The notes under the pieces: generated by a model
What the model saw: the letters and a program-made list of their open reading frames with translations, nothing else
What the model was told of the DNA's origin: nothing
Database searches by the model: none
Origin: Polychytrium aggregatum
Lineage: Eukaryota > Chytridiomycota > Chytridiomycetes > Polychytriales
DNA length: 64,000 nucleotides
Direction: 5' to 3'
Assembly (NCBI RefSeq): GCF_025602895.1
Contig: NW_026516233.1
Coordinates: 372,001 to 436,000 of the forward strand
Program-made: the position numbers and the translations under genes
Shown here: positions 1 through 64,000 of the stretch, in pieces
Position numbering within the stretch: the first letter of the stretch is position 1
Layout: each line of letters starts with the position of its first letter

Positions 1-166
1 CATCACCGCGGTGGCATCCTTCTTCATCGGCGTCTACGTCTGGCATCCGTACATTGAAAAGTGGGCCATGGCCGACCCCGAGATGCGCAAGAAGATCCCA
101 GGCTACCAGCAGGAGCAGCAGGAGCAGCAGGAGCAGCAGCAGTCTGCGAGTTCGCCCCCAGCTTGA
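1..166 (+). CDS. 3' end of a small membrane protein (partial, function unknown)
   Basis: Reading from base 2, an open frame enters from the left edge and stops with TGA at 164-166. The visible 54 residues hold one hydrophobic segment (ITAVASFFIGVYVW), then a charged stretch and a Gln/Glu-rich tail made of repeated QQE units. This looks like the C-terminal end of a small single-pass, perhaps organellar, membrane protein, but I do not recognise the family. The beginning of the gene lies outside the window, so start and length are unknown. Confidence 0.55.
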   Translation, partial: ITAVASFFIGVYVWHPYIEKWAMADPEMRKKIPGYQQEQQEQQEQQQSASSPPA

Positions 167-448
167 GCCCGTGCCGATCGATGCTCTGTTTCCAAAGGCA
201 CAGAGTCAGCTATTGTCATCGGGATGGCCCGTCGCTGCGAGTGCATGTGTGTTTTTTGTTGTTATTATTGTTGTTTTTTCCCTGGAGCACCGACTCCATC
301 GCCATCTCAACGATCCAACCCTGTCAATATATTGTGCAGTTCATTCCAAAGGGCCGTCCGCCAGGTGCCGTGCAGACGACTCGCCCATTTCCGACACCGA
401 TTGCCACCCGCCAGTCCTGACCGGGCTCTTCTCGAGGCCCGTGTCGGC

Positions 449-1318
449 TCAGGCCATGCTGTTGCTCTGGAGGGGCCCGACTGGGGTCTCTTCGCTGGTT
501 GAGCGCCCGGCAGAAAGCTTGATGAGCTTGGCGATAAAGTTGTTGACGACGCAGAACAAGTAGATGTCGACGACCCAGAAGAACGCCGTGACGGCATATC
601 CGATCGTTTGAGTGGGGTCATAGATGGAGAAGATGAGGAAGATAAGATAGACGATGAGCTCGGTCGCGATGGCTGCAATCAGGACCTTGCCCTCTTGCTG
701 GGCACTCTCAAAGTCGGTGCGGCGACCGGGCTTCTGGCTGGTGGTGCTCGCCCGAGACGAGCCGTGGAGGAGCTTGACGGAGCTGTTGAGTTGGTAGAGG
801 CGGTACATCATCAGGGCATGCAGACACACCAAGTTGGCCTCGAGCCCCATGTTGAAGACAAACTGGTAGTACGTCGATACATCCCACGAGGTGATCCCAT
901 AGATCATGAGGAGGAAGTAGAGGTCGTTGACGCCGTAGATGATCGGCATGATGCCAAAAATAAAGAGCCAGGGATACGTGGGCTCGTTGTTGAGCGTCAT
1001 TACTCTCAGCCTCAAGACGTAGGACCATCCGATGGAGGCCGAGCCGACGCAATCGCCCAGGGCAAAGAGGAAGCTTGCGAGCTGCGTGCATGTCCAGTCG
1101 TTTGCGCATGGACCAAACATCTGCCCCATGATTCCCACACAGAAGAAGCACGAAAACACAGTGGCGAGAGCCATCAGCGTGTGGATTTGCAGTCCCTGTC
1201 GAATCTTGAAGACCCGATCCCACTTGACGAAATTTGTCGAGTGGATGGCCAGGGATGCGGCGGCTAGATACGTGAAAAAGGCAAAGATTTGGGCATCTTG
1301 GAGCACGCTCGGGTCCAT
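449..1318 (-). CDS. Seven-TM-type integral membrane protein (uncharacterised)
   Basis: A single-exon frame of 289 residues starts at the ATG at 1318 (MDPSVLQDAQ). An in-frame extension to 1480 exists but lacks hydrophobic character and probably reads 5' UTR. About seven hydrophobic segments alternate with short loops: FAFFTYLAAASLAI, TLMALATVFSCFFCVGIMG, LASFLFALGDCVG, WLFIFGIMPIIYGV, FVFNMGLEANLVCLHALMM, ATELIVYLIFLIF and FFWVVDIYLFCVV. The C-terminus is Ser/Thr-rich and probably cytosolic. The topology resembles fungal seven-TM receptor or transporter-like proteins, but no diagnostic motif is visible. The next gene (1935-2846) is also a multi-TM protein on the same strand, though the two sequences do not look closely related. 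Confidence 0.7.
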   Translation of the reverse strand: MDPSVLQDAQIFAFFTYLAAASLAIHSTNFVKWDRVFKIRQGLQIHTLMALATVFSCFFCVGIMGQMFGPCANDWTCTQLASFLFALGDCVGSASIGWSYVLRLRVMTLNNEPTYPWLFIFGIMPIIYGVNDLYFLLMIYGITSWDVSTYYQFVFNMGLEANLVCLHALMMYRLYQLNSSVKLLHGSSRASTTSQKPGRRTDFESAQQEGKVLIAAIATELIVYLIFLIFSIYDPTQTIGYAVTAFFWVVDIYLFCVVNNFIAKLIKLSAGRSTSEETPVGPLQSNSMA

Positions 1319-1934
1319 GTTGGTTCGGGGCTGCGGCAGATGCGAGGCTTCTGGAAAGCAGAATCTGGTCTGATGTGCTGAGGTAGTTGGTCGAAGAGGG
1401 ACGAGAAAGGTCCGAGGATCTTGAAAGGGACGGGGCAGGGTCGACAGCAGGCAATCATAAGCCCGGACAGACGTCACCACGGCACTCGGGTAAAAGTGTG
1501 ATTGCCGCCGAGCATTTGAATGTCATTATGCAGGTTCTGGCTAGGGTACTTGGAGACGAGCACCAGGATGACATCATTTTGGCGGCTGAGTCCACTTTCC
1601 TCATTGCAAAATGGGATTATGCAATTGACCCGCCATCCTGATTGCAATCGATCCGGAGGGGGCTGTGCTGCCGACCATCGCTCATACATCCCACCCGTCG
1701 CTCATACATCCCACCCGACCCTCGGATTACGATGCCCCCGGACATACAGCACAGTCATAGCTCAGACATATATTGAATTAACAAAGTCGCCAAATTTGCA
1801 AAGTCGTAACTTGTTCCGCAGAAAAGCGCCTACTTTTGATCAAGAAAAGTGGGAGGAAGAGGGGGGGGGAATGGTGCTGGCATCTGCTCGCATCGGATGC
1901 ACGGCGAGAAGCGTGGGTCATTTGCTCGAGCTGC
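1319..1934. other. Intergenic: promoter of 449-1318 and 3' flank of 1935-2846
   Basis: No supportable gene. The segment has a G tract near 1861 and AT-richer DNA around 1770-1810, and should hold the promoter of the downstream minus-strand gene and the 3' UTR of the upstream one. A short imperfect direct repeat (tcatacatcccacccg) occurs at about 1682-1715. Confidence 0.5.
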
Positions 1935-2846
1935 TCAGATATTGCTGGTGTCGGCTTGCTTCTCGGTTTCGTCGCTCGCGGGCTCCAGCTTCTCGACCTG
2001 CCGGGGCATCAGGAAGGGACTTGCGTACACCAGCTCGGGCAACAAGCTGAGGACATAGAATGTGGCTTCGGGAATGACGGCTGGGGCGGTGCCGACGGCG
2101 CCGTTGCTATAGAGTCCGTAGCCGGTTCGCACGATCAGCATGACGACCTGGAGAACCAGGATGGACGAGTTTGCGACAACATACGACCCCGACTGAGCCG
2201 GGCGAGGCAGCCGCAGGGCCTCAAGCAGAGTCCAGCCGCAAACAGCGAACTGGATCCAGGTAAAGACGGCGATGCCCCAGGAGCCAGCGAGTCTGAGCGT
2301 GGTGGCGGTCGGGTCGACGGGGACACCTGGGGGGGTGTTCAGGATCCAGACGGCACCCGTGATCAGAGCGGTGATGATGATGAAGAGCAGTATCGATGAG
2401 GCGCCCTGGATGCGATCGAGCTTGCCCAGCTCTCTGCGGCCCAGAGAGTTGACGCGGTGGGAGGCGGATGCTTGGCCTTGGCCTTGGTTCTGGCCGTGGC
2501 CGTGCTTGAGATGGATGATGGACTTGTTGACCCTGACGAGGTTGGCGCTCAGCGTGCGCACCAAGGGCAGCAGAGCCACGCTCATCAGGACTTCGGCGGT
2601 GATGAGGAGACCCAGGTTGGACGCAAACGCATCAGTTGTCAAGAGAGCGCGGGAGATCATGCCGGCAGCCCGGAAGGTGGCCCAGGCGATCATGATGTAG
2701 AAGGTTGGCCGGGCCGGCCGAGTCTTGCAGCGGACGAGATTGAAGAGCAGGATGAGGTCCGTGGCCACAAAGATGGCCGAGGCGACGACGGCAGGGACAA
2801 AGGTCCAGCCGAGATAGTCGGCGTATCGAATTTCGGTGCTTGACAT
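1935..2846 (-). CDS. Multi-pass membrane protein, about 7 TM (uncharacterised fungal family)
   Basis: Single exon, 303 residues, starting at the ATG at 2846 (MSSTEIRYADYLG). The frame stays open upstream to 3143, but that part crosses a GGT microsatellite and reads as proline runs, so the shorter start is preferred. Hydrophobic segments include FVPAVVASAIFVATDLILLF, LGLLITAEVLMSVALL, ILLFIIITALITGAVWIL, WGIAVFTWIQFAVCGWTLL and SSILVLQVVMLIVRTGYGL. A His/Gln/Gly-rich loop after the third segment carries short repeats (GHGQNQGQGQ). The C-terminal 25 residues are acidic and soluble. The layout (short N-tail, seven helices, soluble C-tail) resembles fungal RTA1-like or DUF7702-like proteins, but I cannot assign either. 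Confidence 0.7.
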   Translation of the reverse strand: MSSTEIRYADYLGWTFVPAVVASAIFVATDLILLFNLVRCKTRPARPTFYIMIAWATFRAAGMISRALLTTDAFASNLGLLITAEVLMSVALLPLVRTLSANLVRVNKSIIHLKHGHGQNQGQGQASASHRVNSLGRRELGKLDRIQGASSILLFIIITALITGAVWILNTPPGVPVDPTATTLRLAGSWGIAVFTWIQFAVCGWTLLEALRLPRPAQSGSYVVANSSILVLQVVMLIVRTGYGLYSNGAVGTAPAVIPEATFYVLSLLPELVYASPFLMPRQVEKLEPASDETEKQADTSNI

Positions 2847-3442
2847 TTGGGCGAACGACTGATTCTGTTGTGGTGGTGGTGGTGGTGGTGGTGGTGGGAC
2901 TGAGGCGCTTGGGATGAAGGCTGGAAGCAGGCTGGAAGCAGGTTGAGTGCGGGCTGGACGAGATGATGGAGAGGCACAGAGGACGCTGGGCGAGCGGTAT
3001 ATATGCGCGGTCGGGGCGTGGGTCCAAGCGGCCGGGCTTGGCGTGCCCCTCCCACGGCCAGGGAGCTGATTGGCGGAATGCGGGCTTGGCGATCGATGGG
3101 TCCGTCGTGCCGGCTGCGACAACGGCTTCCAAAATCTTGGCACGGCACCGGGGCCATCGAGCCGAGAAACAAGGCAAACAAGGCGGGCGGCGCGGTGGAG
3201 CGCGGGGAGGGGACGGACGTGTGATTGGCCCGAGCGGGGCGGCCAACGCGGCGTGCATTCGCTCTCCGTTCAAATTTGGATCGGTGGACGGACAAGCAAA
3301 TGTGTATTCGTCACAGTTGATGAGAACAGAAAAAGGGGTCATTCGATTCAATTTCAAGATGTTTGTCTTTGGTTGTAGGTTGGATGTGGTCAAAGCCGCG
3401 GCTGTTGCGGCAGCGGTCCAGGGCCGAGGGGTGCCGCGGCTC
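2847..3442. other. Intergenic with GGT microsatellite
   Basis: Region between two minus-strand genes. It holds a (GGT)n tract at 2868-2896 just upstream of the 2846 start codon, GC-rich DNA likely to be promoter, and the 3' flank of the SH3 gene ending at 3443. No convincing gene on either strand. Confidence 0.5.
2868..2896. repeat. (GGT)n microsatellite in a 5' UTR or promoter
   Basis: About nine consecutive TGG/GGT triplets lie roughly 25 bases upstream of the minus-strand start codon at 2846. Their translation in the extended frame would give a proline run, one reason to reject the longer start. Confidence 0.85.
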
Positions 3443-5930
3443 CTACGATGGCAGGAAACGCTCCGCTCCAAGGGGAGCGACAGAGTCTTGGTGGATGCGG
3501 CCCGAGAGCCCGGTGGTTTGGTTGAATGCCTGCAAGGTTGCAGGTAGAGACGCATTAGGACGGCGCGGATGTGCAGGATGCATCCAGGTGCTGTGACCCA
3601 GAGAGCAAGCAGCCGACAACGAAGAGCCACGACTCCACAGAATACCCATCCTCAACTTGCCTGAGCATATCCGTTCTGGAACTCTTGAGCCACGAGCACC
3701 ACATCGCCGATGTTGAGAGCAAGGCCAGCGGCGTCGTCTCGGGATGTAGCCTTGATGGCGACATAGCGCGATGCGGCTTTGGACTCGTCCGAGGTCGAAC
3801 TCGGTCCAGGCATTCCGGCCGGGAGATACACCGAAGTGGGCTGGCCAAAACTCTCGGCCGGACGCTGATAGCTGCCGAGCTGGAACTTTTCGTCAACGAA
3901 GACGGGCTGTCCGGCCGGAGTGGCCGAAACCTGGTGATAGTTGGGCGGGGTACCCACGTTCGCCGCAGACTGGAAAGAGTCGCGGGGTCCAGATGGGTTG
4001 TAAAAGCCGCTGGTGGGTCGGCCGTTGCTATCCAAGAATCCTTGGGGAGATGGATAGGGGGCAGCCGAATAGGACACGTGCGACGGATGGCCCGAGTTCG
4101 GGGCGTAGGCTGTGCTCACTGGGTAAGGCTGACCCGCGGGATATGCAGCGTCCGAGGCATATGGGGCGCCGTAGGGTGCAGAAGGATGAGGCGAAGGAAG
4201 AAAAGACTGACGAGGAGACTGGTACGGAGCCTGAGGAGACAGCTGCTGGGGCGGCAAGGGCTGGCCCGGGAGAGGCTGGGCAGGAACAGAATGAGGAGGA
4301 TATGGGTGGCCGGGATGCTGAGGGTGGGCGAATCCTTGGGTCGCAAAAGGCTGGACCGGGGGTGCCTGCGACGAGTACGGCTGGCTGGCTGGAGGGGGAG
4401 GAGCACCACGGGTATCGTATCCCTGGTGCGACTCGACGACGCTGCTATTGACGGTCGGCTGGCTCCTGGGCTGGGAAGCGGTACTGGAGAGGGTCGAGGT
4501 CGGGCGGGCTTGATCCTGCTTCGGGTTCTTAGAGCCGAATCGGCGCCAGGCTATAATACCACCGACAAGAACTGCGAGCGCTGGAGACGGATCCATGACA
4601 AGCCAATGAATATAGAGACCGACCCATGGCAATAACCGCATCGGCGTGCATTCGGGTTTTGCCACACGCTGTTCATCAGACCAAGGGCCATCTGGCTGCA
4701 CGGCTCCGTATCGGATCTCTGTCGAAGACTTACCGAGAATCCCGCCGACGGTACCTCCAATGATGGCGGCTGAGTTGCCCGAGCTTTGAGTGTCTGGGGA
4801 CGGGGTCGCGCTGGGGGTCAAAGACGCAACGACGCTCTTGGTTGTGGTCGGGACAACGGTCTGGTTGGGAAACCCCGAGGGAAGGGCCAGCAAGGGGTTG
4901 TTGAAGACGCCACCTTCTCTGTAGATGGTGAAGAATGTACCCGAGTCGTTGCTGTCGATGACACAGGTGTTGGAGCGAGTGTCGGTATAGGCAAGCTGGC
5001 ATGTGTTGCACTTGGAATCGCTGCAGCCGTAGAGCTCGAGCTGGCCGTTGTTGGCGTTTTGGAGGGTGAGGGCGTAGACGCCGGTCATCACCAAGGTGCA
5101 GGTTGGGTAGACGGGGATACGGTTGGCGAGGAAAGCCGAGGAGCATGAGGTGTCGCCCATGGAGAAGGAGTAGTAGTAGAAGTAGTTGGTGTTGAAACCC
5201 GGGTCCCACAGGCTAGCGGAGGCAAGTACAGCATGGAGGAAAAGTGGCATCCAGCGGTCAGGGCGGCGTTGGCGACAGCGGCCGAGTTTTCGAAGAGCGG
5301 GTGTGCGGGGCGATGGCAGGATGGGGCCTTCCAAGGGCTCATGCCAACCGACTCGAGTAGAGCCGAGCCACAACGAGAGCGAGAGCGTCGACACAGGGAT
5401 AATACTCACGCTGTCGTCGTGTAGTCCGAGGACGAGATGGCGCCGGTGATATAGTTCGAGGTGCACGGGTTCGACGAAGCCGTCGAGAAGGACCCAACGA
5501 CCTGACAGCCAGTTTTGCAGGTGGCATCGGTGCCGCAGGAGTTGACGAAGGCTGTGTTCGTGGCCGAGGAAACGGAGATGTACTGGCAAGAGCTGTTGGT
5601 GGTTTGGGTGGCTGCAAAACAGGCGCAGCGGTTGGAGGCAAGGACGACGTCGCCCAGGTTGAAAATCGCAGTGGCAGGCGATGTGACGCCGACGAGGCAC
5701 TCGGGCGAACTATAGTTGGCCTTGTGCTTGGCGAGCCATTGGACCTGGGCCGGGTTGATGGGGATGACTGTGGTGGACATGCTGGGAGACAGGCGCGGAA
5801 AGCGGACTGGGCCCAGGAGAGGGAGTTTGGGCGATACGGGAGACGCCGGGGGGGGGGAGGAGCAGGATGGATTGCTGCAGAGAGCAGAAACGAGATGGGC
5901 GACGAGAAGCCAGCGGCACAAGACGCACAC
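3443..5930 (-). CDS. Single-TM receptor-like protein with C-terminal SH3 domain (4 exons)
   Basis: Exons on the minus strand are 5930-5411 (ends at 5410/5411), 5212-4734, 4580-3661 and 3529-3443. The phases join cleanly: TTA|LWDPGF, GGIL|ALAVLVGG, YAQ|AFNQTTG. The protein begins with a likely signal peptide (MCVLCRWLLVAHLVSALC), followed by a Cys-rich ectodomain with many Cys in exons 1-2 and a Ser/Thr stalk. One TM helix spans the exon 2/3 junction (AAIIGGTVGGILALAVLVGG). A long Pro/Gln/Ser/Tyr-rich cytoplasmic tail leads to a C-terminal SH3-like fold (RYVAIKATSRDDAAGLALNIGD onward). The last intron uses a GC donor (CAG|GCAAGT). A paralogue with the same architecture, and the same last intron position, lies at 53133-55129. 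A role as cell-surface sensor or scaffold is inferred from domain order only. Confidence 0.72.
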
Positions 5931-6059
5931 TGACGCGGCATGTCTACTACAGAATGAAATGGGGACACCGTTTCTAACCAGGACAGTGTTTTTTTCTGGA
6001 ACCTGAATACACCCACCCGCTCATCGCATTCACGGCAAACACAGCACCATCTTGATATC

Positions 6060-6345
6060 GAGAAACCACACTTTGTCCAGAGGGTCGAGTGAATGCACCA
6101 CAGTCACACATCGAGACATCAATGCCTCGCGGAACATGATCTCGGTATGCCAGTCGATCATCGCCACAGGAGATCGACCGGGTGTATTCAAGACTGTGCT
6201 TCCCAAACCAACCAAAACCACTCGATTGCCAACCAGGACGGGAAACAATCTCACGGCTTGCTCACTGGAGTCTAAGGAAGTTCGGCTGGTTCAGATATCT
6301 GAAGCCAGGAAGGGGAAGTGTCCCGTTTCTTTCTGGACCGACTGT
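6060..6345 (+). mobile_element. Fanzor 3'-end relic A (C-terminal coding remnant plus terminal repeat)
   Basis: In one frame, bases 6103-6210 encode a 36-residue segment that aligns without gaps to the last 36 residues of the intact Fanzor at 34999-37359, with 22 identities by eye (shared strings RDxNAxRNMI, VCxSI and RPxVF, ending LPK). It includes the RuvC-III Asp context. The homology continues upstream to a HFV match with frame disruption, so the gene is broken. About 110 bases downstream, at 6319-6337, lies a string matching the element's terminal repeat (tgtcccgtttctttctgga). No transposase or upstream Fanzor domain remains. This is a dead coding fragment, but it keeps the region from the zinc finger to the element end. 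Confidence 0.75.
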
Positions 6346-6445
6346 ACTGGTCGCCGTTCGCTGTGGCCAATTGGTGTCCACGAGCGTCGTCTGTCGATGG
6401 CATTCGATCCATGTTCGGAAAGCTCAAGCTGCTCATCCGCCAAAT

Positions 6446-6540
6446 ATCCACACTCTGTCGCACATCTGTTCGAGTGCAGAATCGCAGCATCCATCAGAAT
6501 GATCCCTGTGTGCAAGCCGATTGAGGTAACAGATCGTTAA
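6446..6540 (+). mobile_element. Fanzor 3'-end relic A2 (second degraded copy)
   Basis: The frame ending with TAA at 6538-6540 reads IAASIRMIPVCKPIEVTDR, matching the INASRNMISVCQSI part of relic A and the VNAARNMITVCRSI part of the intact Fanzor. The DNA just upstream (ccacactctgtc) also resembles relic A (ccacactttgtc). It lies only about 100 bases after relic A's terminal repeat, in the same orientation, which suggests tandem or nested insertion. It is too short and diverged to encode anything. Confidence 0.5.
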
Positions 6541-6688
6541 TTCTCAATGACCCCCCCCCAGACACATTTCCAAACACAACCCGGGCTCTGGAGCAAGGTG
6601 AAGATCATGATATTCCTTTCGCTTTGCGGGCGTCACATCTGGGGAAACACCACTCACCCTGCCCCTCGGCGAGCGATGGCCAGGGCAA

Positions 6689-8164
6689 CTATATGAACAG
6701 CTCTTCGAAGCTGCTGATGGCCCACTCAAAGTTCTGCTCGGCAGCCTTGCGATAGCGGGCGGCGAGGCCAGTATCCTTGGCGGTGCCTCGGCCGCGCTGG
6801 TGAGACCAATCCAGCTGGTTCTGGCCGTATCGGTTGCCCTGGTCGGCCGATTTGCGGCACCACTCGATTGCTTTGGCATTGTCGCTCTTGACGCCGTATC
6901 CCCAGCCATAGCAAAAGCCAACCATCCACTGGCCGTACGAATTGCCCTGGTTTGCTGCCTTGCTGTACCATGGGAACGCCTTCTTGTAGTCCTCCGACAC
7001 CCCCCAGCCAGACCAGTAGCATGTTCCCAGCCAGAACTGGCTGTCGCTGTGGCCCTGCTTGGCAAGCTTTTCAAACATCGCTGCTGCCTTCTTTTGGTCC
7101 TCTTGAGTCCCGCATCCATTCACCAGGCACACGGCCATGAGATGCTTGCACAGCCATTCATGGTGAGATCCCAACTGGCACAGTTCGAAAAACTTGCGGG
7201 CGGCCGGCGAGTTGGACGAGCCGCCGCCATGAGCCAGGCATTCTTTCTCGCCGAGGGGAAACTCTTTCGATTTGCTGTCTCGGATAATCTGGACGCCTTT
7301 TTGCTCGTCTCGCTGGGTACCCCGGCCGAGGTAGTGCATCCACCCAACCATGTGGGTGGCGATGGACTTGATGGCGAGGTCGGTGGATTGGGTGCTGACT
7401 TGATGCCACTGGCCGAGGGCATCGACGTCGCTCTGCTGGACACCATGCCCGATGAATGAGAACCAGGCTCGCAGGAACACGATACGGAGCCGGCCGCTGT
7501 CGCTGCCTTGGTCGGCAGCCTTGGCATACCACTTGATGGCAGTGTTGTAGTCTTGGCCGATTCCTTCGCCGTTCTCAAAGCATCGGCCGAGGGCAACTTG
7601 AGCTTGAGGCATTCCTCTGTCCGCAAGATGGCGGTACAATTCGACAGCTCTGGTATGGTCTTGGTTGACGCCCGTTCCGCTGAGACAACACTCGGCCAGA
7701 TGAAACTGCGCCATGGAGTGGCCTGTGTTGGCTGCATTCTCCAGATGTTGGAAGATTTGCTGTTGTGCGGCGTCCTTTGCAGGGTCGCTCACCGATGTTC
7801 CGGCGGCGAGGTCGACTTGCAGGATCCTGGCCAGGAAATACGAGGCGGCAGCGTTTCCCTGGCCGGACTGGGCGGCGAGCCAGGAGCGGTCGGCTGTGTC
7901 TTGAACAGTGCACTTCAGAGAAAGGGCAATCATGTCGCTCGGTGTGAGGCCAGCCACCAGCCATCCGTCAGGACGACACAGCTCAGCTTCCTCGCACCAG
8001 GTGCGAAAGCGATTCGCCTTGAAGCTCAAGAGAGGCTTGGCCCGCCTGCAAACGAGGAGCAGGGTCTTGATTTCGTCAAGACCGAGGGAAAGCAGGAAGC
8101 TATCGTTGAAGCACAGAATCGCGAGGATGTCAGGATTGTGGCTGTCGATGGCCAATGGAGTCAT
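6689..8164 (-). CDS. Sel1-repeat protein with N-terminal F-box-like module
   Basis: Single exon, 491 residues, start at the ATG at 8164 (MTPLAIDSHNPDILAIL). The frame is open to 8512, but that extension overlaps Fanzor relic DNA, so the inner ATG is preferred. Residues 1 to about 70 form a Leu-rich helical module (DILAILCFNDSFL..LLLVCRRAKPLL) that resembles the N-terminus of the LRR protein at 14365. The rest is a solenoid of about eight Sel1-like (TPR-like) repeats with the usual signatures: AQFHLAECCLSGTGV, AQVALGRCFENGEGI, SQFWLGTCYWSGWGV, YGQWMVGFCYGWGYGV and ANQGNSYGQ. Sel1 proteins are generally adaptors in signalling or degradation complexes; an F-box-type role is inference. The Sel1 part resembles the C-termini of the two kinases at 16438 and 31451, without the kinase. 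Confidence 0.82.
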   Translation of the reverse strand: MTPLAIDSHNPDILAILCFNDSFLLSLGLDEIKTLLLVCRRAKPLLSFKANRFRTWCEEAELCRPDGWLVAGLTPSDMIALSLKCTVQDTADRSWLAAQSGQGNAAASYFLARILQVDLAAGTSVSDPAKDAAQQQIFQHLENAANTGHSMAQFHLAECCLSGTGVNQDHTRAVELYRHLADRGMPQAQVALGRCFENGEGIGQDYNTAIKWYAKAADQGSDSGRLRIVFLRAWFSFIGHGVQQSDVDALGQWHQVSTQSTDLAIKSIATHMVGWMHYLGRGTQRDEQKGVQIIRDSKSKEFPLGEKECLAHGGGSSNSPAARKFFELCQLGSHHEWLCKHLMAVCLVNGCGTQEDQKKAAAMFEKLAKQGHSDSQFWLGTCYWSGWGVSEDYKKAFPWYSKAANQGNSYGQWMVGFCYGWGYGVKSDNAKAIEWCRKSADQGNRYGQNQLDWSHQRGRGTAKDTGLAARYRKAAEQNFEWAISSFEELFI

Positions 8165-9176
8165 GGCGACGAACGAGGGAAGGGAACTGGTGTTGGTTGT
8201 GGTGTGCGATGGCCGGACAAGGGCATATCCAGGCGCAAACGACGAAGGCGACGGGAGGTGAGGATGCGGCCGGGGGGGGGAAATCGGAGAAACTGGTGGG
8301 ATGGTGGCGACATGCCAGCAAATCGGTCGGAATAAATTAGTCGGAATAAATTGGTTGGTGGATAACGACTTGTGTCGGTGGGGTGGGCGTTGGCAACCAA
8401 TGCTTCCAAACGTCGGCATGATCTGCGGGATCTGCGGAATCGAGACATCAATGCCAGCCAATGACAGTCGCAAGTGGATCCAAGACGGTGCTTCCCAGAC
8501 CAACGAACACAACTATCGCCAGCGAAATCAGGTAGGCATTCCCATGGTCTGCTCGCTGGGGGCCACAGATCGCTGCGAGGGACACTCGGAGACACACTGT
8601 CCCGCTTCGTTCTGAACAAGCCGAGAGATCAGTGCATGTTTCGTATTTTCATGGATGGAGTGCACGCAACTCGGTCGCTGCAATCTGTGTGCCGAACAAC
8701 GGCAGCAGCATGGCTTGAACAGCCGGAGTGCAAATCTGGGACTTGGCGATGACTGCTCAGCCGAGTCAAAGAAAGCGTCGCTGTATTGAGTGGCATGAGT
8801 GCGATGATGGTGCAATACTCCCAGTCATACTCTGCCAAACAGACAACCGAGACAAGACAGCCGACAAACGAGAAGAACAGCGAGTGGATATCAAGTGGGA
8901 AACAGCCCAGGGGAAGGTTGGGGCAGAGATGGAAATAACAAACACAATACAAAGCAATGACAGAAGGAGGAGTGTGCTTGCTGTGAGACTCAGTCGAGGA
9001 CAGTCGAGGACACTGGATCGATGGTGTGGTCGAACAACCAGGATCTGACTGGTGAGACTCTGGGTGAAGCACCGAGGGCTATCCAAGTGCAGTGCATCAA
9101 CTGCCACTGCCGGTCACTGCTGGCCATGCCTCAGGGCAACCCATCGGTGCAGCCTGGTCCAGCACATCTGTGCCGT
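8165..9176. other. Intergenic: Sel1 gene promoter, Fanzor relic B, NRPS-like gene 3' flank
   Basis: Two nearly identical ggaataaatt strings at 8328-8352 and a G run at 8272-8280 lie just upstream of the Sel1 start. Relic B follows at 8441-8622. From 8625 to 9176 I see no gene; the frames there lack family resemblance and read antisense to nothing known. Confidence 0.5.
8441..8622 (+). mobile_element. Fanzor 3'-end relic B
   Basis: Bases 8447-8467 read NRDINAS in one frame, matching the RuvC-III motif region of the intact Fanzor (NRDVNAA), and then hit a stop. The DNA that follows matches relic A in order: gacggtgcttcccagaccaac here against gactgtgcttcccaaaccaac in relic A. A terminal-repeat-like string follows at 8598-8615 (tgtcccgcttcgttctga). 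The spacing from coding end to terminal repeat is like that of relic A and of the intact element. Relics A and B appear to belong to one subfamily distinct from the intact element. Confidence 0.65.
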
Positions 9177-12100
9177 TCAGTTGCGGCCAGTGCGGCCAAA
9201 GACGCTGACTTCGGGATAGTCGTCCGTCTGGAGCGGCGAGACAGGCTCGGCCGGAGCAGGGAGGTACTTCACACGGTCCAAGAATCGGAGACATCGCTCG
9301 ACGACCTTCTCGGCCGGGGGACTCGGTGTCGGATAGATCGAGCGGGTGTTGGGGTTGTCGACCTGGACGGACATGTCCATCAGCATGTGCATCAGCGGGA
9401 ACAGGGCGTTGGTCTCGACGGAGGGAGCCGATTGGAGCAGGATCTTGAACTGCTCGCGTGTCTCAAACATGACTCGCCATCCCATGGCATTGACGATCTC
9501 AAAGATCTTCTTCTCGGCGATGAGGCTGAGCATGGAGTGTCGGTGTGAGATGGGTTGGTGTGCGATGGGTTGGTGTGGTGAGCCGGTGCTGTCCCATCCA
9601 TTCTCTATCCATGCCCTTCCTTCTCACTCGCTGCTCCCCCAGCATGCCATGAGCCACATCCTCACCTGTTCTCCGAGTCGCTGACATGGAACACAAAGTT
9701 GGAGAGGGCCTGCTCCGAGGCCACAATCGCCGTGACGACCTTGGCCACATGGTCGACCGGGTCCATGGTCAGGGTGACGGGGGTTGCATGGGAGGGAGCG
9801 ATTCCGATCTGGATGCATCCCTTGACATATCGCCAGATGTAGTCATCAACGTTGCATGCTGGTGGCGAGAGAGATGGAGAAAGTGGGTGAGTGTCGGCCG
9901 AGGACTCACCAAGCACATCACCACATCACCACATCACCACATCACCACATCACCACATCACCACATCACCACATCACCACATCACCACATCACCACATCA
10001 CCACATTCACCACTCGCTCACCTCCGTATCGGCTCTCGCCGACGATCGCGGCCGGTCGGATGATCGTCACCGGCACGCCCCTCGATCGTGCCTTGTGGAC
10101 CAGCTGCTCCGAGACCCACTTGGTCTGTGCGTAGCCGCCAGAGAGGTTCCAGTTCAGCGACATTCGCTCCTCGAGCGGCTGGGCCGAGCCCTTCATCGGC
10201 AGCGTGCCGATCGTCGAGATGTAGTGGAGCGGCTTCAAGTGGTGGGTCGTGGCCAGTCTCAATGCCGTCGCCGTGCCGAGGACGTTCGGGCCCTTGAGTG
10301 CCTCGTAGTTGTAGAGCCAGTGGACCTCGGCACCGTTGTGCACAATCACATCGCTCTGCTCGCTGATCTCCTGCCATCGCTCGTCCGACAGCCCCCACTT
10401 GTCCTGTGCCAGGTCGCCGGGAAGACCCACGATCCTGGGACGGATGTTGTGCTCGAGGTCGTGCATCTGCTGCTGGTTGAGGATCAGCTTGCTGGCCGTG
10501 TCAAAGATGCGGTCGATGGCGGCCGGCTCGTCCTTGGCTCGGACCAGGCAGTAGATCTTGGCGCTGGGGAACCTGCTGGCCAGCTCGTACAGCAGGAATG
10601 CGCCGAGGAACCCAGTGGCCCCCGTCAGGACGATGCCGCGAGGATTGTCGGGATAGACAAACCGAGGGAGGCCGTCGGCCGTCACACCCGCATCGTCGAA
10701 CCTGACGGCTTCCTGGTACAGATCCACGGTCGGCGGGACCATCAGTCTGTCGTCGAGCATGTCGATGGCAAGCTGGGCGACATCGGTGGGCGTCATTCCG
10801 TTCGACAGCAGGATCAGCGGCGAGATCTCGACATCCAGCTCGTCCTTGATGGCCAGGGCCAGGCGGCCGGCGCTGAGCGAGTCAAAGCCGACACCGCCAA
10901 TGTAGTAGTTGCGGCCATCAAGGGCGGCCCTGCCCAGGACCCGGCTGCCGATCTGAGAGATCTTGGCAGCGACGCGGGACAGGAGAGTGTTGTCGATCCT
11001 GAGGGCCGGATAGACGACCGACGCAGTGTACTGCTCGACATTCTCGGCAAACAGCCTGAGCTTCTTGAGGTCGCGCTTGTTGGAGTCGTTGAAGGGGAAT
11101 CGCTCGAGCGCAAAGCAGTTGTGGATCGGGACCTTGGCGACGTTCGAGAGCGCAAAGAGCTCCTCGGTCATCAGGATGATGTTGGCGGGGCTCAGGAGGA
11201 TGGCAGGGCCGGTTTGGGGGACATAGAGCATCACGATGCGCTTCTCGGAGGTTATGACAAAGGCACAGTCGGCGATCGAGTGGCTCAGGTTCTGGTTGAC
11301 AAGCTCCTCGAGGGCATTGAGGTCGACATAGACGCCGTTGACCTTGACCTTCTGGTCGAATCTGGAGCGGTGCATGTGGAGGGATGATGTGGTGTGATGG
11401 GATAGCAATGTGTGATGGGAATGTGAGTGAGAGGTGTGTGATGAGGTCGATACATGGCAATTGGATGAATGATGGATGGGTGGTGGTGAGGCAGGAGATG
11501 AATGCCACATCGCAGCCAACATACCGACACAGTGCCTCTGCATCGCACTCACCTTCCGACCACAGTGAACTCGTTCTCGCTGACCATCTCGACCCAGTCC
11601 ATGGTGCAGACACGAGGCGAGCCGTCGCTGAGGAAGCCAAAGTATCCAATCTTGTTGTCCGGGTCGGCGTTGACAAAGCTGGGATGATCCTTGACCGGGT
11701 GGTCGGGATCGACAGCAAAGACAAGGACGCCGCTGTTGGAGAACCTTCTGTCGATGAAGTTGCCGTGCTCGTCGATGATATGGCAGCGGACTCCTGGCTT
11801 GGAGAGCTTGTACACAAGTGTGGGAGGGACATCGGTGACATCGGCCGGGAGACTGAAATACGCAGCGGCTCCTATCAACAGAGTCTGACACAACGAGTTG
11901 TTTTGAGTCAGTCGAGAAGCAGTCAGTCCTGTTACACCTGTCATCAGATGAAACCTTACCTCGCTGGATGCATATCCAGATTGAATCTCGGCATTCGGGA
12001 AGCGGCGCCTGGCTTCACAAACGACGCTTCGAGGCACAATTTCGGACCCAAGCATAATCTTTCGTGTTCTTCGCCAAATGATGTGCCTGTTATCCGACAC

Positions 12101-13751
12101 TCCAACTCCGATGATCAATTTGAGGAACGAGGGAGGCTGATAATATAACAGAGCATCTTGGTTAGTCACAGCTCGATACAAATGGAATACTGCGTAGTTC
12201 CCTACATACCAATCCCATGAACTCGAGACCATCATTGAGCATCTTGGAAATGCTTCGGACTTTCTCAACAGGATTCGGAGTTGTGTCTGGAATCCATGCT
12301 GACCCTCGAAGGTTCAAGGTTGCCAAGAGCAGACCAAGTGTCAGTGAAAACGAAGGTGTCTGTGGAAATGGAGAAGTAAGTCGATGATCAAGGACGATTC
12401 AATGTGCCTGTACAAGCAGCCCATACCTGACAGAGTCCGATGCTGGCATTGAGGATTCCAATCGACTTATGAAGGGTGATTGAACCAAAGTACGAATATT
12501 TGTATCTGATACACATTCATGAGCATAGGGTGGTCAGTGATCTCCGTTGAATCGCTTCGGACTGTGCTCAGTACACTGTCTCGATCCACTTACGTCTTGG
12601 GGATGCCTGTCGAGGAGCAACAAGAACCACCATGAGCATCATGCATATCCTGTGATGACCCACAGACACTTGCTCGCTCGTGCCATGCCATCAGATGCGC
12701 CACTCATCCGATGTATCAAGCACTCCACCCAGACACATAGCTGGCGGATGCTCTGACAGCCATCCATACCTGTCGTTCCAGAAGTGCAGAGATATGTGAC
12801 GAACTCATCGAGAGGCTCGCACGCCTCAAGCGAGGGCAGTGGGATGTCGTCCAGCATCGGGAATGTCGATGCATCCACAAGAGTCACTCCCTGTGTGCGT
12901 CCAGGCTTGACGCAGTGGTGCAGGATATACTTGATCGAGTATCTGGATGGATGCAGCCCTGTCAGCTGCTGTTTATCAATCGACACCCTCTCTGCCGCCA
13001 TCATCACTTCTGAGGTCGAACTGTCCCACAGACAATAGACATGCCCACAGACGATCCAGACATGCCCACAGACCACACACCTGTCGCACACAGCCTTTCG
13101 GGCAGCCGGAGGCAGGTTGAGACCAAAGTTGATTGTCTTCCTGGATGGTGGTCAGGAACGAGCGAGGAGAGTCGGGAGGATCACAGAGCCAGAAGGGAGA
13201 ATCGCAGAGTCAGGGCATCACAAGCCAGGACAGAGCATGAACGATGGCACTGGATCGACAGTGCTGGTGGCGGATGTGTGGAGCAAGCAAGCAGCAGACG
13301 ACAGATGCAGCGAGCCTCGCCCTCGATCGCATCCAAGCAGCACTCACTTGCCGAGCATCCACACTGCAAGGGAATAGAACACCCAGTTGACCTCGGACTC
13401 GCAGAAGGTGCCAATGACCTCGTGGTCGGCGTCGTCCCAGCCGGCGAGGGCCCTGAGCCCCTGGGCGATCGAGTATGCTCTCCTCCACACCTGGCGATAG
13501 GAGTGTCGCTCGGAGGCACCGCTCTCGTAAGTGTTGATCAGGAGGGCATCGGGCTCGTCGCGGGCGCCGTTGATGAGACACTCGATGGGATGGAGCCAGG
13601 GACCAAGGGAGTCGGCTGGTTTGGAGGGTGCCGTGCTTGACGGCTCGGGCTGGGTTTGCTGGACAGGGGCTTTCGAGGTTGTGTCATCCACATCCATATC
13701 GACATCCACATCCATCGACGACTTGGCCGGGAGACTGGAGCTCGAGGCCAT
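9177..13751 (-). CDS. NRPS-like reductase: adenylation, carrier protein and thioester-reductase domains (11 exons)
   Basis: Minus-strand exons: 13751-13348, 13140-13081, 12942-12770, 12606-12594, 12505-12427, 12359-12210, 12136-11960, 11884-11553, 11361-10022, 9858-9666, 9525-9177. Summed length is 3270 bases, closing exactly to 1089 residues. Adenylation domain: TSGTTGIPKT near 208-217 (its second half sits on the 13-base exon), QSGYASSE near 345-352, and GR.DQKVKVNG near 462-472. Carrier domain: GFDSLSAG with the phosphopantetheine Ser near 624. Reductase: NAD(P) loop GATGFLGA near 710 and catalytic GGYAQTKW (Y about 873, K about 877). This is the architecture of carboxylic acid/aminoadipate reductases, which activate an acid, tether it as thioester and release an aldehyde. 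At about 1090 residues it is shorter than typical LYS2 (about 1400), so the substrate is open. Confidence 0.88.
9914..10006. repeat. 8-bp minisatellite (CATCACCA)n in an intron
   Basis: About 11 perfect tandem copies of an 8-base unit fill most of the intron between 9858 and 10022 of the NRPS-like gene. On the sense strand the unit reads TGGTGATG. The array is short, pure and probably length-variable. Confidence 0.95.
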
Positions 13752-13856
13752 TTGGTGGCGGATGCGACGGAGCAGGGGAGATCGGGGGAGGAAGAGGACG
13801 AGGAGAGGGAAAGGGGCAGGCAAGACGAGATGCGGCGGGATGGAGTGGGATGGGTG

Positions 13857-13982
13857 TGGGATGTGGGATGTGGGATGTGGGATGTGGGATGTGGGATGTG
13901 GGATGTGGGATGTGGGATGTGGGATGTGGGATGTGGGATGTGGGATGTGGGATGTGGGATGTGGGATGTGGGATGTGGGATG
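13857..13982. repeat. 7-bp minisatellite (GGGATGT)n
   Basis: About 18 near-perfect copies of GGGATGT run head to tail about 100 bases upstream of the NRPS-like start codon. The unit is G-rich on one strand and vaguely telomere-like, but it is not the fungal telomere repeat. Confidence 0.95.
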
Positions 13983-14138
13983 GCATGCAGATTCACCCCC
14001 TTGCCGATCGGAATGGCCATGACTGGTTCGGGGTTCGCGTCTGTGGAACCTGGGGCGAGTGGCCCACCTGCCACTCTGGCATGGGCTGTCGCTGCTCGGC
14101 TGTCGCTGGTGGCATCTGTGGGTGTCTGTCTCTGCTCC

Positions 14139-14235
14139 GATAATGCAGGAGCACCACGGGATAATGCAGTAACACCATGGGATAATGTAGTAACACCATG
14201 GGATAATGCAGAAGCACCATGGGATAATGTAGTGG
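14139..14235. repeat. 21-bp tandem repeat, about 4.5 copies
   Basis: Units begin gataatg(c/t)ag and continue (g/t/a)a(g/a)caccat(g)gg. Four full copies and a partial one vary at only a few positions. The array lies about 130 bases upstream of the LRR gene start. Confidence 0.9.
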
Positions 14236-14364
14236 ATGGGAGCAAAGTGGAAAGCGCCACCGCACCCCCTTTGCTTCGATCGATGCTCGGCTCAAACTTC
14301 ATCTCCCCAGCCCAACCCCGATCGCCTTCATCTCTTGACCAACGGTCTTCTCTGGCAACACGTT

Positions 14365-16020
14365 ATGGCGGACCCACGCAGCCACGATATCCTCGCCGTT
14401 ATGCTCGTCCATGACACCTTTGTCGACTGCCTCGACCTGCAGACTCTTGGTAGGCTTCTGCTGGCATCCAGGCTGGCGAGTTTCCTTCTGGATACCGATC
14501 GACGCTGGCTCCACCGCCTGGTGAGGATATTGAGCCCTCCAGGCGCCCTTCTGGACTTGCTTGATCGGTCATCCATCTGCTCCACAGCCTCACGGCCTAC
14601 TGCTGTCCTGAAGGGACTCTACTGTTATATCCACATGAGGCAGCTGGGGCGTCCTCGATCACCGGCATCCTACCAGAAGGAATTCTTGCTCTGGAGTGAA
14701 GCGTACCGCAACGAGCCGCTCCTCGTCGCTCTGCAGCAGCATTTCAAGTCCCTCAACATCATGCACCGGCACCCTCTCTGGCTCTCCGAAGCCCTCGTCA
14801 ACGATGTGAGATCCCTGGACCAGCTGAGCCAAGACCAGTTCTTCCAGCTGCTCGATGGTGGCCATCTTCTGAATCCTCCCAGTTCCACTCATCGGAGCAG
14901 CTTGGCAATTGTTCGTCCCCGACATCACCCGCTGTTTCAGACTTGCCAACTCGCCAGGCTGCTGCCCCATGAGCAGTATGCGATAGCACACCTTGCACAG
15001 CTTCATCTACTGCTCGGCGACTGCACCTTCTCAACGGTGTCTGGATGGCCTCGGTCGCTGTCCAACGTCATCCGTCTGATCGTCCGAGAGACGACGGACG
15101 CTCAAGTAGCCTGGGATTGGGTATCGGTGCCGGCGATGCCTCGACTGATGCACCTATCTCTCTCGCCCTCCGTCGAGAGTCTGCAAGGCATGCCGCCATT
15201 CGGCAGAACCCTCACAGCGCTGGATCTGTCGAGATGCAACCGACTCAGAACCCTCCGCGGCCCGACATGGGAATGTCCCTCGCTTACATATCTGTCGCTC
15301 CCTGCGTCGCTGGAGAATCTGGATGGCATGTGGTCGTCGCTGCCTTTGCTCGCGACGCTGGATGCCTCGCGCTGCCAATCGGTCGTCTCTCTCAAGGGTC
15401 TGCCTTCCACTCTCCCGCGACTGGAGCAGCTCTTTCTACCATGCGGCTTGGAGAACATAGTCGGGTTGCCGATTTGCCTGGACAGACTGCGGAAGCTCGA
15501 TCTGACGGCTTCGGTGAGACTCATGAACTTGGCCGGTCTGGCTGCCTCTTTGCCCAGACTCGAGACCCTTGCGCTGTCTCCATCTGTCGAAACACTGCTA
15601 GGGATGCCAGTGTCACTCGAATCACTCCAGGCCCTAGACTTGACCGCCTGTCGGCTGCTTACGACTTTGATGGGTCTGCCTGCCGGTCTGCCAAAGCTGG
15701 AGCGGCTTGCCCTCCCGGCATCGCTCGAGTCTCTTGAGGGCTTGCCGTTGTCCATGGACTCGCTCAGGCGAATGGATCTGTCTCGCTGCGACAGTATTCG
15801 TCGCTTGACTGGATTGCCGACTCATCTGCCTGTTCTGGGATATCTCTTACTTCCAAAGTCCCTCGAATCCCTGGATGGAATGAACATGCAGGGGATGCCG
15901 CGGCTCAAGCACCTTCGGCTCTCCAGCAAACTGCGATCTACTGCCGCAGTCCAGGAGCAACTGACCATCCTGTCTCACCACGCAAGTGCTTGTGCTGTGG
16001 TTCTCTATACCTCTCAATGA
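14365..16020 (+). CDS. Leucine-rich-repeat protein with N-terminal F-box-like module
   Basis: Single exon, 551 residues, start at the ATG at 14365 (MADPRSHDILAVML). The frame opens at 14236, but this start aligns with the start of the Sel1 gene at 8164 (SHDILAVML against NPDILAIL). The N-terminal 70 or so residues form a Leu-rich helical module. From about residue 240 to the C-terminus, regular LRR units occur in pairs of about 46 residues (L..LDLTACRLLTTL..LP.GLPKLERLALPASLESLEGLP). They alternate one repeat rich in LPxSLESL and one in LDLSxC. There is no TM segment or signal peptide, so it is probably intracellular. By architecture it is an F-box-LRR-like adaptor, but the F-box assignment is inference. 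Confidence 0.8.
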   Translation: MADPRSHDILAVMLVHDTFVDCLDLQTLGRLLLASRLASFLLDTDRRWLHRLVRILSPPGALLDLLDRSSICSTASRPTAVLKGLYCYIHMRQLGRPRSPASYQKEFLLWSEAYRNEPLLVALQQHFKSLNIMHRHPLWLSEALVNDVRSLDQLSQDQFFQLLDGGHLLNPPSSTHRSSLAIVRPRHHPLFQTCQLARLLPHEQYAIAHLAQLHLLLGDCTFSTVSGWPRSLSNVIRLIVRETTDAQVAWDWVSVPAMPRLMHLSLSPSVESLQGMPPFGRTLTALDLSRCNRLRTLRGPTWECPSLTYLSLPASLENLDGMWSSLPLLATLDASRCQSVVSLKGLPSTLPRLEQLFLPCGLENIVGLPICLDRLRKLDLTASVRLMNLAGLAASLPRLETLALSPSVETLLGMPVSLESLQALDLTACRLLTTLMGLPAGLPKLERLALPASLESLEGLPLSMDSLRRMDLSRCDSIRRLTGLPTHLPVLGYLLLPKSLESLDGMNMQGMPRLKHLRLSSKLRSTAAVQEQLTILSHHASACAVVLYTSQ

Positions 16021-16437
16021 GCCCAGACTTTTCCATCCTTGGCAATGCCTGTGGAATGCAACTACTCTCGATCGCCGTGAAGGGCGCTGGCCCTTTGTCA
16101 ACCCTCTCGAGTCTTGTACATCCCGACGGAACTTCGAGGCGCCTGTCGCTGGAGACGAGGTGATGAGAGACATGTCAAAGACCCCCATGAACATATCCGC
16201 ATGACGCACATCGGGTGGCATCATCATGTCATCAACAGATTGTATTCTGCCATCAACGGACAATCCCCTTGGACATACTAAGCGAGCATGTGTATTCACA
16301 GCCGAGAAAACAAACTCCGTCATGGCACACTCAAGCAGGTGTGGTTGGCTCATTTTGCCGATGACGTCAGCGCCCAAAGTGTACCAGGGCTGCCCTTCCT
16401 TGCCTCGGCTCGGAATGGATTGGCAGGTTCGTTGCGG
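16021..16437. other. Intergenic between convergent genes
   Basis: A 3'-to-3' spacer between the LRR gene (plus) and the kinase-Sel1 gene (minus). No repeat, RNA gene or coding frame is supportable. Confidence 0.5.
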
Positions 16438-19296
16438 CTACAGCGACGATGAACCGTCAGGGTATCCTTGGCTGGCCGACCTCCGGCGCCACTCAGCCGC
16501 TTTGGCCTCGTCCTGGGCGACGCCCCGACCAAAGTGATAGCAGCAGCCCAGCTCGGACTGCCCCCAAGCATTGCCCTGCTCCGCAGCCTTCCGGAACCAA
16601 GCGACCGCCTTGATGTCGTCCGACTCGACGCCACGGCCCCAGTAGTAGCAATCGCCGAGGACGACCTGTGCAATGTCGTAACCTTGGCCGGCGAGTTCCT
16701 CGAAGATTGTGGCAGCCCGGCGCCGGTCCTGAGCGATGCCGATGCCCTCATGGAAGCAGCACGCCCACAGGAACTTGCCGAACCAGTGCAGGCTTGCGGC
16801 CATGGTGCACCACTCAAAGCACTGGACATGGAGCCTCGAATTGCCGCCAACTGCGCTGATCTCGGACCACAGCCGGCATCCTCGCTTCCAGTCTCGCTTG
16901 GTACCGCGGCCGACGAAATAGCACCACTTGAGCAGATGGCCGCCGAGGTTCTTGAGGTCTGCATCGGCCGAGCCGTCGTAGGCAGCTTGCCAACACAGAT
17001 ATGCCTTTTGGTCGCTCTTGGAGACAGCCAGGCCCAAGAACGAGACCCATCCGAGGTGAAACCGGGCCTCGAGATTGCCTGAGTCGGCCAGCTGCCGGTA
17101 GATTTGCGCGGCGATCTTCCAGTCTGGGTGCGAGGCCGGACGCTGGCTGTGGACGATAGCGTTGGCCGCCTCAATGTCGAGCCCGATGCTGTCTTTGCCG
17201 AGCGAATCGATGCACCGGTCGTCTCTGGCCAGGGCGTGGTCGAGAGTGGCGTGATCGGAGAGCAGGGGGAACTGCTTCGGGGTCAGAGGGCTCTCGACGA
17301 CAGCTGCCAGAGGGCCGTCGACGGCGTGCGGCTCGATTTGGATCAGGACAGCTTCGTCAACCGGCGCTGCGAAAGGAGGACGGCCAGGGCTGAAGCCCCG
17401 GGTCGATCGCAATCGATCGATGGCAAGCAAGTCGACCGACAGGCCAGACCCAGGCGGAGGCGAGAAGGGAGAGACGGTCGTGGGATCGGGCCGGATGGCT
17501 GCCTCGAGGAGCCTTGCATCATGCAAGGACGGGATTGCGTGGTTGTCCATGGTCGGCTCTGGCACAGACTCGGGCTCGGGCACGGGCTCCACCAGAATTT
17601 GGTCGAGCGACCGATCTATCAGCGTCGGGCCGGAATGTGACGTTGAGTCCGAGGTGCGAGGCAGCGCACTTTGCTGTATCGGCCGTGTGGAGGCCTGCTG
17701 GGATGCCTGGGTCCGCAACGACGGGGGCCCGTGCACCGACGACGACGGGGTGATCGGCAGCTCGACAGGCTCATAGGACCGGTACGGCTGCAGAGCAGCA
17801 AGGATGGACGAAAACGACGGCCTCAGTGCATCGTCGTCTTGCCAGCACGAGTCGATCAGTGCCCAGATGTCGTCGGGTATGCCATCGGTCCGGCGCGGCC
17901 GCCTTCCCTGCATCAGCGACGACAGGATCTGCTGCTGCGTCTGGCTGACGCCCGTCGAGGTGGTCCAGATCCTGCCGTTGTGAAGCACCTCATAGAAGGT
18001 GATGCCGAAGGCGTAGACGTCTGATTTTTTGCTTGATCCGGTGGGCTCGTCCTTGCCGACGCCCAGCATCTCGGGCGCCATGTACTCCATCGTCCCGCCG
18101 GGGACTTGCTTGCGCGAAGCGCTCGAGGTGCTCTTGGTGCGGGACAGGCCAAAGTCGGCGACGACGCCGTGGCCGCCCGAATCAATAAAGACGTTGTCGC
18201 TCTTGAGGTCGCCGTGAACGATGTGATTGCCGTGTAGGTAGGCCATGCCCGAGGCGACATCATACATGAGTCGCAGCTTCTCGGCCAGGGGCCGGGCGGC
18301 GTCAGGGTTGGATACATGGTTCCGCAGCGTACCGTTCTTCATGAAAGGCGAGACCATGAAGGGCTTCTCGACGGTGTCGCAGGCGCCGAGGAGGGGGAGG
18401 ATGTTTGGGTGGTTCAGGCGGTGCCAGACGCTGATTTCCCGGCGGAACTCGGCAATGGCAGCCTCTTCGTAGCTGCACAGGAGCTGCTTGATTGCGACGT
18501 CGGAACCATAGTAGGTTGCCCTGTAGACGAGCCCAAACCCGCCTCCGGCAATCGGGTTGGGCGACCAGTTGGTGACGGCGTTGAAGGGAATGCGCCAACT
18601 CTCGGGCTGGATGGACCTGGCGACAGCCGATGCGCTCTGGAGGGCCTCCAGCAGGAGAGCGGCAGACGGAGCCATGGCTGGATCGGCATCTTGGACCAGG
18701 GTTTGGAGAACGTCGGTGATGCGGCGGATCTGCCACTCGTGCTGTCTGTCGAGAAGGATGTCCATCTCAACAAGAGCAGCAGTGCGGTCCTGGAGGAGCA
18801 GATCCCTGAGCCGCTGTAGCGAGAGCCGCTCCTGCTCTTCGTCCTGGCGGATGGCGCTGCTCAGCGCTGTATCATCGAGGGCGGGTTCTGCAGTCGCACC
18901 CGGAGGAGATGCAATGCCCTGCAGCAGCCCCGTCAGCTCACCGAGGAAGACTTTGACCTTCCTGCGAACCCGAGGGGCCTTGAAGATTCGCTCACTCTTG
19001 GGACACCACCGCACTTGGTCATTGTACCAGCGAACGATGCGCTCAAAGAGGGCAGCGAGCCGATCGGCTCGTTGACGAAACAGAGCTTCATCACCGTCGA
19101 GTCCGCTCAAGACTTGCACCGCTTCATAGGACTTGCCCGAAAGGACGGCCCAGACTCGAGGGCTTTCTTGAATACTTGCGGCGGCCGAGGCGAGGGCAAA
19201 GGCAGCCTGATACGCCTTCAGCCGCGGATTGTTGGGAGATTGATGCTGAACCAGCGCACCCAGCCTTGCGGCGACTGAAGAGGAGTTGAGGGCCAT
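16438..19296 (-). CDS. TKL-type protein kinase fused to C-terminal Sel1 repeats (copy 1)
   Basis: Single exon, 952 residues from the ATG at 19296 (MALNSSSVAARLG). The frame is open to 19722, but that stretch is low-complexity, and the chosen start matches the layout of the paralogue at 31451. Residues 1 to about 230 are an all-helical domain. The kinase (about 245-505) has the Gly loop GGGFGLVYRA, VAIK (K270), REISVW (E287), HGDLKSDNV (D363, with HGD in place of HRD), DFGLSR (D381) and APEM. All catalytic residues are present, so it should be active. A Ser/Pro-rich linker precedes five or six Sel1 repeats (ARFHLGWVSFLGLAV, IAQVVLGDCYYWGRGV, WGQSELGCCYHFGRGV). The kinase type is tyrosine-kinase-like. 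Expanded TKL-Sel1 families are known from other early-diverging fungi. Substrates are unknown. Confidence 0.86.
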   Translation of the reverse strand: MALNSSSVAARLGALVQHQSPNNPRLKAYQAAFALASAAASIQESPRVWAVLSGKSYEAVQVLSGLDGDEALFRQRADRLAALFERIVRWYNDQVRWCPKSERIFKAPRVRRKVKVFLGELTGLLQGIASPPGATAEPALDDTALSSAIRQDEEQERLSLQRLRDLLLQDRTAALVEMDILLDRQHEWQIRRITDVLQTLVQDADPAMAPSAALLLEALQSASAVARSIQPESWRIPFNAVTNWSPNPIAGGGFGLVYRATYYGSDVAIKQLLCSYEEAAIAEFRREISVWHRLNHPNILPLLGACDTVEKPFMVSPFMKNGTLRNHVSNPDAARPLAEKLRLMYDVASGMAYLHGNHIVHGDLKSDNVFIDSGGHGVVADFGLSRTKSTSSASRKQVPGGTMEYMAPEMLGVGKDEPTGSSKKSDVYAFGITFYEVLHNGRIWTTSTGVSQTQQQILSSLMQGRRPRRTDGIPDDIWALIDSCWQDDDALRPSFSSILAALQPYRSYEPVELPITPSSSVHGPPSLRTQASQQASTRPIQQSALPRTSDSTSHSGPTLIDRSLDQILVEPVPEPESVPEPTMDNHAIPSLHDARLLEAAIRPDPTTVSPFSPPPGSGLSVDLLAIDRLRSTRGFSPGRPPFAAPVDEAVLIQIEPHAVDGPLAAVVESPLTPKQFPLLSDHATLDHALARDDRCIDSLGKDSIGLDIEAANAIVHSQRPASHPDWKIAAQIYRQLADSGNLEARFHLGWVSFLGLAVSKSDQKAYLCWQAAYDGSADADLKNLGGHLLKWCYFVGRGTKRDWKRGCRLWSEISAVGGNSRLHVQCFEWCTMAASLHWFGKFLWACCFHEGIGIAQDRRRAATIFEELAGQGYDIAQVVLGDCYYWGRGVESDDIKAVAWFRKAAEQGNAWGQSELGCCYHFGRGVAQDEAKAAEWRRRSASQGYPDGSSSL

Positions 19297-20924
19297 ATCG
19301 ACAATAGGCGCAGAGCCAGCTCGAAGGAGATGCAGGATAGCAGCGGAAGGAGGATGTGTGGAGGGCGAAGGTGCAGCGGCGGTGCGAGAGCTTTTATGGA
19401 CTCCGGCGGGCATGCGTTTGGACGGATTGCGCTTGGCCGGGGGGGGGTGCTTGACCAGGGTTGTTTTTGGCTGCTTGTGGATTGCGATAGCTGCTTCGAG
19501 ACAGCGAGGGGGATCAATCGCCGTGCCGAAGGCGAGCATGTGAGGGATTACTGGCATTGACAACGTCTGCATCGCCCGGACACCGGCCGAGCCGCGGGCT
19601 GCTGCGATACAGGCTCTGCAGAAGATACAGGCCACGCAGAATGCCGCAACAGCGACTCTGTGATATGCTGCAGGCGTCGCCATCGAGGCTTGCGGTGGTG
19701 CTGCCAAGAAGAACGCAGGCATGCGGGATGCTCACCTGTGGCATGACGGGGCGACTGAGCCGTGGGAACCAGCCATGTTGGCGCTGACCCGCTGGCTGGC
19801 TGTTGTCGGAATGGTTTCGGGTGTTTGAGCACGGAAAGGCTGCCCCAGGTCATTGAAGGATCTGCATCCTTTCCCGTGCGGGCTTGGGTGTGAGTTTCGG
19901 ACGAATGGCTTGGGCTGGCTGTCCAGAGCCGCAGCGAGAGATGACGGCCATGCAGCCGCGCATATGACCAAATCGCAGCGAGCTCGAGTGCTGCGGTGTC
20001 TTGTGCTCTTGGCTCTGAGGAGGAGAGGCGAATTGTCGGTGGCCATGTCCGCGGACTGATCACCACGACATGATTTGACGGGCGGAGATGCATAGCCTGA
20101 GGGGAGGGGCGGGCATTCAACTCCGGGCGAGGCAAGGGTTCAGACATCATCGAGGCCATGTCGACGCATCCGTCGAAACCATGTCGCTTGCTCCTCCCTT
20201 GGGCAACAGACCCGCCGGGATTAGCTTGGAGACATCCAGGAAACGTATCCACCCATCTGAGCTCATACCGCTACAGTTCCCTCGGTTTTTGGGGCCAACC
20301 TTGGGGCTGATATGAACAAAATGTTGGTGGCCGCTCAATCATCGTTGCTGTCAGCCGTATGCATGAGTGGCGTCGGGGGAGGGAGGGAGGATTGTCATCC
20401 CTGAAGTCTATACAGTCGCCGGCGCAAAACGGCCAGTGCCAATCACAGACATATGTCGCTCGGGATCCGCCCTATCTGCAGACGAACGAGCATCTTGATG
20501 TCATCGAAATGAGCGCAACTGGCTTGCGTGGCAGCGGTCGAGATCCTCGGGCCTGATGTCAGCGGACGAGCAGGCTTCAAGTGAGAGAGAAAAAGGGAGG
20601 GGGTCGGTGCCCTCAGACCTCAGTTCTTCGTCCTCCAAGCACCGACTCCTCGACCAGTCGAACTTGACCTGGCAGTCAGAGGTATCCAGACTAACTATTG
20701 TGCAATCGAAGTAATCGAAGCAAGGGTAGCAGGTGAAGCAATTAGGACCATCGAGGCAAGTGGAGCAATCGAAGCAACTAGGACCATCGAGGCAAGTGGA
20801 GCAATCGAACTCTTCTTCAAAACCAAGTCCTCAGTAGCGCCGCACTTGCTCTTCGCTACGGCCACAAACGTACCAGCCATCCGCTCCAGCCATTACTTGC
20901 GGCCTCGAGGCAAACTACTCGGTC
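19297..20924. other. Large divergent intergenic region
   Basis: About 1.6 kb between the kinase gene (minus) and the membrane protein gene (plus). It must hold both promoters. Open frames on the minus strand (for example 19548-20252) are long but Ser/Arg/Pro-biased with no family resemblance, and are rejected. A 36-bp direct duplication lies at 20735-20806. No RNA gene was recognised. Confidence 0.5.
20735..20806. repeat. 36-bp direct duplication
   Basis: Two adjacent 36-base units starting gaagcaa(t/c)taggaccatc differ at one position. Shorter echoes (atcgaag, gaagcaa) flank them. They lie about 120-190 bases upstream of the start codon at 20925, so may sit in the promoter or 5' UTR. Confidence 0.85.
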
Positions 20925-23009
20925 ATGAACAATAACGACGACCTCGAGAGCCAGCACTCAATGGAAAGCAATCGGAGTGTGGACATGACTTCCACTGTCC
21001 CGCTTGGCACCCCGATTCTCAGCGCCCCATTCGAAGAGCGTCCAAGAACCCTCTCGAATGGGAGATCACAGCAGCGATTCAGCCTGAGCCATGCCTCCGA
21101 CGTGGGCCCAAAGAAACCGGGCATGGAGCTCTGTTCGCCACCCCCAGACCGGGTCTGGAACGACAAGGCCAAGCCCCTGCTCAAGTCCGAGAACCGAGGC
21201 AGCACCAGCTCGATGCCCGCTGGGAAGCGAGCACACCGAGCCTCGACACCGGAAAACCTCTACCGCGAGCATCCCATCGCTATTTTGATCAAGAGGACAA
21301 AGGCCAGTATCATGGACTCGGCGGTCTTCAAGAAAACGATCCTGTTTCTATCGGACGAAGTGACTCGCGTGATATTTTGGCTGGCCATCGCCGTGGTCGC
21401 CCATGCCTTGGTTACTGGTGTGTTCATTGTCGCCCTGTACACCGTCATGCCCGGCATCTGGGTCTACAACTTTCTCCAGCTGTTTGTGATTGCCTGTGCC
21501 CTGCTCGCCCACCACGCCGGTACCCGCATCTCGGACATTGTTCGCCTGTCGATCACTGCAAGTGAACTTGTCCGCGGCAAAATCACGCTCGCCGAAACGG
21601 CCGACTTTTGGGTCAAGGGAAAGAAGAGCCCTGGCTACAGCATCATCCAGATCAGCAACTTTATCGAGGTTGTCTCGGAGCTGATCCTGATTGGATGCAG
21701 TATCTCGTTCGTGTGGGACGCCACCGAGACCTTCCTGCTCCAGGGAACATGCAATCCGCCAAACTATGTCGGCTCGGTCCTGTCGCCCAACATTGCCATC
21801 CAGCAGTTCATCCAGGGCGACGCCGACTTTGCGACCGTGTACAACTACGGACTGCCGCTGTCGGACGGAATGATCGGCGCCTGGGCCGGCTGGCCGATGA
21901 ACAACCCAATGAACGCATTCATGATCGAAGGCGAGGGACCAGTCTACATCATCCAGGCCCAGTGCAACAACGGCATTGTCCAGCCATCGGTCGACACCCA
22001 AGGCGCCTCCATGATCTCGAGCACCGTTCTCTCGTCAGACAGCCGCGGGTTCATGCTCGAGATGCTCATCACGATGCCGCCAGGCAGCGTCTTTGACGAC
22101 ATTGCCCAGACCGTCGTCAACTCGACCTACCAACAAGAATGCTCCGTCTTTGTCCAGGTTGGGGTTGGGGCGATCCAGTACAGCTTTGTGTCGGACCAGT
22201 GGTCGATGGTGACGGGCGGCCGGCTGGTGGCAGTATCGAATCCCTCGGGCTCGTTCTCGGTGGCCTATCCGACATCGATTTCGACCTTTTCGCAGACAGC
22301 CCAGTTGGCCTTCCGCGAGACCACCGACACCTATGGAGTTCTGCCGCTGATCCAGCAGAGCGTGCTCCAGTCCATCCTCAACGCCAGCTACTACCCATCC
22401 CAAGGCGCCACCTTCTGCAACTACCTCTCGTGGGCAACCTATCCCGACGGATACTACCACACCGAGGCCATGTATCGGGGCGTGACAGCTGGGATCGGGT
22501 CGTCGGCGCACTATGCCATCATGCAGTACAATCCGTCGCTGACGGTCGACTGTAACTACTACGGGTTTGCCGGAGCCGGAATGCTCTCGATTCCACCGCT
22601 CCCGATCATCATCGCAGCGATCGGCTCGGCAACAGCGATCTTGAGCAAGATTGCCGAGATCATCTACTGGGCGACGATGCGGGCGACCAAGAAGACGCCT
22701 GGATTCATTGAGGCTCGCCGAGCGCTCCAGCACCCGATGCGCTTTGCTCTCGATACCGCTCACACGCTCTCCAAAATCCAAAGCAGCGGCTCGGACGACT
22801 ACTGCAACGCCACGACGCGCCGATCGATTCGGGCGATCGGGAAGAGGGCTCTACGGTATGGCGAGGACATCAATACGTGCGAGAACGAGGTCGGGCACCT
22901 CCAGATCGGTGAGGCCGGGTTCATCTCGATGGTCAAGGAGGAGAAGATGTACGGCAGCTTCACGCCAACGCAGCATGTCGAGTGGGACAACTTTACGCAA
23001 AACAACTGA
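20925..23009 (+). CDS. Four-TM membrane protein with a large extracellular domain (uncharacterised)
   Basis: Single exon, 694 residues, starting MNNNDDLESQHSME. Residues 1-135 are polar and disordered. Hydrophobic segments lie near 147-170 (VIFWLAIAVVAHALVTGVFIV), 177-195 (VYNFLQLFVIACALL), 246-266 (VVSELILIGCSISFVW) and 563-590 (LPIIIAAIGSATAILSKIAE). Between the third and fourth is about 295 residues with several Cys (GTCNPPNYVG, QAQCNN, QQECSVF, ATFCNYL, TVDCNYY) and Asn-X-Ser/Thr sites, fitting a disulfide-bonded ectodomain. The cytosolic tail is about 100 residues. Codon use and uninterrupted length support a real gene. I do not recognise the family; it may be chytrid-specific. Confidence 0.8.
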   Translation: MNNNDDLESQHSMESNRSVDMTSTVPLGTPILSAPFEERPRTLSNGRSQQRFSLSHASDVGPKKPGMELCSPPPDRVWNDKAKPLLKSENRGSTSSMPAGKRAHRASTPENLYREHPIAILIKRTKASIMDSAVFKKTILFLSDEVTRVIFWLAIAVVAHALVTGVFIVALYTVMPGIWVYNFLQLFVIACALLAHHAGTRISDIVRLSITASELVRGKITLAETADFWVKGKKSPGYSIIQISNFIEVVSELILIGCSISFVWDATETFLLQGTCNPPNYVGSVLSPNIAIQQFIQGDADFATVYNYGLPLSDGMIGAWAGWPMNNPMNAFMIEGEGPVYIIQAQCNNGIVQPSVDTQGASMISSTVLSSDSRGFMLEMLITMPPGSVFDDIAQTVVNSTYQQECSVFVQVGVGAIQYSFVSDQWSMVTGGRLVAVSNPSGSFSVAYPTSISTFSQTAQLAFRETTDTYGVLPLIQQSVLQSILNASYYPSQGATFCNYLSWATYPDGYYHTEAMYRGVTAGIGSSAHYAIMQYNPSLTVDCNYYGFAGAGMLSIPPLPIIIAAIGSATAILSKIAEIIYWATMRATKKTPGFIEARRALQHPMRFALDTAHTLSKIQSSGSDDYCNATTRRSIRAIGKRALRYGEDINTCENEVGHLQIGEAGFISMVKEEKMYGSFTPTQHVEWDNFTQNN

Positions 23010-23504
23010 TTGTCTGGCGGGGACGAGACGGGAGACAGATGGCAAATGCCTGCAGGCAGTATGTCTCGATGTGGTTTCGTTGTTGGCGAAGATTAGAATA
23101 GTTTGATGCTTATGTGCGCACCAGGACAGTCTCCTCCGATAATCCCGGCATTCACGAAATAAAACGGGCTGTTCTGCTGCAGTGCGGTTCTGCTTTGAAT
23201 CGTCTGAGGCACTTGGCTGGTGGCATCGTGAATGATCGTGGGAGTTGGGCACTGCGACTGCGCTTGGGTTGGCCAACCATCCATCTGCCCTAAAAAGGCA
23301 AGTCTCGCGCGCCATTCCCTCGGCCGTCCAGCCTCGTTGCCCGCACTGCCCGCATCGCTTGCATCGCCTGCATCACTTGCATCGGCCCCGACAAATCCTG
23401 GGCCGGACTCTGGATCCTATCGCCGTCTGTGAGGGCATTCCGCTTGCTGCATCCGCAGGTCACAACGAACATTTCATCATCAAACACTCGGATCGTGGGC
23501 CAGG
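23010..23504. other. Intergenic: 3' flank and CDT1 promoter
   Basis: Contains a degenerate pyrimidine-rich repeat near 23325-23385 (ctgcccgcatcgcttgcatcgcctgcatcac-like, period about 9-10) shortly upstream of CDT1. No gene seen. Confidence 0.45.
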
Positions 23505-26500
23505 ATGACACCCAAAACTCTTCCGCAGCAGCAGCCATCGGTTCGCACCTATCTGACTCGGTCGAGGAAGGCATCGCTGCCGTCACAGGCGGCCGCCGCT
23601 GCAGGCCTCGGAAAGCACGACTCTCAGGCCACCAGCGAGTCGCCTCTTCCCCGTCGCAATTTGCGCAAGCGACCTTACGGCGACCTCGCGACCCCGACCA
23701 AACTTGTCGACGACTCCCTGTCTGCCTCTCCGGCCCCGAAAGAGTCTCGCGTTCTCAAGCGACGCAAACTGAAGATCAAAGATGATGTCGAGGATGGATC
23801 AAGCGAGTTTGCCGAGGACCAGATTCGTGGAAAGGAGCTGGAGGCCCCCAGAGAGCCCCCCGTGCGGTCGAGCATCGTGCCTGCTGCACCGGCTCTCTCC
23901 GAAGTATCTGAGGCCCCGCCCGTCCCGCTGGACATCATCCAACGCCAGACCCGCATCGCTCAAGACCCAACGAAACCTGTCCCACAATCACGCCTTCCGC
24001 CCGACAGTCCCGTCCTGTCGACATTCGACGGCCCGCCGTCCGTGGCCGAGCCTTCAGCGGAGCCGTCCGTCAAGCCTGTCGAGCGGGCATTGCGGAATGT
24101 CAAAGCCAGCGATGCGGCAGATCGAGCCAAGGCCCCAACCGAGACTGAACTTGAGTCTCCAGATGCAGGCAGCATCCATGACCATATTAGCATTCTCGAA
24201 GAGAAACGGTTCGTGGCCGACGAAAGCAGGGAACAAGAGCGTACGCGAGGACGTGGAGTAGTTGAGCTCGTGTCGATGGGCTATGGCCCGATTGATTGAT
24301 GGCTGCAGGTCAACGACTGATCTTCGGTGCACTTTCATCCAGGCTGGCCTATCTCGACCGTCGACTCAGCCTCGACAAATCACTGAGCCGTCAGGCAGCC
24401 GCGCCGACCCTGTTTCGGACTGTGGCCCCGACCCATCTCTCCGCGAGTGCATCATCACTCTACACCCAGATCGGCCAAGTCGACAGCAAGCTGAGTCTGC
24501 CACCTAAATACGAGGGCCTGGAGCAGCAGTTTTGCGAGCTGGAGCGGGCCCTGGCACTATTTAAAGCTCGGGACAAGGCGGCCAACTTTGAAGACCTGAA
24601 AGTCACAATCCGACTTGCCTCACGATCGTACGTATCCCATCGCAAGTATTTTTAAGGGCTGTAGGGCAGTTCGAATGCGCCATGGAGCGACAAGCAGCAT
24701 GGTCGCGTTATACGATTATCACAACGTGTTCTGGAGGGAGGGAGGTGTGATTGAGGAAGGAGACACACCTATGAACAAGCCGATCGTTGCCTACGGACGC
24801 GTGGACGGCGGCTTCCTTGCGTGTGCATGGGCCATGTGGGCTTGATCGCCGTGTGCTCATCCCTTGGTCAACGCTATATTAACATGTGCCGTTGCGATGA
24901 TGAATACGACAGGTCGTTCGACTTGAAGGAGCTTGGCCAGATACGGACGGTTTATCCCAGCGCCTACACTTATACCCCCATCCGCCTCAGCAAGTCCGGG
25001 ACGAGCATCTACACGCTGAAGCTTGCCATACCCGAAGCCTCTGTCCGCGGAGAATCGACCTCCGCTGAGATGCGTTCGTCAACGGCGCAGACACTAGTCG
25101 ATGGGCTCATCGACCAGGCTATGATTCACCAAGCCCTCAAATCATCCAATACAGCCGATCGCCGAATGAACTTTCACCAATCGCTACTTGCGCGGGTGAA
25201 GCGATACCACCGGGTATGCAACCGCGACATGTCGATGAGATGGAGTGAAGGATGCGGGGGTAAATCACAACGATGGGCCGGCAGCACGCTGTTCCTCGCG
25301 AGTTGCTGATGAAGGTTGGTGTCGCTGATGATTGTCAACAGGAGTATCTGGACTCGCTGAGCCTTGGGCTTTCTCAGCGCGACGAGGATCTGTATCGATG
25401 GCATCCAAACTTCAAGCTCGATGATGTCCCGGAGATTCCAAGCGCTTCGTTTCCCGAGCTGACGGAACTCGAGAACAAGACGCGGATGGTGCTGCTCAAG
25501 GTAAGGTCCGCACTTCAGGGCGAATCTTGGATATCTGATGGACCAGACCGGTGCACTGGGTCAAGTATGAGTCGGGCAATGGGACTGGAGAGGTTACGCG
25601 GAAGGGTTCACGGTCACGGACTGACCGATGCACTCATTTTGGCAGGCACGAGGTCTGTATCGAAATCGAATGGTACTTTCGCCTTCACCATCGCCATCTC
25701 CGCGGATACCGCCGTCGCCTGCTGTCGCAGACGTGTCCGTGATGAATCTAGATAGAGACGGTTGCGCGGAGCCTAGCAGTACCGCTGCTACCACGCTTTC
25801 CAAAGCGACAAACGATATTGCACCCCGGCCCATCGATGCTTTGACGGCTCGACCTGAGAGCGGAGCAGTCGTTCCGCTGAGCGAAGCCACGAGGAGTCCC
25901 TCAAGCGAGTCCCCAAGCGAAATGACTGGGGGCAGGAAGCAGATCCAAGATCGGCACACAGCGATGCTGGAGAGGGTGAGTCTCACCACAGCCAGTCATT
26001 GCGGCGATGGTGGTCGGATCTGCAACAGAGGCAGCCCAGAGGGTCGGGCTGACACGACTGTGGTAGGTTGGATCGATTCCGCATTATTGATGCACTGTTC
26101 ACGTTCAGATCCGCGAAAAGAGTCGCAAAAAGCAGGAAGAGGAGATCTTCAAGCCCGACCCCAAGGTTGCGCGAGAGACCAAGCTGGCTAGCCGACTGCC
26201 GGACATGGTGCGGACGCTCAAGAGGTATGCCGTGTGCGTCTGCTAGTCTGTTCGGTGATGGAGCGAGACCCAGCGATGACTGACTGTGATGGTGGTGTGA
26301 TATAGCTACTTTTTGTCGAACAAGAAGCACACACTGCCATGGAAACAGGTATCCGTGCACCTGATGCAGGCATCCAGGAACTTGATGACGATCCGTAAGT
26401 GATGCCACACAGTAACTGCGGCAGATGATGCGGCGATTATGGTGCACCTACTGACGCGCAACTCGTTCTTCCCGACACGATCAGTCGACATCAGCGATGC

Positions 26501-26660
26501 GATTGTGTTGCTGAACAAAATCGCGCCAGACTATATTCAAAAGTTTGAGCTCGGCATGAGCAAGGAGACGATGATCAAGACAAACAAGGACATTGGGCTG
26601 GCTGACATTCTCGAGCGCATCAGCCAGTGGAAGAGGGAGCGGGGCATCGAGACACTGTGA
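23505..26660 (+). CDS. CDT1: DNA replication licensing factor Cdt1 (8 exons)
   Basis: Exons: 23505-24240, 24309-24627, 24913-25213, 25342-25500, 25646-25975, 26109-26224, 26306-26394, 26485-26660. They sum to 2226 bases, exactly 741 residues plus stop. Cdt1 loads the MCM2-7 helicase at origins with ORC and Cdc6. Family features: the middle winged-helix domain with LPPKYEGLEQQF, then LGQIRTVYPSAYTY, then a conserved RWHPNFKLDDVPEI, and a C-terminal MCM-binding winged helix (MLERIREKSRKKQEE to the end, with LLNKIAPDYIQK). Spacing between these motifs agrees with animal Cdt1. The N-terminal 240 residues are disordered and Pro/Ser-rich with basic patches (RKRPY, KRRKLKIK). Near the start, QPSVRTYLTRSRK resembles the N-terminal PCNA-interacting degron of animal Cdt1. 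Exon 1's donor (GTACGC) is the least certain junction. Confidence 0.88.
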
Positions 26661-27165
26661 GGCGCTGGGCGAGCGCACGTCGAGCATGGTGTGAGGCCCG
26701 CTTGGCTCCGCCGAACCAGACACTGTATCCGATGCTGCTATGTACGTCCCAGGAAGCACAGCTCATCCGAGGACAAGCGAGAAGCCGAAAAGAATGTGTG
26801 CGTTGCCGCTGTGGCCTCGCTGGCGCTGAATCTTGCGTTGGGCCTTGCGCCAAGTCCCAGTCCTGATGGATCCTCGTCTGTTTGGCGCATGCCTCGAGTG
26901 GCGGTGCAGTTGGCGTTTGTTTGTGTGTGCGCCATTGGACGGCCAATCCGTGGCCGGCCGCGGGTGGTAGCACACACACACACACACACAATAGATCCAC
27001 AGAAACAGTGCGCGGCAGCACACACGTTGGCTGGAGCCACACAATCCGGCTGCAGCCAGCCAGCCGTCGCGGCCTTTGCTTCGCCTCGCCTTTTGTCTTT
27101 GGCTCGCATCGCAACTTTGCCCTCCCCTCGCTTGACTCATCTGCACTTCCCACTCCCCTCCCGCC
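26661..27165. other. Intergenic: CDT1 3' flank and RhoGDI promoter
   Basis: Contains a (CA)n tract at about 26970-26989 and pyrimidine-rich DNA up to the RhoGDI ATG, which has a good initiation context (GCCATGGC). No gene seen. Confidence 0.5.
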
Positions 27166-29218
27166 ATGGCTGACGAAGAGCTTCTCCCCACCAACACCAC
27201 CGGCTACAAGGTCGGTGCCAAGAAGACCGCTGCCGAGCTCGCCCAGCTCGACGCCCAGGATGGTAGGTCGCTCTGGGTTGTCTGTCTGTTGTCCTCCAGT
27301 CTCTGGTCATTCCCCGCGGCGGTGTTGTCGTGCTGCAGCCAGCTCTGCTTGTCCGCTGCCATATCTTGGTACCCCTGTTCCCGGGGCGACTGCAAGATCT
27401 GTCGCAGAGTCTGCATCGTGTATCACTTTGTCCATCATGCATTCTATTGTTGCACCGCGACCACAACAATCGCTGCTGCCTGGGTGGCGTCGCAGCTGCC
27501 TCGGCTTGCACAATCAGTTGATTTGATGTCGTCTGCCTGGCAGCATCACATCGGCGAGCTTGATACCCAGCGCTGTGTGGTATCCTTGCCGGCTTTCTCC
27601 TCGGGAGTCGCGTGAACTCCCGTTGCCGAAGCGGATCCAGTTTCGCGCAAGCAGCAGCAGCAGCAGCAGCAGCCCAACAGACCGCTGACCCTCGTTTGCG
27701 TCCCACCTCTTGTCTGCCTCAGAGTCCCTCCGCAAGTGGAAAGAATCCCTGGGTCTGGGTGCCGCTGGTGCTGGTAGGTTTGACGAGCCGGCTTGCTCGT
27801 CTGGCCGGAAGACCCTGCCTGGGCATGATGGCTTTTGCTGGCGGTCCCATCGAGAGTGGCGCGCTGTCGACACAGTCTGACGATTATCCTCTGTATACAG
27901 CCTCCAACGACCCCAGAAACGTCGTCGTTCTCGCGCTTGCTATGGAGGTTGTCGGCAGAGAGGATGTTATCCTCGACCTGTCCACCCCTGGTGAGTTTAT
28001 CGTGGCGATCGTTTTCGTCGTGGCCCGGGTCGAGTCGAGCTTGCATCGTTATCGAGTCGCCAATCGCTGACTCCCTCTTGTACGGATGGGGGGGGGCGCC
28101 AGATGCCCTTGGTCGCCTGAAGGACCAGTCCATTTGCATCAAGGAGGGCATTGAGTACAGACTCAAGGTCAAGTTCCGGTGCGTACCACCGAGGGTCATT
28201 GGCTTCTTTGAGCCAAGAGCGCATTGCTATTGATGCCGACGATGTGTGGTGGGGCCCATCGCCGTTGATGTGGGCTGCTGTTGCAACGGCATGTATCCAT
28301 ATATTGATCATGGCTGATTCTTGTGGCTGTTGATAGCATCAACCACGATGTCGTCAGTGGTCTGAAGTACATCCAGATCGTCAAGCGCGGCGGTATCCGC
28401 GGTAGGTATCCTTTGGCGCTGAGTGTGATGTCCTGCGGTTGGCTCGCGTGATCCTAATGCACAGCTTGGCTCAATGCAATGCGCCCATCCAGTTGATCGT
28501 ATGGAAGAGATGCTTGGCTCGTATGGCCCCAACACTGGTAAGCTTTGCTCCTGCTGCCTGATATTTTCGCCAAGGCACATTGATTGAGCGCACCTCTCCC
28601 CGCTGGCGTATGGCATCCTGACCTTCCCCAATGGAATCCAACTTGCCACACATGATGCTCAGCTCCCTACGAGAAGAAGGTAAAACTGGAGCTGAGACTA
28701 CCGGTTTGATGGACTCGGCGGCGCTTGTTCCATCCGTGCTCGCTGGACCGCGCGACAGATAACTGACCCACCACCCCCCCTCCACGGCTTAGTTCATGGT
28801 CGAGGAAGCTCCCTCTGGCATGCTCGCTCGCGGCCACTACAACGTCAAGGTGTGTATGCGCTCACTCCCGATGTCGGACACAACCTCATCGTGCTGGGCC
28901 AAGCCGACAGCTCCGTGTCGAATGTAGCTGTTTTGCTGGGCAAGCTCCCAGCCCCTGCATGCTGTGCTCTTCTGACAAAGATTTGCCATGTCGTCTCGCT
29001 GTCCAACAGAGTGGCTTTGTCGACGATGATGGCCACACCCATCTTGAGTGGAACTGGGTGAGTAGCGCGCCCTTCGCAGGCCTGTTGGTGCTTGCCGATT
29101 GCTGCGCGAATGATTCGTAGGCCCAGAGAGGCATGCAGTTGCCTTTCGAAATGCTGACTACTGGTCGAACCTACCTCTGCGTTTTCAGGCTTTTGATATC
29201 AAGAAGGACTGGGAATAA
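27166..29218 (+). CDS. RDI1: Rho GDP-dissociation inhibitor (10 exons)
   Basis: Exons: 27166-27262, 27723-27773, 27901-27990, 28103-28178, 28337-28401, 28493-28537, 28663-28679, 28793-28849, 29010-29057, 29189-29218. They sum to 576 bases, 191 residues plus stop, close to the usual RhoGDI length of about 200. RhoGDI extracts prenylated Rho GTPases from membranes and holds them GDP-bound in the cytosol. Recognisable parts are the N-terminal regulatory arm (YKVGAKKTAAELAQLDAQDE, SLRKWKESLGLG) and the immunoglobulin-like domain (KEGIEYRLKVKFRINHDVVSGL, KYIQIVKRGGIRVD, EEMLGSYGPN, EEAPSGMLARGHYNVKSGF, DDDGHTHLEWNWAFDIKKDWE). The last motif is a family hallmark. Exon 7 is only 17 bases. A (CAG)n run lies in intron 1. 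Confidence 0.95.
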
Positions 29219-29701
29219 GCATCGGATTGTCGAGTCCCCCCCCCACACACACACCGCCAGAATGTACCCGCTCCTCTCTCCCTCCCTCCCTCCGCCTTGC
29301 ACTATTCGAAAGCCTGCTCTTGGCAATAGCGACAATGGCGGCGATGCTGAGTTTGTCCGGTAAAGTCTTGCCCAAATCTCCCTGTTTTGAATGGGTTGGT
29401 TGGCAACGGCGCCAGTCTGGACTGAACCCAAGGCACCGCTGTCGGCGTCGTCCATCCCAAGCGGCATAGCTTGAGCTGTATGAATTTGTAACCCATAAAA
29501 TATACACATACGAATCCAATCAAACGGATCCCCCGTCCGCTGGAGAGTTGAGGCATTGGAATGGGCTGAGGGTGTCGGCTGGGTCTCGGTCGGCCACGTC
29601 TTTGCGCCGACGACGAAATCCTCATCGCCTCCGCTCCTTGGACCAGATCGTGCTTCACAAAAGACTCTTGCAACCCGGCTCCGCTTCAACCAACGCTCAA
29701 C
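29219..29701. other. Intergenic
   Basis: 3' flank of RhoGDI and promoter of the next gene. A C run and short CA tract at 29239-29253 are visible. Frames on the minus strand here are antisense and unsupported. Confidence 0.45.
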
Positions 29702-30843
29702 ATGGACGAGACACACCGGGCGCCCAAGAGCAGCTGCCACCCAGAGTCATCGTCGTCCCTGCCGCTTTCGTGGACAGCCGTTTTCTGCGCTTTGCTCTCG
29801 TCTTCGTGCTGTGTGATCCAGCTGGCCCTGAATGCCCTCTCGTTTTCGTGCGCTGGGTGAGTTTCGCCATCGCTCGGCTCGGGGAAGGAGCCCCTCTTAC
29901 CTCCATAGCATGAATCGTTTCCTTGGCGAATGCGAGCGGGCTGGCGGTCTCGTTCGCTTGGCTAGCCCATCCCCCATGTCCAACATCGACTATTGAACCG
30001 CCTTCCCCCACGCCGAACAGCTTCTCTGTGTTGACGCCCTATCGAGCGCACTTTGCCTCCCTGGCTGTGGCCCTCCACACACTGCGGATGTGGAGCCCGG
30101 CCCGTCCGGGTGGACCGGTCGGCTTCAGATGGCGGTCTCTGGCGCCGCTGGTGCTGTCGGCCCTGCTGATGGCATCTCCTGAGGTTGTGGCCTTCTTCAA
30201 CACCCACGACATCCAGCCGATTCGGGGCGGACTGCCCAGCCCGTGGTCGCTGTGGACACCGACGGCCCTGGGTTGGCGGCCGCTCTGGGCTCCAACTCCA
30301 ACAGAGCCGCAAGCTCGTGTTCAAGTTCATTCTCCTTTTTCCATTGCCCCAGAACGTCCGGAAGGAGATGATGCAGAAGAGTCGAGAAACCCGGTCTCAC
30401 CCAAGGGAAAGCGCCACGAAGAGCAACGGATCCAGCTTCCCGAGTCAAAGCGGCAGCAGATCTGCTGGATATACAAGTTTGCGGTGCAGGGCATCCAATG
30501 CGAAGGATGCGCCAACAGACTCAAAACAGGGCTCTATCAAAAGCTTCAGCGCCGGTCTCGCCAAGCGCTGGACCAAACACTATCGGCATCGGCATCGGCA
30601 TCGGCATCGGCGCTCATGGAGTCCGTCAGGATCGATATTGATCAAGTCCGCGTGCTTTTCGCAGAATCAACGGTCACCGTCCAGACGAGGACAGGCTGGA
30701 TCAAGACACCGCCATCGCAGCTGGAAGATTCGGAGTGGGAAGAGCGGCTGGACCAGTGGGTCGTTGACGCCGTCGTGGAGGCGACCGCCGAGATTGAGTT
30801 TCGATATGTGGTTGCGGCGATGGGCAAGCTGGGGTGTGCGTGA
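29702..30843 (+). CDS. MerT-like membrane domain fused to a heavy-metal-associated (HMA) domain (2 exons)
   Basis: Exons 29702-29856 and 30021-30843 join in frame (SCA|GFSVLTPY), giving 325 residues. The N-terminal hydrophobic segment contains vicinal cysteines (SSSCCVIQLALNAL, C36-C37), and the second helix begins GFSVLTPYRAHF. This Cys-Cys helix followed by a PYR helix is the layout of the bacterial mercuric transporter MerT. A third hydrophobic helix follows (LAPLVLSALLMASPEVVAFF). After a charged linker, a ferredoxin-like HMA domain (about 205-325) has the metal-binding loop GIQCEGCANR (C212, C215), as in MerP or copper chaperones. A role in moving a soft metal ion across a membrane is inference. 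The coding sequence ends directly at an 11-bp minisatellite, so the 3' end could be altered. Ser-Ala repeats sit near residues 250-260. Confidence 0.65.
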
Positions 30844-31450
30844 TGCGATGGATCGGTGCTGGATCGGTGCTGGATCGGTGCTGGATCGGTGCTGGATCGG
30901 TGCTGGATCGGTGCTGGATCGGTGCTGGATCGGTGCTGGATCGGTGCTGGGTCGGTGCTGGATCGGTGCTGGGTCGGTGCTGGCTTCTCTCTCGCTGTCC
31001 TGCTTTTGGTTCTTGTGCACAGCGGAAACGGCAAATTGAATCGGGCCAACGGAGAATGGCTTCACGTGACACCATGCCTGCCACGACCAGGGTGCCCAGC
31101 TGCCGTGTGGCACCGCGCACGTTGGGTGACAGCCGCCGCCCTGGCGCGCCGGCGCGGGGCCCACGTTCCGCCGGCGACCAATCGGCGGCGCGTCAGAGTG
31201 ACACAGAACCGGACACGTCACGCGCGCTCGTCCGTCTTCGTCCCTCCGCTTTCCCCTTTGCCTGGTCGTCTCCGACTCCCTCTTGCCACCTGCCCTTTGC
31301 CCGCTTCGGTCGCTTTTCCTGTCGCCTGGCTCGCCCTTTTTGGCACCTCGCCATCGATTCGGGGCGTATTCTACTCGGAAGATACCCCATCCAGCCCGCA
31401 TCGCCCGCATCGCTCAACTCGTCCGTCGTCACCCACCAGGCCCTGCTCTC
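30844..31450. other. Intergenic with minisatellite; promoter of kinase copy 2
   Basis: Begins with the 11-bp array, then GC-rich DNA and pyrimidine-rich DNA up to the kinase start codon at 31451. The array is open in several frames but contains no gene. Confidence 0.5.
30847..30983. repeat. 11-bp minisatellite (GGATCGGTGCT)n
   Basis: About 12 copies of an 11-base unit, nearly perfect with an occasional GGGTCGGTGCT variant, start three bases after the stop codon at 30843. As 11 is not a multiple of three, the array is unlikely to have been coding. Confidence 0.95.
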
Positions 31451-34400
31451 ATGGAAGTTTCGGCTCTTGTCAGCCAGGCAGTGGCGCTCGCCCGCAAGAC
31501 TCCCCACGGGCCGCTCTCCGCCGCTGTCCAAGAGTCGCTTAGCCTGCTCTCTGGCCTGGCCTTGATTGAGGAAAACACCAGCTCCTGCGGCTTCCTGGCC
31601 AATGCTTCCTTTGACCTTCTTCAGACGCTCGTCCGGCTCCCGCCGGAAGCTCCCGCACAGGCCAGTCTGGCCGGCCGCTTGCAGCAGCTTCACGGCCGCA
31701 TGCTTCAGTTTGTCGCCGGTCTGCGGGCTCGCCCCAGGATCGCAGCTCTGTTTGGCGGCGAGCAAACCCGCAGCTCTATTCGGCAGTTTTGCATCCACCT
31801 AGGCTCGCTCTGGGAGGGCATCGCTCCCGTCCTCCCTGCCCAAGATGTCCACAGGATTGACTTGGCCAAGCTCGAACAGGTCCTGAGAGCCGATCAAGTC
31901 CTGGAAGCCAACCTGATCGCCAGCATCACCGAGCTCCTCCAGGCAAACGACTCGGCTGCCCTCGACAAGGCCGGGATCACGCTGAACATGCTCGAATGGC
32001 AGATCCGCCAAGCGACGCACTCGCTCCTTAACCTTGTTGACGACGACCATGTTCCCGCCGACCTGGTGGAGACCACAATCGCGCCGCTGCTTCAGATGCT
32101 CCAGCAACAGTTTCCCGCAGCCCGATCGATGAAGAAAGAAAACTGGCGGATTTCGCCTGGAGACATCACCGACATGTCGCAATACCCCATCGCCCGCGGC
32201 GGCTTTGGCGAGGTCTTCAAGGCATCCTACTTTGGCTCCGACGTTGCCGTCAAGCAGCTTCTGGCCAGCTACAGCGAGCGCGAAATTGTCGAGTTCCGCC
32301 GCGAGATCGACATCTGGCACAAGCTCAACCATCGCCACATCCTCCCGCTCAACGGGGCCTGCGATATCTCGGAGCGACCCTTCATGGTTTCGCCTTTCAT
32401 GCCCAACGGCACCCTTCACAACCATGTGACCGAGCCCGGCCACAGCCGTCCCTTGGCCGAGAAGCTCAGATTGATGTACCAGGTGGCCTCGGGAATGACC
32501 TATCTCCATGGCAAAAACATTGTCCACGGCGATCTCAAGCCCGCCAATATCCTCCTCGACGTTGGATACCGCGTCGTCATCTCTGACTTTGGCTTGTCTC
32601 GCACCAAGTACACATCGTCCACCGCAAAGCGGGTCAAGTCGGATGCAGGCGCCGGGGGCACCTTTGAGTACATGGCACCCGAGATGCTGGATGAAGAGGA
32701 CCCCTGCGGCGCCAACAAGAAAACCGATGTCTACGCCTTTGCGATCATGTTTTATGAGGTGCTCGGCGATGGACGAAGCATATGGGTTACCAACGACGGC
32801 CAGCCGATGCGGGAGAAAGCGATCGCCCTCCGGATCGCCCGGGGCAAGCGACCGCTGCGATTCGATGGCATCCCGGACGAGATTTGGTCGCTCATCGAGC
32901 ACTGCTGGGACCACGATCCCGATCGCCGCCCCGGTTTCGCCGAGATTCTTGGGGTTCTGGAGGACTACAAGAACGATGCCCCGCCTGATAAGGGCCACAT
33001 TCGCAACCACCCCTCTGTCGGCAGCTCCATTTGGAATACCCTGTCCCTGGACCGCCCCTCGGATGGCAGCGCATCCCTCGATCGGCCCTCTGGGGAGCCC
33101 GCGTCAAGAAATCCTCTCTCTGCACCGGCTTCCGCATCGGTCTCTGGATCTGCCTCTGTGCCTGCCTCTGCTTCTGCCTCTGCCTCTGCCTCTGCATCTG
33201 CATCTGCCCCGGCCCCTGTAGCAGCAGCTCTGAGCGACCGCAGGCGTCTCCTCACAAAGCCGTCGTTTCATTCAGACGACTCGTGGGCCAGGAGAACAAC
33301 CGATCTGTTGCTGGATCTCCAGTCTGATCCCTCGGACTCGATCGCCCAGTCGCCCAGCCGCCCCCCGTCAACGCGGAGCGGGGTGTCGGGCCTGAGCAAC
33401 ACACTCCACCGCGATGGCTCTGCTTGGAGCGATGCCGACTCGATACACGGCAACGAGCAGCCGAGTCGACCCGCTTCAAGCCAGGGCACCGCGGGGCGGA
33501 TGTACGAGAGGCTTGTCTCGTTCGATGACTCCGAAGCCGGCTTCCAGCTCGGCTGGCTCTACCTCACTGGCACGGGAGTTCAGCAGAGCGACCGGGATGC
33601 CTACATGTGCTGGAAGCAAGTCTTCACGCGATCGACCGATCCCATCCACAAACCCATCGCAACCTTTATGATCGGCTGGCTGTACTACCTCGGCCGCGGA
33701 CTCCGCCAAGATAAGCAAAAGGGAATCGAGTTTATTCGGCAGAGCAAAACCGCAGAGTTTGATCTTGGAGAAGAAGAAGTCATGTCCCCCGAGACTCCAA
33801 TCTCGTCCAAATCGGCCGCTGCACAGACGCTGCTTCAGCTGTGCCTGTTTGGCGCAGATCAAGACTGGCTCTGCAACCACTTGGCCGCCATATGCCTCGC
33901 CTCTGGATTTGGCACCGCCAAAGATCCGCACAGAGCCTTCCAGAAGCTGCAGGCGTTGGCCAGTCAGGATTATGATATCAGCCAGTATTGGCTCGGGGTC
34001 TGCTACGGCAAAGGGTGGGGCGTGTGTGCCGACCACGAAAAGTTCTTCCAGTGGTGCCGCAAGTCTGCCAACCACGGCAACGCCTACGCCCAAGACATTG
34101 TCGGCCGATGTTACGAGCAAGGCTGGGGCGTGAGCCGTGATCCCTCCCGAGCCGTCGAGTGGTATCAGGTCTCGGCCAAGCAAGGAAACCGCTACGGCCA
34201 GTACAGCCTCGGCCTGTGCTATCAAGCTGGGACGGGCATCGCCAAGGACGAGGTAGCAGCCGTGCGGTGGTGCTTCAAATCAGCCGAGCAAGGGTACGAC
34301 CACGCCCAGTTCAGCCTGGCGATCTGCTATCGGAACGGCCACGGAGTGCCTCGAAGCTTTACCAAGGCTGCCGAGTGGTGCACCAAATCGGCAGAGCAGG

Positions 34401-34567
34401 GAAACTTGGACGCGCAATGTATCTTGGCCTCGTGCTTCGAGAAGGGCACCGGGGTTAGCCCGAGTTTTGAAACGGCTGCGTATTGGTACGGGAGGGCAGC
34501 GGCAAGAGGCCACCGCGCCGCGATCGAGAGACTGCAGAAGCTCCGGATGCGAGGCCTGGTGGTTTAA
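31451..34567 (+). CDS. TKL-type protein kinase fused to C-terminal Sel1 repeats (copy 2)
   Basis: Single exon, 1038 residues from the ATG at 31451 (MEVSALVSQAVALARK). Residues 1-230 are an all-helical domain. The kinase (about 245-505) has ARGGFGEVFKA, VAVK (K268), REIDIW (E285), HGDLKPANI (D361, again HGD), DFGLSR (D379) and APEML, so it should be catalytically competent. A linker follows with a Ser-Ala tract (coded by TCTGCC repeats near 33160-33215). Then come about eight Sel1 repeats (FQLGWLYLTGTGV, SQYWLGVCYGKGWGV, YAQDIVGRCYEQGWGV, YGQYSLGLCYQAGTGI, AQFSLAICYRNGHGV, DAQCILASCFEKGTGV). It is a clear paralogue of 16438-19296, with similar order and intronless. The Sel1 array probably serves as protein-binding scaffold; pathway unknown. 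Confidence 0.88.
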   Translation: MEVSALVSQAVALARKTPHGPLSAAVQESLSLLSGLALIEENTSSCGFLANASFDLLQTLVRLPPEAPAQASLAGRLQQLHGRMLQFVAGLRARPRIAALFGGEQTRSSIRQFCIHLGSLWEGIAPVLPAQDVHRIDLAKLEQVLRADQVLEANLIASITELLQANDSAALDKAGITLNMLEWQIRQATHSLLNLVDDDHVPADLVETTIAPLLQMLQQQFPAARSMKKENWRISPGDITDMSQYPIARGGFGEVFKASYFGSDVAVKQLLASYSEREIVEFRREIDIWHKLNHRHILPLNGACDISERPFMVSPFMPNGTLHNHVTEPGHSRPLAEKLRLMYQVASGMTYLHGKNIVHGDLKPANILLDVGYRVVISDFGLSRTKYTSSTAKRVKSDAGAGGTFEYMAPEMLDEEDPCGANKKTDVYAFAIMFYEVLGDGRSIWVTNDGQPMREKAIALRIARGKRPLRFDGIPDEIWSLIEHCWDHDPDRRPGFAEILGVLEDYKNDAPPDKGHIRNHPSVGSSIWNTLSLDRPSDGSASLDRPSGEPASRNPLSAPASASVSGSASVPASASASASASASASAPAPVAAALSDRRRLLTKPSFHSDDSWARRTTDLLLDLQSDPSDSIAQSPSRPPSTRSGVSGLSNTLHRDGSAWSDADSIHGNEQPSRPASSQGTAGRMYERLVSFDDSEAGFQLGWLYLTGTGVQQSDRDAYMCWKQVFTRSTDPIHKPIATFMIGWLYYLGRGLRQDKQKGIEFIRQSKTAEFDLGEEEVMSPETPISSKSAAAQTLLQLCLFGADQDWLCNHLAAICLASGFGTAKDPHRAFQKLQALASQDYDISQYWLGVCYGKGWGVCADHEKFFQWCRKSANHGNAYAQDIVGRCYEQGWGVSRDPSRAVEWYQVSAKQGNRYGQYSLGLCYQAGTGIAKDEVAAVRWCFKSAEQGYDHAQFSLAICYRNGHGVPRSFTKAAEWCTKSAEQGNLDAQCILASCFEKGTGVSPSFETAAYWYGRAAARGHRAAIERLQKLRMRGLVV

Positions 34568-34618
34568 AATGGATGACTTGACTGTCCAACGTTGACACAG
34601 GGAGCCTGCTTTTGTTTC

Positions 34619-34624
34619 AATAAA
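34619..34624 (+). terminator. Polyadenylation signal AATAAA
   Basis: A canonical AATAAA lies about 50 bases after the stop codon of the kinase-Sel1 gene ending at 34567. Confidence 0.6.
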
Positions 34625-34710
34625 AGAGCGAATTTATGCAATCGAGGGGACGTCAAAGCCGCTGCCGACAGTAACGAATATAGCGATGGGTGTGTGATGT
34701 ACGATGCATG

Positions 34711-34751
34711 ATGGATAGATGGATAGATGGGTAGATGGATAGATGGATAGG
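34711..34751. repeat. GATAGATG microsatellite
   Basis: About five copies of an 8-base unit (atggatag) with one interruption. Confidence 0.85.
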
Positions 34752-34914
34752 TGAACGGACTGCTTCCGTTTGACGAGCCACTCCATGCGCGCAGAATGGA
34801 TTGAATAGCCTGCGTCGAGGTGCTTCATAGTGCTGAGAGACAACTTGGGAGATATTACAGGAATGCCATCCCTGGGTCAGCCTCCTCACGTGTGGATGCT
34901 ACACTATATTCAGA

Positions 34915-34927
34915 AAAAAACGGGACA
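34915..34927 (+). repeat. Terminal inverted repeat, left end
   Basis: AAAAAACGGGACA, preceded by ttcaga. The longer string ttcagaaaaaaacgggaca resembles the ends of the relics at 6319-6337 and 8598-8615 in reverse complement. Confidence 0.75.
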
Positions 34928-34998
34928 ATATAGCCGTTTCCATGAACATGTAGTATGTGATGGCATGCGTCAAGCAAAGCCACAAGAAATAAAACAGA

Positions 34999-37359
34999 TC
35001 ACTTTGGCAGCCTCCGAGTGAAGACCGCCGGTCGCTCTCCGATCTCCACAATCGACCTGCACACTGTGATCATGTTGCGCGCCGCGTTGACGTCGCGATT
35101 CCACACTGTCAGACAGCTGGGATTCTTGCAGCTCCTGACAAAGTGGGAATTCGCAACACTGGGCGCATCGAGTCCTTCCAACCGAACTGGCTCCAGGCAC
35201 TTGGAGCACACTTGCGAGGTGTTGAACTCGTTCGTCGAGGCCACCTTGACGCTTCCATGAGGGTGATTGGGCCGGCGTCGGTGGTGCTCGAACTGCTCAA
35301 AGTACCGAGCAAACCGCTGCCTCCGAGGGCTGGATGCATAGCCCTTGCCTTGTCGCCATGACGCATTGCCAAAGGCGATCACCACATCGGTCCGTATTGG
35401 GGCGTGCTTCAGGACGGCCTTGCACATCCTGTCGACGGCCACTTGGCGCCTCTTGTGGCCCGTGAATCGATGGTGACGGGCCTTCTTGCCAAGGTGGAAG
35501 TCGAGCTGCACTCGCAGCTCCGGTCGCAGGACATGGGTGAGATGGACCTTGAAGGCCTCCGAGGACGACACCTTGGGCGAGGGAGTGGTCGACATCCAGG
35601 TCTCGATATCGAGTCGCTTCTTCATGGTATTGTGCCACCTGTGGCCACACATGTGCTGGTAGTGGCCATTCGAGAACGAGACCACCTCGTCTTGGTGGCC
35701 CGGTGCTTGGATGACCGCCGTGAAGATGGAGCCGACTCCAGGATCGATGCCAATCCAAGTGGTGCGGTTGGGGTCTGGGTCTCCGATGTGGGCCTGGATG
35801 CGCTGCTCGGCAGTCGGAGGAGGCTCGGAGGTCTCGGTGCGATCGGTTCGAGGCAGAAACTTGACGAGACCGATGGTGCATCCAATGCCATCGGTGCTGA
35901 TCTCGTAGTTGAACAGCTTGTGATTGATATCCCGGTCACGGAAGAGGGAACTACGCAGCTTGAAGCAACTGCGCCAGAGACGATCCTGGTTGTTGATGCC
36001 GTCATCACCTTCTTCCTTGAGCTTGTCCCGGGTGAGTCCAAGGCGTTTCTTTGGACCAAGGAGCTCCCAGAGAGTGGCCGTGTCGATCTTGACATACTTG
36101 GCCCTTGCAGTGCATAGAGGAACTATCGTGCACACGGCCGGAGGAGTGTCGACGGCGAGCTGCTTGAGTGCCCACTTGATCCTGGCGGCCAGCTTGTTGA
36201 TCTTGGACTTGGTGGTGCCGAGCTCAGACTTGGCCTTGGTGAACCTCTTGTCGTCGGAGGGAATGCCTCTGGCAGTGAGCTCGTCCAGCTTGGCCTGGCG
36301 CTGCAGCTCGGTGACTCGGAGGGCGGGCATGTCACAGTCGATCCACTTGTGGACATTGTCGACCATCTTGTCCCGGGCGAGGATTCCCACATGGTGTGAG
36401 AGGCGATGGAGGGCCCGGAAGCGGTCCTGGTCGTTGCTGTACCGAAACTCGTCCAGGACGTGGCCAAAGTCTGGATAGAGGAACTCGAGATCGGCCTTGG
36501 GTGGAGTCTGCCCTGGTTTCTCGAAGAGCTCGAGACAGGCCTCGATGGCTTCGTGCTTATGCTTGTTGGCTGGGAAGACGGCAGCGCAGAAGCGGCGAAG
36601 GAGTCGCCAGTAGGCCAGGTTGAGGTGGGTGGTGCAGTTGGTGGCATAGGCATTGACAGCGAGAGTGAGAAGCTGACTGTGAGCACCATCAGGCAGACGA
36701 GGGGCCGGAGGCAGGTCTGCGTGCCGAGTGGACTGGTAGATGCCAAAGGAAGCGACCAGCTTCTGCTCGTATTTTTCATTGTCCCTGGCTGTCAAGAGAG
36801 CACCAGCCTGGACGATCGTGAAGCATTGGCGGATGAAAGCAGGGGTGGTCTTGGAGATGACGGGGATGGGAATATCCTGCTCGATGCACCGGAGGATATG
36901 TAGGTTGAGCAGCCTGGATGCCTCGAACTGGATCTGGGTCATGGCCTCGACGGTGGCCTGGATCTTGTCGCGGAGAGCGGGATTGAGACAACAGCCATAC
37001 ATCGTCTGCTTGAAGCAGCTGAACTGAGGGGCGGATGACCTTCCATCCACGAGTGGGACGACAGAGCTCTTGAGGGGCCGGTATTTGGGACATTTGCTGG
37101 TGTTGCTTCGCTCGTGATCGGTGCCATCGCACTGGCGACATCGCTTGCCGGTACTCGAGGAAGTAGATGGACCAGGCTCGGTGGGATCGACATCCATTGG
37201 ATCTGCAGAAGCAGTGGTGGTGAGCGACGGAGCAACAGACGACCAAGCATGCGTGGGATCAGAATACGAACCAGAGACAGGCTCCGACTGTGACTTGGCT
37301 TTCTTGGGCCTGGGTGGCCGAGGCTGGCCATCACCGGTACCCTTACGCTTCGGAGGCAT
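34999..37359 (-). CDS. Fanzor: eukaryotic TnpB-like, RNA-guided RuvC endonuclease
   Basis: Intronless, 786 residues, start at 37359. Fanzors are nuclear TnpB/Cas12 relatives that cut DNA with a guide RNA encoded at the element's end. The N-terminus is basic and disordered (PPKRKG, RPKKAK), a likely nuclear signal. A small CCHC-type zinc knuckle follows (C74, C77, H82, C90). Helical recognition and wedge regions fill about 110-520. RuvC-I is WIGIDPGVGS with D539. At the usual RuvC-II place the sequence is VVIAFGNASW, with Phe663 where TnpB has the catalytic Glu. About 48 residues later NEFNTSQVCSKC offers E711, the alternative Glu known in Fanzors. The RuvC zinc finger uses C718, C721, C744 and C749. 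RuvC-III is WNRDVNAARN with D756. All expected catalytic residues are therefore present and the protein looks intact. Confidence 0.93.
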   Translation of the reverse strand: MPPKRKGTGDGQPRPPRPKKAKSQSEPVSGSYSDPTHAWSSVAPSLTTTASADPMDVDPTEPGPSTSSSTGKRCRQCDGTDHERSNTSKCPKYRPLKSSVVPLVDGRSSAPQFSCFKQTMYGCCLNPALRDKIQATVEAMTQIQFEASRLLNLHILRCIEQDIPIPVISKTTPAFIRQCFTIVQAGALLTARDNEKYEQKLVASFGIYQSTRHADLPPAPRLPDGAHSQLLTLAVNAYATNCTTHLNLAYWRLLRRFCAAVFPANKHKHEAIEACLELFEKPGQTPPKADLEFLYPDFGHVLDEFRYSNDQDRFRALHRLSHHVGILARDKMVDNVHKWIDCDMPALRVTELQRQAKLDELTARGIPSDDKRFTKAKSELGTTKSKINKLAARIKWALKQLAVDTPPAVCTIVPLCTARAKYVKIDTATLWELLGPKKRLGLTRDKLKEEGDDGINNQDRLWRSCFKLRSSLFRDRDINHKLFNYEISTDGIGCTIGLVKFLPRTDRTETSEPPPTAEQRIQAHIGDPDPNRTTWIGIDPGVGSIFTAVIQAPGHQDEVVSFSNGHYQHMCGHRWHNTMKKRLDIETWMSTTPSPKVSSSEAFKVHLTHVLRPELRVQLDFHLGKKARHHRFTGHKRRQVAVDRMCKAVLKHAPIRTDVVIAFGNASWRQGKGYASSPRRQRFARYFEQFEHHRRRPNHPHGSVKVASTNEFNTSQVCSKCLEPVRLEGLDAPSVANSHFVRSCKNPSCLTVWNRDVNAARNMITVCRSIVEIGERPAVFTRRLPK

Positions 37360-37563
37360 GGGGGCAGAGAATGCTGGATGCCTGCCAGTGGTACTGGTCA
37401 GAGCAGAGACTTTTTTTATCGTACAATGGCGCGATGATCAGATCAAGGCGAGATGAGGGAAGAAAGCAGCAGAGACGAAGGTGGGACATTTATACCCGAG
37501 AGCAGGAGCCCGTCTTTGCGGGCTGGTTGGGGAAGTGACCCTGTTCAAAAATCGCCGAGAGGT

Positions 37564-38481
37564 TCAAGCCAGGGATTTGAGCGTGAAAATGGCGGCTTGA
37601 TTGGGGAGCTCAACCCCAAAATTGATGGGGACTAAACCCCAAAATGATGGGGACTCAACCCCAAAGAAGTTCTCGATGGGATTGAAGTCGGGTGAGGCAG
37701 GTGGGGTGAAGATCACTGACCATCCTCGGCGCTCGATGCAGTCCAGGACAGCCCTTGTCTTGTGCATGCTGACATTGTCCATCACAACCACAGAGTCGTC
37801 TGGGAAGGTCGCTCGCTCAAAGAACTCGACCATCGAGTGTGTCTTGAATGATGTGGGGATGTACATGCGATGCAGCACACCAGAGTGGTTGATGGCAAAT
37901 GCAGCCGAGACAGACTTGTGTTTCATGTGATTGCGCTGGCGAAGCGGAGTACCCTTCGGTGAGTATCCGTAAAGAGGGAAAATGGATCTCCTGATCCCCG
38001 TCTCATCGACAAAAACGAGCCGTCGTGGGTCGATGGAGCGGACCTGGTCCCTGAACTGTGCCACTCGCTCATCCAGTCGCTTGGACTTGTAGAGGTGTGT
38101 TGCCCTCTTGTGTGAGAGACCTGCTCGGTGGATGGCAGTGTGGCAGAGTGAGAGCGATACTTTCCTCTGGAGGATGGACTCGAGCTTGCATCGCAACACA
38201 GGACCAGTCTGGAACGGGTCCTGTTCAATCAGGGTGCGAATGACTGGACATGCCTGCTCGAAGAAAGTGGATCTGCGAGCTGGGACCCGGGATGGGTCAT
38301 CCAGCTTGCATCCTCGGTGCCATCGATGGATGGTGCTCTTGGATACACTGAATATGGAGGCGACCTTACGCAGGCTATGGATGAGGTCGTAGCATCGCAA
38401 TGCGGCGGTGCGAAAGTCGGATGTGTGGCGAATGGTCATGGCCAGCGCGCGATAACATTGGGTAACAAAATATTCGATCAA
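37564..38481 (-). CDS. Tc1/mariner (IS630)-superfamily DD34E transposase, altered C-terminus
   Basis: 305 residues from 38481; an alternative ATG at 38439 begins MTIRHTSDFR. The N-terminal half holds helix-turn-helix DNA-binding modules (LRKVASIFSVSKSTIHRWH). The catalytic triad is VFVDETG (D159), VVVMDNVSMHK (D235) and SPDFNPIENFF (E270), with 34 residues between the second Asp and Glu, hence DD34E. It would cut and paste the element at TA sites. Only 35 residues follow the catalytic Glu, and they are encoded by a local 22-bp repeat, so the original C-terminus may have been replaced. It sits 204 bases upstream of the Fanzor on the same strand and inside the terminal repeats. Activity is uncertain. 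Confidence 0.85.
   Translation of the reverse strand: MIEYFVTQCYRALAMTIRHTSDFRTAALRCYDLIHSLRKVASIFSVSKSTIHRWHRGCKLDDPSRVPARRSTFFEQACPVIRTLIEQDPFQTGPVLRCKLESILQRKVSLSLCHTAIHRAGLSHKRATHLYKSKRLDERVAQFRDQVRSIDPRRLVFVDETGIRRSIFPLYGYSPKGTPLRQRNHMKHKSVSAAFAINHSGVLHRMYIPTSFKTHSMVEFFERATFPDDSVVVMDNVSMHKTRAVLDCIERRGWSVIFTPPASPDFNPIENFFGVESPSFWGLVPINFGVELPNQAAIFTLKSLA
37603..37666. repeat. 22-bp hairpin-forming tandem repeat in the transposase 3' end
   Basis: Three units of 22-24 bases each carry GGGG(a)act(c/a)aACCCC, so each could fold as a small stem of four G-C pairs. They encode the last residues of the transposase frame after the catalytic Glu. Confidence 0.8.
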
Positions 38482-38497
38482 TGGTCAAAAACCCGGG

Positions 38498-38510
38498 TGT
38501 CCCGTTTTTT
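38498..38510 (-). repeat. Terminal inverted repeat, right end
   Basis: The plus strand reads TGTCCCGTTTTTT, the exact reverse complement of 34915-34927, followed by A to give a TA at 38510-38511. It lies 17 bases upstream of the transposase start. Confidence 0.75.
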
Positions 38511-38511
38511 A

Positions 38512-38700
38512 TTGGATTGCCTGTAAGCACCCATGGGATTTCACAGTGGCTCCTTGCTAAATGGACAGTGCGCTTGCATCTCCATCCAATGCGGGAAATC
38601 GCCGCCCCGAAGTATTCAAGGTTTCTTAACCAAGCCGACTCCAGATGTCCGAAGAGCATCGATTTGCAGGCGATAAAACATCAGAAAGCATAGCAAGGCA
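38512..38700. other. Outer right flank of the composite transposon
   Basis: Host DNA immediately outside the right terminal repeat. No second terminal repeat or coding remnant was found here, which argues that 38510 is the true element end. Confidence 0.35.
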
Positions 38701-39411
38701 GCAGTGCGGTGGATCAAATTCAAGGTGGATGCCCAAATTTGCATTTAGAAATGCCTATATTGATATCCAAGGAGATGAGCCATAGCGATTCCCATTTTGA
38801 AAACATGTGTTGTGGAGTGGAGGAGAGAGGAGTGAGAACGAGGATGCCGGATCAAGAGGAACCCATGCACAGGGAACCTGGGTATATTATCCTGGAGAAC
38901 TCATTGCCAAGAATGAATGGAAACAGGCAATGAATGGAAGATCTGGCAAGCAGAGAGAGCCAAGAAAAACACCACTGGAAAGTGTAGAGGAAGATAGGAA
39001 GGAGAGCAGCCAAAGACGAGCCAGGGAGATAGGAGGATACTTCCGGCGTTTGCTTAAGATAGCCAACAGCTGCAGAAAATTTGGGGGGAGGGGTGGAAGA
39101 AGATTGCAGAAAACAAATATATAGAATGGAAAAACACGATGGTCGATGAATCAAGCCAGATTCCTCGAGAAGCGATATTCAGAAAGGAATACAAATCGTC
39201 GAAGAGAGGTGTCAGAAATGGAAGATGGAGAAGATAGTGCAATGATGGCATAAGAGACCCGAAATATAATGAAGGAACACTGACTGTGATGATTCTCGAG
39301 TCCTGAAGTGGGGACACTCGAGTTCTTGAAAGTTGGGGCAGGGAGATTTGGGGGATCATGGGTGGAGACTGAAGGGCGGCCTGGGGAGGAGGGATGGCCT
39401 TCAAACAGAGA
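38512..39411. other. Intergenic: transposon flank and 3' flank of the giant repeat gene
   Basis: No supportable gene. The DNA is purine-rich (aggagagaggag, agagagagccaagaaaa) between 38810 and 39060. A plus-strand frame at 38807-39124 has no family resemblance. Confidence 0.5.
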
Positions 39412-42400
39412 TTAATTGTGGCCACCACCAGGCGTTTGAGGATGAAGACCAGGAGCCTGACTGTTATCACCAGGAGTCTGGTTGTTGTCACCAGGTGTTT
39501 GGTTGTTACCACCAGGTGTTTGGTTGTTACCACCAGGAGTCTGGTTGTTATCACCAGGTGTTTGGTTGTTATCACCAGGTGTCTGGTTGTTACCGCCAGG
39601 AGTCTGATTGTTACCACCAGGTGTTTGGTTGTTATCACCAGGAGTCTGGTTGTTACCACCAGGTGTTTGGTTGTTATCACCAGGAGTCTGATTGTTACCA
39701 CCAGGTGTTTGGTTGTTACCGCCAGGTGTTTGGTTGTTACCACCAGGAGTCTGATTGTTACCACCAGGTGTTTGGTTGTTATCACCAGGAGTCTGGTTGT
39801 TACCACCAGGAGTCTGATTGTTACCACCAGGTGTTTGGTTGTTATCACCAGGTGTTTGGTTGTTGCCGCCAGGTGTCTGGTTGTTATCACCAGGTGTTTG
39901 GTTGTTATCACCAGGTGTCTGGTTGTTACCACCAGGAGTCTGATTGTTACCACCAGGTGTTTGGTTGTTATCACCAGGTGTTTGGTTGTTGCCGCCAGGT
40001 GTCTGGTTGTTATCACCAGGTGTTTGGTTGTTATCACCAGGTGTCTGGTTGTTACCGCCAGGAGTCTGATTGTTACCACCAGGTGTTTGGTTGTTATCAC
40101 CAGGAGTCTGATTGTTACCACCAGGTGTTTGGTTGTTACCGCCAGGTGTTTGGTTGTTATCACCAGGAGTCTGATTGTTACCACCAGGTGTTTGGTTGTT
40201 ATCACCAGGAGTCTGGTTGTTACCACCAGGTGTTTGGTTGTTACCACCAGGAGTCTGATTGTTACCACCAGGTGTTTGGTTGTTATCACCAGGTGTTTGG
40301 TTGTTACCACCAGGTGTTTGGTTGTTATCACCAGGAGTCTGGTTGTTACCACCAGGTGTTTGGTTGTTACCGCCAGGTGTTTGGTTGTTATCACCAGGAG
40401 TCTGATTGTTACCACCAGGTGTTTGGTTGTTATCACCAGGAGTCTGATTGTTACCACCAGGTGTTTGGTTGTTATCACCAGGTGTTTGGTTGTTGCCGCC
40501 AGGTGTTTGGTTGTTACCACCAGGAGTCTGGTTGTTATCACCAGGTGTTTGGTTGTTATCACCAGGTGTCTGGTTGTTACCGCCAGGAGTCTGATTGTTA
40601 CCACCAGGTGTTTGGTTGTTATCACCAGGTGTCTGGTTGTTACCGCCAGGAGTCTGATTGTTACCACCAGGAGTCTGATTGTTATCACCAGGTGTTTGGT
40701 TGTTATCACCAGGAGTCTGGTTGTTACCACCAGGAGTCTGATTGTTACCACCAGGTGTTTGGTTGTTATCACCAGGTGTTTGGTTGTTACCGCCAGGTGT
40801 TTGGTTGTTACCACCAGGAGTCTGATTGTTACCACCAGGTGTTTGGTTGTTATCACCAGGAGTCTGGTTGTTACCACCAGGAGTCTGATTGTTACCACCA
40901 GGTGTTTGGTTGTTATCACCAGGTGTTTGGTTGTTGCCGCCAGGTGTCTGGTTGTTATCACCAGGTGTTTGGTTGTTATCACCAGGTGTTTGGTTGTTAC
41001 CGCCAGGTGTTTGGTTGTTGCCGCCAGGAGTCTGATTGTTACCACCAGGTGTTTGGTTGTTATCACCAGGAGTCTGGTTGTTACCACCAGGAGTCTGATT
41101 GTTACCACCAGGTGTTTGGTTGTTATCACCAGGTGTTTGGTTGTTGCCGCCAGGTGTCTGGTTGTTATCACCAGGTGTTTGGTTGTTATCACCAGGTGTC
41201 TGGTTGTTGCCGCCAGGTGTTTGGTTGTTACCACCAGGAGTCTGGTTGTTATCACCAGGTGTTTGGTTGTTATCACCAGGTGTCTGATTGTTACCACCAG
41301 GTGTTTGGTTGTTACCGCCAGGAGTCTGATTGTTACCACCAGGTGTTTGGTTGTTATCACCAGGTGTTTGGTTGTTATCACCAGGTGTTTGGTTGTTACC
41401 ACCAGGTGTTTGGTTGTTATCACCAGGAGTCTGGTTGTTACCACCAGGTGTTTGGTTGTTACCGCCAGGTGTTTGGTTGTTATCACCAGGAGTCTGATTG
41501 TTACCACCAGGTGTTTGGTTGTTATCACCAGGAGTCTGATTGTTACCACCAGGTGTTTGGTTGTTATCACCAGGTGTTTGGTTGTTACCGCCAGGTGTTT
41601 GGTTGTTGCCGCCAGGTGTTTGGTTGTTATCACCAGGTGTTTGGTTGTTACCGCCAGGTGTTTGGTTGTTACCACCAGGAGTCTGATTGTTACCACCAGG
41701 TGTTTGGTTGTTATCACCAGGAGTCTGGTTGTTACCACCAGGAGTCTGATTGTTACCACCAGGTGTTTGGTTGTTATCACCAGGTGTTTGGTTGTTGCCG
41801 CCAGGTGTCTGGTTGTTATCACCAGGTGTTTGGTTGTTATCACCAGGTGTTTGGTTGTTACCACCAGGTGTTTGGTTGTTATCACCAGGAGTCTGATTGT
41901 TACCACCAGGTGTTTGGTTGTTATCACCAGGAGTCTGATTGTTACCACCAGGTGTTTGGTTGTTATCACCAGGTGTTTGGTTGTTACCGCCAGGTGTTTG
42001 GTTGTTGCCGCCAGGTGTTTGGTTGTTATCACCAGGTGTTTGGTTGTTACCGCCAGGTGTTTGGTTGTTACCACCAGGAGTCTGATTGTTACCACCAGGT
42101 GTTTGGTTGTTATCACCAGGAGTCTGGTTGTTACCACCAGGAGTCTGATTGTTACCACCAGGTGTTTGGTTGTTATCACCAGGTGTTTGGTTGTTGCCGC
42201 CAGGTGTCTGGTTGTTATCACCAGGTGTTTGGTTGTTATCACCAGGTGTCTGGTTGTTACCGCCAGGAGTCTGATTGTTACCACCAGGTGTTTGGTTGTT
42301 ATCACCAGGAGTCTGATTGTTACCACCAGGTGTTTGGTTGTTACCGCCAGGTGTTTGGTTGTTATCACCAGGAGTCTGATTGTTACCACCAGGTGTTTGG

Positions 42401-45400
42401 TTGTTATCACCAGGAGTCTGATTGTTACCACCAGGTGTTTGGTTGTTATCACCAGGAGTCTGATTGTTACCACCAGGTGTTTGGTTGTTATCACCAGGTG
42501 TTTGGTTGTTGCCGCCAGGAGTCTGGTTGTTATCACCAGGTGTTTGGTTGTTATCACCAGGTGTCTGATTGTTACCACCAGGAGTCTGATTGTTACCACC
42601 AGGTGTTTGGTTGTTATCACCAGGAGTCTGGTTGTTACCACCAGGTGTTTGGTTGTTATCACCAGGTGTCTGGTTGTTACCACCAGGAGTCTGATTGTTA
42701 CCACCAGGTGTTTGGTTGTTATCACCAGGTGTTTGGTTGTTGCCGCCAGGTGTCTGGTTGTTATCACCAGGTGTTTGGTTGTTATCACCAGGTGTCTGGT
42801 TGTTACCGCCAGGAGTCTGATTGTTACCACCAGGTGTTTGGTTGTTATCACCAGGTGTTTGGTTGTTGCCGCCAGGAGTCTGATTGTTACCACCAGGTGT
42901 TTGGTTGTTATCACCAGGTGTTTGGTTGTTACCGCCGGGTGTTTGGTTGTTATCACCAGGAGTCTGATTGTTATCACCAGGTGTTTGGTTGTTATCACCA
43001 GGAGTCTGATTGTTACCACCAGGTGTTTGGTTGTTACCGCCAGGTGTTTGGTTGTTATCACCAGGAGTCTGGTTGTTACCACCAGGAGTCTGATTGTTAC
43101 CACCAAGTGTTTGGTTGTTATCACCAGGTGTTTGGTTGTTGCCGCCAGGTGTCTGGTTGTTATCACCAGGTGTTTGGTTGTTATCACCAGGTGTCTGGTT
43201 GTTACCGCCAGGAGTCTGATTGTTACCACCAGGTGTTTGGTTGTTATCACCAGGAGTCTGATTGTTACCACCAGGTGTTTGGTTGTTACCGCCAGGTGTT
43301 TGGTTGTTATCACCAGGAGTCTGATTGTTACCACCAGGTGTTTGGTTGTTATCACCAGGAGTCTGGTTGTTACCACCAGGTGTTTGGTTGTTACCACCAG
43401 GAGTCTGATTGTTACCACCAGGTGTTTGGTTGTTATCACCAGGTGTTTGGTTGTTACCACCAGGTGTTTGGTTGTTATCACCAGGAGTCTGGTTGTTACC
43501 ACCAGGTGTTTGGTTGTTACCGCCAGGTGTTTGGTTGTTATCACCAGGAGTCTGATTGTTACCACCAGGTGTTTGGTTGTTATCACCAGGAGTCTGGTTG
43601 TTACCACCAGGTGTTTGGTTGTTATCACCAGGAGTCTGATTGTTATCACCAGGTGTTTGGTTGTTATCACCAGGTGTTTGGTTGTTACCGCCAGGTGTTT
43701 GGTTGTTACCACCAGGAGTCTGGTTGTTATCACCAGGTGTTTGGTTGTTATCACCAGGTGTCTGGTTGTTACCGCCAGGAGTCTGATTGTTACCACCAGG
43801 TGTTTGGTTGTTATCACCAGGAGTCTGGTTGTTACCGCCAGGAGTCTGATTGTTACCACCAGGTGTTTGGTTGTTATCACCAGGAGTCTGATTGTTACCA
43901 CCAGGTGTTTGGTTGTTACCGCCAGGTGTTTGGTTGTTACCACCAGGAGTCTGATTGTTACCACCAGGTGTTTGGTTGTTATCACCAGGAGTCTGATTGT
44001 TACCACCAGGTGTTTGGTTGTTATCACCAGGAGTCTGATTGTTACCACCAGGTGTTTGGTTGTTATCACCAGGTGTTTGGTTGTTGCCGCCAGGAGTCTG
44101 GTTGTTATCACCAGGTGTTTGGTTGTTATCACCAGGTGTCTGATTGTTACCACCAGGAGTCTGATTGTTACCACCAGGTGTTTGGTTGTTATCACCAGGA
44201 GTCTGGTTGTTACCACCAGGAGTCTGATTGTTACCACCAGGTGTTTGGTTGTTATCACCAGGAGTCTGGTTGTTACCACCAGGTGTTTGGTTGTTATCAC
44301 CAGGTGTCTGGTTGTTACCACCAGGAGTCTGATTGTTACCACCAGGTGTTTGGTTGTTATCACCAGGTGTTTGGTTGTTGCCGCCAGGTGTCTGGTTGTT
44401 ATCACCAGGTGTTTGGTTGTTATCACCAGGTGTCTGGTTGTTACCGCCAGGAGTCTGATTGTTACCACCAGGTGTTTGGTTGTTATCACCAGGTGTTTGG
44501 TTGTTGCCGCCAGGAGTCTGATTGTTACCACCAGGTGTTTGGTTGTTATCACCAGGTGTTTGGTTGTTACCGCCGGGTGTTTGGTTGTTATCACCAGGAG
44601 TCTGATTGTTATCACCAGGTGTTTGGTTGTTATCACCAGGTGTTTGGTTGTTACCACCAGGAGTCTGATTGTTACCACCAGGTGTTTGGTTGTTATCACC
44701 AGGAGTCTGGTTGTTACCACCAGGAGTCTGATTGTTACCACCAGGTGTTTGGTTGTTATCACCAGGTGTTTGGTTGTTATCACCAGGAGTCTGGTTGTTA
44801 CCGCCAGGAGTCTGATTGTTACCACCAGGTGTTTGGTTGTTATCACCAGGAGTCTGATTGTTACCACCAGGTGTTTGGTTGTTACCGCCAGGTGTTTGGT
44901 TGTTATCACCAGGAGTCTGGTTGTTACCACCAGGAGTCTGATTGTTACCACCAGGTGTTTGGTTGTTATCACCAGGTGTTTGGTTGTTGCCGCCAGGTGT
45001 CTGGTTGTTATCACCAGGTGTTTGGTTGTTATCACCAGGTGTCTGGTTGTTACCGCCAGGAGTCTGATTGTTACCACCAGGTGTTTGGTTGTTATCACCA
45101 GGAGTCTGATTGTTACCACCAGGTGTTTGGTTGTTACCGCCAGGTGTTTGGTTGTTATCACCAGGAGTCTGATTGTTACCACCAGGTGTTTGGTTGTTAT
45201 CACCAGGAGTCTGGTTGTTACCACCAGGTGTTTGGTTGTTACCACCAGGAGTCTGATTGTTACCACCAGGTGTTTGGTTGTTATCACCAGGTGTTTGGTT
45301 GTTACCACCAGGTGTTTGGTTGTTATCACCAGGAGTCTGGTTGTTACCACCAGGTGTTTGGTTGTTACCGCCAGGTGTTTGGTTGTTATCACCAGGAGTC

Positions 45401-47374
45401 TGATTGTTACCACCAGGTGTTTGGTTGTTATCACCAGGAGTCTGATTGTTACCACCAGGTGTTTGGTTGTTACCGCCAGGTGTTTGGTTGTTATCACCAG
45501 GAGTCTGATTGTTATCACCAGGTGTTTGGTTGTTATCACCAGGTGTTTGGTTGTTACCGCCAGGTGTTTGGTTGTTACCACCAGGAGTCTGGTTGTTATC
45601 ACCAGGTGTTTGGTTGTTATCACCAGGTGTCTGGTTGTTACCGCCAGGAGTCTGATTGTTACCACCAGGAGTCTGATTGTTATCACCAGGTGTTTGGTTG
45701 TTATCACCAGGTGTCTGATTGTTACCACCAGGTGTTTGGTTGTTACCGCCAGGAGTCTGATTGTTACCACCAGGTGTTTGGTTGTTACCGCCAGGTGTTT
45801 GGTTGTTATCACCAGGAGTCTGATTGTTACCACCAGGTGTTTGGTTGTTATCACCAGGTGTTTGGTTGTTGCCGCCAGGTGTCTGGTTGTTATCACCAGG
45901 TGTTTGGTTGTTATCACCAGGTGTTTGGTTGTTATCACCAGGAGTCTGATTGTTACCACCAGGTGTTTGGTTGTTATCACCAGGAGTCTGATTGTTACCA
46001 CCAGGTGTTTGGTTGTTACCGCCAGGTGTTTGGTTGTTATCACCAGGAGTCTGATTGTTACCACCAGGTGTTTGGTTGTTATCACCAGGAGTCTGGTTGT
46101 TACCACCAGGTGTTTGGTTGTTACCACCAGGAGTCTGATTGTTACCACCAGGTGTTTGGTTGTTACCGCCAGGTGTTTGGTTGTTACCGCCAGGTGTTTG
46201 GTTGTTGCCGCCAGGAGTCTGAGTTTGGGTATTAGCTGCAGGCTGCGAAGCACTTGTTCCCGTTGAGGAAATTGTATTTGCAACGGTTGATTGTGTGGTG
46301 CTTCCTTCCGTCCCGATCGTTGTTCCCGTAATTACTGCCTGTGTTGTGCCTGTTACTGTGGTTGTTACTGATCCCTGTATAGTTGTCTGTGTTCCGGATC
46401 CAACTCCACTGCCAGCTGCGCTTGTGGTTGTTGTCTGTGTGATTGCAGAGCTCGTTGGGGCAGTTGTGCTCCCCGATGCTGTCTGAGTTGTGCCTGTTCC
46501 TGACGTTGAGGCTACCGTGGACAGTCCGATATCACCTGTGGTTGTCGTGCTGGACGTGGTCGTGGTCGACGTGGTTCCTGTGGACGAAGTTCCTGCCACA
46601 ATCGTTGAGCTTATTCCTGCCTCTAATCCTATTGTCGTAGTTGATGTCGCTGTTCCAGGCTCGACAGTCGTCGTCGAAGATGTTGTTCCAGGTGTCGTGG
46701 ATGTTGTCGCTCCAATCGTGGTGGTCGTGACCGGTTCAATAGTCGTCGTACTAGATGGTATAATAGTGGTTGCCGTCGTGGCTGGTATAATAGCGGTCGT
46801 CGTCGTTGCAGTTGCAACCCAGGTGCTCGAAAATGCATTGCCGATATCCGTGCTTGAGGAGGTTCCCGATATGTAAAAATTTCCTTTCGAGCCTTGGCCG
46901 TCAGTCGTCGTCGTTCCTCCAGACGCTGCAACTGTTCTGGTAACCGAACTGGCTACGGAAGTTCCCCAAGTTGCTGTACTTGTGCTCATAGAAGAGGACC
47001 CGTCCTTTGTTCCAGTTGCTGTGGCTAAAGTAGTTGTACGGGTATCGCCTCCGTTGGCCAAGGCGGTGGCAGTCGGCTTGATACCTGTGGCTCTTGAGAT
47101 CGGAGCGCACTTGAATACGCGGGTACTTCTCTGAATTGGTGTAGAAGCAGACACGGCATTCCCTGACAACCATCACCGGGTCAGTCCCACGTTCGGCCTC
47201 CCCTCCCTCCGCAAGAGTATTTTTACAAGCACCAATACGCAGCCATATATCGATCATGCTCTTTCCTTGAGCGCAAGTCTCACCATGATTCTCGTCATAA
47301 TTGGGCTCGGGTATATAGGCCGCACGAACAAGCGAAGCGGCCAAGAGCGGAGCGGCGATATAGAGTAACTTCAT
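39412..47374 (-). CDS. Giant secreted Thr/Ser-rich protein with about 320 NNQTPG(G/D) heptad repeats
   Basis: The ATG at 47374 opens a signal peptide (MKLLYIAAPLLAASLVRA) and a short Cys-containing domain. That frame stops at 46901. A second frame, open from about 47174 down to the stop at 39412, has no ATG at its start and reads a mucin-like Thr/Ser stalk and then the repeats. The two must be joined by an intron, or a frameshift, between 47174 and 46902; I could not fix the splice sites. The repeat region is an array of a 7-residue unit NNQTPGG or NNQTPGD, ending HPQTPGGGHN with no TM or GPI-type tail. Total is about 2,600 residues. Each unit holds an NQT sequon (followed by Pro, which lowers N-glycosylation) and a Thr for O-glycosylation. 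Probably an extracellular or wall coat or adhesin; function inferred. Confidence 0.75.
39438..46221. repeat. 6.8-kb array of a 21-bp coding minisatellite with higher-order structure
   Basis: About 323 tandem 21-base units, differing mainly at four positions: ggtgtttgg or ggagtctg(g/a) plus ttgtta(c/t)c(a/g)cc or ttgttgccgcc. Because the unit is a multiple of three without stops, four of six frames stay open for more than 6.8 kb. Only the minus frame reading NNQTPG(G/D) connects to a signal peptide. Blocks of many units recur in the same order, as near 39970, 43120 and 44980. Confidence 0.97.
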
Positions 47375-49104
47375 TGATTATATCCTTCGGGTCGTTATTT
47401 GATGTGATTATTGACTCGTCGTCTTTACCTGGCAGTTGGAAGCGCACGCAACAGTGGCAAATTGGAGCCTGTTTCGTTCGCCAGTTCTTTACCAAACCGG
47501 TGAAGGTCTATCCCTCGATGGAAAGTACTCCCGCATATATACCTCTCGTCCTTTCCTCCAGCCTTAATCCACGCCTGGACTTGGCAGCAATGCCATTGTA
47601 CTGGATGAAGTGCCTTGATCAGAACCTTCTGATTCGAAGTCCCAGCCTGGACAGAAACCTTGATTGGCTATCCAACAATGCCGACTGCGACCACACAGCG
47701 ACATCGATTGTCTCGAGCGACCCTCTTTCGTCATCGAAGCTGCAGCACGACAATAGCGTCAAAGACAAGTAAAACTCTCACTGCTGTCAGCGCCGGAACT
47801 CGATGCCTGCGTGTTCCACTGTCCGAACAGTTATGGCTAGCTGATGACCTGACAGCCCACCTCGCCGTGGACATCCAAGGGGTGACAATCGAGAGAGGAG
47901 AGGAATCAGAAAGCGGGGAGAAAGAGCATTTCTCCCTTTCTCTGGGATCCTTCCTGGTCCGAACCTTCCCGTATTGTCTGGAACAACAAAGCCACTCCAG
48001 CCTTCCGAATCATTGTTTTGGGTACTGGAAAGGAGCTCGCGAGATGGAAATGCGCCGCAAAGTCGCCGATTGATATTCCCTTCCCCCTCCCAGGCGGGCT
48101 TTGCGGCTCTGTCGAATCAGCCGAGACGAGCACCGGGTTGTTGCTCTTGGGAGCGTTTTCGGGCAATCGACCAGGTTTGTGTTTGGGCCCCGAGCTTTGG
48201 ATGTTGGAGTTGAGGGGTAGGAACAAGCCCGGCGCACAGGTGGGCGATCAATTCACCTTGGATTAGTTCCAAAGGCGGACCTGACGTTTCAGCATCATTT
48301 GGCCATCGCGGCTCCCAGGACCGTTTCGCTGCCTATTTTGCGGCAACTCCGCGCCTTCGGGTTGTGTGGTGCTGTCTACAAGTCCCGATGCATCAGACAC
48401 GAACTGGCCTTTTGTATCCATGGTAAAAACACCCTCACCCAAATCGTGCCCACCTTCTCTCACTCTCATCGTCGGCGCCGGCTCTACCGGTTTTCTCGGC
48501 TCGGCTCGCTGCTCGAGGCTCTGCTTTCTGACCAGGGCTGTATTCAGAATATGGGACACGTTTCTCCTGAACATTCACCGCCATCGACAGGTTTAGGCCA
48601 TCAAGGAAGGGTGGGAAGAGGCGATGGGGGGGGGAGTTTGCACAGTACGAGTCGCGCTGACAGACAGCTTCATGTCACCGAGATGCGGGACAGAGGACGC
48701 AGACGGATTGATGCGAAAGGAGAGCGAGCGGCGTGATAGAAGCGATGGCGGATGATTAGGGGTGGTGGCCGGGGGGTCGCGGTAATGGCAGAGGTGGTGA
48801 TGGAGGGGAGAGGAGACGAACGCCGGCGACAATACCTATGAACACGATGAGTGGGAGGGAGCGGGAGAGAGAAGGAGACGGGAGAGTAGGTACCCCGCAT
48901 TTGTTTCAATGCTGACTCTGCAGGCTGAGGGGCAAGGTCGGCTGGCCTGTTCATGCTTGCTGGATGGGTGGACTCGCTGGGGTCGGGAGAGGGAGGGGGA
49001 TGTCATAAAGCGCTGGCCATAGCGCGTGGATGGAGAAGCTGACTATATGGACTCGAGGCTGCCGAGCACCTGCGACCGACCAGAGTTTGGGCAACGTGAC
49101 GCCT
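47375..49104. other. Large intergenic region upstream of the giant gene
   Basis: About 1.7 kb between the start of the giant repeat gene and the 3' end of the m-AAA protease gene. It should carry the giant gene's promoter. Only one weak coding candidate (48263-48574, minus) is listed. G runs occur near 48627 and 48770. Nothing else is recognised. Confidence 0.45.
48263..48574 (-). CDS. Possible small protein (weak candidate)
   Basis: A 103-residue frame starting MFRRNVSHILNTALVRKQ, which looks like a basic amphipathic mitochondrial targeting sequence. The remainder is polar and unrecognised (GEGVFTMDTKGQFVSDASG). No splice or homology support; it could be chance or one exon of a longer gene. 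Confidence 0.2.
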   Translation of the reverse strand: MFRRNVSHILNTALVRKQSLEQRAEPRKPVEPAPTMRVREGGHDLGEGVFTMDTKGQFVSDASGLVDSTTQPEGAELPQNRQRNGPGSRDGQMMLKRQVRLWN

Positions 49105-51957
49105 CTACTTGGTCTCGGGGTTGGGCTTGCCTTCTTCTTCCAGCTTACGATTCAGCTTGTCCTCGGGGAGACCCAGATACTCGACGTAGGCGCCAGGCTC
49201 GGGCCATTGTCTGCAATCACAGCCAAAGGGATGAGTTGGTTGCGCGATTCAGGGAGCGGGAAGCGATCAAAGGATTCAGCTTCCCGAAGCCAACAACACA
49301 CATCACATCAACGTACATCACATCAACGCACATCAAACATGTACCGGCCAAGCACTCAGCTACGCCTCAAGTCAAGCAATGCCTACCTCTGTCCGAGCAG
49401 AGCAATCATGTCCTCGCGACTAATGACTTCCTTCTTCAGCAGCAGCTGGGCCACCTTGGACACATCCTCCTTCTTCTCGGTCAGCAGGTTCAAGGTGCGA
49501 TCGTACGCCTCCTGGATGCGTCGCCGGACTTCCGCGTCCATGATACGGGCCGTGTCCTCGCCAAAGGGCTTCTGGAAGGCGCCCTCCTCGACGTCGTACG
49601 AGATGTTGCCGAGGGCCTCGCTCATACCAAACTTGGAGACCTGCGAGTAGGCCATGCTGGTGACCTTCTTGAGATCGTCCTGGGCGCCAGTGGTGATGGA
49701 TTGGAAAAAGATTTGCTCCGCGACACGGCCGCCCAGGGCCATGCACATCATGTCGTTGATCTTCTCGGTCGAGTGCAGGTTGTCTTCCTTGGGCAGGTAC
49801 TGCGCGTAGCCGAGGGCACCCAGGCCGCGCGGGATGATCGAGACCTTGAGCAGCGGGTTGGCGTGCTCCAGGTACCATCCGGCCACGGCGTGACCGGCCT
49901 CGTGGTGGGCGACGATCTTCTTCTCCTCGGGCGAGAGGACCTTGGTCTTCTTTTCGAGGCCGCCAATGACACGCTCGATGGCGAGCTCAAAGTGTTTCTC
50001 GGTGACGGTGTCGGCGAGCTGGCGGGCGGCAATCAGGGCAGCTTCGTTGCAGACGTTGGCGACGTCAGCACCCGAGAAGCCTGGGGTCAGTGCGGCCAGC
50101 TTGCGCGAGAGGTTGTCGATGTTTTCGGTGGTCTTGATGGGCTTCAGATGGACCTTGAAGATCTCGACTCGGCCCTTGATGTCGGGGCGGTCGATCTGGA
50201 TGTGGCGATCAAAGCGGCCGGGACGCAGGAGCGCAGCGTCAAGAACATCGGGGCGGTTGGTGCCGGCGAGGACAATGATGTGCTCCGTGGCATTGAAGCC
50301 GTCCATCTCGACGAGCAGTTGGTTGAGGGTGCTCTCGCGCTCGTCGTTTCCACCAGAGAAGCCGCCCTTGCCGCGGGCCTTGCCGATGGCATCGATTTCG
50401 TCAATGAAGACGATCGAGGGGGCGTGCTTCTTGGCCTGTGCAAAGAGGTCGCGCACTCGCGACGAGCCCACGCCAACAAACATTTCCACAAACTCGGAAC
50501 CGGAGACGCTGAAGAAGGGCACGCCGGCCTCGCCAGCGGTGGCCTTGGCAAGCAGGGTCTTGCCCGTGCCGGGCGGACCAGAGAGAACGGCGCCCTTGGG
50601 GATCTTTGCACCAAGACGCTCGTACATCTCGGGGTCCTTCAGGAACTTGACAAACTCCATGATCTCCTCCTTGGCCTCGTCCATGCCGGCAACGTCCTTG
50701 AACTTGATCTTGATGTCCGTCTCCTGGTTGAACATCTTGGCTCGGGACTTTCCGATGCCAAAGATACCCTGCTGGCCGCCACTGCCGGCGCTAGCGCGGC
50801 GAGACATCCAGAAGAGACCGCCGATCAGGAAGAGCGTGGGGGCGAGGTTGAGGAGGAGGTTGGCGGTGGAGACTTCGTTGGTGTAGGAGACGGGAATGCG
50901 CTCGTGCTGGGGGATGTTGAGACGATCCTGGGCCTCCTCGAGGTTCTTTTCAAAGGTCTCGATGCTACCGATGGTGAAGTAGAAGTGCGAGGTGCCGGGC
51001 GGCGAGCCGTTGCGGGGGACCATAGGAGCATCGCCTCGCAGATAGACACGGACGATGGACTTGTTGACCACGAGGAGACGCTCGACAAAGCCCTTGTCGA
51101 GCATCTTGTTGCGGAACTCGTGCCAGGTGATATTGTGGGACTCGTTCACGGACGAATAGAGCTGCCACAGGATGAACAGCGCGGGCAGGCCATAGAGCAG
51201 GATGGTTTGGCTGTTGAGCTTGAGGTTGAAGACCTCGAATTCGTTTTCTTTCTTGGGCGGGGGTTTGGGGATCTTGCCTAGATGGGATATATGTGTGGGG
51301 TGGCGTCAGTGTCGGTGTCTTGGGGGGGGGGAACAGACTCATGCAACCGAAAGGGGTAACAGGGCGGGAAGCGGTGTGTGTCAACGAGTCCCGTTATATC
51401 CGACGCGATCAACGCGAGCCCTGCGGCTGACTGCGGTCGCAGCTTCTGCCGCCGCAACCGAAATCAACTCGGAAGATGCCAGATTTGAAATATGCGCAGG
51501 CGAGACAGGGCCGAGAGCGCTTCGCCCCGATGGATAACCCGCGATGAACACTCGTCGGACAGGATGCCCAGGGCCATCACTACTCACCCTTCCGTCCTTT
51601 GCCCTCGTTCTCCTCGCGAGACTCCTTCTCAGGCTCTTCCTCCTGCCGGGGCGGCTTCTCCTTATCGCCCTGGTCGTCGTTTTGGTGATCGGAATTGGAT
51701 TTGTTCTTGTTCTGAGGGTCCGAGGGAGGCTCGTTCGACGAAGGCTGGGTCGATCCCGGTTGGTTTGAGATCTTGGGATGGAAAAAGTTCTCAAATCCCT
51801 TCGGGGGCTTGTCCTGGTTGCTCAGGAGCAGCGAGCCGATGGAGGAGAAGGGCCGCTGGTAGATCAAATGCGACGGAGTCGAGGTGTTTGCAGCCAGCGA
51901 CTGGCGGGCCAAGAAGGCCAGGCGGGCACGGGCGCCGGGGACGAAGGATCGCAGCAT
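49105..51957 (-). CDS. AFG3: Mitochondrial m-AAA protease subunit (FtsH/AFG3 family, 3 exons)
   Basis: Exons 51957-51588, 51277-49387 and 49210-49105 sum to 2367 bases, 788 residues plus stop. Inner-membrane, ATP-driven zinc metalloprotease that faces the matrix and degrades or matures membrane proteins. The N-terminus is a mitochondrial presequence ([20 protein letters not shown]), followed by an acidic and basic linker. TM1 is near 150-166 ([17 protein letters not shown]) and TM2 near 262-280 ([18 protein letters not shown]), with the intermembrane domain between. AAA core: Walker A GPPGTGKT (357-364), Walker B IVFIDEID (about 413-420), arginine-finger region [17 protein letters not shown]. 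Protease site HEAGH (582-586). The C-terminal helix is Glu/Lys-rich. It could be AFG3/YTA10 or YTA12; I cannot separate them by eye. Divergent from the SH3 gene at 53133. Confidence 0.95.
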
Positions 51958-53132
51958 GACGATGCGAGGATGAGTGGCCTTTGGATACGGAATCGCTGCG
52001 GAATGGAGGGCAGACTGCGCGGGTTAGCGTCTCGAAGCCTTAGCGAGGGGACGAAGACAGGATGGTGGTTGAAAGGCCGGACTTGTTCCAGAGTGATAGC
52101 CGGGAGATGAAGAAGCAAGGGGCCCACGGTGCCTGGGTGTGGGTGGAGCTGATGGAGGGCGATCTCGGGTGATCTCGGTGGTCTCAGGGGTGGAGAACAG
52201 CCGAGGGATGAGACCCACCTTGGCAGATGGCAAGCAAACGTTCGGGGGAGGGAAACGATAGGCCAGGAGGAAGCGTTAGGCCCGAGGATGGGGCAGAGAT
52301 CAGACAGACAGATACGATCCGGCGGCCTGATGGAGACGAAGATTGGATGGGCTTCAAAAAGCAAAAACGACAGAAGGAGCGCTGATTTGTCAGGGCCGGA
52401 CGATGCACTGTCAGTGTGCGCAGCAGCAGCGCCTGCGCACGGCCGCGGTTGGCTTGTTGGCCGCGCTTTGGCCACGTCACGCGGATGGCTGGAGTGTGGA
52501 TCGAGTGTGGATCGAGTGTGGCTGGAGTGTGGCTGTGTCTCACTCACACAGGCACAGGCACAGACACCGCCGCTTCACCCACTGTGACGGTGCAGCTGTA
52601 TCCGTTGTATCCGAGCCGGCCGGCTGACCGCCGCGCTGGGCGTTGGTGTGACATTTGCATCGCCGGGTCCGCGGGCAGCAAGGTTGAGCGCGCGCCACAC
52701 GCACAAATAGGCTGAACAGGCGACGCACACAATCAATGGCGCACTGCCACTGCGCCAGCGCGACAGACACACCGTGGTGGGCTTGTGCAATGCGTGGCGC
52801 ACACTGCCAAGGGCACGCGCAATGCACGCCCAATGCACTCACAATCGACTCGCAGTGCACTCGCAACGCGCTCACAGCAAACGCGATGCGTGTCAGTCGC
52901 ACACGCCCCGACGCGCCCCTCCGCGACCGCGTCTGCGCAACAGAGCCAAGTGCAGGGCTGTGGCCCACGAACCCGCACGCCCTGCGTCGCCCCTCGGCCG
53001 CGGCAACAAAAACGGCCGTGCAAACCCCTCCTCGTCCATCCCTCGTCCTTCCCTCGTCCGTCCCTCGTCCTTCCCTCGTCCTTCGCTTTCCCCCCCTCTG
53101 GCACTTCCGGTCCTCCCGCTGGTCCTGTTGCA
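51958..53132. promoter_or_regulatory. Divergent promoter region, m-AAA protease / SH3 gene
   Basis: Shared 1.2-kb upstream region. It holds a short imperfect repeat (ggatcgagtgtg) at about 52497-52535. Close to the SH3 gene, at about 53030-53095, is a pyrimidine tract built of a 9-10-base unit (ccctcgtcctt). No gene is supported; the open frames here are Cys/Ala/Arg-rich chance frames on both strands. Confidence 0.5.
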
Positions 53133-55129
53133 ATGAAGAACCTGGCCCAGATCGCCCTGGCCTTTGCCGGCATCGCCCTGCTCGGCAGCGCCGCCGCCGA
53201 CACCGCTCCCGAGTCCCCTGCCAACCTCGCCCTTTTCAGCGAGGGCGTCGAGCACTTTGGCTCCGCTGCCCTCCAGGCCTTTGCTTCCGATCGCCGTCTC
53301 GTCGCCGTGAGTAGCACTCTCAGCCGACCTGTGTGGCTGCTGTCTCGTCGCCTTGGCTCTGTATCTCCCCTTACTTCGTCGCCTCGTTCTATCGGGATAC
53401 TTACCCTCCTCGTCTTTCACCAGAGACAACAAACTACCATCTCCGGTGCCGCTCTCTGCGCCAGCAGCGGCTTCTGCTACGTCGACGTCCACACCTCGCA
53501 TGTCCGTATCTGCAGTCTGGGATCGTGTGCAGCTCGTGGTGTGCTGATCGACACCGGCTTCGTGTGTCTTCCATTGTTGGCCTCGCTCAACCCCCGATAC
53601 TCGGCCCAGTCTATCGGCCTGTAACATCCCTTGTTCGCACATGAAACGATCCGCCGCCATCGTTCTTGCCAACTAACGCACCATTTTCCTGCCACGCCAC
53701 CGCCGATTCAATCTGCTTCACTGGGTGATTGATCGTATGCCCTCCGCTCCTCTCTCTCGGCTGCTTCCTCGCCCAACAGTACTGCTGGGATGACTTTGTC
53801 AGCCTCACCTCCAACCTGCCCACCACCCCCCTGGGTCTCCAGCAGGCTTTCTGCACCGAGTGCTGGATCAAGCTCATTCCGTACTTCACCAGCGTCTTCA
53901 GCAGCAACGCTACCCTCCTCCAGGACGTCAACACTTTCAAAACCACCATTGGCACCGTCTGCGGCCCCAACTTCCTGACCACGGGTCAGATCACCACTGG
54001 CTCGCTCAGCGGAACCTCCGTTTCGTCTTCCGACGTCGTCGTCGTCAGCCCCGGCGGCAGCGTCACCACCAAGCCCGTTCCCCTCTCCACCAGCACTGTC
54101 CCCGTCAGCACCCCTATCTCGCCCGGCCCGAGCCCCTCATCCTCCAGCGGCCTCTCGGGCGGTGCTATTGGCGGTATCGTTGCCGGCGCCGTCGTCGTCG
54201 TGGCCCTGATTGCCGGTTTTGTTATCTATTCGCGCAAGAAGCCCAACGACAAGCCCGTCGATCCCAATGGATCCTACAACGCTGCCTCGGTTCCCAAGCC
54301 TGTGTACAGCGCTCCTGCTCAGGTTGAAACCAGCTATCCCCAGCAAGCCGCTCCCCCCGCCAGCCAGGGCTACTACCCTGCCCAATCCGCTCCCCCCAGC
54401 CAGGGTTACTACCCTGCTCAATCCGCTCCCCCGGCCACCCAGGGATACTATCCCGCTCAGCAGCAGCAGCCCCCCGCCGCCCAAGGTTACTACCCGCCTC
54501 AGTCTGCCGCCCCTGCCCCCCAGGGCTACTACGCCGGCCAGCAGCCTCCCGCCAGCCAGGGCTACTACGCGGCTCCCACCTCCTACCCTACCGACCAAAA
54601 GTTGAGCAACCCTCAGTTCCAGCCTCCCCAGGACGCCTACGCCCCTGCCCCTGCCGCTGCGTACCAGTCGACCCCGAGCCAGTACAGCCAGCCTCAGCAC
54701 AGCCGATTCGTGGTCATCCAGGCCTACGACACCAAGAGTCCGTATGAGATGAACCTCCATCTCGGCGATGTCATCCAGCTCCAGTCCGACTTCAACACTG
54801 CCGGCATGGCTCAGGTAGGTTTCATCGTAGCCCAGGACAGTCCCCAATCATCGTGTGCCTGGAGATACGGAACACTCCCGCAGTGCTCTGCCTCTGTTTG
54901 CTCCTGTACCCAGCCAACGGTCCTGCGCCGCTTGATCCGTTCATTGGCGAATGCCGCTACGAATGCCGTCTCTTGCCACCGCTGATCACGTTGCACGATT
55001 GGGCGCTCATTTTGCTCTCTCACCACCATCGTCCACCAGGCCTTCAACCAGACCACCGGCATGACTGGCCTCGTCCCCGAAAAGTATCTCCGTCCCTTGA
55101 CAGATGGTGCTGGATCCTCCCAGTACTAA
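53133..55129 (+). CDS. Single-TM receptor-like protein with C-terminal SH3 domain, paralogue (3 or 4 exons)
   Basis: Exons supported: 53133-53306 (signal peptide MKNLAQIALAFAGIALLGSAAA), 53780-54814 and 55040-55129, all in phase 0, giving 432 residues. An extra exon starting near 53424 is possible, since an in-frame Cys-rich stretch lies there, but it is not needed. The ectodomain has a Cys cluster (YCWDDF, FCTECW, TVCGPN) and a Ser/Thr stalk. The TM helix is GAIGGIVAGAVVVVALIAGF, followed by basic RKK. The cytoplasmic tail carries about eight SQGYYPAQ-type repeats rich in Tyr, Pro and Gln. The SH3 domain is at the C-terminus (RFVVIQAYDTKSPYEMNLHL onward, then GMTGLVPEKYLRPL), split by an intron at the same place as in the gene at 3443-5930. 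Signalling role inferred. Confidence 0.75.
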
Positions 55130-56424
55130 AGCTGAAGCCTCCCAGTGTTAGAGCTGAAGCCCAAACCCAGAAACCCGACACCGCCACTTTCGACCCGACT
55201 CTGTCTCTGCCCGTGCAAAGTGCACGGGCGAGTATATGTTTCTCCATCCCGCTCCCCACCCTGTCGCCCCTCCCATGTACGTCTGTGCGTATGTAATCGA
55301 TCGATCGAGCCGTCTTTCCTCAAACCTCAACCTCAACCTCACCTGTGAATCTGCCAGCCTTTCTCTTGTTTTGCGCTCAAATGTCTGCTCACTGCTGTTT
55401 ATTCTTTCATGGTGTTGTTTATTCTTTTTACCTATCCTTGCGTTTGGCGCATCTCGCTCATCCCGATCTCGAAGATTCACATTCGAATGTCATCTTAACG
55501 AGCCCGATGCGCCGATCTGAGCCTTCATCCTTTCGACTAGCCTCTTTCTGTCTTTTTTTCTTCTTCTGCCTCCAGGATAATTTCGTTGTGGAGGATGCGC
55601 CCCTGCGCACTTGTAGAGCGATCACGAAAAGAAAGAAAAAAAAATGCAACGGGATCCACCCTTCCCCCAAATTTGCCCTCGATTGTGAATGGTTTTGATG
55701 CGAATACACACGTCCATCTACAATCAATCACCATCTCTGCTGTCGAAGCGGGACAGAGGGGATATACGTCCATGCGATTCGTTATCCGCTGCTGAGCAGT
55801 CTCGTATCGACCTGGGCACGGCATATCCGGATTGATGGGTCAGAGAGCTGTTCGCTGTGGGCCATGGAGGAACCACCCGCGAATACATTTTTTTTTCTCG
55901 TTGCTGCTGCGCTTTTCCTTCTGCGCCGCAACGCCTTTCCCACCACCACCACCACCATCACGACCTTCACAACCACCATTCCCGCCGTCGTCGTCGTCGC
56001 CATCGTCGTTGTCGTCGTCTGGAAGCCCGCCTGCTCTTCAAGCACATCCCCGCGCACGATCCCTGAGCACCCCCCTGTCTCGACTGGATAAGATCTGCGA
56101 TCGTCTCTCCGTCCGACTCGCCTTGCATTGTGAGTCGCTCGCCCTTGGCCCCTTCGTCGCTCGCGATCCGATCTGGCTCCTGTGCCTGCCGCAGCACCGC
56201 TGGCTGCCAAACGGCCATCCGTTGGCTTTCATCGCCCTCTCATCACATCCAGCATTCTCTCTTCGAGGCAGCTGCTCTCGAGTCCGTACTGACACTGTTC
56301 TCCCGATTCTGGCATCCATCGACTCGTCTCTGTTCTTTCCGCTCTTGTTCTTGCGTCGGATCCTCCCTCCTTCGTCCCCACAATCCTGCCGCGCTTCAGT
56401 CCGCTCTCGATCTTCATCGCCATA
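55130..56424. other. Intergenic: 3' flank of SH3 gene and eRF3 promoter/5' UTR
   Basis: About 1.3 kb. Long pyrimidine-rich stretches (tttctgtctttttttcttcttctgcc near 55545-55570, and TC-rich DNA at 56030-56420) precede the eRF3 ATG, and a CACCAC run occurs near 55945-55960. No supportable gene; an unspliced upstream exon of eRF3 cannot be excluded. Confidence 0.45.
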
Positions 56425-59400
56425 ATGAGTGACCCTTCCAACGACGAAAGCCTGGCTCAGAACACCCAGGCCAAGCTCAACATCTCCTCGGGCTCGGCGG
56501 CGCCTTCTTCTGGCAAGAAGCTCACCATCCCAAAGTCGTTCAACATTGGCGCCTCTGAGTTTGTGCCTTCGTGGATGTCGTCGGCCCCTGTGCCTGCCCC
56601 GACCTGGACGCCCCCTGCCGGTGGAAACCAGCAGGGCTTCCAGCCTCAGCAGTCGCAGCAGCGGGGAGGCTTCCAGCAGGGCTACCAACCGCAGCAACAG
56701 CAGCAGCAACAACAGCAGCAACAACAGCAGCAGCAGCAACAGCGGGGCTATCAGCAACCTCAGGCCTACCAGGCTCCCCAGCAGGCCTTCCAGGCCCCTC
56801 GACCTGCTTCCCGCGACCAGCCCGCTCCTGCAAAGGCCGCCTCGCTGCCCGTCCCGCAGCCGGCCAAGACGGCCTCGCTCTCTGAGGCTCCCGCCGCTGC
56901 TTCTCCCAAGCCTGTGTCGCCTGCGGCTTCGCCGGCTCCCTCCAAGCCCTCGACACCGGCTCCCAAAGGTGCGTATGGCTCCTCTGACAAGCGGGCGCAA
57001 CAGGCTGCGAATCGATTCTGTCGATTCTGTCGATTTTGTGGATCGATCTGGGCGGCCATGAGCGGGGAGCGTGTCTGTCGGTGAGAGAGATGCGGATTCG
57101 GACTGGTGGTTGGACGCATCGCATCTATGCGACGAAAGGGAGAGAGCCGAACACACCTTTGCCCGTCCGACCAGCTCTCTCAACATCATTGGTTTCTACA
57201 CTCTTTTGCCTTCAATCGATCTCACCTGCCTTCAATCAATTCGATTCGACTCGATTCGACTTGACTCGACCTACGCTCGATCAACTCGGATTGCTGGATC
57301 GCCTCTGTGGCTGTTTTGGCTGCGTTGGCAACCGCTACTCTCGTGGGCGGACCTAACACGGCCATCGCGGAACGATCTTGCCACCGAACTGATCCGGCGC
57401 AACGGTGTCGTCCACTCGCCGCGCGCTTTGCCGGCAACTATCGAATCTCGGACGGCTGCCTCTGACCTGAATCCGCAATGCACCTCTGTAGCCGAGACCC
57501 CTGCTCCTGCTCCCGCTCCCGCAGCTGCTGCCCCTGCCCCCGTCCCCGCTGCCGCCCCTGCCCCCGTGGCCGCTGCTCCTGCTGTCGTCCAGGCTACTCC
57601 CTTGAACATTCCCGAACCTGACTTTGACGACATTGGAGATGATCTCAAGAAGTCTGTCAACGTGCTGTTCATGGGTCACGTCGATGCCGGCAAGTCCACC
57701 ATGGCTGGCCACATTCTGTGAGTGATCGCGTCGGCAGTCATCGCTGTTGTTATCGTTGTTATTGTTTGGCGATGCGTGGAGGATACTGGGCGGGTGGGTT
57801 TGCTAGTGTCTCGCCGCCCATTTTCTCGGCCACTGGCGCTGTCTTTCTGCTGCTGCACGATCTGCGCTTTGCCCGGCTCGTACTGATGCGTCTCCGCGAC
57901 CGTCGCTCCGGTGGACAGGTTCCTCACCGGTATGGTTGACAAGCGTACCATGGAGAAATATGAACGCGAGGCCAAGGAGCTCGGCCGTGAGTCGTGGTAC
58001 CTGTCCTGGGCCATGGATCTGAACTCGGAGGAGCGCGCCAAGGTGAGTGAGTGGCTCAGTCTGCTGCTCGATCTTGTCGACAGCATGGCTGTGGGTCGAC
58101 CACAGCACTCTCGACCACAGCACCCCGACCACAGTATTCCCGACCGCACCAATGTCGATGTCTTCTCTGGCCGTGGGCCCCACAACCGACTCGCCCCATC
58201 TCACAACCTCAATCCTGCTGCCGTCGCTGTTTTATCGTTTCTCTGCTCAGGGCAAAACCGTCGAGTACGGCCGTGGCTACTTTGAGACCGAGAAGCGCCG
58301 TTTCACGCTTCTGGATGCCCCCGGCCACAAGAACTTTGTCCCCAGCATGATCGAGGGCGCCTCGCAGAGTGACGTTGGCATCCTCGTCATCTCGGCCCGC
58401 AAGGGTGAATTCGAAACCGGCTTTGAGAAGGGCGGCCAGACTCGTGAGCACGCGCTGCTTGCCAAGACCGTTGGTGTCCAGCGTCTCATCATCGCCATCA
58501 ACAAGATGGACGATCCCACCGTCGTCTGGTCCAAGGAGAGGTGCGTTAATGTCAACGCACGGGAGGACACGGGAGGAGGGGGGAGCGGCCACAGATGGCG
58601 CTGGCATTTGGGAGAGGGTCACTGACAGGAGATCTCTTCGCACCTCGATGTACATTTCCTCGCTGTGTCTCATCAACTCTGCCTTGCGGATCTGTCGGGG
58701 CGATAGATACGACGAGTGCATCAACAAGCTCATTCCGTTCTTGAAGCAAGTCGGCTTCAACCCCAAGACAGGTGAGCGGTCGCTATAGGTCGCGGCATGC
58801 GATGCGATCAACCGTAGTGTGGCTCCTCGATGCCCGCCGCTGCGCGCTTCAGCCGACATAGCACTCTCGTGCCGATCCCGTCGACCCTGTTGTTCTAACT
58901 GCTCCACTCTGCCTTGTCCTGGCCGCGTTCGTGATGCCCAGATGTCGACTTCCTTCCCGTCTCTGGCTTCACCGGCGCCAACATCAAGGAACGCTTCTCT
59001 GACTGTCCTTACTACAGGTGCGCATCGCCTCCGTGAGAGGACCTTCCTTGCTTGTCTGTCTGCTTGCCGAGATGGCTGGTGCCGCGTGCATCCGCTGACT
59101 GCCAATCTGCCGCTGTGCCTGTCCCACAACCAGCGGCCCCGCCCTCCTCGAGATCCTGGACAGCGTCGAAGTCAAGGACCGCAAGTATACCGCCCCTTTC
59201 ATGATGCCCCTCGCCGACAAGTCCAAGGATATGGGCACCATCGTGTCTGGCAAGATCGAGTCTGGCCGTATCAAGAAGGGCCAGACGGTGCTCATGATGC
59301 CCAACAAGGTACGACGTTGCAATCGTTGAGCACGCCGCTACCCCCGACCTCAGTCCATGACCGTATGATTGGGTGGCTGTGGTGTCGCGGATGTCCAGCC

Positions 59401-60502
59401 TGGCTCAGCTCGGCAGCTTCCTCGCCGCAAAAGTGAATGTCCTTCTGACCCGGCGTTCCTTGTGGTTTCGACATCCAGCGAGTCTGTGAAATCTCTGGCA
59501 TTTTCTTTGAAGACCAGGAACTCACCATCGGCCAGAGCGGTGATAACGTCCGTCTCCGTCTGAAGGGCATTGAAGAAGAAGTGAGTGATGTGTGCTGCTT
59601 GGTCTGCCGTTTGGTCTGCCGTTTGGCATGCTGTTTGGCATGCTGTTTGGGTATTGACGCTGCCCTTCTGCGGCCTTGTCGCGCTTTGCATCCAGGACAT
59701 CCCCACCGGCTCGGTCCTCTGCAGCCCCAACCACCCGATCCACACCGTCATTGCCTTCGAGGCTCAGGTGGCCATTGTCGAGCACAAGTCGATCATTTGT
59801 GCCGGTTACACCGCCGTCATGCACGTCCACAATGTCCGAGAGGAAGTCACCCTGTCGGTGCGTATCGCGAATGTAGAGGGAAGAGAGATTTGCCACCAGT
59901 CGAGCAAGGGAGGGGAAGACGATGAAGCCAAGAGGATTGCCTCATATCGTCCTCAGAGCCTGTCTGGAGCTGCTTCTTCAGCCGATCGTGGGATGGAGGT
60001 TGCCTGCCAGACAGTTAACTCCCACCACTATCGTCACCACCACCACCACCACCACCACCACCACCATCGCCTCCACCACCACCACCATCGCCTCCTACAA
60101 CAGGCTCTTCTCCACTTGGTCGACAAGAAGACCGGCAAAAAGTCCAAGAACCCTCCCAAGTTCTTGAAGCAGGGCGATGTCTGCATTGCCCGAATAGAGA
60201 CCTTGGGCGGCATGGTTTGCCTGGAGCCCTACAAGGAGTATCCTCAGCTGGGACGCTTCACTCTCCGTGACGAAGGTTTGTTGCTGCTGCGCTGTAGAGC
60301 GGGAGGGCGGGAGGGCGGGAATGATCCGCGCATATACGGTCGGTGTTGCTGCTGCTTGAATGGTGCCGATCTGACACAGCTGTCCCTTGGCTGTCCGTTC
60401 TCTCTTTCTCGTGCTCTCTCTCTCTCTCTAGGCAAAACCGTTGCCATGGGCAAGGTCACCAAGCTCATCCTGGACGCTGCTCCACCGGCAGAGCAGCAGT
60501 AA
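56425..60502 (+). CDS. SUP35: Translation termination factor eRF3 (11 exons)
   Basis: Exons: 56425-56968, 57492-57717, 57919-58042, 58251-58540, 58707-58771, 58942-59017, 59134-59308, 59479-59580, 59696-59857, 60104-60275, 60432-60502. They sum to 2007 bases, 668 residues plus stop. eRF3 is the GTPase that drives eRF1 in stop-codon release. The N-terminus has a PAM2-like motif (FNIGASEFVPSW, about 39-50) for poly(A)-binding protein. A Gln-rich prion-like segment with an uninterrupted run of about 18 Gln (about 90-107) follows, then a Pro/Ala linker. GTPase motifs: GHVDAGKST (243-251), LDAPGHKNF, NKMDDP and VSGFTGAN, with the eRF3-specific LTGMVDKRTMEKYEREAKE. Domains 2 and 3 are complete (IICAGYTAVMHVHN, RFTLRDEGKTVAMGKV). 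A (CAC)n tract fills part of intron 9, and a CT tract precedes the last exon. Confidence 0.95.
56695..56748 (+). repeat. CAG/CAA tract coding polyglutamine in eRF3
   Basis: About 18 consecutive CAG and CAA codons, mixed, so probably less slippage-prone than pure CAG. Confidence 0.95.
60036..60090. repeat. (CAC)n microsatellite in eRF3 intron 9
   Basis: Two runs of CAC triplets separated by catcgcct, ending just before the acceptor at 60101-60103. Confidence 0.9.
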
Positions 60503-61426
60503 ACGCCACAGGCGAGGAGGGTCTTGAGAACGGCAGTTCGTTGCTGCCCCCCGCCCCTCCCCTTCTCTCTCTCTCTCTATTCCATCCTCGACCAAGCGGG
60601 CATGCTTGGCCCTAGTTTGATGGGTGCTGTCGTGAGGATCGACAGCGAGTTTGGTCGAGGGCGACGGAAGGGCAAGGCGCTGATTGTCATGACAAGACCG
60701 ACTTGTGACACAGTCTTCTCCAAGAATGAATAAAAGATGTATCGCGATGGCGTTATACAAAGACCAGCGTAGCCTTCACTCTTGTGATCGTCAGGATGAT
60801 GCAAGGATGGGTGGGTGACAGGGCGCAGTCACTAACTCCATCTTTGTGCGGGCGGTGGATGGCACCAAAATATCTGTAGTGGTTTTCGTGCTCGAGATTG
60901 GGTTCGGCTCGGGATTGGATTCGGGCTCGAGCGAATTATGCTCCTCCCTTCCCAAAACAGCGAGCAGATCACCGATTGACAAAGGCGCTTGTATTCACTT
61001 GTAGATGGGGAGGAGACGGAGGATAATATGGCAGGCAAAAAGGGTGCAAGATCGAGGCATGAGGACTTGCGCCGACCTCGATCAGTCCCTCGTGCGGAAC
61101 CAGAGAGCGGGAGAGACGGTGAGCGTGGTGGAGAGAGGGAGGTGAATGAGTGAGCCAAGCGTCGAGGTAGGAAGTTGGAAGTTGGAGAGGAGAGAGACGG
61201 GAGAAAGTCAAAGAACACCAAAGAGAAAAATCGCTGAGTTGGCCTGGCCGGTAGAGGCTCACGGTAACAGGCAGAACTAGATCATGAGCCAGGTGGAGCA
61301 GGATAAGGATAGGAGGAGCAGGACGAAGAATACGGCGGAGGAGAATGGAAGAGAAAGAAGAAGAAGAAAGAGGAGGGGAGGCCACTGCGGAGGCGGATGA
61401 CATCCAGCATAGGCGAGTGCGCAATA
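60503..61426. other. Intergenic between convergent eRF3 and phosphodiesterase genes
   Basis: Holds the eRF3 3' UTR with its poly(A) signal, and the 3' flank of the phosphodiesterase gene. The stretch 61020-61390 is purine-rich (ggagaggagagagacggg, agaaagaagaagaag). No gene seen. Confidence 0.5.
60729..60734 (+). terminator. Polyadenylation signal AATAAA
   Basis: AATAAA lies about 230 bases after the eRF3 stop codon, in gaatgaataaaagatg. Confidence 0.55.
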
Positions 61427-63816
61427 CTACTTTTTCCCCTCTGTCTTCTCCAGCATCTCCTTGTAGTAGGTCAGGCTCTGTCGGATGGGCTGGATGATAG
61501 CAGCCTCCATGTTCGGCAGGACCTTGGCAGTCAGTTCGTACAGCGGAATCATGACGAATCCGATGAATCTGAGAGGAGCAGATGACGTCGGGACAGAAAT
61601 GTTGAGAGAGTGAAAGTGTGGGGAGGGAGGGAGGAGAAGTGAGTTTGGAGGGGAAGTGCGGAGATTGGCAAACCCACACCAGTCAAACGACACTGCCGCG
61701 ATCGCTTCTGCCTCCGTTGCCATGGAGCGGAGCAGCACACAGGGCAGCATGAATCTGCCACTCACCCGACTTGAGCACCGGCCTTGGTGACCTTCTCTCG
61801 GTCCATGAATGGGGCCGTGGGAAGCCCCTCGGCCTTTTCGCGGTCAGACTGGGCAAAGAACTCTTCCAGGAGACAGTCAACCCAAGGCTCTGTGTGTGGG
61901 CGCCGGACGTCGCAGGCACATCAATAACAAGCAAGAGCATGATCCCAGTCAAACACATGTCGTGGCAGACAAATAATCAGGTTCGGCTAGACTTGCGCGA
62001 GCGCACTCCAGAACGGGGGACATAGCGTGTGTGTCGGTATCGCTGTCGACGGCGGGCTTACCGGCAACCTCGGTCGGACGAACTGTGGGTGAGATTGAGC
62101 GGATGAAAGCGCCAACGAGTGAGCGAGTGAATGGGGCCGTCGGGTGGGAGAGATCGTCGGGTGGGAGAGGCCGTCGGGTAAGTAGAAGGAAAGATATCAG
62201 CCCCGTGTTCTGTAGAGTGGATATCATGAACCTGCATCGCACCGATTCGCAAATGCGACAGCCGGATTTGGATGGACGGCAGCCCAAACGACCGCAACTC
62301 ACCTTCGTTCGAAATGTCCGCGCATTTGATAATCATTTGAACGAGCTGAGAGATTCACCCAGCCAGATATGAGTTCGTGGCAACGAAACCTCGGATTCGT
62401 GCTCTGCCCAGCATTGGTCCTGACAGCGATCGTAGCCCCGGACGCTTTATCGCAATGTGAGCGTGCTCTCCCACGCATAGCTGAACATTCTCACAGCGGT
62501 GAGAGCGATCGCCAGCCTTGTATCCTCGACATCCATCACACCCCTTCTTCCCTTCTCTCCCCTCCTCTCTCATTACCAGGTTTCGCTGGTCCTGATCTTC
62601 GATGTTGAAGTTGTCCACGTGCTTCTTGAAGGCCGTCATGATCTCGCCATGCTTGGCCATGTCCGTGGCCAGGATGCATCGGATGGTGCCCTTGCGGATC
62701 TCGCGGAAGACTGCGTCGGGCACGTTGCTGAGGATGTTGGTCTCGGGGGCTCGCAGGAGCGTGAACAGCACGGCTGGATTGCGCATGGGTGTATGAGTGC
62801 ATGTGCGAGGTGAGAGGAGATGAAAAGAGGCAGTTGATCAAAGCCAATCAATGATCAAACAGATGGGTGAATGAACAAACGAGCTCGCTCGCTCGATAAA
62901 GGTGTCATGTTCATGTATGTTTAGCCAGCTCGCGTTGTAATCCATTTCCAGCCCAGGCTGAGAATATTGCTCCTCACCCTGAGCCACGGCATCGAGTTAC
63001 AATCCACCGTGTCGTGAGCCGTCGGGGAGCGGAGAGGGGGTCACTTACCCGCATGATGGTTCTCGAGCGGCGAGGTGTCGTTGTAGATGATGGCGAGGTC
63101 GGTTTTCGCTGGTGTGGTCAATGCGCACAAGTGTGCGTGAAACAAAGGCGGTCAGTGCTCAAACCGTGGCCACGGACACCGAGAAGCCTCTTCGTGCTGC
63201 TTGTTCCTACCATTGATTTGGTATGCATTGTTGTAGCCTGGGAGGAGGTGTGGAATGCGAGGTTCAGCATGGCAGTACAGAGTGTCAGCGACGATGGCTT
63301 TGATGTTTCTCGTTTGGTCGACCTGGCCGGCCGGCTCCGAAGTAACCCTTCCCAGTCTCAAAGCGGATGCATTCGCCACCGGCAGCGCAACACATCCCGG
63401 TGTGGTGTTGCATTTTGGTTGCCGAGCGTGGTATCCCCCTCAAGGCATCAAGAACTGTTCGCGCAATCCTTGGTGTGCACACATCGTCCTCCGTAGGCTG
63501 ATTGCGACGCAATGGACATATTACCTGGGTGGTCCAAGTCTAGAGAGCCAGTGGTCGCCATTCACCCCGCCGACACGGAAGAGTCCCACATTTTGCCCGC
63601 CGACACCATCGAAGCAGACAGGCGGATGGCATTCGGCGTCAGTCAAATCGGATCCATATCTACGTGCATTTGAGTAACTGGATTGGAGAGCACAGGGTGA
63701 CGGTCCGGTGCAACTGCAAGGGCCTCACCGTGGCCGATGCAGGAGATCAGGAGCACTAGCTTGTCGATAGGCTTGAGCTTGTGGACAATCTCTGTTGTAT
63801 GAATGATGCCGTACAT
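61427..63816 (-). CDS. Class I 3',5'-cyclic nucleotide phosphodiesterase, catalytic domain (partial, at least 9 exons)
   Basis: Minus-strand exons: 63816 (or beyond)-63729, 63539-63525, 63237-63211, 63108-63049, 62773-62577, 62345-62303, 62082-62062, 61889-61766, 61568-61427. All junctions keep phase. Hydrolyses cAMP and/or cGMP to 5'-AMP/GMP, ending cyclic-nucleotide signals. The HD-fold metal site is intact: [16 protein letters not shown], then [30 protein letters not shown], then [18 protein letters not shown] and [14 protein letters not shown] with the nucleotide-clamp Gln. DLDHPG lies on a 15-base exon; other exons are 21 and 27 bases. The upstream catalytic His region and any regulatory N-terminus lie beyond the right edge; an acceptor AG at 63818-63817 suggests the first visible exon is internal. 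I cannot tell substrate preference. Confidence 0.88.
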
Positions 63817-64000
63817 CTTTGGGCGGGATGGGATAGGATCGAATGTGAGTCGCGGCGTTCGTCAGTTAAGCGTGGAGCGGATATGGATCCAGCGAGGGAT
63901 CAAAATGTGCCATCGGAGCTGTGGGATGGCACTGCGCGGGGGTGCATATATGTAATCGGGAGCAGATCGGGGGACGTGCTGCAGGGGCTGCCGCATCGCA
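63817..64000. other. Intron or 5' region of the phosphodiesterase gene
   Basis: No further exon with phosphodiesterase similarity was found before the window edge. It probably represents intron sequence, as the catalytic domain should extend further upstream. Confidence 0.4.

Follow-up and report, generated by a model that had tools for sequence, protein, structure and literature searches.

The analysed window, a 64,000-nucleotide stretch of a Polychytrium aggregatum contig, contained a Tc1/mariner-type element in which a DD34E transposase gene and a Fanzor gene lay head to tail on the minus strand between inverted repeats (Table 1), in the common orientation described in an earlier note on this sequence. 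The perfect 13-bp inverted repeat AAAAAACGGGACA, reported there to enclose both genes, was confirmed at 34915-34927 (+) and 38498-38510 (-). These were its only exact copies in the window, and three matches with up to two mismatches were found against 0.95 expected. The element did not end at this repeat, as had been proposed. Comparison of 20 copies placed the true ends, TA followed by CACTWTATTCAG and TA followed by CAGGCAATCCAA, approximately 13 bp further out, and the perfect repeat was the inner half of an imperfect terminal repeat. The terminal repeats of the two ends differed from each other.

Table 1. Features of the Mariner-Fanzor element in the window
Feature	Position	Strand	Remarks
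Whole element	34902-38523 (3,622 bp)	- (both genes; transposase first)	end comparison between copies
TA target-site duplication, left (Fanzor side)	34900..34901		TA in 38/39 copies; L006 empty-site comparison
Left terminal inverted repeat	34902..34927	+	imperfect, ~26 bp; inner 13 bp perfect
Predicted guide-RNA scaffold region	34902..34998 (97 nt, Fanzor stop to element end)	-	placed as in SPu-1 (cited part of PMC10432273)
Fanzor1, 786 aa	34999..37359	-	D539, E711, D756; zinc-finger cysteines 718, 721, 744, 749
Tc1/mariner-type DD34E transposase	37564..38481	-	305-codon frame from TTG; C-terminus replaced
GGGGACTCAACCCC-type repeat, ~37 bp	37619..37655		replaces ~140 bp from the 3' part of the transposase gene of 3.74-kb copies
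Right terminal inverted repeat (transposase side)	38498..38523	-	repeat search and copy comparison
TA target-site duplication, right	38524..38525		comparison of copies
TTA (TAA on +), one-sided target motif	38524..38526	-	expected position of the Fanzor target-adjacent motif

The two proteins and the predicted guide-RNA region

The transposase matched Pfam DDE_3 (E = 2.6e-22) and showed the spacing of the DD34E enzyme that it had been taken for (D159, D235 and E270); its first methionine was codon 15 (MTIRHTSDFR). The only match in the PDB, to Sleeping Beauty, was not significant (E = 0.53). The description of the element as intact had to be abandoned, because approximately 50 C-terminal transposase residues, encoded by the full-length copies of approximately 3.74 kb, were replaced by 31 unrelated ones in the window copy. 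Owing to this truncation, the window copy did not possess both genes in complete form, as an autonomous element would; with an intact-looking Fanzor and a truncated transposase, it probably moved in trans.

The Fanzor protein (P0001) gave a profile match to the Cas12f1-like TNB zinc ribbon above the cutoff (E = 1.9e-8). Fanzor1 signatures given in the cited parts of the literature are the RuvC aspartate and glutamate, a zinc finger, an RD pattern with DPG and an alternative glutamate (PMC10711439, PMC3627910). All D-E-D and zinc-finger residues were kept in the window Fanzor, and its signatures (IDPG 538-541, NEFNTSQVC 710-718, C4 and RD 755-756) were in register with SpuFz1, to which its residues were aligned at a profile E of 0.0018. 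As in Fanzor1, the carrier was a eukaryotic transposon other than IS607. The nuclease activity of SpuFz1 is reported in the cited part of PMC10432273, and the window Fanzor is a putative RNA-guided DNA cutter. This Fanzor, full-length according to the earlier note, had a frame open over 786 codons, but four residues (TSNT) found in the five closest aligned relatives were missing. In viral contigs, 39 stretches matched a peptide pattern and none of them encoded a relative.

By analogy with SPu-1, flanking DNA beyond 34900 would supply the guide. The guide-RNA region folded only mildly better than shuffles, with a z of -1.4 over 219 nt and of -2.1 over the last 99 nt; the two strands of the transposase-side end gave z values of +0.5 and +0.9. 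The two related left ends folded no better than shuffles (z -0.6 and +0.4); a guide-RNA structure conserved across families is therefore not claimed. An Rfam search over the element returned no family and one sub-threshold hit (E = 0.98).

Copies in the genome and selection on both genes

Other copies were abundant. Left-end matches occurred at 328 places and right-end matches at 291 places of the 64.7-Mb genome (at most three mismatches), and the reversed control patterns for the two ends at none. The family comprised hundreds of copies in several length classes. The copies compared were the best matches to the window copy (L001-L020) and those at the top of a list of 100 exact left ends, from which 20 were taken (L021-L040; 328 left ends at up to three mismatches). 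L023 and L010 proved to be one locus, and removal of L023 gave a set of 39, in which L011 and L017 had both flanks in common. TA-flanked ends recurred throughout this set, a few copies having altered right repeats: the left TA was found in 38/39 copies and the right TA in 39, being placed despite altered right repeats in L027 and L030. The TA duplication, a hallmark of Tc1/mariner elements, was supported by empty sites related to that of a single further copy, L006. Eleven of the 20 sampled copies were shorter than 3.7 kb, both frames were open in 6/20, and the Fanzor frame was broken in 5 of the 14 sampled copies of at least 3.4 kb. Near L019 a further family seemed possible, but the pattern designed for it matched L019's own flank alone.

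For coding variants shared between copies, the Fanzor had an omega-like ratio of 0.35 (N 153, S 167) and the first 265 codons of the transposase one of 0.26 (N 30, S 44); the Fanzor value in the 24 copies shorter than 3.7 kb was 0.36. Variants confined to one copy gave 0.63 and 0.67, and the second of these values could not be told apart from 1. The Fanzor and the transposase alike showed purifying selection, and Fanzor coding was selectively maintained. The view of the two genes as one mobile unit, with TA-flanked ends recurring in the copies compared, was upheld.

The one-sided flank motif and the exchanged Fanzor

The base outside the TA was T at 75/78 distinct listed transposase-side flanks and at 19/81 distinct listed Fanzor-side flanks (Fisher 7e-23; background 0.108). 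The lists held 100 of 132 and 100 of 139 places and covered flanks whose outermost pattern position was a base other than C, and 22 of the 100 listed right flanks repeated another entry, so that distinct sites were fewer than the end counts. The A next to the right TA was present in 38/39 copies, or in 36/37 when L027 and L030 were left out, since their altered right ends had been placed by the TTA and thus carried the A by construction. The one-sided T sits where the target-adjacent motif (TAM) of the Fanzor would belong, and the TAM predicted from it is WTTA. Short elements that have no Fanzor gene also showed the motif, at 11/11 distinct listed sites whose ends were paired by hand, and the Fanzor would consequently have to act there in trans.

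Three uninterrupted repeat copies corresponding to the L006 site read TTGTTAAAA, with no base fewer, and this one set of empty sites shows that the motif is older than the insertion. At 31 sites, for which 40 of 89 candidates were scored, no match ran across the junction, and at at least 12 of them a second matching half ended at the junction. The lack of empty alleles also fits old, fixed insertions. In a comparison of 38 sites, with 40 of 685 candidates scored, matches that crossed the junction for L011, L029 and L038 were judged to be the right ends of these copies themselves or duplicates of such ends, and were rejected as empty sites; just one of the match places outside their own loci was read, L043, and it was occupied.

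At six loci, here called B-type, a near-identical transposase (94-96% identical) was joined to a Fanzor only 40-42% identical. The T preceded the TA at 3/6 of these loci (Fisher 0.004 versus 75/78). Because the B-type terminal repeats are different as well, this comparison of six sites does not fully control for the transposase. The TACAGCC right-end flanks from which they derive comprised 14 entries, ten of them distinct, with T in 5/10; four without a transposase match were dropped (L048 and L049 with T, L050 with C, L054 with A). Candidates L061-L064 were unclassifiable by Fanzor and stand outside the B-type count: L061 and L062 shared a rearranged end, TACAGCCAATC followed by a B-type left repeat, L063 had T before the TA, and no repeat end was found at L064. 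The earlier note had staked its single unit on coinciding ends and on a constant pairing of the two genes. The ends of copies did coincide, but the same transposase module also occurred with a different Fanzor and a different left end, and the pair is therefore a combination of exchangeable modules.

Proposed retention of the element by its nuclease

We hold, with slightly more confidence than doubt, that this is a two-module cut-and-paste element whose Fanzor cuts the unoccupied site, repair then copying the element back or across. The multi-copy Tc1/mariner-type element joins a module of right end and DD34E transposase to one of Fanzor1, predicted guide-RNA region and left end. The transposase would insert it at TA, and the Fanzor would bind an RNA whose transcription crosses the left end and whose last ~15 nt come from flanking DNA. 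The Fanzor would then cut the unoccupied site (5'-WTTA beside the guide flank) on the sister or homologous chromosome, and in the repair of the cut the element may be copied back or across. Where the site is occupied, GTA and not TTA precedes the putative guide, which would protect the element from its own Fanzor. Such a model, in which the nuclease may help to retain or re-copy the element as the earlier note proposed, would predict a motif that is one-sided, that is already there before insertion and that is relaxed upon the Fanzor swap. In IS200/IS605 elements, RNA from the element end guides TnpB to cleave the unoccupied site, and the TAM matches the insertion motif; the mechanism proposed here would share these properties. 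IS200/IS605 elements use an HUH transposase with a single-strand mechanism, however, not DDE cut-and-paste.

A choice of site intrinsic to the transposase, in which the two unequal element ends would form an asymmetric complex preferring WTTA in one orientation, with a Fanzor TAM that evolved to match and a modest Fanzor benefit, is a serious possibility that we place short of even. This would explain the motif at the short elements without a Fanzor gene and agrees with the differing terminal repeats and the mildly raised T on the left side, but not with the fall of T to 3/6 when a near-identical transposase accompanies another Fanzor, and other Tc1/mariner elements show target preferences that are largely symmetric on the two sides of the TA. 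A role of the Fanzor as passenger or as transposition regulator (e.g., by end binding), in place of a retention nuclease, seems unlikely. The many short and transposase-truncated elements indicate that neither gene is needed in cis, broken Fanzor frames occur in 5/14 sampled copies of at least 3.4 kb, and L039 has K at the E711 position; against this stand the purifying selection on the Fanzor, comparable to that on the transposase, and the D-E-D residues kept in the window copy. The idea that the extra A beside the right TA belongs to the element, despite its near-constant presence, was rejected with near certainty, as the empty repeat copies have the A already, the occupied site has not gained a base, and the A is absent from 3/78 A-type and 3/6 B-type flanks.

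The retention model may be taken further, to a reading that we consider rather doubtful: the one-sided WTTA would be the trace left in the population by RNA-guided homing that occurs naturally in a eukaryote, with the transposase landing at any TA. Copies would spread or persist only where the unoccupied allele has the TAM of the Fanzor, because the Fanzor would cut that allele and the element would be copied into it. Short elements keeping the guide-RNA end would ride along in trans, and exchange of the Fanzor cassette on the same transposase would alter the site rule.

Mariner-Fanzor composites and a one-sided motif in SPu-1 are already published. According to the cited parts of Bao and Jurka 2013 (PMC3627910), PGv-1 and PUl-1 are mariner-type Fanzor1 elements, which likewise combine a Mariner transposase and Fanzor1 within terminal inverted repeats and TA duplications; PGv-1 is described there as viral, present in a single copy and equipped with an additional endonuclease gene, whereas the present family has two genes, hundreds of copies and several length classes. 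SPu-1 of Spizellomyces punctatus, the source of SpuFz1, shares with it a Fanzor1, putative TA duplications and Fanzor-less ghost elements (PMC3627910, PMC10432273), a guide-RNA region between the stop codon and the 3' repeat (PMC10432273), and a conserved motif confined to the 5' side (PMC3627910, PMC10432273). In SPu-1 this motif is CA, upstream of the 5' repeat at Fanzor and ghost loci alike, and the measured TAM is CATA (PMC10432273), which CA plus TA would give. In contrast, the cited parts of these papers report no transposase within the SPu-1 repeats (PMC3627910, PMC10432273), the motif of the present family is T(TA) with A or T before it, and protein similarity is weak. The TAM of GtFz1 from Guillardia theta, TTAAN, also contains TTA; unlike here, no inverted repeats or clear transposase association were found for GtFz1, as stated in the cited part of PMC10432273.

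The present analysis adds a large Fanzor family that carries a transposase, and a cassette swap by which an influence of the cutter on insertion or retention could be tested. As transposase and Fanzor coexist in a large family of similar copies, the TAM is predictable from insertion sites, and one transposase is naturally paired with two different Fanzors, a model of retention or homing can be put to a direct test. The data also suggest a cheap rule, by which a one-sided flank motif may predict the TAM of uncharacterised Fanzors.

Structure of the element and its neighbours

The window element measured 3,622 bp between its flanking TA dinucleotides and ended in an imperfect terminal repeat of ~26 bp, the inner 13 bp of which were perfect; the 13-bp perfect repeat of the earlier note was therefore present, as only the inner part of a longer one. 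On the minus strand, a Tc1/mariner-type transposase (DDE_3, E 2.6e-22, Pfam) was followed by a 786-aa Fanzor with a TNB zinc ribbon above the Pfam cutoff (E 1.9e-8). A PDB search with the window Fanzor alone retrieved SpuFz1 at E 0.13 only, and a profile of seven related Fanzors retrieved SpuFz1 (E 0.0018) and GtFz1 (E 0.089), with the D, the alternative E, the zinc finger and the RD of the profile aligned in register with SpuFz1. The three putative acidic residues of the window Fanzor were assigned to D539, E711 and D756. The element had also been described as intact, which did not hold, as its transposase lacked ~50 C-terminal residues, those after ENFFG in full-length copies. Compared with a 3.74-kb copy, a short repeat of ~37 bp stood in place of ~140 bp (reference 2732-2871). 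The Fanzor frame was open, but without four residues kept in its five closest aligned relatives. Because copy L039 carried K where E711 belongs, some open Fanzor frames, such as its own, are not likely to be active.

Features of the window
Feature	Position	Strand	Remarks
TA bounding the element, Fanzor side	34900-34901
TA bounding the element, transposase side	38524-38525
Remnant of a related Fanzor element	5950-6344		~395 bp, between TA dinucleotides
Long open frame just beside the element	31283-34567		presumably a protein kinase, then Sel1-like repeats
2,585-codon open frame	39412-47169	-	mostly an imperfect NNQTPGG/D repeat

In the remnant, ~61 codons of the Fanzor C-terminus (44% identical) were preserved together with sequences resembling element ends, and no transposase match was found. 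Within the region of the 2,585-codon frame, long frames were open in other frames and on the plus strand too. On their left side, four copies (L011, L019, L029 and L038) directly abutted, or lay beside, sequence like a related element's end. In the whole genome, the Fanzor zinc-ribbon model passed its cutoff at all 150 places scored, of 663 first-look candidates; the best-scoring among these 150 lay in short frames of 107 to 477 codons, and the genome hence holds further kinds of Fanzor.

Copy number, diversity and selection

The 64.7-Mb assembly (418 contigs) held 328 left and 291 right ends at up to three mismatches, and reversed controls gave 0; distinct sites are fewer than these counts, because about a fifth of the listed right flanks duplicate another flank. 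For L021-L040, 20 copies sampled in the order of the listing, element sizes were 3,726-3,740 bp (nine copies), 3,613-3,632 (three), 3,478-3,479 (two), 1,110 (two), 695 (one) and 306-309 (three). The full 325-codon transposase frame was open in seven of the 20, a Fanzor frame of at least 788 codons in nine, and both in six. The 306-309-bp derivatives (L022, L024 and L028) had ~216 bp of the Fanzor end and only 82-99 bp of the transposase end, and thus retained the predicted guide-RNA region. The transposase C-terminal stretch absent from the window copy occurred at 130 genomic places (up to three mismatches), a count that pools elements of either Fanzor type. Outside the replaced segment, diversity per 100 bp varied very unevenly along the element, from 0.9 to 13%, a pattern suggestive of exchange between copies. 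In the family alignment, a stretch at Fanzor codons ~401-480 was more variable, reaching a diversity of 0.13 per 100 bp and containing many replacement variants that several copies share.

Selection was evaluated in 33 long copies, which count one site twice (L011, L017) and include up to 20 chosen as best matches to the window; variants common to at least two copies were scored apart from single-copy variants. Shared variants numbered N 153 and S 167 in the Fanzor (omega-like 0.35 at kappa 3; 0.30-0.38 over kappa 1.5-6) and N 30 and S 44 in the first 265 transposase codons (0.26 at kappa 3; 0.23-0.29 over the same range). The Fanzor value was still 0.36 in the 24 copies under 3.7 kb. Single-copy variants gave 0.63 for the Fanzor and 0.67 for the transposase, the latter not separable from 1.

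The one-sided motif and the B-type Fanzor

In 38 of 39 copies, the right (transposase-side) TA was followed outward by an A, which reads as T on the Fanzor strand (36 of 37 without two altered right ends placed by TTA itself), and nothing comparable was seen on the left. Among the listed exact ends, T stood beside the TA in 75 of 78 distinct right flanks versus 19 of 81 left flanks (Fisher 7e-23; background of T before TA 0.108 in 39 kb of the window), and the next base outward on the right was A or T in 64 of the 78 and C in three. T was also present at 11 of 11 distinct sites (listed coordinates, paired by hand) whose elements measured less than 1.2 kb and so could not contain the Fanzor gene. 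Copy L006 is inserted into a repeat of which many other copies are uninterrupted, and all three of those compared read TTTCTTGTTAAAAA across the junction; at this site the TA was thus duplicated and the A was present before insertion. For 31 other sites, no junction-spanning match was found (40 of 89 candidates scored), and at a minimum of 12 sites a second matching half ended at the junction, as would be expected of an occupied duplicate or allele.

The one-sided motif may stem either from retention by the nuclease or from the transposase. Of the present results, only the B-type swap distinguishes the transposase from the Fanzor, and its sample is small (n = 6). In the 3.78-kb element L046, the 1,014 bp running from the right end to the stop codon of the transposase were 95.7% identical to family A; past that point, the Fanzor matched the L045 Fanzor at 80% identity and the A-type Fanzor at 42%. 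Five further loci of this kind (L047, L051, L052, L053 and L055) were examined from the right end as far as part of the Fanzor. Five of the six transposases were 94-96% identical to the A type along their full 321 residues, and the sixth (L053) had an internal deletion; the parts of the Fanzor read were 40-42% identical to the A type. Four of the six, L046 among them, had a B-type left end with TA next to it; none was found in the stretches covered at L047 and L055. The right flanks of L046, L047, L051, L052, L053 and L055 were T, A, C, G, T and T, respectively, i.e., T at three of six versus 75 of 78 in the A type (Fisher 0.004). At the transposase-side end of two other copies, L061 (contig C5) and L062 (contig C58), a B-type left repeat lay just inside TACAGCCAATC (about bases 76-112), an arrangement that looks like the copying of one end onto the other.

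Proposed mechanism

Composite mariner-Fanzor1 elements were already described in 2013 (PMC3627910). Among the matches listed (titles and abstract openings, subscription literature lying mostly outside the scope), no paper was found on a high-copy transposase-bearing Fanzor family or on Fanzor cassette exchange. PMC11423790 cites PMC10530073 alongside Fanzor work, and PMC11870625 reports that RNA-guided nucleases drive insertion sequences on plasmids in gene-drive fashion. A conserved one-sided motif is not new as such, as SPu-1 of Spizellomyces already has one: according to PMC10432273, CA is conserved before the 5' repeat in both Fanzor and ghost elements, the target-adjacent motif (TAM) is CATA, and in the RNA of 88-90 nt a scaffold of 75 nt, lying at the 3' repeat, is joined to 14-15 nt of flank. 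By analogy with this layout, the guide RNA of the window element would extend to 34902 and beyond it into flanking DNA on the left, with WTTA as the predicted TAM. The occupied site reads GTA before the guide on the Fanzor strand and so would be spared from cutting. We regard this whole account of how the element works as somewhat more probable than its being wrong.
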